Positions 1 to 64,000 of a stretch of 64,000 bases of DNA are shown here, piece by piece. Where the stretch lies: assembly GCF_000003815.2 (NCBI RefSeq), contig NC_049984.1, positions 22,814,073 to 22,878,072 of the forward strand. Reading direction: 5' to 3'. This stretch comes from Branchiostoma floridae. Taxonomy: Eukaryota > Chordata > Leptocardii > Amphioxiformes > Branchiostomatidae. Each line of letters starts with the position of its first letter. Position 1 is the first letter of the stretch. A program made the translations under genes and the position numbers. The notes under the pieces were generated by a model, which saw nothing but the letters and a program-made list of their open reading frames with translations, ran no database searches and had not been told where the DNA came from.

Positions 1-198
1 ATGCATAAGTAGTATAATACTATATTACTGGCAAGATCTACTTTTCTGCTAACCATTGCACAAGCTTGAAACACAAGAAAATAAAAAAGAGCCATAACAT
101 GTGATGTACTGGAAACATTACATTAAAAGTTTAATTTCAACATTGTATCAAAATTTCTCCAGAGTTAACATTATATTTTATACATTTTTGGATTTCAT

Positions 199-204
199 TT
201 TATT
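199..204 (-). terminator. candidate poly(A) signal of N6AMT1
   Basis: TTTATT on the plus strand reads AATAAA on the minus strand, about 32 nt past the N6AMT1 stop. This is the usual place for a cleavage signal, though the surrounding DNA is AT-rich, so chance is possible. Confidence 0.45.
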
Positions 205-235
205 CAAACTTTTTCTTACATTTTACATCTTCTTA

Positions 236-901
236 CTACATTGTTCGTTTACATGAAGAAAACCTGAGAATGGCAAGTTTCTCCGGACCAGCCTTTCGAC
301 TCATAACCTTGTCCATAGTAAACCCAAATTCTCTCATCTTACATCCAATCTCCTCTGGGTCATTCTGCTCAATAGTGACCAGGTAAAACACTCCATTGTC
401 CGACAGCAGTCTTGGAACAAGGGGGAAGAAGCGGTCCATGACCTCGCGACCTTTGACACCGCCAGCCCACGACGCTTCGATCCCGTGCGATCCCACCTCC
501 TCCGGTGGAGTCACGACGTACGGCGGGTTAAAAATCATCACATCAACTTTGTTCTCCAACCGTGGTAACAGCGCGGAAACTAGATCCGTCAAGACGGGAT
601 GGACGGAGATGTTGTTCTGTGTTCCCGTCCTGGCGGCGCACTCTGCGGCGCGCGGGTTGAGATCCGTGCAGAGGTAGTGTGGTCGTGATCCAAGGATGGA
701 TCCAAGGAAAGTGATCACAGCGCCGGATCCGCAACCCACTTCCAAGCAGATGGAAGGTGCGATGGATCGTAAGAGGTCAGCGTCCTTCTCCAGGGCATCC
801 ATTAGGAGGAAGGTGTCCTCGGCGGGTTCATACACGTGATCGTAGTCTTCTGCGGTAAGGTGGGACAAGTCTGGGGTGGGGAATGTTTCACCCATGGTCA
901 T
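236..901 (-). CDS. N6AMT1: HemK2-type protein methyltransferase, N6AMT1 orthologue
   Basis: S-adenosylmethionine-dependent methyltransferase. The known family (HemK2/N6AMT1 with TRMT112) methylates the glutamine of the GGQ motif of release factor eRF1. The 221-residue frame is about the length of the human protein (214). It shows the SAM-binding motif EVGCGSG at residues 54-60, a CTDLNP strand end near 78-83, and the catalytic NPPY at 125-128 followed by VVTPPEEVGSHGIEA, which is diagnostic for HemK2 over bacterial PrmC. The AEDTFLL segment near residue 27 also fits. The start is the first ATG (899-901); a second in-frame ATG lies two codons later. A pyrimidine-rich tract ending in AG lies immediately upstream, so a 5' noncoding exon probably exists. 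The coding region has no intron, unlike the multi-exon mammalian gene. It is head to head with BLOC1S4. Confidence 0.95.
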   Translation of the reverse strand: MTMGETFPTPDLSHLTAEDYDHVYEPAEDTFLLMDALEKDADLLRSIAPSICLEVGCGSGAVITFLGSILGSRPHYLCTDLNPRAAECAARTGTQNNISVHPVLTDLVSALLPRLENKVDVMIFNPPYVVTPPEEVGSHGIEASWAGGVKGREVMDRFFPLVPRLLSDNGVFYLVTIEQNDPEEIGCKMREFGFTMDKVMSRKAGPEKLAILRFSSCKRTM

Positions 902-1239
902 CTGGAAGTGGAAATAAAAAAGAAAATTTTATAAAATGTTACATCATATTGTCCCTGTAACCAAGGAGGTTTAACCTCCTAGCTGTATAAATTGGTAGCA
1001 GTTTCATACTTGAACTCCAGGTTCCAATAAGTTGGTAACTGGGAGACCCTAGTACCTGGTTCTAATCCAGGGAAGGGCATCTCGGTTGGGGCTGCACCCA
1101 TGTGTCAAAAGGTATAAAATGGAGGTCCTGTATTCGAGGATGTGCCCTGGACCTTGCAACTTAGATGTAGGTATGTACTATTGTAACAGTGGTGTTCAAG
1201 GACTGCTAAACCGAAAACGCCTAACGGCTTAAGCCTTTA

Positions 1240-1304
1240 TGGCCGAACGGTTTGCACGTTCGATTTGTGATCCGGCTGCCCGGGTTTGGCGCGGGTTCGA
1301 ATCC
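1240..1304 (+). promoter_or_regulatory. tRNA-type Pol III A box and B box inside the 5' LTR
   Basis: TGGCCGAACGG (1240-1250) fits the A-box consensus TRGCNNARYGG at every position. GGTTCGAATCC (1294-1304) fits the B-box consensus. Their 54-bp spacing is that of a type II (Leu/Ser) tRNA. The T stem can pair, but the acceptor stem does not, so this is a tRNA-derived promoter and not a working tRNA gene. Confidence 0.75.
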
Positions 1305-1520
1305 CGGGAGTCGGGGTGTTGTTTCTTTCTGTTCTTACTCGCCCCTCTGGTTGTTTCACTGGTTCCCATGCCGACCCTGTGAGTAACAGGCTAGTATGTG
1401 CCACACAGGGATGTCGAACTCGGAGATTCGAGGACGAATCTTGAAAAGAAAAGGGGGAGTAGTGTAACAGTGGTGTTCAAGGACTGCTAAACCGAAGACG
1501 CCTAACGGCTTAAGCCTTTA

Positions 1521-1584
1521 TGGCCGAACGGTTTGCACGTTCGATTTGTGATCCGGCTGCCCGGTTTGGCGCGGGTTCGAATCC
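1521..1584 (+). promoter_or_regulatory. same Pol III boxes in the 3' LTR
   Basis: A box at 1521-1531 and B box at 1574-1584, both identical to the 5' copy. One G has been lost between them, giving 53-bp spacing. The 3' copy could drive Pol III transcription out of the element toward BLOC1S4. Confidence 0.7.
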
Positions 1585-1785
1585 CGGGAGTCGGGGTGTT
1601 GTTTCTTTCTGTTCTTACTCGCCCCTCTGGTTGTTTCACTATTACTGTACTATGTAACGTATTCCAATGTGAATTTATCTAATACTACTTATAGTAAATT
1701 CACAGTCAGTCCTTCAACTTCAAGAGAAGAACTTCAGAGATTACGTTACACATCAAACCCAAATAACAAAAACTCAAATATGGCA

Positions 1786-1978
1786 TGGCTCTATAATCTC
1801 CAAGCAGATCCTACAATGGCATTAGATAGTACCAAACTGGCCAAGGAGTACAGTCAGCCCAAAGGTGTCCATTTGCCATGTAGACAAACATATATACTCC
1901 AAGGCCTTCTTCACTCCTCTGCCAGGTTTTGATACTATCTAATGCGCTACCGTAGGATCTGCTTGGAGATTATGGCTC
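1786..1978. mobile_element. foldback MITE-like inverted repeat
   Basis: A left arm containing ATAATCTCCAAGCAGATCC and GCATTAGATAGTA is matched by its reverse complement at about 1925-1976, with a short spacer. The arms are about 50 bp. The AATCTCCAAGCAGA core recurs in other intergenic DNA of the window (near 48366 and 55063). No coding content. Confidence 0.5.
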
Positions 1979-2211
1979 TAGTGATGACTCAGCACTATTT
2001 CCTTCCATTATTAGGTCCCCGAGACTAAGAATGTTGTGTTATACATGTAAAACTATACATACCTTCTATCCATGCACCTAAATAAGAAGAAATGCGAAGA
2101 AACATTCGAAACCATGATACATGATGTGGTCCACCCCCTTTCCTTCAAGTCGTCTGCTCCAACAGGTCAAAGGTTACAGGTCAAAGCGCATGCCAGGTAG
2201 AGTTGTCCATC

Positions 2212-5200
2212 ATGGCGGAAGAAAGTCCACAAAAACAAAGTCCTCCCGAGAAAAGTGAAGAAATGTTGCCGGTGCTCGAGCAGACGTGCGCCGACTACTC
2301 GCTTTATCTCGATGTGGACACAGACAAAGAGGTGAGAGTGTGTAATAACGTTGTTTTAGAGTCCTATTTGTTTTTAACGGTGCAAATGTGAGGGGATATG
2401 CAGTTGTTACATATGGGGTCGTGTAAAAGATTTTATTTTTTAGAGGAATGAAATCTTGTGTAGGGAAATAGAGGTTAAACAATGCGTCCTAATTTGCATA
2501 ATTTACATTCAATTGCGTGGTTTTCATCAAAGCTTGCCACAAATTAAACTTCTTGACTTATCCTGTTTCAAAGTCTGCAAGTAAAACACCCCCTGCAGTT
2601 CCAAAGATTTTAGCCAGGCGTGGATCAAGGCGTCATCTGGACGCCCTTTTTGCAGAATAACAAGAAAGTTGACGCACTGGACGCCCTTACACTGGGGACA
2701 AAATCCTCTGACAAGCATGAAATTCTGATTGACCAGGGATGTCTTCTACTGTGACCTCTGTAACAGTATTTTTGATACCTTAAATTACTTAGAATGCACT
2801 ATTTTAAATTAAAATCAATAAGAAAACTCTGCACCATGGAAGGTGGATGCCCCCGGACCCCCCTACAATAGCCACTTACCGTGACTCACCAATAAATTTG
2901 GACTCCCTATAATAAAATCCTAGCTAAAAGCCTGGAGGAGAGCCAGACCTCTTGAGCATGTTAAAGAACCCACCACACTTATTGATAAGAGTAGGTGCCC
3001 TTCCAATAGATCTGTCCAGATATGCAGCTTGTACTCTTCAGTACATACCTGGCGTGTTACACCATGAGGAAGTTTACTGGGTATGCAATACAAATAAAGT
3101 ACAGTATCTCTTTTTGCTTCCAGAGGAAGATGATAGAAGACAGTATAGAGGAGATGCTGACCCATCTAGATGAATTCTGCGGAGTGATAGACATGGTGAG
3201 TACCAAATTTTACAAGGGCACTGAAACAATGACTAATGATGGAAATACAGTATGTTACATTCTGCTCAGGTACAAATGAGTGCCTAACTTTGGTTAGGGC
3301 CATCCCTCGGATAGGATGTTAAATGAAGGTCCTGTGTTTGAAGAGAGGCACACCTCGGCCGTTTCCAAAAATCAAATCCAGTTGCTTGAGTAACTACCTT
3401 TTGGCGTATCTTATTACCTGGATGTCTAACTTACATCGGCACACCTCAACCAAGTTTAAGATGCCACCACACTTATTGAAAAGAGTAGGGTTCCTTCCTG
3501 GTGTGAGTGATTCAAATAAATCTGTCCAGATATGCAGCTCGTACTGTTCATTAGAAACCTAGTGTGTTGCACCAGAAGGCAGTTGACTGGGAATGCAATA
3601 AAAGCAAACATACAAAGAAGTTGTATGTCTTGTAATAGTTGTAACCATCACAGTAACAGGTAAAGCCGTTTATCTCCTATTGAAATTTGAAGCAAAGCTA
3701 CAATAGTTAATATTTTTAAAGTTGTTCATTGACTATGATTAAATGTAATGTTTCTTTCCTGTCAGGTTCGATCAGAATCCAACCTTGCTCTAAACAAAAC
3801 CCTCCCGGAGTTGTATGAGAGGTCGCTGGAAATCAGGAAAACGTACGAGAGGATCGACCAACTAGAGGTGAGAAAATATTACAGAATGAAATTGTGACAG
3901 TTGTGTGAAATTATTCAGTCAAGTTATAAGTTGTCATTGTGATTAGTCCATGTTAAGTTGTCATTGTGATTAGTCCATGTTGATTTGATTGTATGCATGA
4001 CATCCATGCACACATCATGTTTCGTCAGTCAAAAATAATGTTTTTGACCACACTTTAAATTGTACAAAGCAGCTCTGCAAATTGAGCGAACAGATGCTTA
4101 CTGCAAAAAGATATTGAAAGCATGCCAAAGTCAAATTCCAAAGTAAAGGAACAGGGGTGCCTAAGCATTTGCAGGAACCCTATGAAATTCATACGAATAT
4201 TATGTGATACACACAAATCACTATGCGAAAACGCACGAATATTATGAAAATCGCACGAATCACTATGCGATACACACGAACCTTATGAGATTTCATAATG
4301 TTGGTGCGTTTTTGCATAGTGATTCGTATGTATCACATAATATTCGTACGAATTTCACAGGGTGCGTGCAAATGCTTAGGCACCCCTGAGGAAGATGTAA
4401 AAGAACACAAATTAAAGAATCTACATGTATATTACTCCGTGTGTTTGGTAATTTGTTCAACCATCTTGACTACTCACATGTAGATGTCATAACTGAGGCA
4501 ACTTGTTTTGCCAAACTTTTTTTTACACATTCTCAGTTTTGGGGTTTCCATAATCAAATTATTTTGGGGTTTCCATACAATTGAATCATTATGGCTTCAC
4601 TAAAATAATCCAGAAATGCCAACTAAAGTAGACAACAGGCATTATCCAAGTTGAAAGATTAAGTTTAAGACCTAGCTTTGGGCCTGCCTTATTTTCTGAG
4701 ATCGTGTGGCGTAATTGGCAGCGCTTTGGGCTCAGGCCCAAGAGGTCCCAAATTCAAAACCTGCCATGTCACCGATCTTGTGCCCTTGGGAAAGGCACTT
4801 TACGTGACTTTTCTCACTTCACTCAGGTGAAAAATGAGTACTAGTACCTAGCTTTGCTAGGGCCATTAGGCTACTAGCAAGTGAGAGGACATTGAATGGA
4901 GGTCACATGTTCGGGAAGAGCCAAACCTTGGGCATGTTAAAAAAACAACTGTACTTATCGAAAAGAGTTCCTGGTGTGAGTGGATCAAACCTCACAGTCT
5001 GGTCTCCGGGTTGGCATCTTGCAAAGGTGTTCGTCACCTGTTATGTAAGTCCTTCCACAAAATATGGTAAAACTGATTAAATAACTTTCCATGCTGTTCC
5101 TCCAGGCTTTTGTGAATGTAGTGAGGAGGAATGTGAACATGATGGAAGAGCTGGTGAACCAGGCAGAGAGAGACTACAGCTCCCTCAACTCCATCAAGTC

Positions 5201-7155
5201 ACTCTTCACCAACATCAAGATGCCCATCTTTGCACCAGTAAGTCATGATGAAACAGCAGGGTTCTAGTGTAGTGGGAATGGCATGATAGCAAAGCGACTA
5301 ATCAGGAGATTGGTGTGCTCCTTTCATGGTGAGATTTTGAAAATGTAGAGTTCAAAAGTTGGCACTCTGTTAACATCGTATGTAATTTGAAGGATTTTTT
5401 GGTCAGTTTTGAGTGGCATATCATCATTTTTCATTGTCCTGACATTGATTATTAGACATTGTCGGACAAGCAAATGATAGCAAAGTACCACAGTCACTCA
5501 AAAATAGCGTAGTGGCCCATATTTTAACATAGTCTCAATGACCGTAAGTCATTTCTTGAGACCCCCAGCGAAGTGGGTGTTGGCTCCCCTAGCAACACAT
5601 AGCAACAACCTTTGACCCCAAGTTACCCCATTGTTGACTAATTGCCCCCTCCCCACCCAGTGTGAAAACATCCCAAGAGGGGTCACAAATTGTAGCGTAG
5701 TGACCCACTACGCTAAAATGCACTAGCTAGAACCCTGAATGAAGTTCATTGCGTGTAAGACCAACTACTACAGCAGTACAGGCTCTCGTTCTTCCCAGAC
5801 TATGAATAATGGAGTGGACTTGGGCCTATTGTGGCGGAGGCGGAGTCCCTCTCCCAGTTCAAAACTGAGCTGGGACGGGCTTAGCTGCACTGAGCTGCCA
5901 CCCCACCCCTGTACATTGTGCATATGTAAATACATGTATGTGTGTAGTAACATCACTAAATTACACTTTAGTGATGTTACTGTCTTTGCACCTGCAGGGC
6001 TCGAAATCCTTTTTCTGCATACCCGTACTGGTGCAGGTAACATTGAAAATTACCTGCACCAGACAAATTTTACCTGCACCACTGTGAATTTAGAAAGTAT
6101 GGATCATACTGAAATTGTTCAGAAATCATTGCTATATGTTCAACAGTCAATGGAGCTGATAAGAATCCATATGTAGCTATATTATAAGACATTTATGTGT
6201 AAAACCCAGTACATGGACTAGTGCAGGTTAGGTGCAGGTAGACACCAGAAATACCTGCACAGCTCCATTTTTACCTGCACTAACCTGCATATGCAGGTGG
6301 TGTTTCGAGCCTTGTAGATGTCCACGTCCTTTCCCTACCCTTTGTTTACACATGCACTAATATTGGTCATTGCGCAGCTGCTAATAATTTATTGGGCTTA
6401 GAAGCATTATTGAAGATGATGATTTCTATAGGCAGTCTAGCCTCCAGCACCTACCTTCTGGGTGGCTGGAAATGGAGGTTTTGTCATCACTTAAAAGTTA
6501 TTCCTGTCCGCACTTTGGTTTCTGCAGTTAGTAGTTGAAAGCAAGGTGCATCAGGGACTCTGAAAGGAACTCTCAATTACCAACTACTGTAAATGCATTT
6601 AAGTTGGCGGGGATTTAATTTCGCGGTAGCGAGAAAAAGGACTTTTCGCGGCGGATTTAAGTTCGCGGTTACACCATAGACTGCAGTCTAATAGCACAAT
6701 AGAAAAATGTTCGCAGTGGTTTTAATTTCGAGGTAAAGTGGTCACCGCGAAAACCGCGAACATTAATCCACCGCGAACATTTCTGCATTTACAGTAATTG
6801 GTACCAGGAGCTCAGATGTGAGAGTCGCTATTAGTTGAGCCAGAGACATTCCTGGACAATTCCATTACTTGTTGAAAATGTCTATTTGAGATACTATGCA
6901 AACCACCCCAGAAATAAACCGAGATGAGCAAAAACAAAAACCTTTACATTAGTTACAATAGTTAAACTTCATATATTTCTAGTTTGTATTTCTTCACATA
7001 TGTACAGAATCTTTCTTTTCCATTTACAGAAGAAGCCTGTAGCTCCTAAACCTGAGCAACGGAAGAAATTTGTGCCCCCGGAGATCTTCAAGACAGACGA
7101 CTTCTTCCCACCAAAGGAAGACTCTAACCCTAACACATCCACTGAAGAGAGGTGA
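2212..7155 (+). CDS. BLOC1S4: BLOC-1 subunit 4 (cappuccino) orthologue, 5 exons
   Basis: Subunit of BLOC-1, the coiled-coil complex needed to form lysosome-related organelles (known family role). Exons: 2212-2331, 3124-3195, 3766-3867, 5106-5237, 7030-7155. All junctions are GT-AG and in phase 0, giving 183 aa. Evidence for the family: the helical heptad segment HLDEFCGVIDM, then ERSLEIRKTYERIDQLEAFV and QAERDYSS, and a C-terminal FKTDDFFPP matching the RTEDYFP segment of the human protein (217 aa). The start is the ATG at 2212 with a purine-poor but G+4 context; a TTG codon three codons upstream is in frame but is not an expected start. Introns 1-4 contain SINEs, a foldback MITE and several CAGGG-ended elements. 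From memory the human gene has no introns, so the exon structures differ. Confidence 0.9.
3262..3560 (+). repeat. degenerate SINE fragment
   Basis: Carries the conserved tail of the SINE family also seen at 4702: an AAATGAGTGCCTA block, TTAGGGCCATCCCTCGGA, then CACCACACTTATTGAAAAG. An older fragment of the same tail is at about 2920-3070. The tRNA-like head is absent. Lies in intron 2 of BLOC1S4. Confidence 0.45.
4152..4388. mobile_element. palindromic MITE, CAGGGGTGCC ends, 5-bp target duplication
   Basis: A 237-bp element made of two inverted arms of about 105 bp, beginning CAGGGGTGCCTAAGCATTTG and ending with its complement. AGGAA flanks both sides exactly (4147-4151 and 4389-4393). It is in intron 3 of BLOC1S4. 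The ends resemble hAT termini, but the duplication is 5 bp, not 8. A more worn relative is at 9233-9568. Confidence 0.75.
4702..5060 (+). mobile_element. tRNA-derived SINE
   Basis: The head GTGGCGTAATTGGCAGCG resembles a Pol III A box, with a degenerate B box near 4752. It is followed by the family body CCCTTGGGAAAGGCACTTTA, then CAGGTGAAAAATGAGTAC, TAGGGCCATTAGG and a CTTATCGAAAAGAG tail. The same body occurs at 13020-13325, 14920-15655 and 27690-27900 on the minus strand. Intron 3 of BLOC1S4. Confidence 0.65.
5257..5737. mobile_element. putative nonautonomous DNA element with CAGGGTTCTAG ends
   Basis: Starts CAGGGTTCTAGTGTAGTGGG and ends with CTAGAACCCTG, preceded by CCCACTACGCTAAAAT, so the termini are inverted repeats. 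I see no clean target duplication. Intron 4 of BLOC1S4. Confidence 0.45.
5995..6314. mobile_element. MITE with CAGGGCTCGAAA ends, GTGCAGGTA-rich (copy 1)
   Basis: 320 bp, starts CAGGGCTCGAAATCC and ends TTTCGAGCCTTG. The interior has several TACCTGCAC/GTGCAGGTA words in both orientations. The homologous copy at 20637-20986 has a clear 5-bp target duplication; this copy does not. Intron 4 of BLOC1S4. Confidence 0.6.
6596..6795. mobile_element. 200-bp MITE, ACTGTAAATGCA termini
   Basis: Ends are ACTGTAAATGCA and TGCATTTACAGT. The interior has repeated words of the type GCGGATTTAAGTTCGCGG. A truncated relative lies near 44370-44440 upstream of sulfotransferase A. No coding content. Confidence 0.65.
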
Positions 7156-7419
7156 CGAAACAGATGGTCAAGTCACTTCGGCTCCAGACTCTTCAGATCA
7201 TTCAATTTCTAAGCAATATTGTCTCTGTAACTTTGGCATCTTTGCTAGATTAAGCTAGATTTTAAAGCATAATACAATATGTATCTATTATTCCTATTAT
7301 TCTTAGGAATTCATGTATCCAGTGCTAAATCCATTTCAATTCACTTCTTCGCTGCATGTCAGTTTTCAATGCACTTAAGGCCATACCAATTTAACTTGTT
7401 GGTTCTCGGATTTTTAAAA

Positions 7420-7425
7420 AATAAA
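7420..7425 (+). terminator. candidate poly(A) signal of BLOC1S4
   Basis: First AATAAA downstream of the BLOC1S4 stop (about 265 nt), inside an A-rich run, so a chance match is possible. Confidence 0.3.
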
Positions 7426-7684
7426 AAAGATATGCTCAACTGGAAAAAACATCATGAAAACAAAGCCAGAGGACCAGATGCCTTCAGTTTGGTACATTTG
7501 TACACTGGGTTTTATGGGGTGAATACAGTCACATTCAAGTTTTCCAGGCAGGGAGCCTTATGTTTTTATGATGTCCGCTTGCTACATTTTATTGTTTGAA
7601 ATCTGAGAACCAATGAAATGGATTGGCGTAGCCTAAGGCAGTAACATATAGAAGTAGAAAGTAAGTGACAGTTGATTATGCCAG

Positions 7685-7990
7685 TACTGTCGAAAGCGAC
7701 TGGTAGTAAAGGCGCCGGTGTTGGTGGTATCTCACTGCTCTTGGGGCACGGGTGTGGCACTGCGGGGTTCATAGATGATTCAACGAATTTCAGAGATGAA
7801 GAATGAGTTTTCTTCCATTTTGTTGTCTTCTAAGTCATACTTTTACGTGTTGAGCAATATCTAAATTTTTGAAAATTGCGAAAAGAACAAAACAGTGCCA
7901 CACCGCAGTGCCACACCATTGCCCCAAGTGCAGTGAGATACCACCTTTACTGTACAGTATGTGACTACAGCACTGTTGCAAACTCAAACC
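7685..7990. repeat. inverted repeat (foldback)
   Basis: A left arm with GGTGGTATCTCACTGC, TTGGGGCA and GGTGTGGCACTGCGG is repeated as its reverse complement at about 7900-7960. The spacer is AT-rich. The stretch 7156-8570 otherwise shows no gene to me. Confidence 0.5.
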
Positions 7991-8574
7991 ACCATGAACA
8001 CTCCACTTTAAAATTAGATCATTGCTTTAATGCCCGACTTACAAACAAACTATTCTGAAAGATAACTACGTCCTTGACTATTATGTTGAGAAAGTGTAGG
8101 ATATGCTGTATCGTCAATAGACATACAAATGTATTTTTCCAGATGTACATTTTACGAATTGTTTAATACTCTAAAATGCAAGATTGGAAACTTTAAATAC
8201 TGTTACATTAGGTCACAAGTCTATTCTTAATGTGCACAGGTAAAACACAATAAATTGTTTCAAGTGGTTTCTGTAAGCTTTCTTTTTAATTGAGTTTAAG
8301 CAACTTGATTTGAGCTAGATACCTGAAGTGAAGGATACAGAAAACATAGTAAGATTTACAATTTTCACTTTTAACAATGTCAATATATATGCTCTGAGAG
8401 AGGCAACATTTTTTTCTCATCTCTAGTGACTAAAAAAGGAGTGAGAAGTAAATATAACTTGGAATACTTATAAAGTAATGAGTATACAAGTGTATAAAAA
8501 GATGTTAGCGTGCTTCTCTGTGCCCAACAAGAAGACAAATAAATAAATTCTACTGTTTGTGCATTTGTCATTCT

Positions 8575-9000
8575 ATATTGAAGTTGCACTGTAATTTTCA
8601 GCACAAAAAAATGGACATACAGAACTTTTTTACTGTCCAACTTGAGTCTTTTGTCAAGGAATGAGCAGTCCACCACTTGTGATGTCACAATATGCAGATA
8701 GACCACATGACTTAATGCACAGTGGATCAAAAGTTGCAGAAAGAATTTTGCAAGAGGAATAAAATCTGCTTTCTACATTAGGGCAGCCCAGCTTTACAAC
8801 CATCCTTTAAGTTCAAAGTTTAACAGAAACGAGGGGCGCCATGGACTTTCAGCAACTTGTGATCCACTGCTCACTGAGTCACGTGTTCTATCTGCATAAC
8901 GTGACGTCAAAGAATCAGTGAATCGCTCATTCCTCGGCGAGTTGACAAGTAGAAAATTTTTTCTGTTGGAAGTTACAGCTCAATTTTGATTCAGGATTGT
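8575..9000. mobile_element. foldback MITE, copy 1
   Basis: Two inverted arms of roughly 170 bp face each other: the arm with AGTTGCACTGTAATTTTCAG and ATATGCAGATAGA versus ATCTGCATAACGTGAC and GAAGTTACAGCTCAA. The centre carries GGGGCGCCATGGACTTTC. A second copy with the same arms and centre is at 10095-10570. Intergenic between BLOC1S4 and the ADNP-like gene. Confidence 0.6.
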
Positions 9001-9232
9001 TTTTGTCTTGTCTTCATGTCATTTTAAACTACTACAACTTCAGCATTAACAGTGGTTTTAGAAACGCAAGATATAATAAACGCAACACAAACAGATATTA
9101 TGAAGTTAACATCTTCTTACATATGCTGTTAAAAACAGCCTGATCCATCTAGATTGTCTTTTGTGCAGTTTAGCACTTCAATTCTCACAACAAAAGGCAC
9201 ACTCTCACTGGACAATAATAAAATGACTTGAC

Positions 9233-9568
9233 CGGGGGTGCCTAAGTATACAAATTTTACAGAATCCATACGATCCATTGTTGATACACAAATTTTACGA
9301 AAGTTAGAGTTTTATGGAACACATACGACCTGCGCCTTTGTCTCATGACATGAGAGGCAATTTCAAGATGGTGGGCTCTTGACTTCCATTTTTCCTACAA
9401 TATCTTTTAAGAACCTCTGGGTTTATCCAATTGCTAAACCTGCCTAAGGGACTGGCCCATTTTTCCTCTCCGTCGGGACTCTCCAAGTTGCAAAACTCAT
9501 AATATTTCTAAGTAGTGGATCGGATTACTTATATTCTGTAATACTCATAGCAATACCTTGGCACCCAT
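9233..9568. mobile_element. worn relative of the CAGGGGTGCC foldback MITE
   Basis: Starts GGGGGTGCCTAAGTATAC and ends CCTTGGCACCC, with inverted GATCC-type words inside. It matches the ends of the 4152-4388 element but has diverged; no target duplication is visible. The stretch 9570-10090 shows no gene. Confidence 0.4.
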
Positions 9569-10094
9569 AAACTGAAAGATGTTTTACATAAGGAATGGTC
9601 CAATACGGTCACAAGAAATTCTTCCAAGGAGCCTCAGAGTCACATAAATTTTCCTTTAATAAAATTCTTTTCAAATACCTGCATTCCAGACCTGTATATA
9701 AGATTGAGATTAGGACCTCATAGCCCTGCCCACCACCGTCAAAGAGCAAATAGAAAACAAAAAGATGCAAATATTTGACAGACATGCAGCCATTGGTCAA
9801 AATGCCAATTGCCATTCTCTCATTGGTTGAACTGCTGATTGTGATGGACAGTTAGGATCGGTCCATTACAGAGATACCAAAACAGGAAGAAATGGAATAC
9901 CTAACTGTCTAAGTTTTGCACAGGTACATTGCACTGCATATATATTTTACAATCATAAATAGCTTTCACTACTTGTTAATTCCAGACAACTAAATGCAAA
10001 GGGGAGCTGTGGCAGCAAAACTGAGTCATATCCAAAAAACTGCCAGTCTGGCACATACATTTTGCATTCTCATAATCATAGTTACATAACTTGA

Positions 10095-10570
10095 AAGTCC
10101 ATCTGCATTGGTAGAAGTCATTCTGTATCCGAATTAAACTGTAACTTCCAACACAAAAATTGGATTTACCCAAATTTTCAACTGACCAACTCCTTTCTTT
10201 GTCAATCAATGAGCAATCCACTGCATTTGTGATCTTACATTATGCAGATAGAACATCAGTGACTCAGTGAGCAGTGGATCATATGTTGGAAAAAGTCTAT
10301 GGCGCCCCTCGCCTCTGTTGAGGAATTGAGGAAGCCATCTACATCAGGGCTCTACAACCATCCCCCAACAGAGACGGGGGGCGCCATAGACTTCCTGCCA
10401 CTTATGATCCACTGCTCACCGAGTCATGTGTGCTATCTGCATAGCGTGACAAATCACATAAGCATTGGATTCCTCATTCCTTGACAAAGGCTGGAGTTGG
10501 TGTATCAAAATGTGTGTAAATCCATTTTACTTTTTTAGGGTCGGATATTACAGTTCAACTTTTAATGCAG
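10095..10570. mobile_element. foldback MITE, copy 2
   Basis: Same arms as 8575-9000: ATTATGCAGATAGAACATCAG against ATCTGCATAGCGTGAC. The centre has mirrored GGCGCCCCTCGCCTCTGTTG and CAACAGAGACGGGGGGCGCC. Confidence 0.6.
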
Positions 10571-10654
10571 AACATAATTACATGCTGTACAGCCTGTATA
10601 GACAGTAATTTTAGTATTTTTACCTGCAACATCTATGTACAATTCCTTGAGGCT

Positions 10655-10660
10655 TTTATT
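10655..10660 (-). terminator. candidate poly(A) signal of the ADNP-like gene
   Basis: TTTATT on plus reads AATAAA on minus, about 140 nt past the stop at 10799. Confidence 0.5.
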
Positions 10661-10798
10661 GTAAGATGTCAATAGAGAGAAACTGGCAAAGGTTTGACAA
10701 GAAGAGGGGCCGTACAATACTTCAAATTTGTGCTGGAACACATTACTTGTACAGTGGAACTTCTATGTATAACTGTTACAGTTACCCTGTGTTCCATC

Positions 10799-13700
10799 TT
10801 ACTCTACTTTAGGCTTCTTTGCATCGCAGCGAGACAGAACAACTCTGGGTTCGCGCTGCTCAAAACTCTTCATACACTTCCTCTGCATGGTGTGGAACCA
10901 GTAGCGAATGTCTGATGCGCTACGATAGGTCTTAAACTTTAACTGCTGCAGTTCCCTAGAAGTCAGATAGGGGGCACTGTGGAAACTCCTCAGGAGTATG
11001 GTCTCTGCTGATTCTGCCTCTTCAGTCTTGACCCTTTTCTGTTTCTTCTTCAACAAGTTGTTTTTGTGCTTTCCTGTTGTGTGTTTGACTTTTGCTTTCT
11101 TGTTTTTGTCCCTGATGTGTGGCGTGGCCTTCGACGTCGATGCCGTTTCAGTATTTATGACTGGAGTACTTGTAGGTTCTGACTTGTCAGCTTGGTTAGC
11201 GACACTTGCATTGTCAGATTTTGGCTCTGGCTTGGGGGCAAGAGGCAGAACAACTGGCCTTCCCGGACGACTATCGTCCGCTCTAACGTTCTGAGTGGGC
11301 ACGAGTAGTCCGCCGGTGCTGTTCGTCACTAAGGTCTGCCCTGGTACGACGTTTTGAAGCTGCGCCTTGACCGGCAACCGTACTGCGTATCCGGGCGACC
11401 GGTGTGTGTTGATATTCCTCATCACAAACTGTGAGTTACTGACCTCCACTGCAGGAGCTAGACTGATATTCTGAAGTAAAGAGTTTGGCTTCGGTGTGGT
11501 CTGTGCCGGTACTGTGATGAGTCTTTGGTTCTTCGGAAGCATGATCCTCTGTCCGTCCGCCATTACCAGGATGGTTTGCTGAGCGGCGTTAGCGGTTGAC
11601 TGGTTACCGGAACCGACAACGCCGGGCTGGATCCCTCTCACGTTTACCACGGGACTCGCCACTCTCTGTACAACCTGCGCACCCTGTAGTGTCACCAACT
11701 GTTGCAGTGGCCCAGGTAGGGTGCTGCCTTGTGGCACCTTGTTCACAAAGTAAACTGTTTTAGGGGGTGGCTGTGTTGTCTTCGGTTGCGACACCAACGC
11801 TAGCTGTCCCATAGGAGTGACTCCCACTTGCTGACTTGGCGTGACAGCTACAGTGGGGACATTGATTGAAACTACACCAGACAGGGGGGTACTTTTACTA
11901 ACTATTGTACTTAGAGGACAAGGTTTCTGTTGACTCACACTAGCCACATTGGCATTTGTTGTTGTTGTGGATGTAGCCATACTAACAACCTTTATGGTAC
12001 TGGCTGGTGTAGCTACTATATTTTGAGCTGTTGTTGTTGCTGATGACGTATTTGCACTTTGAGTGATGACAGTGGGCGTGGCTTGAGTGGTGACTACTGT
12101 ATGTCTTGGCACTCTCTCTGACGACTTTGCGTCCTGAACTGCCTGATTTGAATTGCTAGACAGCTGGCTTTCTTCCTTCGCACATACATTTGATGCAGTT
12201 AGTACTTGTTGGGTGACAATGTTTGAAGTGCTTTGTACTGTTACAGTTTGGTTTGGAGCGGGAACTGCACTTGTCAACCCTTTGTTCTGGTTTGGGAGTA
12301 GACTCGCAACATTCTGTACCGGCTGCGTTACCCATACAAACTTCTCTCCTTCTTTTTTCAGAACCATTATCTGCTGTTGTGGTCCCACAGATGTCCCAGG
12401 TGCTACAGGTGCCCCAGCTGGCCCAGGTGCAACAGGTGCCCCAGCTGGCCCAGGTGCAACACTTGTCAGGTTGCCCCCTGGCAATGTGGTGGCCAAGTTG
12501 GGCTGAAATTGTTGCCTGACAATTGGGGCTCTAGCTATTCCAATAGATGAAGGGCTGGCCTGTACTGTCTGAAATCCCTGACTGACTGCTGGGACGGCAT
12601 TGACAGTTCCAACCACGGGGGGCCTCGCTATACCAGGGATGGCTTGAGGAGCTGGAACAGGGTGCCTGACTGCTACGTTACTGACAGGTGTTGCAGGGGT
12701 ACCCAGTGTAGGCACTGGTACCTGCCCGCTTGGATTGACGACTGTGGTCGTGCCTTTCTGCACGTTTTGATGGCTTGGGATGGATGTAGATGCAACAACT
12801 TCACCTAGAGATCGTAGGAAGACAAACAATCATTACATTGCTAGAAGTAGAACTAGAAGACATGGTACTTTAATTCTACTTTATCATGATTTAAAGACCC
12901 GGAGGTCACTTCAAGGCAATGGGCTATATTGTAACTGTAGCAGCAACTCTTTTCACTACGTCAGAACCATCAAGAGACCAGCTCAACTGCTCACATGACT
13001 GAGAACTATCTAATCTCAGGAGAAGCAAATTCCCTACCCCATTTAGACCGGAATGGTTTGATCCACTCAAGACAGGAAAGACCCTTACTCTTTTCAATAA
13101 GCGTGATGGATTCTTTTCAACATGATTGAGGTATGGCTCTCCTAAAACACGAGACCTCCATTTAACATTCTATCCGTGGAATGTCTCTGAGCTAGGTATT
13201 CATTTTTAGCTTAGTTGAGCGAAGAAAGTTGTGTATCGGTGATCAAGATTCGAACCCTGGACATCTGCGTTCTGAGCCAAACACCCTGTAGTTATGCCAC
13301 ATGATCCCACATCACACAACAGAATAGCACCTAAGACTATTATTCCAGAAAACAGTCTAAGAAACTAAGAAAATGGCCAAGCTGAAGAAGACAGTTACCT
13401 GAGGTGTGCGTGTTGTCATCTTTATTCAGGAGATGCTTGACTGTGTTCTTGTTGATAGGAGTCTTCGGCCTACCCTGCACCTTGTGCTGTGGGGGGCTAT
13501 TTGTGTACAGGATCACTTTGGGGAGGATAATCTGTATAATAAAAAAAGGAAAAACAGGATTAGATACATAATAAAGAGACCTATAATTAAACACAGTAAA
13601 CACCTTCATAAATGTTAATTGGATTATATGGATGACATCCTCTGGGAGTCCCAAAACTGAGGCAAGGGTGCTAATGAAAAAATGAAAAAATGGCAAAAAC

Positions 13701-16700
13701 AGGTTGCCTTCATTATGAAATCCAAGTGGTCAAGAGGGTTGAACAAATGATTAAACACACAGAGTATGGTCATTGACTTTGGCATTATACAACATTATTA
13801 CCTGTTTTCCCACTTGTCCCAGATTTGCTTGTTTTGAAACTGCTTTGTATAATTTACAATTTACAGTATGGTTGAAAACTTATGTTTTCTCCAAACAGAT
13901 GTCTCTATAAAATATAGATATAAGGCCTAGCAACTGCAAGTGGCAAAATGCAAAAAGATAATCCCTACCTACCGACCCTATTTTTTTAATGACTGAAACA
14001 GGAAACACATAATTTTTTCCCCTAAGCCTAGAAGAGAGTAAAGCCCACCTTTTGTCCAGCTTGTGCCAGTGCTGAGATCTGTCTCCAGTGCACGTTGGCC
14101 ATGTGGGCGTGGGCCGCGGTGAGCGTCGAGAACAGGTAGAAGCAGAACGTGCAGCGTACGTACGTCTCCGCGTGGGTCGCATTATTCTGCAGCCTCACCA
14201 CGGTTGTACCTGTAACCTGCTGTGGTACCGTGATGACGCCAGGCGATACGCCGACGGTCACGGGGTTACCCGGATGTCCCAGTACCGTGTTGACCGGCTG
14301 CATTCTGGGCGCTAGCTGCGTTGGCGGCGCCGACACCCGTGGGAAACTCATCGTCTGTGTTAGAATGTTCGGTCTGTGTTGAACCTGTGGCCATGACGGT
14401 CTTGGTATTATGTTGTTCGCTACGGGGAATGCCTTCTGGACAGAGGGGTTACCTTGCGCAAAGACAGAAGGCAGTCCGGGAGTGTGTCCGGGCGCGTTTC
14501 CGGGCGCACTGTTAGCCTGGAGCGGCTTGAGTTTTGGACTACCCTTGTGCAGTGTGTCCATGTGTTTTTCCAAGTCTCCCTTCTGTTTAGTGATGAAGCC
14601 ACAGATGTAACACTTGTGAGAGTACAGGATGTGTTCCTGTAGGTTTCCCGGAGAACCAGTGTCCAGTCCGCACAGCTGACAACGCTGGAGCATCTTCACT
14701 TCTGGCCACTGGTCCCTGGGTGTGTGCATTATCTGTAAAAAAAAAAGGTGTCAAAACCTGGTTTCACAATTGGAAGTATATTTTTTCCTTCAAAAAAGAT
14801 TAGATATCAAAAGCAGAAGTTCTGCTCCAGTATCATAACAAGGCGCTAGAGGGCCCAAAAAATTGAGGTTTCATTATGGTATTGAAAGGCAGAGTACATC
14901 CTTCTCCTTCAACTGCTTTTACCTCCCCACTAAAGTCAGGTACCCATTTTTACACCTATGTGGAGTGAGGAAAGTTGTGTAAAGTGCCTTTCCCAAGGGC
15001 ACAATACGAGGGGCGTGCAATTAGTAATGGTCCTGACCCATTTCCCATAGCAGGAGATTAATGAAACTTGGCACAGTTATTAGTCTTTCTCTTCATAGGA
15101 ATCACCCAGAGTTATGCATTTCTCCCATCGTTTGATGCAGCTCTGGACACCGATTTTGTAGGACACCCCAGGTTGGTCCTCCAACTGATGCCTCATCAAT
15201 GGCACAAGAGGGACGACCAGGTCTGGGAGCTGTTTCCACAGACTTCCAGCCACGTTTGAATTCAGGATGCCAGCGTTTTACAAGGTCATATGATGGGGCA
15301 TCATCACCATAAGTTTCATTTATTTCATCAAAAGTCTTCTTTGGTGTGCGTCCTTTCAAATACAAAAACCGGATCACTGCGCGACACTCAACTGGTTCCA
15401 TTTCACACCTGGTCCATTTCGCACCTGACTAAGTTCAAACACCAGTAAATCAGAAACCACAATTAGTTCAGAGCTGTCTTTTGCAACATAACCCATAGAG
15501 ATATGAATTATTACACATACAAAATTTCATTTAGATCAGACAACTGGAAGTGGGTCAGGACCATTACTTATTGCACGCCCCTCGTATCTATCCAGGAAGG
15601 CCAGGAATTGAATCTTTGACATCTCTATCTAAGTTTCTCTAGCCTTGCCACTTGGTGATTCAATACCACTCTTCATAAAAACAAAATATTTAACAAAAGC
15701 ACAGCCAACAAAGTACAAACTGCTGCAGCCATATATACTAAAGGAAAATTTGGAAAAAGTCCTTTTGAAACACAATTCTCAATTCCAATGTATTCCTATG
15801 GACTTGACCCATCTTTCCACTGGAATTTTACGTTCCTAAGAACGTAAAATGAACAGATTATTCCAGCACTATATCGGCAGGCATTTGCATGTTTTGAGGC
15901 TTACTGGTCCGAGAAAATAGCCAATAGTGAAGTAGAGAAGAGTTGATAGTCATTTCAAGTTTTTACAGGCAAACTTAGTCTAACTTATCATAGGCAGTAG
16001 CGCTCTTTACGTCAAGATAGGATACTCCACCAAACAGATTCCTTTGTAGCAAAATGGACCATTGTTTCAAGTAATGCCCATCCCCAAACAATTACGTCCA
16101 GTCCTGACCTGAACCAGATCCTCTGGACCTGTACCGTACCTGTACCTGAATTTCCTGTACCAGTACCTACCACTATTGGCTGAACATGTTAAGACTCACA
16201 CTACATGTACTTAATTTTCAGTCAGTACTCACCTTGATGTGAGCGTTCATTTTCTTCTGACTCTGGGTGAGGAAACTACACTTTGTGCACTTCTTCCAGG
16301 TGTGGTGGTCCAGTAGGTGTTGGTGGAAGGCTGTGTAGGTGTCACACACAAACTTACACATCCTGCAGCTCAACTGTGTGGTGTAGGGAGAACACAGGAG
16401 TACATTATACATGTACATACAGAACTGTGTAGGTGTCACACACAAACTTACACATCCGGCAGCTCAACTGTGTGGTGTAGGGAGAACACAGGAGTACATT
16501 ATACATGTACATACAGAACTGTGTAGGTGTCACACACAAACTTACACATCCGGCAGCTCAACTGTGTGGTGTAGGGAGAACACAGGAGTACATTATACAT
16601 GTACATACAGAACTGAGGCTGTGTAGGTGTCACACACAAACTTACACATCTGGCAACTCAACTGTGTGGTGTAGGAAGAACACAGGAGTACATTATACAT

Positions 16701-19700
16701 GTACATACAGAACTGAGGCTGTGTAGGTGTCACACACAAACTTACACATCTGGCAACTCAACTGTGTGGTGTAGGAAGAACACAGGAGTACATTATACAT
16801 GTACATACAGAACTGAGGCTGTGTAGGTGTCACACACAAACTTACACATCTGGCAACTCAACTGTGTGGTGTAGGAAGAACACAGGAGTACATTATACAT
16901 GTACATACAGAACTGAGGCTGTGTAGGTGTCACACACAAACTTACACATCTGGCAACTCAACTGTGTGGTGTAGGAAGAACACAGGAGTACATTATACAT
17001 GTACATACAGAACTGAGGCTGTGTAGGTGTCACACACAAACTTACACATCTGGCAACTCAACTGTGTGGTGTAGGAAGAACACAGGAGTACATTATACAT
17101 GTACATACAGAACTGAGGCTGTGTAGGTGTCACACACAAACTTACACATCTGGCAACTCAACTGTGTGAAGTAGGGAAAACAAAGAATCAAACTGTAATC
17201 TATACATACACGATACAAAAGTTACTTGAGCAACTGGATACGTTTCATGAACAGTAAGTCACTTATCAAATAACGCTTGATGTCAGTTACTGACAAAAAA
17301 GTTGTGCCAATTCCGTAACACTTCTTCCATCAAAAGTTATAGACCATAGCATGTCCAGGTCAAAAGACACGAACGTTTCTGCTGCAATACTAAGGTTGCA
17401 CACCAGGGGGTCCAAAATCCACGTTGACCTTTGTCTATCCGACCACTATGCACATACCAAATATCATCACGATCCATCCAGACACATACACATAAACACA
17501 CACACACACACACATGTACAGGCACACACATACACGCACACACACACACGCACAGGCACACACATACACGCACACACACACACACACACACACACTAAGA
17601 ACAATACCTCCATTTTTACTGGAGATAATTAACACTACACTATACCTTTCCATCATCGTCCACAGCTGGCACTGTCTTCTTCCAGGGGTTGGCAGTGAAC
17701 CTCTTGTCCCTCTTGGTCTTTACATATTTTGAATTTGGACAGTTGTACAACGGATCCGAGTCTTTATAGCTAACACCTGTCCGTTTACGTTTGCTGCGAC
17801 GGCACATCATCCTGGTGAAAGGTAAAATAGGAAGGAAAACTAAGTTAAAAATTTTTAAGTTGGACTCTTTCTGCAACACATTCTTTTCTATCTATCATTT
17901 CACAAGGGCCACTACTATCATGAATCCCAGTCGTCACTATATTCCCCACCCCCACCCCGATCAGTAATCCCGAAATTCATTTTTGGGATTAGGTGCACTG
18001 GTGCAACCAGCTTAAAAAATTGGGTGCACTAAAATCATTTTGGGTGCACCACTTAAATTTAAGTAAGAACCTAATAATGAAACTTAGTTACAAGCTATCA
18101 AATTCTTAAACAAGTACCACGACAGACATTTCTATCATCTTTCTAACTTAGATGTCAAGAACATGTTGTATACTAGTATACTTTGATATCTTAACATACA
18201 TAAACCTAAGAAAATATTTGGATGCACCCTGTGCACCAAAAGAAATAATTGGGTGCACAGTTCCAATTTTGGGTGCACCTGGGTGCACATGCACCCAGTA
18301 TTTCGAGCCCTGGTAATACGAAATACATGTTACTGGTACTGACAAATCAGTTATAGAAACTACGAGGGGTGATCAATAAGTTTAATAAGACGATTTAACT
18401 ATACATTCGCATGAGGGAAATGTGGAATCCATTTTTATTGAACTTCCAGTGTCTTCCTCTCCTACTCGTAAAAATATAATATTAGGATGTGTATACCGAC
18501 CGCTTGACATGGATATTAAGGACTTTACTATTCATCTTGCGACAACACTGGATGCAATAAGTAAGGACGGAAAAACATGTTTTCTTCTTGGCGATTTCAA
18601 TATAGACTTACTAAAAAATGAAAGACATACTCTAACGACAGATTTTTTAAATATGTTATTCTCGTGTAGTATTTATTACACTATCACAAAAACAAACAAG
18701 AATAACTAACAAATCAGCTACTTTAAATGACAATATATAATTATAAACAAACTCATTATCCGAATCCTATATCTCAGGCGTGCTTGTAACAGATATTTTG
18801 GATCATTTTCCTATATTTTACATAATGAATTGTAAAACTGGAATGAGTAAAACTAGCAGTCCAAAACGTTGTTTGCGCAGATTTACCAGTTCTAATATCA
18901 CTAAATTCAATAACCAATTAGCGGCGGAAACACAGGATAATTTATACAATTACTCTAACACAAACGATATGCCTACAGTCATTTTATTCAAGTCATTACT
19001 TCTCTGTTTGAAGAATGTTTCCCGATTGTTACTCACTCTGGACGTAATGTAGAAAAGAACAAACCTCACTCCTGCATTTCATAAATCGTCCATCAAGAAA
19101 AACAAGTTATACAAAAACTATGTAAAGAATCCAAGTCCAACTTCTTTCCAGACATATAAAACTTACAGAAATAAATTCAACACATTAGTACGCTTATCTA
19201 AAACGAATCACTATCACAAAAAATTCAAGGACTGAAGGAGACAACAGACAACATTAGAAACACATGGAAATTGATAAACGAGCTTCTTAATAAAAAAAGA
19301 AATCGAAGGTTCTTCCTAGCAAACTCTGTGATGACACATATGAAATATCAAACCCATAAGTCTTCAACAACTTCTTTGTTAATATTGGACCCTCACTAGC
19401 AAAAAAGATCGACAAGACTGATTGTTCTCCTCTATCTTTCATTAACAATGTCTACCCATCTTATAAGTTATAGCTTGTATTGTAACATTGTATGGGCTAG
19501 TACATACCTCCGCATCACTTACACCTCTACTCTTTCTGCAGAAACGATTCGTCCGAATAGTCTCAAATGTGTCATGCACATTCCCTTCTGCATCTTTGTT
19601 TCATAATCTAAAAGTAATAACTATATATGATATAAACAAACTACAAAGTAAACCTTTTCGTCCACAAAACAGTTAACAATAGTTCTTGTATACCAAAGCA

Positions 19701-22700
19701 AGTCCAGGGCCTTTTCCATTACAATTCAGACCTTCATCACTACAGTACTAAATATTGTAACCACCTAAAACAGATCCAAGTAAAAACACAACAAAGAAAG
19801 TTCTCCATGCTGTTCAGGTGTCCACAAATTTGGAATAGTTTAAGTCAAACCTTACATCTTTGTCATTCATTTCCCATCTTCAAAAACCTGTTAAAAAAGT
19901 CATTATTAGATATTCAAACACTTAATTAATCTCCTTTTCATTGTTCTTCTATTTCAACATTTTTAGTTGGTACATTTCATTTGATGTTATGTTCTTATTT
20001 CATCTAATTTGTTATGATATTTGCTTAGTTATCAATTATTGGACTATTAAAATTTTCTTTCATTTTGTTAATTGATATAATACTTTTGGGTATATTATTA
20101 TCTAATGTATAATTTTTTCACATCTATCCAATCTTTATAAGCTTATGAATTGTTAAATTGTATTATAATTTGTTACTTCTGGGGGAAGACTATGTATTCC
20201 ACGAGGCTTTTTTTCTCCCCCCCCCCCCCTGCACGTTCTTTGTGTTATGTTATCTTTTTTAAAGATTGGGCAAAATAAATAAAATTAAAATCAAAAAATT
20301 CTCGGCCCTCCTTATAAAACGTTACAGAAGGAAGATTTTCTTACACTATTTTTCTACATAGTCCCCTCTAAGCTCAATGCACTTTGTCCATCGCTGTTCC
20401 AGTTTTCCTATTCCCTGCTGGAAGAAGGTTTCATCTTGGCCCTTTAGATAGGCATCAACAGCTTGGATGATGTCATCATCCGTCTCAAAACGGTGACCAC
20501 GCAAGTGGGACTTCAGATTAGGAAACAGGTAGAAGTCTGATGGTGCCAGGTCAGGTGAGTAGGAAGGGTGAGGTAGAGTTCAAAGCACATTCATTTGCTG
20601 CCACCACTGCCACCTGTGCTTTGTGGACAGGTGCATCAGGGCTTGAAATACTTTTTTCTGCATACCTGCACTGGTACAGGTAACATTGAAAATTACCTGC
20701 ACCAGACAAATTTTACCTGCACCACTCTGAATTCAGGAAGTATGGATCATACTAAAATTGTTCAGGAACCTGCTATTTTTTCTTCTTTTATACTTAATAG
20801 GTGGTAAAAGTCAATGCAGGTGATAACAGTCCACATACACCTACACAAAATGACATTTATGTATAGAACCCAGTACATGGACCAGTGCAGGTTAGGTGCA
20901 GGTACTGAGGTAGACACCAGAAATACCTGCACAGCTTCAACTTTACCTGCACTAACCTGCATATGCAGGTGGTATTTCGAGCCCTGTGCATTGTCCTGGA
21001 GCAGCAGCACACCAGCTCGAAGCTTTTCTCTCCTTTTCTCTTGGATTCCTGCTCTTAACTGTCGTAGTTCGGAAGCATAGTACTCTCCATTGATTGTTTG
21101 ACTCTTTTGCAAGTAGTCAATCATGATGACCCCCCTTGCTGTCCCAGAACACAGAGGCCATCACCTTGCCAACCGATGACACTCGCTTGATCTTCTTGGG
21201 CGGCTGTGAACCCTTGTATGTCCATTGCTTGCTCTGTTCTTTTGATTCTGGATCAAAGTGGTGAACCCAGGTCTCATCTTGGGTCACAAATCTCTTGAGA
21301 AAGTTGTCAGGATTTGACTGGAAACGGGCCAACAGTGTCCTCAAAACTTGCAGCCTGTTCAACTTCTGATGTGGGGTCAACATTCGGGGCACCCACCTTG
21401 CTCATCGCCAATCATTTTTGGACAAAACATTTTGAACTGTACCACAACTGATGCCTAGTGAATGTCCTATATGTCGGATAGTGACACGTCTGTCATTCTT
21501 TACCATGCGATGGATAGCCTCAACCTGATCGTCCGTGGTGGCTGATTTTGGGCGTCCAGACCTTGGATCATCTTTCGTGCTCCACTGGCCTCGCTTGAAG
21601 TTAGCAACCCACTTCTTTACGGTGGAATAAGAAGGGGAGTCCTCACCAAGTGTCTTGACCATGTCTTCGTGGATTTCCTTGGGAGTCTTCCCCTTTTTAT
21701 AGAGATCCTTGATCACAGCGCGAGCTTCTGTCTTGTCCAATTTGTGACTTTCTTCACACCTGCTGGTTTTGCGATACTTGATGACAGCGTGAGCTTCTGT
21801 CTTGTCCAATTTGTGACTTTCTTCACACCTGCTGGTTTTGTGATACTTGATGACAGCGTGAGCTTCTGTCTTGTCCATTTTGTGATTTTCTTCTTTCTTC
21901 TTTCTGAATGGGCACCAAGGGCTAATTAATGAATACCTAAATTTGCATTTCTATAGGCAGTGACTTAAAACATTGAAGTATCAAGTTATACCCCAGAATA
22001 GGAGTTCCGCCCCTCGTTTCATGGTGAGGCTGAGAACTTATTGATCACCCCTCGTACATGTACTGATACCCAACCCTAGTCCTCCTCCATTACTACAAAG
22101 TGAGAGGGGAAAACGAAGGAAGTTCAAATATATTCCAACTACAAGCTATAGCAGAGAATGAGTTGAAGAGGGAATACAGTCAAACCTGTCTATAGCGGCC
22201 ACTCAAGGGACTGGAGAAACATGGCCACTATAGACAGGTGGCCATCATAGAGAAAATGTTGATCAATTGACCATGAGCAAGCTACACATGATTTCAGTTC
22301 CCACTAATCTTTCTCATCAAGTATCATTGTCTCGATCGGTAAATTCACCGACAAAGACTCATGCATACCTTCTGCTAATGCCAAAATGACCCTGTCAAGA
22401 ACTCCAAATCCTCGCAAACTACAATTTCAAACACGGTGCAGGGTGACATAAGGCTGCAGTATGGTTGCAACAGGCAGTGTTTCTGTATCTACGGGACCGG
22501 AAATCACGTGGCCGTGGCCGTGTTGGACAGGTGGCCGCTAAGCCTATTTCTTAATCATTACAAATCAGGGCTCGAAATACTGGGTGCATGTGCACCCAAG
22601 TGCACCCAAAATTGGAGCTGTGCACCCAATTATTTTCTGTGGGTGCTTTATGTATGAAAAGATATCAAAGTATACTAGTATACATCATATTCTTGACATT

Positions 22701-24604
22701 TAACTTTTATAAAGATAAAAATGTCTGTCATGATACTTGTTTAAGAATTTGATAGCTTGTAACTAAGTTTTATTATTAGGTTTTTTACTTAGATTTAAGT
22801 GGTGCACCCAAAATTGTTTTGGTGCACCCAATTTTTTAAGCTGGGTGCACCAGTGCACCTAATCCCAAAAATGAATTTCGACCCCTGCAAATCCAAGGGA
22901 CCGACAAAAAGTGGCCACTATGGCCAGGTGGCTGCTGTACAAAGGTGGCCGCTAATACAGGTTTGACTGTAGTAAATGATGTTTTATTTTACTACTGGAG
23001 AGGTAGACCTACTTTTTCTGTCTCTCCCTGGTGTAGATCCGTTCTCCACTCAACAGCTGCCAGGTGGACTGGCAGGTGGGCACCTGGAACACCTCCGGCA
23101 TGGACTTCTGGTCCACCTGATGGGACAAATATGCAAACAACAGATGATACACCTGTGAGTGAGTGGGTAGTGACGGCATACATGGGTGAGAGTGTGTGAA
23201 TGAGTGTGAGTGTGTGAATGAGTGAGTGAGTGTATGACCATGAGAATGAGTGTATGTGTGTGAGTAACTGAGTGTATGAGTGACTGANNNNNNNNNNNNN
23301 NNNNNNNNNNNNNNNNNNNNNNNNNNNNNNNNNNNNNNNNNNNNNNNNNNNNNNNNNNNNNNNNNNNNNNNNNNNNNNNNNNNNNNNACTAAATGAGTGA
23401 ATGACAGTAATCTTTTTAAATGAGTGAATAGGAATGTGAATGAATATCAGCAAATAAATGAATGAGAATGAGTGACTGAGTGTATGAGTGAGCATGTGAG
23501 TGGGTGTATGTTATTGAGTGTGTGAGTGCAAGTTAGTGAGTGATGGTGACTGAGCAAGTGAGTGATTGAGTGTGAGACACCAAGCTAATACTAGTCCTTA
23601 TGTAAATTGTAACCATTGGAAATATTGTCACCAACATATCAGAAAACAAGTCAATTGTATAACTTTTGTTACCACTACCGTACAGTACTAGTATACTATC
23701 GTTTTTTACTTACTTCTTTCAGCTCATGTGTGATCCACTCCGCAGCAATATCAGCAAGCACTTTGTGTGTTAAGGAGCGGGACGCAAGAATCGCACTGAA
23801 GGTGTCCAGTGTAGCATCTCGCTTGGACCTTTCTTCCTCCTTCTCTGATATCTCCTGCTTCTGTTCCTCAAGAAGTTCATTCTTTCCACCAAGACTGTTG
23901 TCTTCTTTACTCGAAGACTTATCTACATCTTCATCCTGATTGTCTTCCCTTTCTGTAAGACTGTCTTCTGTCCTGTCTTCTTCTGTAGCATCTTCTTCTT
24001 GGGAAGCCGATCCCTTTTTGTCAAGTTTTTTATCTTCGATAAGTATTGGGCATTCTGAGTCTTGTACCTCAGTTTCTGACCTGATGCCGCTAAAGACTGA
24101 TTGTCCTTCGTTAGTTAATTCGTTCGTTATCTCATCCTGATTGAACATCAAGCCATCACCACTTGCGCTAAAGCTGAAATTACTTCCTTCAAAGTCTTCG
24201 TCAGTAGCTGTGTCATATAGATGGAGTTCCGGGGTGTCTCTCCCGTCATTTTCAAACTCATCTACGAAAGAATTCAGCCCTATACTGTCAAAGGCGTCCG
24301 AGTCGAACGTTTCGGAAAAATCAGGTCCTTGGTATATATCGTATGGCTGGAGTTCAGGCGGCCCTTCGGAAGGGTCAAGTTCGTCAGTTTCCATGGCTTC
24401 GCAGGTGTTTGGTAAAAGTTCACAGGCGTTTGGCAAAGGTACTTCTGTCTTTGTACCCGGCACTGTGCTTGGTTCGTCCGTTCTGCTCCCGTTAGAACAA
24501 ACCGTTTCAGGGTCAAGGTTAGGAGGAGCGTCCTTTTGACCTTCAGACTGTGTGACGCTCATTGTGCCGACCTCTGTTTCTTCCTTGTCTTCAGCGTTAC
24601 CCAT
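10799..24604 (-). CDS. ADNP: ADNP-like C2H2 zinc-finger/homeodomain protein, 7 coding exons
   Basis: Coding exons in transcript order: 24604-23714, 23116-23013, 17811-17646, 16373-16233, 14732-14049, 13531-13399, 12804-10799; predicted 1374 aa. All junctions are GT-AG and the phases agree. Residues 1-297 are acidic and low-complexity. Five C2H2 fingers begin at about C390, C416, C452, C475 and C628. Residues 708-1300 are Thr/Val/Gln-rich. The last 68 residues form a homeodomain-like fold with KCMKSFEQREPRVVL. Finger 2 ends NAHIKIMHTP, like ETHIKIFHAP of vertebrate ADNP, and the tail matches the KKCVRDCEKYKPGVLL part of the ADNP homeodomain. Family role: chromatin-linked regulator with CHD4 and HP1 in vertebrates. 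The acidic N-terminus is not typical, so an ADNP-related paralogue is possible. The start ATG at 24604 has good context (CCAACATGG) after a splice acceptor, implying a 5' noncoding exon. Finger 2 is split by an intron. Confidence 0.68.
13020..13325 (-). mobile_element. SINE copy, minus strand
   Basis: Reverse complement of the 4702 family: CTCCATTTAACATTCTATCC, GAGCTAGGTATTCATTTTTAGC, then a worn B-box region GATTCGAACCCTGG and a head with GTGGCATAACTAC on the minus strand. It lies in the last intron of the ADNP-like gene. Confidence 0.6.
14920..15655 (-). mobile_element. SINE copy interrupted by a mariner MITE
   Basis: The minus-strand SINE body (GGTACCCATTTTTACACC, then CCTTTCCCAAGGGCACAA) stops at 15004 and appears to resume after 15587. 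The 578-bp mariner element sits between, with its TA duplication. This gives the order of insertion: SINE first, mariner later. Confidence 0.5.
15007..15584 (-). mobile_element. internally deleted mariner with transposase N-terminus
   Basis: Termini CGAGGGGCGTGCAATTAGTA and its complement form inverted repeats of about 35 bp, flanked by TA (15005-15006 and 15585-15586). A minus-strand frame (15401-15102) begins MEPVECRAVIRFLYLKGRTP and continues with SYDLVKRWHPEFKRG and PGRPS, the N-terminal helix-turn-helix of mariner transposases. The catalytic part is missing, so it can move only in trans. Confidence 0.75.
16330..17170 (-). repeat. tandem array of 9 partial copies of a zinc-finger exon start
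   Basis: A unit of about 94 bp (first spacings) and then 99 bp repeats nine times; GTGTAGGTGTCACACACAAA recurs near 16333, 16427, 16521, 16622 and every 99 bp to about 17117. Each unit, read on the minus strand, carries a splice acceptor (CTACACCACACAG) plus the first 43 or so bases of the exon encoding C-x2-C of finger 1. The copy at 16373 joins the complete exon. Read through in frame, a unit soon meets a stop, so the array does not code as one long exon. Confidence 0.85.
17488..17597. repeat. (CA)n microsatellite
   Basis: Imperfect CA repeat broken by TACACG and AGG interruptions. Long frames across it are low-complexity artefacts. Confidence 0.9.
17969..18312. mobile_element. MITE with TCGAAAT ends, GTGCACCCA-rich (copy 1)
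   Basis: 344 bp. The right end is TATTTCGAGCCCTG; the left end is worn (CCCGAAATTC). GTAAT flanks both sides exactly (17964-17968 and 18313-18317). The interior has repeated GGTGCAC/GTGCACC words near both ends and a middle containing TATACTAGTATACTTTGATATC. A second copy in opposite orientation is at 22566-22887. Confidence 0.75.
18410..20294 (+). pseudogene. internally deleted CR1/L2-like LINE
   Basis: Plus-strand remnant. An apurinic-type endonuclease piece has GCVYRP and FLLGDFNIDLL (from 18422), then DHFPIFYI near 18803. The frame is broken by stops. After FFVNIGPSLAKK (about 19370) it jumps to the post-RT C-terminus FLQKRFVRIVSN (about 19536), so the reverse transcriptase core is missing. 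It ends with an AATAAAATTAAAATC tail near 20290. The 5' boundary is approximate. Confidence 0.7.
20346..21878 (-). pseudogene. mariner transposase, disrupted
   Basis: The catalytic D residues are visible in order: VTQDETWVHHFDPES (about 21280), LLLQDNA (about 21000) and SPDLAPSDFYLFP (about 20550). The C-terminus is ELRGDYVEK then TAG at 20346. Defects: an in-frame TGA after SKNDWR (about 21395), a frame change at a G run (about 21130, GGGGGG), the MITE at 20637-20986, and a further frame change next to it. The N-terminal DKTEA segment is triplicated (see 21722). Family function: cut-and-paste transposition at TA sites. Confidence 0.85.
20637..20986. mobile_element. MITE with CAGGGCT ends, GTGCAGGTA-rich (copy 2)
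   Basis: 350 bp, CAGGGCTTGAAATAC to GTATTTCGAGCCCTG, flanked exactly by TGCAT (20632-20636 and 20987-20991). It splits the mariner transposase between LLLQDNA and the PVHKAQVAVVAANE segment. The uninterrupted target can therefore be read from conserved transposase sequence, which independently confirms the 5-bp duplication. Confidence 0.85.
21722..21883 (-). repeat. 69-bp tandem repeat in transposase N-terminus
   Basis: GAGCTTCTGTCTTGTCCA recurs at 21722, 21791 and 21860, a 69-bp period. In protein it gives DKTEAHAVIK followed by SRCEESHKL, two full 23-residue repeats before the normal DKTEARAVIKDLYKKGKTP. The frame is kept. Confidence 0.9.
22177..22969. mobile_element. pogo/Tigger-like nonautonomous element
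   Basis: Ends CAGTCAAACCTGTCTATAGC and CTAATACAGGTTTGACTG, flanked by TA (22175-22176 and 22970-22971). TIRs starting CAGT plus a TA duplication suit pogo-like elements. The interior repeats GTGGCCGCTA-type words. It contains the nested 22566-22887 MITE. Related fragments appear near 32170-32215 and 34010-34035. Confidence 0.65.
22566..22887. mobile_element. MITE with CAGGGCTCGAAAT ends, GTGCACCCA-rich (copy 2)
   Basis: 322 bp, CAGGGCTCGAAATAC to GAATTTCGACCCCTG, flanked exactly by CAAAT (22561-22565 and 22888-22892). Opposite orientation to 17969-18312. It inserted into the pogo-like element. Confidence 0.82.
23155..23580. repeat. GTGAGT-rich simple repeat with a 100-N gap
   Basis: Imperfect TGAGTG/GAATGA repeats surround the gap at 23288-23387. 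The gap is exactly 100 N, so its true size is unknown. It lies in the intron between the first two coding exons of the ADNP-like gene. Confidence 0.9.
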
Positions 24605-25759
24605 GTTGGTGATCACCTATTGATGTAGAAATCAGCTCCTCTCTATCTGGACTAGAAGTTGGAAGATGCACCCATGTCAGAATCTGAAGAAAGGTAAGAT
24701 TGCATCAGAACATTATCATCAATTTGAAAGGTAGCCGTTGCAAGCAAATAGCATGTCTACCTTCAGATAGCCTACTCTAACAAACTTCTTCTCTGTTGAG
24801 TCTTACTCTAACACATTCATATATGTGATGACCAGCCCCTCCAACTCTGTCCTGCCACTTGCTACTTTATATTATAATATAACTGTTAGCTACTTTACCA
24901 GTAACCATGATGGTGACAAGCAACTGGTCATTGACCTTTTTTGTTTGGAGAAGAAGAGAAAGAAGAAACAGCAAAAACAGTATGTTTCCCTTCCTTGACA
25001 GTAAACATAATCAAACCTTCAATAGCACACAAAGCTTTGTTTTGTTTCCAAACAATAAAGAATTTAATCTTAGAAAACAACTTTTTTTCAATCACAAATA
25101 AACTTTAAACCTCATAGGTAGTATCCACTAAAACTGTAGGTATTTGAGAAAAACAACAAAGATACAACCGAAGCATTAGGAATAGATTTGACATATAAAA
25201 GTGAAAAGGAGTCTAATTTCCAGTGAAAGTTTGTTGTAGAACCACTTGACTATCAATTACGACACCTCTGTAATGCCAGAACACCTGTTGAATATTCATC
25301 AGCAAAGAGAAAGTGATAAAAGCGTGTTGGTATCAAATTACCGTTGCATTTGCAACAATAAAACTGAGTTTTATGAGCTTTTGCTTTGTCTCCAAGCCAT
25401 TTCAGTATGACACAAAAGTCTAAATCCATGTTTTCCATTAGTCTAATTGGAAATGCTTGCTAATCTCTTTTCCACATGGCTAGGATAATGTAAACAATGA
25501 TATATTACGTTATTAAGGCGCATAAATACCATCTGTGCTGACAAGGCCATTCGCCCAACCAGCTTCTCATCAATATTGACGTCACGAGGCCACCAATGTG
25601 TATGCAAATTACCATGCCCATATTTGGAAGTCAGTGACTGCCTAATATCCAACAGGAGGCCTTCCTGAGACGCCATATTGGCTAAATTTAGGAAATGATT
25701 TTGGTGGACAAAAGCCTTCTTTTTGATCACCTAGAACACTTTCCCGCTCATATTCTAAC

Positions 25760-26110
25760 AATTTAGGGCGATATATGGCTAATAAACAAACCCGATCACG
25801 GTGTGGGTTGTTTCTTTGTCGTCTGCTTATCCGTCAATCACTCCCTCCTTTATCCACAGGACGTCCCAGACAAAAACCGACCGATTTCTAGGATTATTCT
25901 ACGACTCGTTAGAAAGACCACAAGATGGCCTAAAGCTGTGATAGCTGAAAGAGATACTGGTTATTTTTCCAGCGCGTACGTACCGGTTTTGTGGCCACCA
26001 AAACACCGACAGCCGACACCACAATCGCGACGAACACAAAATTTGCGCCATCTTCCCTTCTAGCCAGGTCATCGGTCACGTGGCCAAGAAAACTGACGTC
26101 ATCAGATCTA
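25760..26110. promoter_or_regulatory. candidate shared promoter region, ADNP-like and MDP1
   Basis: GC-richer than its surroundings. It contains a palindromic CRE TGACGTCA (26094-26101), an E-box CACGTG (26077-26082) and two YY1-type AAGATGGC words in opposite orientation (about 25919 plus; about 26044-26053 minus as GCGCCATCTT). It lies between the divergent start codons at 24604 (minus) and 26510 (plus). No transcription start is visible directly; the call is inference. Confidence 0.4.
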
Positions 26111-26509
26111 TCCACTCAAACAGGGGGTGATAATCTCAAATCATTTTTGATAACTTTCAACAAAATTAGTAATACCCCCAAATAATTCAATTTATAAAAT
26201 TATCACAGGAAGTTATGACCTAATTTATCAATAAAATTCCATTAAGTTCAAATTTTGTTGTGTGAATTAAACTTTCAATAGTGTCTTCTCCTCATAAATG
26301 ATAGACTCGTCCATTGTAATATCAGCCGGTGCATGTGAGACTTGACATAGGACATGTGGACACCGTCCAACACAGTCTGAATGCTTTCTGACTCTGTTGT
26401 CTTCCTGTTGAGAACATTTAGAAGCTTTATCGCTCCAGTAAGGAGGAAACCCTCGGACTATCAGCTGACGCAAGATTGTGGTCAGAAAACTCAGGGAGAT
26501 ACAGCTGAC

Positions 26510-29500
26510 ATGGCTTCAAGTTTTGCCCCTCCCACCCCGAAACCCGAACTTTTGGTTCTCGATGTCGGTAAGCAAAATGTTTGTAGATTATCTTGCTTGT
26601 ACATTCTAGAGTGACTTTGTAACAAAGATTACGTGAAGTATGAAGGTTGACAATTGTTCTGGCACACACACACACATGTGCACACATACAAACAAACAAA
26701 CACACACACACACACACACACACACTTATATAACTTATACATATGCACACAGACCTCGACCAAACATGTACACTAACACTTACACACACACACACACACA
26801 CATGCACACACACACACAATACTCAAATACATGCATAACAATTTACGCACACAGGTACAATGTGTTCACACAGACACATGCACAAACATATATACGCAAA
26901 TATGCTCACGGACATACACGCTCAACATACACACACACACACATGCACACACACACAAACATACAAACATACAATTGCACAGTCACATAACGTTACATGT
27001 GCATTTACACACATTCTGATTTGATTAATTTTGAACAGCTATGATGTTGACAGTAACAGTAAGTGAAATTCATGCTTTACAATTGTCACATTATGATTAT
27101 CAATATTCATATCACTTGTTTTCAGACTGGACGTTATGGCCCTTCCACACTGACATGGACGTTTCACCCCCCTTCAAGAAAGACAGGTAAAATTCCAATC
27201 AATCATCTTTGCTGCTAATGTTAGCACTTTTTTATCTTCTTCAATGTAGCACCCATTGAATATTAACGTTGATCACCGATTGTCACATACACTGATACTG
27301 TTAGCGACTATTGTATTTTCTCAAAGTACACACTTTTGAACTTTTCAAAAAGTTGCTGCAAGTTGGATTGAAACTGACATAGCTGTATACTTGTATCTTG
27401 ATTATCGGTCATATGATCACACATGTTCGCACATGTTTACACACGGCGGGGTTATACCGCCCCTTTCGGAGTGACAGACCCTTTCGCTGGCTGATTACAA
27501 AACAGGGATGCGCCAGGTCTCCCGTCCGGGTGAATGATGTAATTCACCATGTGTCTGATACGAGACAAAGGTTTGCCAGGCCTCCATCCGGGTGATTTGA
27601 AGTGAATCACCAACTCCAGACGGAAGGATTTGCACCATTGCACACCGCACCATCGCACGTGTGGGGTTCTTAAATGTGCCTGGGGTGTGGCTCTCCCCAG
27701 TCACGGGACCTCCATTTAACGTCCTATCCGAGGGACGGCCCTAGCTGAAGCTAGGTACTCATTTTCACCTGAGTAAAGTGAGGAAAGCCGTGTAAAGTGC
27801 CTTTCCCTAGGGCACAAGATCGGTGACACGCGGCCGGATTCGAACCCGACACCTCCCAGTCCCGAGGCAAACACACTGCCAGTGCACCACGCGGTAGTAC
27901 TTTGTATCTTGATTGTACGCAAGTCAAGCACTATAGTGTGCCCTGAGTTTAAGTTTTTGTTTGTACCTACAGCAGTGGTGAAGTGAGGGACAGCAGAGGG
28001 AAGACCATCCAACCCTTTCCTGATGTACCCAGGATACTGGACTGGCTGAAGGGGAATGGGTACACTCTGGCCTTAGCTTCCAGGTAAATGTAATCAGAAA
28101 AACACACTTACAATAGGCCGATCCTCCCTGTCCATCACAATTAGCATTTCAACCAATGGGAGGTTGGCAATCATAGGTATAACCAATGAGAGAGTGGCTA
28201 CACGTCCATCATGTATTTGCATGTTATGCTTTTGTTTTGTATTTCTACATTTTGACGGAGGTGAGTGGAGCTATGGGATCGGTCTATTACATATGGAAAA
28301 AAAAAAACATTTTTAGATGGAGTTTTTGTGGTAGTTTAAAGTCGGTATCAGGAAACTGTATGGTGTGTAGTCAGAATAGAAATGTTGAGCAAGACAAATA
28401 CGTATCAGAATAAGGCCCCGTTCATGATACAAAAAACGAAACGGTTCTATCGGTTACTATCGGTTAGGCCAGCTGAAACGGATAAGTTTTGTCATCATGG
28501 ACGGTCCGAAACGGATCTGAAGCGATAGGAAACGGTTTGTTCGGAACCTCCTCGCGAGGTAGTATTGAAACGGTTTCTTCCTTATCCGGAATTGCGAATT
28601 TGTATCATGAACGCAAAAGCGGCGCGATCCGTTTTACATCCAGGCATGTGCGTTTATATTTGGTGGCGCCACGGGGAAAAAGTACAATTTTTGATCTGTC
28701 ATTCGCGTGTTTCGGCCGCGTTTTCAATCGTAAAATTCGTTTTTATTATCGGGCCGCCTCCTGGTAGACTGAGCAGCCAGCAGTCCTGATATCGCAGGTT
28801 AATGTGTCAGGAGATCCAGTGGAAATATCATAGCATGGCATATATCGGGACCACAATGTTTTCAGAGCCATTTCCAGGGTCAAAACAGAACTCAGCTTCG
28901 AATTCAGTAAGACATTGGTAAGATTTCGATCAGAGACCAATAATCTGACAAAGAAATACAAGTTTCGGCAAGATCACAACAACCTCAGGGGTCAGAGGTC
29001 GCATTACCATTCATTACCATGCCTTTTCAAGGAACTGAAACGGTTTGCAAGTTTGCATCGTGAACGCAAAATACAAACCGTTTCCTGTCGTTTGCTGTCG
29101 GATTTCCAGGCCTAACCGATAGAACCGTTTCATTTTTTGTATCATGAACGGGGCCTAATTGTAAATGGTGAACATTCACATTTTTTGATCCCGCACAAAA
29201 CAAGCATGTGTGCTGTTGTGTATTGTGTTATCAGTGTGCTTCATGTCGGGATATATAGGAACATGTCATACTGCAATTCTATAACAATCTGCCAGGAGGC
29301 ACAACCACACGCATCTAAAAGGTCGTACTACTTTTTCCGCCTCCCAAATGAGACTGGACACTTTTTTCAAGCATCCAGACTGTACTGCTCTTTCCGGCAA
29401 CCTTTGTTATATTTCAGCCATACATAGTATGGTGAAATATATTGTATTCGTAATGTTTCTTTCTTCTTTCTCCTGTCAAATCTTCAAAGTGATTCATCTC

Positions 29501-32500
29501 CGCCGTTCCTGGACCGAATGACTTGAAATTTGGCACAGGGGTAGAGTGGGCCAATACCTTGATGCTTTTTTCTCAGTTTTTTCATATCTGCCTCTAAAAT
29601 GATTTTATTGAGATTTTTTGGTCAATTTTAGACCAAAACTGTATATTTTGGCCCCTGTACCCTGGTATTACAACCAAATGAGCTGAAATTTGACAGAGAT
29701 GTGCCTTGATAATGCCCCCATATAAATTCGATAACACTTTTGGTGTACAGTACAACAAAATGCTTATTTTTGCGATTTTTTGACCAATTTTTGACCAAAA
29801 AAGGACACTTTTGGCCCCTGTACCCTGGTATTACAACCAAATGAGCTGAAATTTGACAGAGATGTGCCTTGATAATGCCCTCATATAAATTCAATAACAC
29901 TTTTGGTGTACAGTACAACAAAATGCTTATTTTTGCGATTTTTTTACCAATTTTTGACCAAAAAAGGACACTTTTGGCTCCTGTACCTTGGTATTGCAAC
30001 CAAATGAGCTGAAATTTGACAGAGATGTGCCTTGATAATGCCCCCATATAAATTCGATAACACTTTTGGTGTACAGTACAACAAAATGCTTATTTTTGCG
30101 ATTTTTTGACCAATTTTTGACCAAAAAAGGACACTTTTGGCCCCTGTACCCTGGTATTACAACCAAATGAGCTGAAATTTGACAGAGATGTGCCTTGATA
30201 ATGCCCTCATATAAATTCAATAACACTTTTGGTGTACAGTGCAACAAAATGCTTATTTTTGCGATTTTTGGCCAATTTTTGACCAAAAAAGGACACTTTT
30301 GGCTCCTGTACCCTGGTATTACAATTAAATGACCTGAAATTTGGTATAAATAGGCATTAGATACTTGGTAACAAGATTCAAGTAAAATTTTTGACATAAA
30401 CGACTTTAAAATGATTAATTTTGGCACTTTTCTGAGGGGAAATTTGTTTTCTTTTGGCCTCCTGACGTGACCTTCCGTGACCCCGCACAGAGCCACACCT
30501 GTGCGTGTCAGCCGGAGAGTTAATTGAATCAAAGACCTAGCCAATCAGCGAAGAGGAGGCCAAAGGCTAATTAATATTCATAAGCGGGGCCTCATGATCC
30601 CGTATATAGCAGTGTTCCCGCCAAGGGGAGCGAAGCCCGCCTAAGGCTCTCGCATTTTAGACTATTCAGAAGGCTTTATATTGTATCAGTTCTTAGGGGC
30701 ATATCTATGATAATCGCAGCAGTCACTTAACTTCTCTTCAGGAGTTTAGCGTAACACTATTTCAGGTCAAACCGTCAAAGGCAACTAAAAACAAACTTTA
30801 ACGTTACTGAGTTCAACAGTACTTATAACTTGTTATCCGAAGTTGAAACGCTAGCGATGGTATTTTCGCTGCGCTGTTAGCTCCGTGCGACTGTTGTTGA
30901 CGGTCTTATAACGGTATATTTTGCACCCCTGTACCCTGGTATGAGTAACATTTGGTATAGATAGGCATAAGATAGTTGGTAAAATGATCCAAGTAAAATT
31001 TTTGGCATAAAGTACTGTAAAAGGCTTAATTACAGCACTTTTTTTGGGGGAAATTGGTTTTCTTTCGTTCTCCATGCCATGACCTTTCGGACATTCACCC
31101 CACAGAGCCGACATCTGCACCTGCGTCTAGCCGGCAGGAAGAGTTAATTCAATTAATGGTTCAGCCAATCAGCGAAGAGGAAAGCGAAGGCTAATTAATA
31201 TTCATAAGCGGGACCACACAATACGTTAACTTGAAGACTCAGGCCGTACAGACTTCTCGCCAGGATTTTTTCAAAGCGTCGGACAGGGGTCCGGGGGCCG
31301 CCAAATGTCCCTGGCGGGGTCCAGGGGCAGGGCCACTGTGGGGGGGGGACCCAGGTGGAAGAAGCCTCCCCGGAAGCTCTTGCATTTTAGACTATTGAGA
31401 AGGCTTCTTTTATCATTTTTTTAAGGGCCATATCTACGTAGCAGTCACTTACTTCTCTTCAGCAGTTTGACTTTAAAATATTTCGGGTCAAAGCTTCAAA
31501 GACAACTAAAACCTCATAAACAACAAACTTTACTTAGCTCAACAGTGTACAAAAATATTGTACGGGTTGCCATCCTTAGTTGAAGCGCTTATTTATAGCG
31601 TTAGTATCTTCGCTGCGCCGTTAGCCGCCGTGCGACTTTTGTTGACGGTCTGATATCCCTACGTCGCCGCCTCGCTGATATTCCCACGGACATGTTTCAA
31701 GAAAAATACCCAGCAAAAAACGCTGTTCTGCGTCAAATTCTATTCTATAAAACATGTGGGACTCAGTGTTACAGTCTAAATATTTTGTAGAAGCACCGCT
31801 GTAGGAAAGAAGGTCCAAGCAATGTAAAACATCACGTAGCATGAAGTTCGCTGTCAACTGGCACACAGCACATGACTGTTTGAAACTCTAAGTCTAATCA
31901 ACAGCCGTGTTTGATTGATAGCCTGCGGTCCTTTGATGAAGTCGGCGAAAGGTGCGTTAGTTAGAAAATCTGCGTTTAGTTTTGATACGTAATTATAAGT
32001 TAGACAGTGGCGAGAATGATTATTTTCTCATCAATATTTCTCTTCAGAATTATTTGAACTTAATTGTACATCTAAACAATTGGCTTACCTGTGCAATGTT
32101 TATATGATTAATGATCAGTGTACTGAAATCATGTGTAACGTATGGCTTGGCTCCTAGTCAATAGATCAGCATTTTCTCTATAGTGACCACCTGTCTATAG
32201 TGGCCACATTTCCTAGTGCTGTTGTTGTTTGACATAAACTTTGAACATTTAAATTGTAAGTAACTTTAAACTGCCAGAGTTTCAGCCCAATAAAACACTC
32301 TCAGCGCCAGGGTATGAACAGACTGACCAGACAGACGAAAATAAATCCTCGAACAAGGTTCAATCGTATCTTCCGGGTCTGACAGGAAGTTGTTAAACTA
32401 AAATAAGAATAGGCTCGATGGCTGATTGCATACAAAGTAAAACAGTTTAACAGTTTTACAGCTTGAAGAAAACAAACGCTCCTACAGTACCTGCACCTGC

Positions 32501-35500
32501 TTGATAATTATTAAATCGTATGCCCTACTTGAATAAAAAAAGTTCACTGCAATAATAAATGTACCCACATCACAAGGAGCTTGTACTTTTTTAAACTTAC
32601 ACCTAGTTATCGTACAGAAAACTGTTAATGACATTACATGAAGTCATTCAACAATTTTCAGTCATGATGAAAATTTTCTGAATGGAAGGTGTGATTATTG
32701 TCATTTTCTGAAAAATAGAAGCAAGCTCTGTTTTTACCTGGAATCAATTCACAATACCAGTCCACTTTGGGGGATAATGTACTGTTAAGAGGATGTTCCA
32801 TTTTTGCGCAGGGGTGATTTGGAACAGTCCAATGTTGCGTGGGAAGGGGTATGGCTGAAATATGCTGTATTTGCTCTTAAGCAAATATCGGCCTTTCTAG
32901 TTTCAATTGCAAACTTAACTGAATTTACAGTACTAAATCAAAATGGATCATCAATTCTGACTGATTTTATTGTTGTTATATTTCAGCCATACATAGTATG
33001 GTGAAATATATTGTATTCGTAATGTTTCTTTCTTTCTTTCTTTCTCCTGTCAAATCTTCAAATTGATTCATCTCCGCCATTCCTGGACCGAATGACCTAA
33101 AATTTGGCACAAGGGTAGAGTGGGCCAATAACTTGATGCTTTTTTCTCATTTTTGTCATATCTGCCTCTTGAATGATTTTATTGAGGTTTAAAGGTCACG
33201 TTTTGACCAAAACGGTATATTTTGGCCCCCTGTACCCTGGTCTTACAATGGAATGGCCTGAAATTTGGTATAGATAGGCATTAGATAGTTGGTAAAATGA
33301 TCCAAGTAAAATTTTTGTCCTAAACTACTTTGAAATGCTTAATTTCAGCACTTTTTTTAGGTGAAATTGGTTTTCTTTCGGCCTCCTGCCTTGAACTCCA
33401 GTGACCCCACACACCTGCGGCAGCCTGCGCTTTGGGGAGAGTTAATTGAATTTAAAGAGCCAGCCAATCAGCGCCAAGAAGGCGAATGCTAATTAATATT
33501 CATAAGCTGGCTTCCAATGCCGTATATACAGACAGAAACACATGCATATTACAGCATTACAGTGGCCATATGTCACCCTGTGCCCGGTTTAAAATTGTAG
33601 TTTGCAAGGATTTGGAGTTCAGACAGGGTCATTTTGAGTGGTAGCAGACGGTACGCGTGCATTGAACGTTAGAATACAAGTCTTTGTCGTTGAATTAACC
33701 AATATTCCGCATGACGATATCCATCATTTTTGACAGAGTTGACTTTGGAAGGGGTTAGTCCTTGGGGTAGTTGAGACAATCGAGAAAATGTAAACGCGGG
33801 AAAATTGGCCAGTTTGCGTTTAGTTTTGATACGTAGGTTTGACAGTGGCGAAAATGATTATTTTCTCATCAATATTTCTCGTCATAATCATTTAAACTGT
33901 AAATCTAAACAATTGACTTACATGTGCAATTTTTAAATGAATAAAGATCAGTGGGTACTAAAATTATGTGTAACTTATTGCTCTTTGTCAATAGATCAGC
34001 ATTTTTCTATAGTGGCCATATGTCTATAGTGGCAACATTTCTATCACTGTACTACTGGAAAGAAAAGTGATGTATTTTTTCCCGAGCAAATGTAGGTACT
34101 TCTAGTGTTGTTGTCGTTTTTATTACGTAAACTTTGTACATTCAAATTGTAAGTAACTTTAAACTGCCAGAGTTTTAGCCCAATAAAACACTCCCAGTAC
34201 CAGGGTATCACCGCTGACCCCCGAAAAGAAACCCTCGAACAAGGTAGAAACTCCTGTCCTCCGGGTCTCGCACGCTACGAGCAGGAACTTATAACACTAA
34301 CACAAGAAGATTACGCCCGATGGCTGTTGCATACAAAGTAAAACAATTTAATAGTGGTATGCAGGAGGATATACTTAGCAAAGAAGGAAATGAAATATAT
34401 AGATAAAGCCACATCAAGTTAAGTTGTTGGTCCTGGAATTTTTCAGAAAAGAAATGAAGCGAAAGACCGACAAATTCTTTAAAAATTCGAGACGTTTCCG
34501 TTTATGCAATGGCTCATTTAAGTTTTAAGTTTTCAGCTTGAAAAAAAAAGAACACAAAACAAACAACACTACTANNNNNNNNNNNNNNNNNNNNNNNNNN
34601 NNNNNNNNNNNNNNNNNNNNNNNNNNNNNNNNNNNNNNNNNNNNNNNNNNNNNNNNNNNNNNNNNNNNNNNNNNCCTCTGCTTGGGAGAGTACACAGTAC
34701 CTGCACCTGATTGATAATTATTAAAACGCATGCCATACTTGAATAAAAGAAAAGTTCAATGTAATAATAAATGTACCCACATCACTAGGAGCTGATAACG
34801 GTACTTAGACGTAGTTATTGTACAGGAAATTGTTGAATGGCTTCATGTAATTTCACGATGAAAATCTTCTGAATGGAAGATGCGGTGTTCTTTTTTCACT
34901 TCCGGAAAAATAGGAGCTGCCGCGATATACTTAAAAACAATAAGTCATGCATAGGGGCTCCTGTGGAAGATTATCTTCTTCCATATGGGCCAGGGGCATC
35001 TTGAGCAAGCTCTGTTTTGACCTGGAATCAATTCACAATACTAGTCCACTTTGGAGGATAATGTACTGTTAAGATGTTCCATTTTTGCGCATGGGTGATT
35101 TGGAACAGTCCAATGTTGCGTGGGAAGGGGTATGGCTGAAATATGCTGTATTTGCTCTCAAGCAAATGTCGGCCTTTCTAGTTTGTTTTATGTGTTTGCA
35201 GGACCTGGGCTCCCAGCGACATGGAGAGACTGCTCATTCTACTGGACTGGAACAAATATTTCTCCTACAAGGAAATCTACAAGGGAACCAAAACTAAACA
35301 TTTCTCAAAGTAGGTTCACCACACAAGAATACCACCTGAATAAAGAGACTCTTTTTAAACAACCAATTGCTTTATTCTTACCAACGTTACGGTGACCGTC
35401 TGTCACCTTCTTCAGGGCAATTCTGACTGGTTCACATTGTACTGCAGGACAGGTGTTGCTGATCACAGTTCAGATGCGGTCACAAATCGTAAAGTGACAG

Positions 35501-37058
35501 ATGGTCATCGAAACGTTGGTGATAGGGCTGGGTACGGTCCAGGTCCGGTTCAGGTCCAGAGGATCAGGTCCAGGTCCGGACCTGAACCTGGACCTGATTC
35601 AGTATGACTCATACCAATGGTCCATTTCACCACAAAGAAATCTGTTTGGTGGAGTATTAGACTTACACTGGCGTTTTAAAATCCTACAACGCTAACTGCA
35701 CCTGTACGATTGGCTGTAAAACTTGGTAGAAATTACTATAAACTCTACTCTACTTCACTCTTGTTATTTTCTTCCAACTGCAAGCGCCAAAATGTGTTAA
35801 TGCCTGATCAAATAATATGTTAATTTTCTAATCGGTCCAACATCCGGTCCACCTAATTTTTTCAGGTCCGGTTTTTCTGGACCGGTCCAATAAGAAAAAC
35901 CGGTTTTGTACCGGTACGCTGTACCGATACCCAGCTCTAGTCGGTGAGAATAAAGCAATGGTTGTGTAAAAAGAGTCTCTTTATTCAGTGATGTGCCAAC
36001 CTGATGAAACTATTCACGAAAGAATATCATCTGCTAGAAATACCAGTTTTACTAGTCTGTGTAACACAAACTCAGCTGTCTGGGGCTGTAACAGGTTGAC
36101 TGGATGTAGGGCCAGCTGCTATGAGCTAGATTTAAGCAGGCTACAGTTTTACCGGTGCAAATCATCACCAAAAATTTGCTTTTTGGACGGACGGAAATAT
36201 CTTCCGGTCCATCCCACAAATCTGAACTACATGACATGAAATTGATAAAAATATATTTTTGTAAGTTTGAAGTAACAGATTTAACTGCAAAGAATAGAAA
36301 ATTTTACAGAATAGTCTTCAATGAGTGAGACAGAAAGAAAAGTTGGAGGCAGCCCTACAACAGTCATTGAATTTTAGAATAGCAAATACAGAACTGTATG
36401 ATTACATCTATAGATACAATTTTTCAGAGAAATGCAGGTCTTGTGACATTGTCATCATTTCCATAGCAAAACAATCTAATATTTGAAAATTTGAAAATGT
36501 TTAACGAATTGTCCTTACCTCAAATAAGGGTAAACTAGACTTGGTAACTACTGATACAGAAGCTTTAAAGAACTGTATGTCTATACTGTGGAATGGTATA
36601 TTACACACGTCACATACATTCTTCTATGTTGTATTATTCCAGATTTACACAAAACAGTGGTGTACCTTACTCCAAGATGCTGTTCTTTGATGATGAGGAC
36701 ATTAACATCCATGAGATTGGCAGAATTGGTGAGAGCTTTGAGAGGTTATGTTTTCGGATACGTGTGTGTTTGTGTGTGTGTGTGTGTGTGTATGTGTGTG
36801 TGAGTGTGTGTGTGTGTTTGTGTGTGTCTGTGTACATTATGTGTGTGTGTGTTTAAGTTTGTGCCTGTTGGTGTTTGTGTGTGTTTGTGTGTGTGTTTCT
36901 GTGTGTGTGTGTGTGTGTGCCCTGTGTGTGTGTTTGTGTGTCTGTGTTTGTGTGTGTGTCTGTGTACATTGTGTGTGTGCGTGTGTGTGTGTATGTATGT
37001 GTTTGTGTGTGTGTTTGTGTGTCTATGTTTTTGTGTGTGTTTGTGTGTATGTGTTTAT

Positions 37059-37097
<39 letters not shown>

Positions 37098-37648
37098 TGT
37101 GTGTGTGTGTGTGTTTGTTTGCTTGTGCACAGTATAAATCAAAAAGCTGTGGATGGATCCGGATGATATTTGGTATCTTAATAGGTGTTGGCAAAAGAAA
37201 GAAACAACTAGATTTTGTGCCTCCTAGCAGCTTTCTACGATACTGCGGCAGAACGACTGGTTTTGATTCTGGACATGCAATGGCCATGATTTTTGAGTGA
37301 TAGATAGCACTTGTGACAGAGTATAAGTACTCCCTAGCAACTTTCTGCAGAACTGCAGTGGGTCCTTTTGTCAGTAAAATTAGAAGAGTATTACCCAAGC
37401 AGTGAGACTCAGAACTAATTGATCACTCCTCATTGATCTTATGTGATTTTAAGTTATCAATGAAGGACAAGTTAGATTGCGAGGGCACCTAGCATCTGTC
37501 TATGGTACTGCAGTATAACTTAGACATCTTGTATTACATGTATGTCTTATGTCTAACTCCAGGAGTCATGTGCATCTTTGTCACCAACGGGCTGAACTGG
37601 AACCTGCTAAAACAGGGGCTGGAGAAGTTTGCCAAAGAGAGGTCATGA
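26510..37648 (+). CDS. MDP1: magnesium-dependent phosphatase 1, 6 exons
   Basis: HAD-superfamily phosphatase; the family acts on protein tyrosine phosphate and sugar phosphates in vitro. Exons: 26510-26567, 27126-27186, 27973-28083, 35202-35309, 36643-36728, 37563-37648, all GT-AG with matching phases; 169 aa (human 176). Motif I is DVDWTLWPFH across exons 1-2, giving the catalytic DxDxT. Motif II is ALASRT across exons 3-4. The KEIYKGTKTKHF loop follows. Motif III/IV is MLFFDDEDINI in exon 5. The C-terminus is GLEKFAKE. All catalytic residues are present, so it should be active. Intron 3 is 7.1 kb and full of duplicated repeats plus one assembly gap. The start ATG context is TGACATGG. Confidence 0.93.
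26660..26960. repeat. (CA)n-rich microsatellite in MDP1 intron 1
   Basis: Imperfect CA/ACAT/AAAC repeats. They fill most of intron 1 and produce spurious His/Thr-rich frames. Confidence 0.88.
27690..27900 (-). mobile_element. SINE copy, minus strand, well preserved
   Basis: Minus-strand copy with GACCTCCATTTAACGTCC, GCTAGGTACTCATTTTCACC, CCTTTCCCTAGGGCACAAG and then the tRNA-like head containing GGATTCGAACCCGACACC (B box) and ACCACGCGGTAGTAC. This is the clearest head of the family in the window. MDP1 intron 2. Confidence 0.7.
28414..29155. mobile_element. Harbinger-type MITE, 742 bp
   Basis: Ends GGCCCCGTTCATGATACAAA and the exact complement, with inverted homology of about 45 bp continuing through GAAACGGTTCTATCGGTTA. 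TAA flanks both sides (28411-28413 and 29156-29158). GGC-type ends and a TAA/TWA target fit PIF/Harbinger. GAAACGGTTT words recur internally. No transposase. MDP1 intron 3. Confidence 0.78.
29409..29600. repeat. dispersed repeat headed by a short palindrome, copy 1
   Basis: Begins TTATATTTCA-G-CCATAC-ATA-GTATGG-TGAAATATA, a hairpin with arms of about 14 bp, followed by a TTTC tract and CCTGTCAAATCTTCAAA. The same head and body recur at about 32976-33170. Confidence 0.7.
29640..30330. repeat. 163-bp tandem repeat with dimeric higher-order pattern
   Basis: GGACACTTTTGG words fall at 29803, 29966, 30129 and 30291, a spacing of 162-163 bp. Units alternate between two sequence types (GCCCCCAT...ATTCGAT versus GCCCTCAT...ATTCAAT), so the real period is about 326 bp. 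Minus-strand frames across it are artefacts of the repeat. Confidence 0.85.
30305..31650. repeat. duplicated module in MDP1 intron 3
   Basis: Two successive copies (about 30305-30905 and 30905-31645) of a sequence with ACCCTGGTAT, AGCCAATCAGCG, CTAATTAATATTCATAAGC, TATATA, AGACTATT-AGAAGGCTT and GTTGTTGACGGTCT. A third partial copy is at about 33215-33530. I see no protein in it. Confidence 0.7.
31965..32905. repeat. segmental duplication copy 1 in MDP1 intron 3
   Basis: Shares AGTTTTGATACGTA, ATTATTTTCTCATCAATATT, the CACTCnCAGnnCCAGGGTAT block, and finally GGAACAGTCCAATGTTGCGT to CGGCCTTTCTAGTTT with 33810-35185. The homology ends here without exon 4. Confidence 0.75.
32976..33530. repeat. 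second copy of the palindrome-headed repeat and CCAAT/TATA module
   Basis: Same order as 29409-29640 plus 30305-30600: palindrome head, TTTC tract, CATCTCCGCCATTCCTGG, then the module with AGCCAATCAGCG, GCTAATTAATATTCATAAGC and CGTATATAC. Confidence 0.7.
33810..35185. repeat. segmental duplication copy 2, ending at MDP1 exon 4
   Basis: Same order of blocks as 31965-32905. The last shared bases (CGGCCTTTCTAGTTT, 35170-35184) lie just upstream of the exon 4 acceptor at 35201. A 100-N gap (34575-34674) interrupts it. Confidence 0.75.
34575..34674. other. assembly gap (100 N)
   Basis: Exactly 100 N, so the real length is unknown. Within MDP1 intron 3. Confidence 0.99.
35330..35995. mobile_element. 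TIR element (GAATAAAGAGACTC ends) split by a hAT MITE
   Basis: The left arm GAATAAAGAGACTCTTTTTA through GGTGACCGTCTGTCACC (35339-35405) is inverted to the right arm GTGACAGATGGTCATCG through GAGTCTCTTTATTC (35490-35985). The right arm is interrupted at 35523-35939. Right-arm-like sequence recurs just upstream of all three sulfotransferase starts and, inverted, at about 39325-39400. MDP1 intron 4. Confidence 0.65.
35523..35939. mobile_element. hAT-type MITE, TAGGGCTGGGTACGG ends
   Basis: Starts TAGGGCTGGGTACGGTCC and ends GTACCGATACCCAGCTCTA. Flanks GTTGGTGA and GTCGGTGA match at 7 of 8 bases, as for an 8-bp hAT duplication. The interior repeats CAGGTCC/GGACCTG words. A second copy is at about 43628-44060 and a fragment near 16080-16175. 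Confidence 0.7.
36760..37125. repeat. (TG)n-rich microsatellite in MDP1 intron 5
   Basis: TGTGTG/TGTGTTTG repeats of about 365 bp just 3' of exon 5. Cys/Val-rich frames here are not genes. Confidence 0.92.
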
Positions 37649-37708
37649 CCTTCGACAGAGGTCAAATTCTGACTCGGCAAGAAATGTTTGTCACCATGCT
37701 AAATTATG

Positions 37709-37714
37709 AATAAA
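37709..37714 (+). terminator. candidate poly(A) signal of MDP1
   Basis: AATAAA 61 nt after the MDP1 stop, in TATGAATAAAACTAATG. Confidence 0.65.
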
Positions 37715-39580
37715 ACTAATGCAGATTCATCACAAATGTTGTGATATGTTTTGTAGAATTTTTATGTAAACGTATGTTTTACCTGAATATGAAATGGAAA
37801 ATGAAATAGTTAATATTTCTGTTTATTTTATATCATAATTTGTTCATAAAGGCACATGTTCATTGTAGCATCAGCTTTTGTATCCATAGAATTGATAAAT
37901 CATGCTATTGTTTTAATTCAGCATTAAGTGTAGAAAACAAAACATTAAGTGTAACAAATTAGAAGAGTAGAGTTTTTGCTCTGTATACACATACTTTCAT
38001 ACTCTCTGTCGTGAACATACAACTGCTAGGAAACTCTAATGTCATAATAAAGTCAACTCTGTAACGAAAACTCTATCTGACCTCATTTTTCTTAAATATT
38101 TGAAGTATTTACTTAATATGCATGAGTGTTTAAATCATTGCATACCACATAATATCAAATATGCATGATACAAAATTAGAATATCAGACTTCATGTGGTA
38201 CTGAAAAATCCACAATTATGCAAATGAGGATAGAATTTACATGAAAATACTCAACGCCATGTTTTCATGAAATTTACACTACTTCAACAAGAAATTACAT
38301 AAATTATGCAAATAACTTCGATTTACATATGAGGTGCATATATTGGGGAAGAACATTGAACTTCATAAGTATTGAGTTTTACATTCCCCTTGGACTTTAC
38401 GTTGAAACGTGCATCTCATTAAAACACCCACCAAGTCAATGAAAAGAAATGTGATAGCATGTTTTGGCTTTGACAAGTCGCTACATCAATAGTACAACAA
38501 TGTTTAGCTAACGCGCCTTGACAATTGGCAGTGTTGTATTTCAGTGGACTGTAGCGCGATTCGCTTACGTTTAAATTAACGGCCGCCAGTGAGTGGGGGT
38601 GGTTTGTAAGAAGGCCAGGGTTCACTCGGTACCAGCAAGACGCCCACCTCGACACAACACAGGCATTCTTTACCACCCAGCTGGTTACTGTACTGCTTTA
38701 TTCAGGTAAGGACGGTGTGAAAACGTTGTAAAGGTATGAGGAACACCTCAGGGCGATCTACATAGCGGACAGATGTTGTCTTGTTCGACAAGGAACGCTT
38801 GAAGAACATTCAGGTTGTTAAGTTCATGTACAGGCGTTGTGTATTCAAGACATTACGTATTTGGGAGTGAGTATGTAGAACTAGAAGTCACAAGCACGGT
38901 GTTTCTAAGTTATAACATAAAAATGCGACACATTTTGAGAGAAAAGGGTATGCAATTAGTTTAAAACGTTAGCACTGAAACGAGATACGTTGTTTATAGA
39001 AACATTTGTTGTACCCATACTTTTAAACGGAAACATGTCCGGGTTTCAGGTCGATACGGGTCAGCGATGAAAGCTCTTTAAAGACTGTGCCAACAAAACA
39101 TATTCAAACAAGCTGAAGGGAAATTTTAAGGGACAACGTTGAATGGAAAGGGGCCGCTAGCGTGGAGTAACAAGATGGAACTTTACGTTAACAGAATTAG
39201 CTATATTGAAACAAATTCTGACCTCAGAAAGCTCAGAAGATATATACTATACTTTCAGGTTGGTAATTCGCTGAATAACAAGATTCTTAGTACCCAAAAG
39301 ATTGTAAAAAAAAGTGTTTTATTCTAACCGACGCTTTGGTGACCGTCACCTTTTTCATGCACTGCAGCATAGGTGTCGCTGCTTACAGATGCTGTCCCAA
39401 ACGTATTTTCATATATACATGGAGTCTGTAGTATATAAATGTGCCACAGCGTATATAGTGTTTTTGTCAACATTAATTTCATTTGAATGTAACTTAGTTA
39501 CCTTTTGAACATTGTTTATGTGAGTGGAAGTCTGACCATGTATCAGAGAATTGTGTCATCTACGTTGAGAGCATTGGAAT
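37715..39580. other. intergenic; possible 5' noncoding exon of the next gene
   Basis: AT-rich to about 38400, with several ATGCAAAT words. From 38500 it is more GC-rich. TTTATTCAG|GTAAGG at about 38698-38711 is a strong donor that could end a noncoding exon spliced to the acceptor at 39610 (CTGGCAG). An inverted fragment of the sulfotransferase-upstream repeat is at about 39325-39400. I see no protein gene. Confidence 0.35.
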
Positions 39581-39625
39581 GTGTTTAGAACATTTCTGTA
39601 TTCCTGGCAGGTTTCCAGCCCAACC

Positions 39626-41035
39626 ATGCCCTTTGGACCTAGATGGAGGCTCGGCGGGAACGAGGCGAAGGCCCGGAAGATTTTGGAGCGTGGGCGGAAC
39701 AAGTTCTGGCTTCCCTGCCAGTTGGACCGCGACGTCGCCGGGCTAGAAATCACCGAGGACAACTGGGAGGAGACCCTAGAAACGCGCTACAGCCCCGTGG
39801 ATTCCCTTAGTCTCGTGACGCACCTGGAGTTCGCTCAGGAGATCTGCAGACGACAGTTCTTCTCAGGCATGGTTGCCAAGGACGACCACGAGACCGTGAT
39901 GCTTGACCCCGATCACCCGTTACGTCACACCCCTCTGACATGGTTCCACTTTGAGAACGGCGCTGAAGATGACTCAGATTGTGCTGATGGGAATGTGAAG
40001 TTTACTGCACCAATAGGAGTGGAGTCTGACATCGCTAGACAGAACGCGAGACCTACCCGCAACTTCTACCTAGTTGAGATGGCGGACCTGGCTTCGTCAT
40101 GCGCTTGTAGGATCCTCGTAACTAACAACAGTTACCCGAGTTTGCAGCCGTACGACCCGTTCAAGAGAGGCGGCCCCTGGTACTGGGATCGTAGGGGGTA
40201 CCGCAACGCACACCGCGAGTGGGAACGCGACAGGCACTACGTCCTGAAGCAGTTTCGCCGCTTCTATGGCCCGACTGGCTACAACGCGACCAGCTGTCGT
40301 GTGGAGCTTGTACGGGATGCTTCTCCCGATCAGCAAGAGCATTGGCCGGCGGTGAACAACTACGCCATTTCTTTCGTGAGCCATGGCCTAGCGGAGAAGG
40401 AACGCAGCCCTAGGGTAGGGGACGTCCACCGCATGCCAGACATGTCAAAGGAAGAAGCGTTCTTCATGTTCTTGGTATGGGTGATGAGTCCCCTTGGGTA
40501 CATCAACTCGGTTGTCCATGCGCATGAGGCAACATCCGGGACAGACGACGTCTTGGACAGCGATTGGTCGACAGAACGTCAGGTGACCGGTAACCAGGGG
40601 CAACAGCTATCAGAGAGGGAGCACAAGGCCCTAGAGGCGTTTAACAAGGTTTGCACGACGAGGATCAACTGGGCATGCTCGCCAGAGGGGAGCCTCCCTT
40701 TGGAGCCGTCTCTACACATCATGGATCAAGCTCTAACGGGTGACCTTGCAAGAAAGGTCGCTTCCAACATCATGTCCGCCGCAGATTGCTCTCAGTCAGG
40801 CGTCTTCCTGCAAAACCTCGTCATCCTCAACAAGCTTCTCTCTGACGAGTCGTCGTCCGCCATGGTCAAGAGGATTCTTGGGTACGCAAACGAGGGAGAC
40901 ATGCCCGCGATGCGCGGACGGATGAGTCGGCTGGTGGAGGGAGAACTGCACGCGAAGATTCCGAACGTGAGGAAAGATGTGACCGAGCTGTTTGGCCAGC
41001 TGTTTGTGAGGTACATGGAGGAGGTGGCTAAGTAG
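39626..41035 (+). CDS. unknown 469-residue protein, intronless coding region
   Basis: I do not recognise this protein. The frame is open from 39581; I chose the ATG at 39626 because it follows a good splice acceptor (CTGGCAG, 39604-39610). The TAG stop is at 41033. The protein is soluble-looking: no signal peptide or membrane helix. The N-terminal third is charged and begins MPFGPRWRLGGNEAKARK. A central part is rich in aromatic and basic residues (GGPWYWDRRGYRNAHREWER, about residues 182-201). A hydrophobic stretch AFFMFLVWVMSPLGYINSVV is followed by HAHEATSG. The C-terminal part is helical. Codon use is GC-rich and coding-like, with a downstream AATAAA 46 nt after the stop, so it looks like a real gene, probably lineage-specific. 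Confidence 0.72.
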   Translation: MPFGPRWRLGGNEAKARKILERGRNKFWLPCQLDRDVAGLEITEDNWEETLETRYSPVDSLSLVTHLEFAQEICRRQFFSGMVAKDDHETVMLDPDHPLRHTPLTWFHFENGAEDDSDCADGNVKFTAPIGVESDIARQNARPTRNFYLVEMADLASSCACRILVTNNSYPSLQPYDPFKRGGPWYWDRRGYRNAHREWERDRHYVLKQFRRFYGPTGYNATSCRVELVRDASPDQQEHWPAVNNYAISFVSHGLAEKERSPRVGDVHRMPDMSKEEAFFMFLVWVMSPLGYINSVVHAHEATSGTDDVLDSDWSTERQVTGNQGQQLSEREHKALEAFNKVCTTRINWACSPEGSLPLEPSLHIMDQALTGDLARKVASNIMSAADCSQSGVFLQNLVILNKLLSDESSSAMVKRILGYANEGDMPAMRGRMSRLVEGELHAKIPNVRKDVTELFGQLFVRYMEEVAK

Positions 41036-41081
41036 TGACAGAAATGTTGGAACACTCGTGTATTCTCCGAGACACCCACAA

Positions 41082-41087
41082 AATAAA
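41082..41087 (+). terminator. candidate poly(A) signal of the unknown gene
   Basis: AATAAA 46 nt after the TAG, implying a very short 3' UTR. Confidence 0.6.
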
Positions 41088-41340
41088 CTGTCTGGATTTT
41101 ATCAAGCCTGACTCTCACCGCAAAGAAATGCTCTAACACCCCTTACCCTTGCCCCGGACGAGCCCAACTATCAATTGATGATCACCAAGTAATCATCCGT
41201 TCTATCTCCAAACCGTCCCTGCTAAAATAAAGGAGATGAAGAAGATGAAGAAAAAGATAGGAACATGACAAAATCGCCGCTATTGATGTACGAATGATAT
41301 TCAAATCTAGCCAAAAACTGAATTAGCCAAAAACATTGTT

Positions 41341-41423
41341 GTCAGAAGTGGGATTCGAACCCACGCCTGGAGAACCAGACTGCGACCTGAACGCAGCGCC
41401 TTAGACCGCTCGGCCATCCTGAC
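41341..41423 (-). tRNA. tRNA-Leu, anticodon CAG
   Basis: On the minus strand, GTCAGGA pairs with TTCTGAC as a 7-bp acceptor stem. The anticodon arm is CTGCG-TTCAGGT-CGCAG (anticodon CAG). A long variable arm of the type II class is present, and the T arm has TTCGAAT. Length 83 bp, no intron, no encoded CCA. A GTTTTT run about 8 nt beyond the 3' end is a fitting Pol III terminator. It looks fully functional. Confidence 0.96.
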
Positions 41424-41499
41424 AATGTAGAAGTGCATTGGCAGGACGTTACGGTTTTAGAAGAACCATTGTTGACTCATCATCGTCATCATTGATCCT

Positions 41500-41556
41500 C
41501 TACATAGAATGGTATAAGCAGCAGTGGTCCAAACACGCAACCTTGCGGTACGCCTG
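41500..41556 (-). pseudogene. LINE reverse-transcriptase fragment
   Basis: On the minus strand it reads GVPQGCVFGPLLLIPF, the conserved RT motif of non-LTR retrotransposons. The rest of the element is lost. Further on, GTCGTGCAAATAAAGTTC with TTCTA repeats (about 41800-41830) looks like a separate LINE 3' tail on the plus strand. Confidence 0.6.
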
Positions 41557-43008
41557 TTTTAACATGAATTGAAGTGACAAAATATGGTATCACAGCCAAA
41601 AGGCATTCATTCCTGTATTCAAGAAGTGCATTAGTGTAGTAAAAGTTGCACTAGTGTGGTAGACTGGTATTACCGGTTGCGGGTTGGGAACTACACTCAT
41701 GACTTCCATATTGGTGCCACAAAGTTTCACTTCTTCAATTGCAGTCATATGCATAGCTACGTATACTCCCTTCGTGTCGTTGTATCCTTTACAGTTGTCG
41801 TGCAAATAAAGTTCTATTCTATTCTATTCTGTCATTTCTACATGTACACTTATTAAGCTACAACACAACCTATTCACCCATTTTGGTTGTATTTTCTCGT
41901 CATGTTGACAATCCCCGAAGAAGAAAAAAAAAATTTTGTTTCTGAAAGGCGAAAATTAATGAATAAATTTTACTTGCTGTTGCCTTGAGTAACGTTACAG
42001 AAATTATATACATATATGCACGTCTTGATAGGCGAAGCAGGCATGGGTCTGGCTTTTGCATGTCCCCCTATTAATTGGTGACCTGTGATCAGTTATTCAC
42101 ATCACCCCCTCCCCCCACTAGGTACAAGGCACCCACATTCTTTAGAAGTGACGCCAATGTCAACAGATGAGTTATATATGTCCGTTGGCGTATACATACG
42201 TTTCACATGCACATGGCGGTGGTGACTCTATGTTTAATGTTGTCATGAGTAATTGCTAAGGCACAACCCGCCGTACGTGCAAATACGTGCTGTCTACGTA
42301 CCCCAAACGTGGTCAATCACCGTAGAACATTACGTCCAGGCAAAACTTTGTCATTGGGCTGCGGATTGGCCCCCTAACGTGCCACTGGCCCAGTACGAGC
42401 GACGCGCATGCCTGAACGTTTTCAGAAATACGTGGCGGACGTGACCTCCCAAAAAAACGTACGAACAAATTGCACGTACGGCGGGTTGTGCCCTTAGCTT
42501 TACTGTGGCGGGTTACCACTTTACCTAGCCTCTTTCGCAGACTTCTAGGAGCGCCGGCATTTATTTTTGGCAAGAGCGCTGATTCGCGGCTTTCAGTAGG
42601 TTCTCTAATGACGGGAGAGCAGAGGAAAGCGTTTACCCCCCACCCCACCCCAAAAAAGCAAAAATATAGCCAGCGTTCGAAGAAGTCTGCGAAGGAGACT
42701 ACACTTTGCCAAAGTAGTTGCGCACGTGCGCCTGGCATATCTAAAGCCGTTACACATTAACCAAAAACATTGTCACTTCTTATGTACATCGTACCTGGCA
42801 CACTCGGTGCTGGAGCTACTGAAGGTAAGGTAAGGTACCCTTTCACTGCACAATTAGTAAGTTATTTGCTTGTATGCTTTTTCACAGTTGAAAAGCTAAA
42901 TGGCACATACATTTTATACTCCTTATGCATGAATTTTAGTGACGTGCATTTTAGGAATAAACTTCATAAATTTAAAGTTGTCATTTGATATCATCTTGGC
43001 TCTCCTTA

Positions 43009-43249
43009 GGCCCCCTTTCCACTAGACGGCGATCGCGATGCGCTCTCACTGCGACCTAGATATGATATGTGTAACTTTCACACTGGGTACATCATACAAA
43101 ACGTAATAAAAGTGTGACTGAGAAGACAACAAAAACACACAAAGTGTAAAAATATTCGATTCTTTTCTATGCAATACGTTGAGCGATCTGTCAAATTTGA
43201 GGTCGCAGAGAGAGCGCGGCGAGAGCGCCGTCCTAGTAGAAAGGGGGTA
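43009..43249. mobile_element. Harbinger-like MITE, GGCCCCCTTTCC ends
   Basis: The left end GGCCCCCTTTCCACTAGACG is inverted to the right end CGTCCTAGTAGAAAGGGGG. TTA precedes it and TAT follows, a poor match to a TWA duplication. The interior has GCGCTCTC-type words. Upstream of sulfotransferase A. Confidence 0.6.
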
Positions 43250-43627
43250 TCACCAATGAACAGACGACTCCAAATCGTCACAGTGTAGCAAAAACCATGA
43301 TTTTCCAAATAGTAAGCTGATGAATCGTCGTGAAAATTTGCTATAATCCGGTCAATAATTCAAGTTGACTTGTTCAATGCAGTTAAATTTGCTGTGTCAC
43401 CGTACGGTCAGAGGTAGGTACATTTTGTCGTGTCACTTATGCAAATAACAGTGACACTTTGCACCGGCCGCGGAAAGTGCAACTCTAGTACAACCTGACT
43501 AAAATCGCGCTCCTAGCGGCCGACCCTACAGTTGCCGCCACTATTAACCCCAGCCAGCGAGAGATTGTGTAAACATAGGCTATACTATATATAGCGTATG
43601 TGACTCAGCAGCTTTGTGTTTTTCTGT

Positions 43628-44060
43628 ACCGGTACACAAAATTCAGATCCAGGTCCGGTTCAGGTCCAGATGATCAGGTCCGGACCTGAACCTGGACCTG
43701 ATTGTCTGTGAAAACTGGTGAGTGGACCATACTCAAAAGAATCTTCCATTTCGCTACAAAGAAATCTGTTTTGTGAAGTATTCGGCTCCCACTGGCGTTT
43801 TGAAATGCTACAAGGCTAACTGCCTCAGTACAATTAACTGTCAAACGTAGAAGTGACAATAGACTATACTCTACTTTGCTCTTGTCATTTTCTTTGAGCG
43901 GTAAGCCCCAAAATGTGTGAATGTCCGATCATACAATCTGTTCATTTTCCAATAGGTCCAACATCCGGTTCACCGAATTTTTTCAGGTACGGTTTTTCCG
44001 GATCGGTCCAATAAGAAAAACCGGTTTTGTACCGGTACACCGTACCGGTACCCACCCCTA
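43628..44060. mobile_element. hAT-type MITE copy 2
   Basis: Homologous to 35523-35939: CAGGTCCGGTTCAGGTCC, ACAAAGAAATCTGTTT, AACATCCGGTTCACC and CGTACCGGTACCCACCCCTA at the right end. The left end is eroded. Confidence 0.6.
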
Positions 44061-44569
44061 GTCGCCACATATATACTCACATAGTATACCACATACTTTC
44101 ACGTTGCGCTCTTTGATTTGAATTTCTAAAATAACTGTCATTCCGTGTTCAATGATAAGAGCTCATAAATCGGTTTACAAGGAGAGGGAAAAGGACAAAT
44201 GGTAAGAATGACATATGATTAAACTTTAAGTAGAAGAAAGGACACGTCAAGTGCTGTACATACTTGCGTGTATCACTTCTCTGCAGACTGTACATATGAT
44301 AGAAACTGGTTAATAGAAGCACTCCTTTGAAGTTGGCTGACCAAGGCTGTGTATTGTATATGCATTTAAGTTCGCGGGGATTTAATTTTGCGGCACCGGA
44401 AAAAAAGGAAAGTTCTCGGTGGTTTTGAGTTCGCTGAGCAGTACTTCCACTAGTGTCCTGGTATTTTTCTCAAGTGTATTTTCTCGATACCCAATGATAG
44501 TATAAAGTTTCAAACTGAAACGTCTGTAGTTGTTTCATTTGCTACGTTTCACAGCTTTCAAATTCTTTA

Positions 44570-44755
44570 CGTCTGTGAACGCATCTGTAAGCAGCGACAC
44601 CTAGTGCTGCAGTACAATGTGAACCAGTTATTATTATCCTGAGGAAGGTGACAGAGTAGATAAACGGTCACAGAAACGTCAGGCAAAGTCTGTAAAAAAG
44701 AGTCTCCTTATTCGGCTTTCAGACAGACCCTTTCAACAACCTACATACTCACAAG
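44570..44755 (+). repeat. transposon-derived sequence at sulfotransferase A promoter
   Basis: CTGTGAACGCATCTGTAAGC, CTGCAGTACAATGTGAACCA, GAGGAAGGTGACAGA, then AAAAAGAGTCTCCTTATTCGG end about 45 bp before the start codon. This matches one arm of the TIR element at 35330-35995. The same occurs at about 52440-52612 and 60660-60880. It probably supplies part of the promoter or 5' UTR. Confidence 0.65.
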
Positions 44756-44762
44756 AACAGCC

Positions 44763-49433
<4,671 letters not shown>

Positions 49434-49686
49434 TCAGTTAACAGCGAAATCATTATTCCGTTTTTGACCTAACTGTAAATCGAACAAATTTTAAAGCAGT
49501 TTCAAAATGGGCAAATATAACCATATAGTGCAAAATAAGTCAAAGAATGTCAAAGTCGATTCCAAGGTCAAAGATGTGAAAAACAATAATAAAGAATATG
49601 TTTTGTTCGGTATATCATACTCTAATTGTTCATGGTCATTCAAGCAGAGGTAGACCACGCAAAACACGTACATCAAATTTGTGATG

Positions 49687-49800
49687 ATTCTGGCTGCTCG
49701 GCTGAAGAACTGCCCAAGGCTATGGAGGATAGGGAAGGATGGAGGAAGAGAGTCATGTTCATCCGTGCAACCAGCACGCCTGAATGAAGATGATAATGAT
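49687..49800 (+). pseudogene. LINE C-terminal fragment
   Basis: Third frame reads GCSAEELPKAMEDREGWRKR then VMFIRATSTPE and stop, followed by GATGATAATGAT. This is the same LINE C-terminus as at 45190. It lies in the 3' flank of sulfotransferase A. Confidence 0.6.
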
Positions 49801-49963
49801 ATGTTCGGTCATTTGTTCAACCGTTTGTTCAAATTTCTGACAACTTGTCATGGTAGCCGGTTGTTTACACCCATATCTTTATCAAATTCAGTAGTTAAAA
49901 GCATCGTACGTATTTTGGAATCTTGAAGAACAAGTCACACTAGTGTAGTTTTGTACAAGTCGA

Positions 49964-49969
49964 AATAAA
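49964..49969 (+). terminator. candidate poly(A) signal of sulfotransferase A
   Basis: AATAAA in CGAAATAAAGTATTTAGCTG; the same context follows sulfotransferase B at 56953. This implies a 3' UTR of about 540 nt that includes the LINE fragment. Confidence 0.6.
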
Positions 49970-50499
49970 GTATTTAGCTGAATCACTGTGAGACTTGGGC
50001 ATGCATGCGTTTGTTTGTCAGTTTGTTTGTTTGTTTGTTTTCTTTGCTGCCAAGTATGGCAGAGCGTTAGCTTGTAGTATGATTTGATATTCTTGGTGCC
50101 AGCCCTTTCAGTTTCCCTGCGTTCTTTCTGTCGCTTGTGAAGCCCAGTAATATGTCGTCCTACTTTCGTCTAACCTGGAATCCAGTCTCTCGCTAGCTCG
50201 GCCTTATACCGTAGTTAGTGCAGGCTCTCTACTTTCGTCAACAACAACATGAAAATGTGCATTCATTTAGCCGTTGCGCACGCGTTTTACGTTTTACAAG
50301 CCGCCTGTGCCCATCTGTTTGTTGGAAGATCACAATTTTTATACATCATGCTTCTGTGGTGCAATGATGTTGCAGCATCTCTCCCTGAATATTAGTATGC
50401 AATGCTAGAGGGTTGATCGAACTAACAATGTAAAGAAAAAGTAGGAAAAGCTGCAATTTGTTTTGTTCAAATTTTGCGTAGTATAGCTTTAAAAGTTGG

Positions 50500-52440
50500 A
50501 GTAATGACACCGTTACACGGGTCACCACTTTGCTTAGCCTCCTTCACAGACTTCTAGGAGCGCCGGTATCTATATTTTTGGAAAGGACCGCTGATTGGCG
50601 ATTTTTTCAACATGCGCTACATGTATGGCAATGGAGTAAAAAGAAAGATATATATGTAGGCTCTCTAATACTGGGGGATTTTTTACGCTGGAAAACGATC
50701 TTGGTGAAAATAGGGACATGCCCCCCCCCCCCCCCATAATTTATAGGGGATGTTTATTGCCCGGAGGTTAACTGCAAGTACATGGTAGAAACACAGGGAA
50801 CATACATGTGACAATGGATATACATACATATCATTGTAAACAGAGACTTATCGAATACATATTTAATTACATTGTACTAGTGCTGGCTATTTCTAAACAG
50901 GTCATGGGTTTGACTTCTATTTTGGAAGCAGAGAAAGACGAAAATTCCCACTGTTTCTACAATTTGTGTATACGCCACTGCTCTTAAGGTGCACTCTCAC
51001 TGCACTTGCATTTGGGAAAAGTTTGCGCCATTGCAGGGTTCGTTCCCCGCGTCCCCCCTTGTGGGTTTTTCCCCGATTTTTTTAAAATTTAGATATGGGT
51101 TATAGGACAAAGTAAGGCTTTAATAGAAGGCGCCAAAATACACAAAAAGTAAGAAAATTCGTTTCTTTATCTCTGAAATTCGTTGAGTATCTTTCGAACC
51201 CCGCAGTGACGCAAGATTGACGCAAGTGCAGTGAGAGTGCACCTTCAGTCTGCGAAGGACTGTACATTGTACACCGAGGCTACGCACATGCGTCCGACAT
51301 TCACCAATCGTTAAACATTAACCATTAACCAGAGCGGCTGAAGTAAAGGTAAGGTACAGTTTTACTGCAAAATTAGTAAGACCATTGCGTGCGTACGCCT
51401 TTTCACTGTTGAAATCATGAATGGAACGAACGTTATACTCTTTCTTTCGAGTCCCTTTATGCATGTCTTCTTGTAAAAATGTAGCGACCAGCACTAGAAA
51501 CAAGGCACAATGTTGTTGTTGGTGTTCTCATGATCATGGCTTGGGCTCTCCTTATTAGTGGGTAACGTTATGTATGTGGTAATATATGGGCTTTTCCATT
51601 GTAAGCTGATAAATTGTAGTGAAAATTTGCTGTAGTCAGCCGGTCACATCATTCAAGTTGAACAGTGCAGTAGTTAATTTTGCTGTCTCATCGTACGGTT
51701 AGAGGTAGGTAAATTTTGCTGTATCACTTACGCAAATAACAATCAACGTTAAACCTTTGCACCAAACAGTATACGCTAGTAACGTATATGTGAGTCAGCA
51801 AATTTGTGCTTTTGGAAGAATGGTGGTGCATACGTACATACTGACAAAATTTGAATTTGTAACTGCTTTCTCGGGTTGGAAGTGCTTGGGCTTGTATACA
51901 CAATTATACAGAGAGGGGAAAAGAGAAAAATAGCGAGTGTGACATACATGTATAACGTTAAAGTAGAGGAAAAGACAACTAAAGTGCAGTACAAGCACAC
52001 ATGCGTAAATCACCAAATAAGGAATTAATTTGCATAATTCATTAGGAAATTGTAAAATTCCGTTGTTTTCTATAATTGGGCGTCAATGAATGTAACACAC
52101 GTAAATTATGATAGATGGGACATAAACAGATACCAACTTTGCAAATGACCAAATGATTTGCATAATGTATACAAAAATCGCAAAAACGCTTTGATGATTA
52201 ATAATGGCACTTTTATGATTGTGACATGTGTACGTTAGTCAATTATGAACATCACCATGCATAATCATGTAAATGTGTGTCATGTAAAGGGGTCTCTAGT
52301 TCTTTCAATTTATCACAAAAATCTATAGTGCGCCGAGCAGTGATGCAAGTAGTGCCTGGTATCATTTTTCATCTATCGATAACGGATGATGATAGAAAGT
52401 TTCATGAGCAAACCACAACGTCTGCCTTGGCTTGTTGCGT
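50500..52440. other. intergenic unit between sulfotransferases A and B
   Basis: No gene seen. Blocks match the upstream of A: AGACTTCTAGGAGCGCCGG (50550 and 42540), ACACATTAACC/AAACATTAACC (51312 and 42750), GTGTGACATACATG and GTAGAGGAAAAGACAAC. These define the duplication unit. It contains the MITE at 50997-51244. Confidence 0.6.
50997..51244. mobile_element. MITE, AGGTGCACTCTCACTGCAC ends (copy 1)
   Basis: Left AGGTGCACTCTCACTGCACT and right AGTGCAGTGAGAGTGCACCT are exact inverses. TTA and TCA flank it. The arms continue with TTGCGCCATTGCAGGGTTCG-type words. A second copy is at 54031-54284. Confidence 0.75.
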
Positions 52441-52612
52441 TCCGTAGCTTTCACATACTTTATTGCGTCTGTGACCGCATTGCAATGTAAACCAGTACAA
52501 CCAGTACTAGTGCTGCAGTAAAATGTGAACCAGTCAGAATCGCACTGACCGAAACGTCAGTGTAAATAAAGCAAGGGTTGCGAAAAAAGAGTCCCTTTAT
52601 TCAGATTTCAGA
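52440..52612 (+). repeat. transposon-derived sequence at sulfotransferase B promoter
   Basis: GCTGCAGTAAAATGTGAACC, CCGAAACGTCAGTGTAAATA and AAAAAGAGTCCCTTTATTCA, about 50 bp upstream of the start codon. Counterpart of 44570-44755. Confidence 0.65.
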
Positions 52613-52659
52613 GCCTTTCAACAACCTACATACTCACAAGAGAAGTAACAAGAGCAGCC

Positions 52660-56453
<3,794 letters not shown>

Positions 56454-56952
56454 TCAGTTAACAGAGAAATCATTTCTTCCGTTTTTGACCAAACTGTAAA
56501 TTGAACAAAACTGCTTCAAAATGGGCAAATATAACGTATGACGTATGGTGCAAAAAAATATAGGAAAATTGGAAACTATATAGTGGAAGAATATGCCAAA
56601 TGCATGTGTGCACAGTCGATCCCAGGGTCAAAGAAGAAGATATGAAAGAAAGAAAATGAAGAATCTGTTGGTCGGTATACCATATTCTATTTCTTTAGTT
56701 AGTTGTTCAACCAGGCCACTTTGATTTCATGAACAATGAAAGCAACATTTTTGGCCTAACCTTTTTCGTACGCTCGCAAGAGTTTTTGATTCCCAGAGAA
56801 TGCCATCTATATAATCGAATTAATATGCCCTGAGTCATCAGGCACCAATTCTAAAAGATCATCAGTTTTCGTGTTGCCATGGCAACCGGTTGTTTACATG
56901 CATAGCTATATAGAATTCAGTAGTATCGGTTGAAAAGCAATGTATCTGTCTA

Positions 56953-56958
56953 AATAAA
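56953..56958 (+). terminator. candidate poly(A) signal of sulfotransferase B
   Basis: AATAAA in CTAAATAAAGTATTTCAGCTG, the homologue of 49964 downstream of A. Confidence 0.6.
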
Positions 56959-57212
56959 GTATTTCAGCTGAATCACTGTGAGACTTGTATGAATTGGGAG
57001 AACGTGCGTGTGTTTGTCAGTTTGCTGATTCGCGATTTTCAACATGGACTGATAATATTAAGGTTTCCAAATGTCGGAGGGAGATTTTTGCGTGCGCCAA
57101 TGATTTCTCGGGCATCAGAGAACCTAGTTTATGATGGAAATCTTGAATCCCCCCCCCCCCCCCCCCATATAAACGTGCCTCATAGAAGTCTACGTAGGAG
57201 GCTAGGCTTTGC

Positions 57213-58300
57213 CTTAACCTGGAATCCAGTCTACAGTGACACGGCCTACCGTAGTTAGTGTAGGCTCTCTACGGGGCCAGTGCAGCTCTCAGCCGCCGGG
57301 GTAATAATTCACACCCGGTAGGATTTTCACCCGGTTACACTTTGCCCAGTGGGAGTTAATGGACCCTTCCAGCCGAACACCATTAGCCCCGCCCCCTGTT
57401 CGATCTCGGGTTCTATTTCAAAACCTCGGTCAAAAACGGCGCGAGTTGCAAAAACATGGCCGCCGCCGCTATTCAGTTGAGGATACTGACTGACTTCGGT
57501 TTAGCTTTTGGGGCCCGAAATCCTCTCAGAACGGGCGAAAGAAAAATGCTATGCATTCCTTGTGTAAGGCTACATACACTGGGTACATACACTCGTTTGA
57601 AGAGGGGCGGAAATAGCTGCGGTAAGGGCGATATAATTTCAGTCCGAGCGGAAGCGGGAGGCGCTCCATAATATTACCTTGTTGGTGGGCAAGAGTACCC
57701 GGTTTCTGACATGCGGTTGATGCAGGTGTAAAGCTGGTACATATATCTGTGACAGGTTTTCCTACTGCGTTTGTTGCATGCATGGCATTTGCATACATGC
57801 TCTGGAGAAAACCCAAATTAAGAATAAAGCAGCTCGGTCACTCACGGAGAGGGAGCTTGTACCACATGCCAAATATAAGACCCTATAGACAAAGTCCGCC
57901 AGTGCAGAATTCCGTCTCTTCTACGTACACTGCTTACATGTACATCCTACCCAGGAACAAAGTAATGCTATGAAGCGCCTACACTTGCCAAAACAACTAT
58001 ACTCAGCCGGTGTAGTCTTCAACAAAAAGGGCATGGCATTTTTCTGCCGCCATTTCTGTCCCACTAGGGCTGTTTTTGACCGAGTATTCGAAATAGAACA
58101 GGTGATTCTATTTGTTCGATATGGCATTCTGCTGGAAGGGTCCATTGCCGGCCGGCTAACATTTTGGCTAATCATCCCTCTGCGTGAAAATCCTACCGGG
58201 TGTGGCCGATTACCCCGGCGGCTGAGAGCTGCACTGGCCCCGTACAAAGCCTGCACTAACTACGGTAGGCCGAGCCAGGAGTAGACTGGATTCCAGGTTA
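57213..58300. mobile_element. 1.1-kb TIR element with 8-bp target duplication
   Basis: The left end TTAACCTGGAATCCAGTCTAC and the right end GTAGACTGGATTCCAGGTTA begin inverted repeats of about 130 bp that include CCTACCGTAGTTAGTG, GTGCAGCTCTCAGCCGCCGG and ACACCCGGTAGGATTTTCAC. GGCTTTGC flanks both sides (57205-57212 and 58301-58308). No transposase; short frames inside are not recognisable. A fragment is near 50170-50230. Upstream of sulfotransferase C. Confidence 0.7.
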
Positions 58301-59439
58301 GGCTTTGCTTATGTGGCTACGCACATGCGCCCGACAGGCCGTTATACATTAACCATGAACTTTGAAACTGCTCGCCTCATACAGACGGCGTCTAGAGCTA
58401 CTGAAGTCCAGGTAAGAAACACTTTTGCCGCACAATTAGTACGACCATCGCGTGTGTACGCCTTTTCACTGTTGAAAACATGAAGATACATTGTCTTCTT
58501 TCTGAGACTCTCTTGATGCATGTCTTCTTGCATGCACAAATGTAGCGACATACATTTAAGAAGTGAAGTACATGAAGTTATCTTTTGACCTCGTTGGCTT
58601 AAGTTGGCTTCGGCTCTCCTTATTGTTGGACAGTCGACATTATATCGTCATAATTTAGCGCAAATAGGACTTCTCCATAGTAATAGGATAAATTGTCCTG
58701 AAAGTTTGCTACACTCTGTTCACAGTGCGAAAGAATACATAATTTGCAGTCTCACCGCACGGTCACAGGTAGATTTGATCAGTTATGCAAACAGTTACAC
58801 TTTAGACTAGCATGTGTGACTTTGCAACTTCGTGCCTATATGGAAGTATGGTCGTCACGTACAAACAAAAATAACCTATATGCTTCCAATTCCAAATTGC
58901 GCTTTTGGATTTAACGTTTTAACTGCCATTCCGGGTGGGAAGAGCTCTTCAATGCCATTGGCATGAACAATTACAAATTAGATCAAATGAAAGAAATAGT
59001 AAGGTTGACAAATTAAGTCGAAGAAAAGACACACCAATTTCTAGCCTGGTATCCAGCCGTGTCATAGCTTCCGAGTCTCTTTTGTCAGACGAAACTCGGG
59101 AGCGGGGCAGTATACTATAAAAGAAGAACTTGATTGCGCGACAATTGTAACAGGTACAATGTATGGCAATCTGAATATACATGGGAGGTGAACTATATAC
59201 TATTCCAAATATCTAACAACTAATCTATTCTAATGTAACAGTATAAACAATCTAGTTAATATCGCACAAGCTAATACTTCAGATCATTATGTCAATATAG
59301 CATTGTCTCGTTTTTGCGAGGAGTTGTAAATGAATTGGCCTACGCAGGTAAATATATGAACAGGACATGATAATAACATATACATGTAGAATATCTCTGT
59401 CTTGGCATGTGGTAGTACTGTATCGGACTCACATGCAAT

Positions 59440-59625
59440 AGATTGTAATAACTTTTAGGCGGTCTTCTTCGTAAGTCGTATAATCCATTACGAAGTGGAA
59501 TACGTTCTCAGTACCATTATGGCATGTTGGACACAGTCTCTTATTGGCTGGTGTGTTGCAGTGTCGGCCCTTTTCAATTTGTAGGGTGTGAGCACTAATC
59601 CTTAGCTGTGTTATGTTAGGTTATT
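59440..59625 (-). pseudogene. LINE C-terminal fragment
   Basis: Minus strand reads RISAHTLQIEKGRHCNTP and KRLCPTCHNGTENVFHFV, the zinc-knuckle-like C-terminus common in non-LTR retrotransposon ORF2. Everything else is lost. Confidence 0.6.
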
Positions 59626-59639
59626 TCTAAAAAAGATTG

Positions 59640-59945
59640 TTTCGAACAGATGAGAGATATTTGATTGGTTCTTTAGGCACAACCAGGGAGTACTTACTTC
59701 CAATGTTTCGATGTCAATCAGACACCAACCATCATCAGGGTAGAATGACTGGAAACTAGTACTACTTCTTGCTGCCACTTGTAGCCGATGTAGGTGGCGC
59801 TGCAGCAGCAAGAATGCTGTTCCGAACGTGGCTCAGCTTGTACCCCCCCTCGTCTCTGTTCATGACTGGAGCTGCTTTTTCTGATCCAGACCGCCTCCTT
59901 ATAATCCACCGTGTTCTTCTGCTTAAAGAACATTACTATATGAAT
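59640..59945 (-). pseudogene. Penelope-like element 3' fragment
   Basis: Minus strand reads KNTVDYKEAVWIRKSSSS then, after a frame change in a G run, GGYKLSHVRNSILAAAAPP: the end of a GIY-YIG-type endonuclease tail. The following 3' region has GATGATGGTTGGTGTCTGAT and GACATCGAAACATTGG, which I associate with Penelope-like elements. This rests on memory of the family only. Confidence 0.5.
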
Positions 59946-60659
59946 AATTGCCAACCTGATAAAGTTATTTAAGAATTGTTTTTTCGATTTTACAATGTAC
60001 AATAAGTGCTACGAAGAGACTCTGGAGCTACAATACGGCGGGATACCAGGCAAGCCAACTGCAATACACCCGTCCATGCATCACCGGTCTGTAGACTAAA
60101 AGAAACTGGCCAATAGATTCAATATTTTCCTGGAGGAATTGGCTGGACAAATAGTGTGTATTTCTGCGATCATTGTGGCCACATATCCCCCCATATCAAT
60201 CAAAATTTCATGCCTACCGGAGGACCTGCTCTCCGGGCATATGGTCAGGGCACGGGGCCACTGCGCCCTTGTTCCCTCCTAAAACAAGAACGGCAATCCA
60301 AAAATGATTGAAATAGTAACGATTGTCTCTTACAGTCTCACTGGAGGTTAACATCAGACAAACCAAGCCTGGGAATGAATGGTCTGGATGTTTAGTACTA
60401 TGGTGTGGCAGCACTTTTTTTATTATTTTTGATGGCTTTTTTTTCGCCTGCGCCGTTAGTATTGGGGTCTCCAGAAAATGTCATCCATAAAATCAAGTCG
60501 GTGTGGCCTTAGGACAGGGCATCTTCAACCCACTCTTTCCAGTCGGCTGCTGAATCATATTTTTCTCAAGAACATTTATTATGTGCCAAGCAGTATACGT
60601 TCTGCCATCAGTATGCTGATATCATTTCTCATATCTAATTTCTTATGCCTGTTGATAGA

Positions 60660-60880
60660 AAAAGTTTTAAACGAAACGTCCGTAGTTATTTTTTGTTTTG
60701 TTACGTTCCACACTTCACATACTTTACGTTTGTGACCGCATCGGTTACAAGCTAGGCTGCAGTACAATGTGAACCAGTCACATTTTCCCTGAGGAAGGTG
60801 ACAGACGGTCTCCAAAACTTCGGTGTAAATAAATCAATGGTTATCAGACTGAAAAAAATCTCTTTATTCAGCTTTCAGAC
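60660..60880 (+). repeat. transposon-derived sequence at sulfotransferase C promoter
   Basis: ACGAAACGTCCGTAG, GCTGCAGTACAATGTGAACC, GAGGAAGGTGACAGACGGTC and TCTCTTTATTCAGC, about 40 bp upstream of the start. Counterpart of 44570 and 52440. Confidence 0.65.
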
Positions 60881-60914
60881 CCTGTCGACAATCCACATAC
60901 TCACAAGAGCAGCC

Positions 60915-62927
60915 ATGTCTACCTACAAGGAGAGAGGGGTCATGTTTCTAACTGACGTTGTGCCACGTTCCAACCTGGAACTCCTAAAAACTTTTGACAT
61001 CAGAGACGACGACATCATGTTGATCACCTACCCCAAAGCTGGTGAGTATTCGTACGATTTATTTTTTATTCATTTATTTGTTCAGCTGTTTACAAACAGC
61101 CAGGGTTGCCAAGGGCTAACCATGGAAGGAAAAGTACATGTTACATATTATATACAATCACTAACATTAGCTTAGAAACAATAATGGTACACGCTAAAAG
61201 TCACATATCATGAGGTAGTACAAGTTCTGACATTAATAAGGAACAGAGAATGGATCACCGAGGGAGAGCCAGGCTTTGGCTGTGAAGGATGATAATGTGG
61301 TAGCTGTTTGTGTTTCAAGTGGAAGATTGTTCCATAACTGAGTGGCTCTGTGGAAGAAGGTTTTCTGGGTTCGTGCACTTTTGGGAATTGGTATTGACAA
61401 GTTGTTTCCGTTTCTAAGAGGGTATCTAGATTGAATGGCTGATGATCTGGAAGTAGGTACGAGGTTGCAGAGGTGAGGTGGGCAGTGTCCATTCGTCAGT
61501 TTGAAGAGGGCAGTCAGAGTGTGAAACTTACTGCGGAAGCTGAGCGATGGAAGGCCCAGTTGAGAGTAGACGGTACGGTAGGAAGGATAAGGAAGTTCAT
61601 GGTGCCTACCTATCATTCTACCCACCCGGTACTGAACAGACTCAACCAGTTTCTCATACCGTTTGGTGAGGCCAGACCAAACGATATCTGCGTACTCGAG
61701 CACTGGTCTTGTCAGGGTTTTGTACAGCTGCAGCAGTATACTTTGGGGTATTTTCTTCCTAAGGGCGCAAAGCATGCCGGCAGTCCGTCTTGCCTTGCTA
61801 GTTGTAGCTTCGACGTGGAGAGACCAACTAAGTCTGTAGGTAATGGTCACGCCTAGATGTTTGTGACTGTGCGCAACCTGGAGAGTACGTAGTTCCTGCT
61901 AGGGTGACTGGGGTGATGGTTGTGGGAGAGGACGGTTCGTGAGATACATGACTTGACATTTGTCCCTGTTAGCTTCAAGTTTCCAGTCTTGTAACCAGTC
62001 AGCTACGCCTACAGTAGCAAGATCCTTGTATAGTGAGTCTATAACAGTAGAAATGGATCGATGAGCAGTTGAAAGTGAGCTGCCGTCTGCGAACGAATTC
62101 GCCTCCTACATGGTACAACAGGAGGGCAGGTCGTTAATGTACAGTATGAAAAGTGTAGGTCCTAGAATCGAACCTTGTGGAACATCAGCAATAGTGTATT
62201 TTCAGCAAGAGCGTATTCGTACGATGATATGAAGTTCTCAAATTTACCGTCGCTAAGAAGGCTATGCAATCGGAAGCGTCTGTCTGTCGAGTCTTGTTTG
62301 CAAACAGTACAATCCTGGATGGATGGTCTAGATAATTTCGAATGAGCGTAAATCTTGATAAGATCTCGATGATTTTTGTGGTCTCACCAAGACATCGACT
62401 TAGCGGCTACTAGTCACGCACGGTACTGCAGCTGAACTTCCGATTTTGAAATCTCGTGTTCTGGACAAGCCATGGTCGTTTAGAGTAAGAGGGATACACT
62501 TGCGCCTCCTAGTGGCTTTTGTAAACTATAGCAGCCTACTTTGTTAAGGCTGCAATACTATAGACAACTTCCGATGATTTGGCGAAGACATGTGGTCGTG
62601 GAACTCTATAGTTATACCACTGTCCATTGGTATTGCTAGAGATTATCGAGATTTTGCTGTCTTTAAGAAAATGGTAGCTTTCATGAAATGATTTGTTTGA
62701 CATTTCCAGGCACTTGGTGGCTCCATCAAGTGGTGAAACAGATTCTGGCCGCACAGGGAGTTAAAGATGAGAAGTATTTGGGAAACATACCCAACCTTAT
62801 CGCATCAACAGTGCCTGGAAAAGGCCCTCTGGCGGAACTCTTCAAAACTGCACCTTCTCCTCGGGTACTGGCGACTCACGTACCAGTGGAATTTCTCCCG
62901 GATGGTTTGCTCGGTTCCAAGGCGAAG
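60915..62927 (+). CDS. cytosolic sulfotransferase C, first two exons (partial)
   Basis: Exon 1 60915-61041 and exon 2 62710-62927, followed by GTAAGG. The remaining four exons expected from A and B lie beyond 64000. The PAPS loop is TYPKAGTWW. The likely catalytic His is in LATHVP with Ala in place of the usual Lys. The variable part of exon 2 reads NLIASTVPGKGPLAELF, different from A and B. Intron 1 contains a 1.15-kb LINE insertion close to the donor site. No stop or frameshift is visible in the two exons. Confidence 0.9.
61059..62212 (-). mobile_element. 5'-truncated CR1/L2-like LINE insertion
   Basis: Minus strand reads DVPQGSILGPTLFILYINDL, then FADGSSL where an active RT has the YADD-type box, then LGVTITYRLSW, TRPVLEYADIVW and HRATQLWNNLP. 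The 3' tail is an AATAAA-rich run at 61059-61080. A 13-bp duplication, GTATTCGTACGAT, flanks it (61046-61058 and 62213-62225). At least two in-frame stops. It is in intron 1 of sulfotransferase C. Confidence 0.85.
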
Positions 62928-63016
62928 GTAAGGGACGTATGCGTTGCAGTGTACAGGTGGGGTCACACATGCGTATATATTCAAGTCCGTTTGTTTGAGG
63001 TGCGTATGAAGCTCTT
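62928..63016 (+). other. intron 2 start of sulfotransferase C
   Basis: Begins with the donor GTAAGG. No feature seen before the foldback element at 63017. From 63420 to 64000 I also see only intron sequence, comparable to 53640-54010 in unit B (CAGCCAATCACA, GTGATTGG). Confidence 0.5.
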
Positions 63017-63420
63017 AGTCTCTACCAGGCTCCACAGGTCGCGGGAAAAATAGTACAAATTGGACAAATATAGATACATAACATTCCAGATGAGTTAGCT
63101 GACCGAGAAGCATGGTTAAGCCCACTTTACAAATCAAGACTTTAGCTCGGCCGAGTTGTCAGCGAGCTCTTAATTACGAGGAGGCATGACCCTGATGCCG
63201 ACGAACAAATGGCAGAGTTTCTTCGTCGGCATCAGGGTTATACCTCCTTGTAATTTAGAGCTAGCTGACAACTCGGCCGAGCAAAATTCTTGATTTGTAA
63301 AGGGGGCTTAAAGGGGGCTTTAGCGACCCAGCTAACTCGTCCGACATGTTACCTGTTTAAGGTTGTCCAATTTTTATTATTTTTCAAACGACCTATAGGG
63401 CCTGGTGGAGGCAAATACTC
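63017..63420. mobile_element. 400-bp foldback element
   Basis: Two arms of about 195 bp: AGTCTCTACCAGGCTCCACA, AAATTGGACAA, GAGTTAGCTG, then TACAAATCAAGA, GCTCGGCCGAGTTGTCAGC and CCCTGATGCCGACGAA, each found inverted on the right. Its ends match those of the MITE at 53720-53869. The centre is only about 10 bp, so it can form a long hairpin. Intron 2 of sulfotransferase C. Confidence 0.8.
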
Positions 63421-64000
63421 CCATGCGCACCGCATACGGACTTAAATATGTACGCAGGTGTGATCCCACCTTACCATTTAAGTTTTGCTCAGCAAAGGTA
63501 GCAAAGGGCGATCGGCTTCCCAGAATTTCGTAGAAAGTCGCAATAGTACAGAAACTTACTATATCTCACTGAATTCGTAGTACGCTTGGAAGCCTAAATG
63601 TATATGAACACGCTGATTAGAAAACAACTGTATACCTACCTAGTCTTGTTGATATTACATAATTTATTAATTATACATCTTTGAAACGAACGTTAACGTC
63701 CTGTGCCATCACACTCTACGTGATGTCGGTCACCTTCTTCTACCAAATATAGTAAATGAATGCATTGGGTATGTTCCGTCCTCTTGTGCCACTATCTTGT
63801 TTATATCAAGCGACGACACTGGTGTAACTTCCTACGTCTTTCCCGCTACGTTAGCGCCATCCAGCCGTCAGCTAATCAGATTCTCCTTACGTGCTATTGG
63901 AGGAAAAGTTGTCAGCCAATCACACAGCGTCTTGACCGTAAGCGGTAACGTGATTGGCTGACCAGCGCAAACATACGCAGGCAGGGTGGATCCCAGGCTA

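Follow-up and report, generated by a model that had tools for sequence, protein, structure and literature searches.

A young TRIM family of Branchiostoma floridae with a predicted Pol III-type promoter in its LTRs and copies of its tRNA-Glu primer at LTR ends in its relatives

Helenus elements (also TRIMp3) are non-autonomous TRIMs of 311-1263 bp with two LTRs and a tRNA-like segment within the LTR, and their animal members show 4-bp duplications (Kojima 2024, PMC10886601). The paper itself states that Pol III use by Helenus is without experimental validation (PMC10886601). The Cassandra TRIMs of plants also carry a Pol III promoter module within their LTRs, which there is derived from 5S rRNA (PMC10886601). 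PbTRIM of the harvester ant is likewise an animal TRIM, and the accessible text of its description does not mention a tRNA-like LTR segment (PMC3532108). In Ty1/Ty3, the first plus-strand product reaches into the primer tRNA, dead-end strong-stop DNA builds up and the sequence of the primer is not passed on (PMC5371799). In HIV, m1A58 halts plus-strand synthesis, and on an unmodified tRNA copying runs through to the 5' end (PMC13191261).

The window analysed here is the whole stretch of 64,000 nucleotides of Branchiostoma floridae contig NC_049984.1. An element of 457 bp was located at positions 1182-1638, with two LTRs flanking an internal region of 104 bp. Its features, and a tRNA gene of the same window used below for comparison, are as follows:

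1178-1181, + strand: 5' target-site duplication (TSD) CTAT, called by the rule under which 34 of 40 loci had exact 4-bp TSDs
1182-1358, + strand: 5' LTR, 177 bp, TG...CA, from repeat alignment, with 82 LTR copies aligned
1240-1250, + strand: A box TGGCCGAACGG of the 5' LTR, from the sequence; nine specified positions as in the old-family majority, two NN positions changed
1294-1304, + strand: B box GGTTCGAATCC of the 5' LTR, exact; all 11 columns as in the old-family majority
1359-1462, + strand: internal region, 104 bp, too short for the enzymes needed; 504 first-look genome candidates, 40 scored
1360-1374, + strand: primer-binding site (PBS), imperfectly complementary to the 3' end of tRNA-Glu(CUC); captured tRNA-Glu copies share its register
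1443-1462, + strand: polypurine tract (PPT) GAAAAGAAAAGGGGGAGTAG, abutting the 3' LTR; AAAAGGGGGAGTAG stands before the second LTR in 40 of 40 printed loci
1463-1638, + strand: 3' LTR, 176 bp, from repeat alignment
1521-1531, + strand: A box of the 3' LTR, from the sequence
1574-1584, + strand: B box GGTTCGAATCC of the 3' LTR, exact
1639-1642, + strand: 3' target-site duplication CTAT, from the sequence and the genomic TSD test
41338-41424, - strand: tRNA-Leu(CAG) gene, from ARAGORN and Rfam scan

The direct repeats at 1182-1358 and 1463-1638 aligned end to end with an E value of about 5e-87. The preliminary description of this DNA had counted only two differing sites between the LTRs, and these were found to be one substitution and one 1-bp indel. 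The LTR starts with TGTAACAG and ends with TTTCA. The internal region begins with C-TGGTTCCCATGCCG, so that the TGG of the PBS begins one base 3' of the 5' LTR, and it ends with the PPT. All the TRIM hallmarks previously claimed within the 457 bp (TG...CA LTRs, TGG-starting PBS, PPT and 4-bp TSD) were confirmed. The anatomy, with a PPT adjoining the 3' LTR and a 4-bp duplication, shows integrase-type insertion, and the element appears dependent on the enzymes of other elements. The window copy is an ordinary, young and complete copy without tRNA capture.

By description rather than by consensus sequences, the family fits Helenus (PMC10886601). Its 457 bp, two LTRs and 104-bp internal region agree with the TRIM size and structure given there, and the LTR contains a tRNA-like segment with the box motifs TRGCY/YGG and GGTTC, which in the window LTR are TGGCC...CGG at 1240-1250 and GGTTC at 1294 (PMC10886601, section 3.5). 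The PBS complementary to the 3' end of a tRNA (reported to be tRNA-Glu in some bivalve Helenus), the PPT, the 4-bp TSD of animal members, the solo LTRs and the tandem arrays reported for zebrafish LTR-11_DR were also shared (PMC10886601). The captured full-length primer tRNA described below is unlike Helenus in that it has no counterpart in the available text of that description (PMC10886601). The analogy with Cassandra drawn previously was right as to a Pol III promoter module within TRIM LTRs, although the segment here is tRNA-like and no 5S family match was found in Rfam scans of the window or the element; the exact known counterpart, which had gone unnamed, is Helenus (PMC10886601). A Pol III-type promoter in a TRIM LTR is thus not a new idea and the element belongs to a known kind. 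Branchiostoma is absent from Table 1 of the Helenus paper, and the words 'Branchiostoma', 'amphioxus' and 'lancelet' are absent from its main text (PMC10886601). Branchiostoma and Helenus were found together in no paper of the freely accessible literature searched. The amphioxus is a probable further animal host for a small group with a Pol III-type promoter inside the LTR, here with boxes conserved across two families.

The assembly searched comprised 513,431,437 bp in 431 contigs, of which contigs C1-C19 measured 17-35 Mb; GC is about 0.42. A search with the whole element, in which 40 of 1099 first-look candidates were scored, gave at least 46 genomic matches, 45 of them at ≥96% identity. 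The young-family sample consisted of 39 genomic stretches and the window copy (40 loci). Exact 4-bp TSDs, taken as identity of the bases before the first LTR and after the last, were present at 34 of the 40 loci compared to 15 of 1560 mispaired flanks, with the six loci without a matching TSD kept in the denominator. The genomic LTR pairs with short duplications that had been proposed as a check were therefore present as dispersed copies. Five loci (L012, L013, L028, L035 and L039) were LTR-internal-LTR-internal-LTR arrays with matching outer 4-bp TSDs in all five, which is what array formation in the course of one insertion, or after it, would produce. Both LTRs could be aligned in full at all but one (L019, dropped) of the 35 two-LTR loci, and 12 of the remaining 34 had identical LTR pairs, with a mean of 0.97 substitutions per pair. 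These observations support a dispersed and recently active young family, and the 12 identical pairs bear out the recent activity claimed in the preliminary description.

A search with the internal region alone (40 scored of 504 candidates) gave 30 loci. At six of them (L085, L089, L091, L093, L094 and L097), at least one LTR was only 70-89% like that of the window or matched in part, while their internal regions were 97-98% identical. Since divergent LTRs flank such similar internal regions, one internal module is common to at least three LTR classes. By eye, L085 and L089 each had two different LTR classes and no 4-bp duplication, L093 had no 4-bp duplication directly at its ends, and duplications were seen in L094 (GTTC), L097 (CAAC) and L079 (TAAG).

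An older sister family was searched with a 77% relative adjoining copy L017 as the query; 40 of 747 candidates were scored and 30 loci were fetched, L048 being the query place. Single LTRs predominated in these 30 loci. A full LTR-internal-LTR element was found at L053, with an internal region 89% identical to that of the window, and L056 retained a PPT fragment. Two sister LTRs in the same direction were found at L061 and inverted neighbours at L062 and L071. Start and end were both usable in 18 of 33 sister LTR-like matches, and five of these 18 had an exact 4-bp TSD compared to 3 of 306 mispaired. Solo-LTR forms exist, then, in the older sister family. According to the preliminary description, the TRIM reading would fail if copies were only simple tandem repeats without target duplications or if solo LTRs were lacking; dispersed copies and the solo LTRs of the sister family were found.

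A LINE-mobilised SINE derived from tRNA, in dimeric or tandem form, would share the Pol III boxes and the short length of the element, but hardly deserves credence in view of the 4-bp TSDs at 34 of 40 loci, the TG...CA ends, the correctly placed PBS and PPT, the absence of an A-rich tail, the single-LTR forms with a 4-bp TSD and the tRNA-Glu primer fossils described below. The 3' tail, the variable-length TSD and the lack of LTR, PBS and PPT that define tRNA-derived SINEs were not found in the element.

The consensus of the A box is TRGYNNARNGG, and the A box of the window element at 1240-1250 matches it. For comparison of the two families, 28 of the 33 sister LTRs were long enough to be aligned, and their majority state was compared with the window LTR over 159 columns, 30 of which differed. 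None of the 19 specified A and B box positions differed, compared to 30 of 140 other columns (Fisher P 0.025), a figure which represents one contrast between two families and not a rate estimate. Two of the 30 changed columns were the unspecified NN of the A box. This conservation supports a predicted tRNA-type Pol III promoter in each LTR, as had been claimed. The segment itself is not a recognised tRNA: ARAGORN recognised none in the LTR segment of the window, the Rfam tRNA model had no match in the element at E values up to 5, and the only hits of Infernal on the element were two tmRNA fragments, scoring 12.5 and 13 bits. The tRNA covariance model that had been proposed for the LTR segment thus had no match. 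Comparison of the LTR segment with the tRNA-Leu gene of the window gave a local score of 41, with none of 500 shuffles above 31, the best resemblance tested. The earlier wording of perfect A and B boxes at type II tRNA spacing was accordingly overstated, although the B box is exact in both LTRs and the A box fits its consensus.

Neither AATAAA nor ATTAAA was present in the window copy, and no TTTT was found on its sense strand. Absence of TTTT was weakly unusual for one LTR plus internal unit (P 0.085 by dinucleotide and 0.35 by mononucleotide shuffling) and had P values of 0.002 and 0.09, respectively, for the whole element; 23 of 91 GC-matched windows were also without TTTT. In the wider sample, 20 of 82 young LTRs contained TTTT. 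Of the 28 old LTRs, 24, such as L053 and L062, had it just before or at the A box, and it was rare elsewhere, no other bin exceeding 4 of 28. The idea that the transcribed strand strictly avoids TTTT was therefore rejected. The TTTT run at the A box (window 1236-1240) is interrupted in most young LTRs. TTTT at the A box could stop Pol III there; it may instead be harmless, or be a terminator in the 3' LTR. By eye, the B box was lost from one LTR in the relatives L079 and L097, and GGTTCGA was kept in most printed LTRs of two other LTR classes, with the 5' LTR of L097 lacking it.

These data were also weighed against an ordinary TRIM transcribed by Pol II, with the tRNA-like segment as a passenger from an old SINE insertion. 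Such an element would agree with the absence of a tRNA by Rfam or ARAGORN and with the frequent TTTT beside the A box in the older family, and young copies are too alike for constraint to be read from them. It is nevertheless unlikely, given that the specified box positions are unchanged against 30 of 140 other LTR columns (in the single two-family contrast), that the window copy has no polyadenylation signal, and that most printed LTRs of two other classes kept GGTTCGA by eye, with the same exception in L097.

The PBS matched tRNA-Glu(CUC) at 12 of 18 bases in the window type and at 14 of 18 in the commonest type. Of 45 internal regions, 43 gave matches of 12-15 of 18, and the remaining two had a shift of the 5' boundary. 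The PBS was imperfect over the 18 bases in all 43 comparable regions, as if it were not renewed from the tRNA. In three of the 30 loci from the search with the internal region (L091, L092 and L101), ARAGORN found an antisense tRNA-Glu(CUC) after the LTR in place of the usual PBS. The Rfam tRNA model scored 61.8 bits for L092, 44.2 bits for L101 and 26.8 bits for L091, where the gathering score of 29 was not reached. By eye, outer 4-bp duplications were retained in L092 (ATAC) and L101 (ATTT). In the old family, a decayed tRNA scoring 29.2 bits, Glu-like by eye, came after the LTR at L062.

A targeted junction search used the 30 bp at the end of the L092 LTR, followed by its tRNA, as the query, and 31 of the 40 places scored out of 395 candidates ran from LTR into tRNA. 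The inspected set comprised 20 of these 31 places together with L091, L092 and L101, so that 20 of 23 loci came from the targeted search. In 22 of the 23, a recognised LTR was followed by one nucleotide (two in L121), TGG and the tRNA copy; no LTR was recognised in L125. CCA was present in all 23 tRNA copies. The copies ended at query positions 56-77, mostly near full length, with the mature 5' end at 76; because selection favoured long matches from LTR to antisense tRNA, the orientation and end-point distribution give no rates. After the tRNA, AG and another LTR start were found in L111, L114 and L091, like a two-LTR junction keeping the tRNA, while L092, L112, L116, L119, L127 and L110 resumed within the LTR (L110 with the last 28 bp only). 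L101 resumed with the normal PBS, and the element part after the tRNA was inverted in L118. End points, LTR classes and downstream joins all vary, which speaks for numerous separate events.

The LTR was intact from its first base in 19 of the 23 loci, nine of which led into a long element part and ten of which did not. Among the ten simple cases, five (L109, L110, L117, L123 and L126) ended with CA and 4 bp equal to the 5' flank, compared to 2 of 90 mispaired; no such end was found in L108, L115, L121, L122 and L124. The LTR-tRNA loci without a further long element part look like integrated plus-strand strong-stop DNAs. They resemble the Ty1/Ty3 product in its extension into the primer tRNA, the PBS that is not renewed and the dead ends, and are unlike it in that the Ty1/Ty3 DNA is in virus-like particles, whereas here an LTR with a near-full-length tRNA is apparently fixed in the genome (PMC5371799).

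That these junctions arose by insertion beside tRNA-Glu genes and not by copying of the primer is very improbable. Some retrotransposons do target tRNA genes according to the accessible text of PMC5006619, and a query made of LTR and antisense tRNA can find only that arrangement, but a single nucleotide (two in L121) separates the LTR end from the tRNA copy, which is in exact PBS register, and CCA is never missing in the 23. Six of the nine other scored places, by comparison, start at query 35, the expected start of a tRNA gene lacking CCA, with two at 32 and one at 28. Furthermore, the copies reach the mature 5' end or stop close to it, and the downstream sequence varies by locus. The fossils in relatives show that tRNA-Glu is the primer, identifying directly what is normally predicted from a short PBS.

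The base opposite A58 was unchanged in all 23 tRNA copies, and misincorporation there as a mark of m1A58 was found in none of them. This is compatible with an unmethylated primer or with error-free bypass, and the lack of errors would fit a primer without m1A58. It is rather likely that the genome is an archive of failed reverse transcription, in which reverse transcriptase repeatedly copies the whole primer tRNA-Glu and the resulting LTR-tRNA DNA either integrates or becomes part of new elements, so that antisense copies of the tRNA-Glu gene arise. If true, this would be a route for an LTR element to seed tRNA genes and acquire tRNA sequence. No prior report of full-length primer-tRNA capture was evident in the freely accessible literature covered, which included the available text of PMC5371799, PMC7472051 and PMC13191261. 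The captured primer tRNA is more surprising than the TRIM itself. The copies preserve a plus-strand strong-stop intermediate with the entire tRNA, otherwise known from biochemistry, and make both a possible escape of tRNA-Glu from the A58 methylation stop and the way in which dead-end cDNAs enter the genome testable in a living animal.

A total of 135 integrase (rve) places were found in the genome, more than 30 of them in open frames above 1300 aa, which suggests young autonomous LTR families as possible partners. The same PPT was not found near the integrase in the 3' pieces of eight of the 135 places, of which that of L128 ends within the open frame and the other seven extend only 250-600 bp past it; seven places other than that on C169 were covered by 801-bp 3' pieces, all without the PPT. 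An integrase place on C169, about 2 kb from copy L100, was rejected as the partner. The intervening, partly N sequence held no common end and L100 has its own GTTA duplication, so that the nearness looks accidental.

As a whole, the best explanation is a Pol III-transcribed, tRNA-Glu-primed TRIM with partner-supplied proteins, with a probability of roughly 0.85. Pol III transcription would begin in the 5' LTR, about 10-18 bp 5' of its A box, and would cross the 104-bp internal region and enter the 3' LTR, giving a short terminally redundant RNA. This RNA would be packaged by proteins of a separate autonomous LTR element, probably Gypsy, and tRNA-Glu would prime its reverse transcription. Judging from the fossils, plus-strand synthesis would sometimes continue past the usual stop at about 18 nt and copy the whole or nearly whole tRNA-Glu, and the LTR-tRNA DNA product may then be integrated or switch template. 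The explanation is favoured by the TSDs, dispersed two-LTR copies, arrays, conserved boxes and absence of AATAAA, ATTAAA and TTTT from the window copy, and by the agreement with Helenus as published (PMC10886601). Priming by tRNA-Glu is favoured by the PBS and by the CCA-bearing LTR-tRNA-Glu junctions in PBS register, and integration of LTR-tRNA DNA by the CA and 4-bp TSD in five of ten simple cases against 2 of 90 mispaired. Against the explanation stand the tRNA model without a match, the TTTT in LTRs, the B-box loss in L079 and L097 and the absence of a PPT-sharing partner in eight of 135 places.

Other repeats were observed in the window. An imperfect long inverted repeat with arms of 22 and 18 bp lies just 3' of the element at 1793-1973 and is possibly a foldback or MITE. 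A tRNA-derived SINE-like repeat with a perfect B box is located at about 27640-27900 on the - strand, and the stretch at about 960-1170, just 5' of the element, resembles it by eye.
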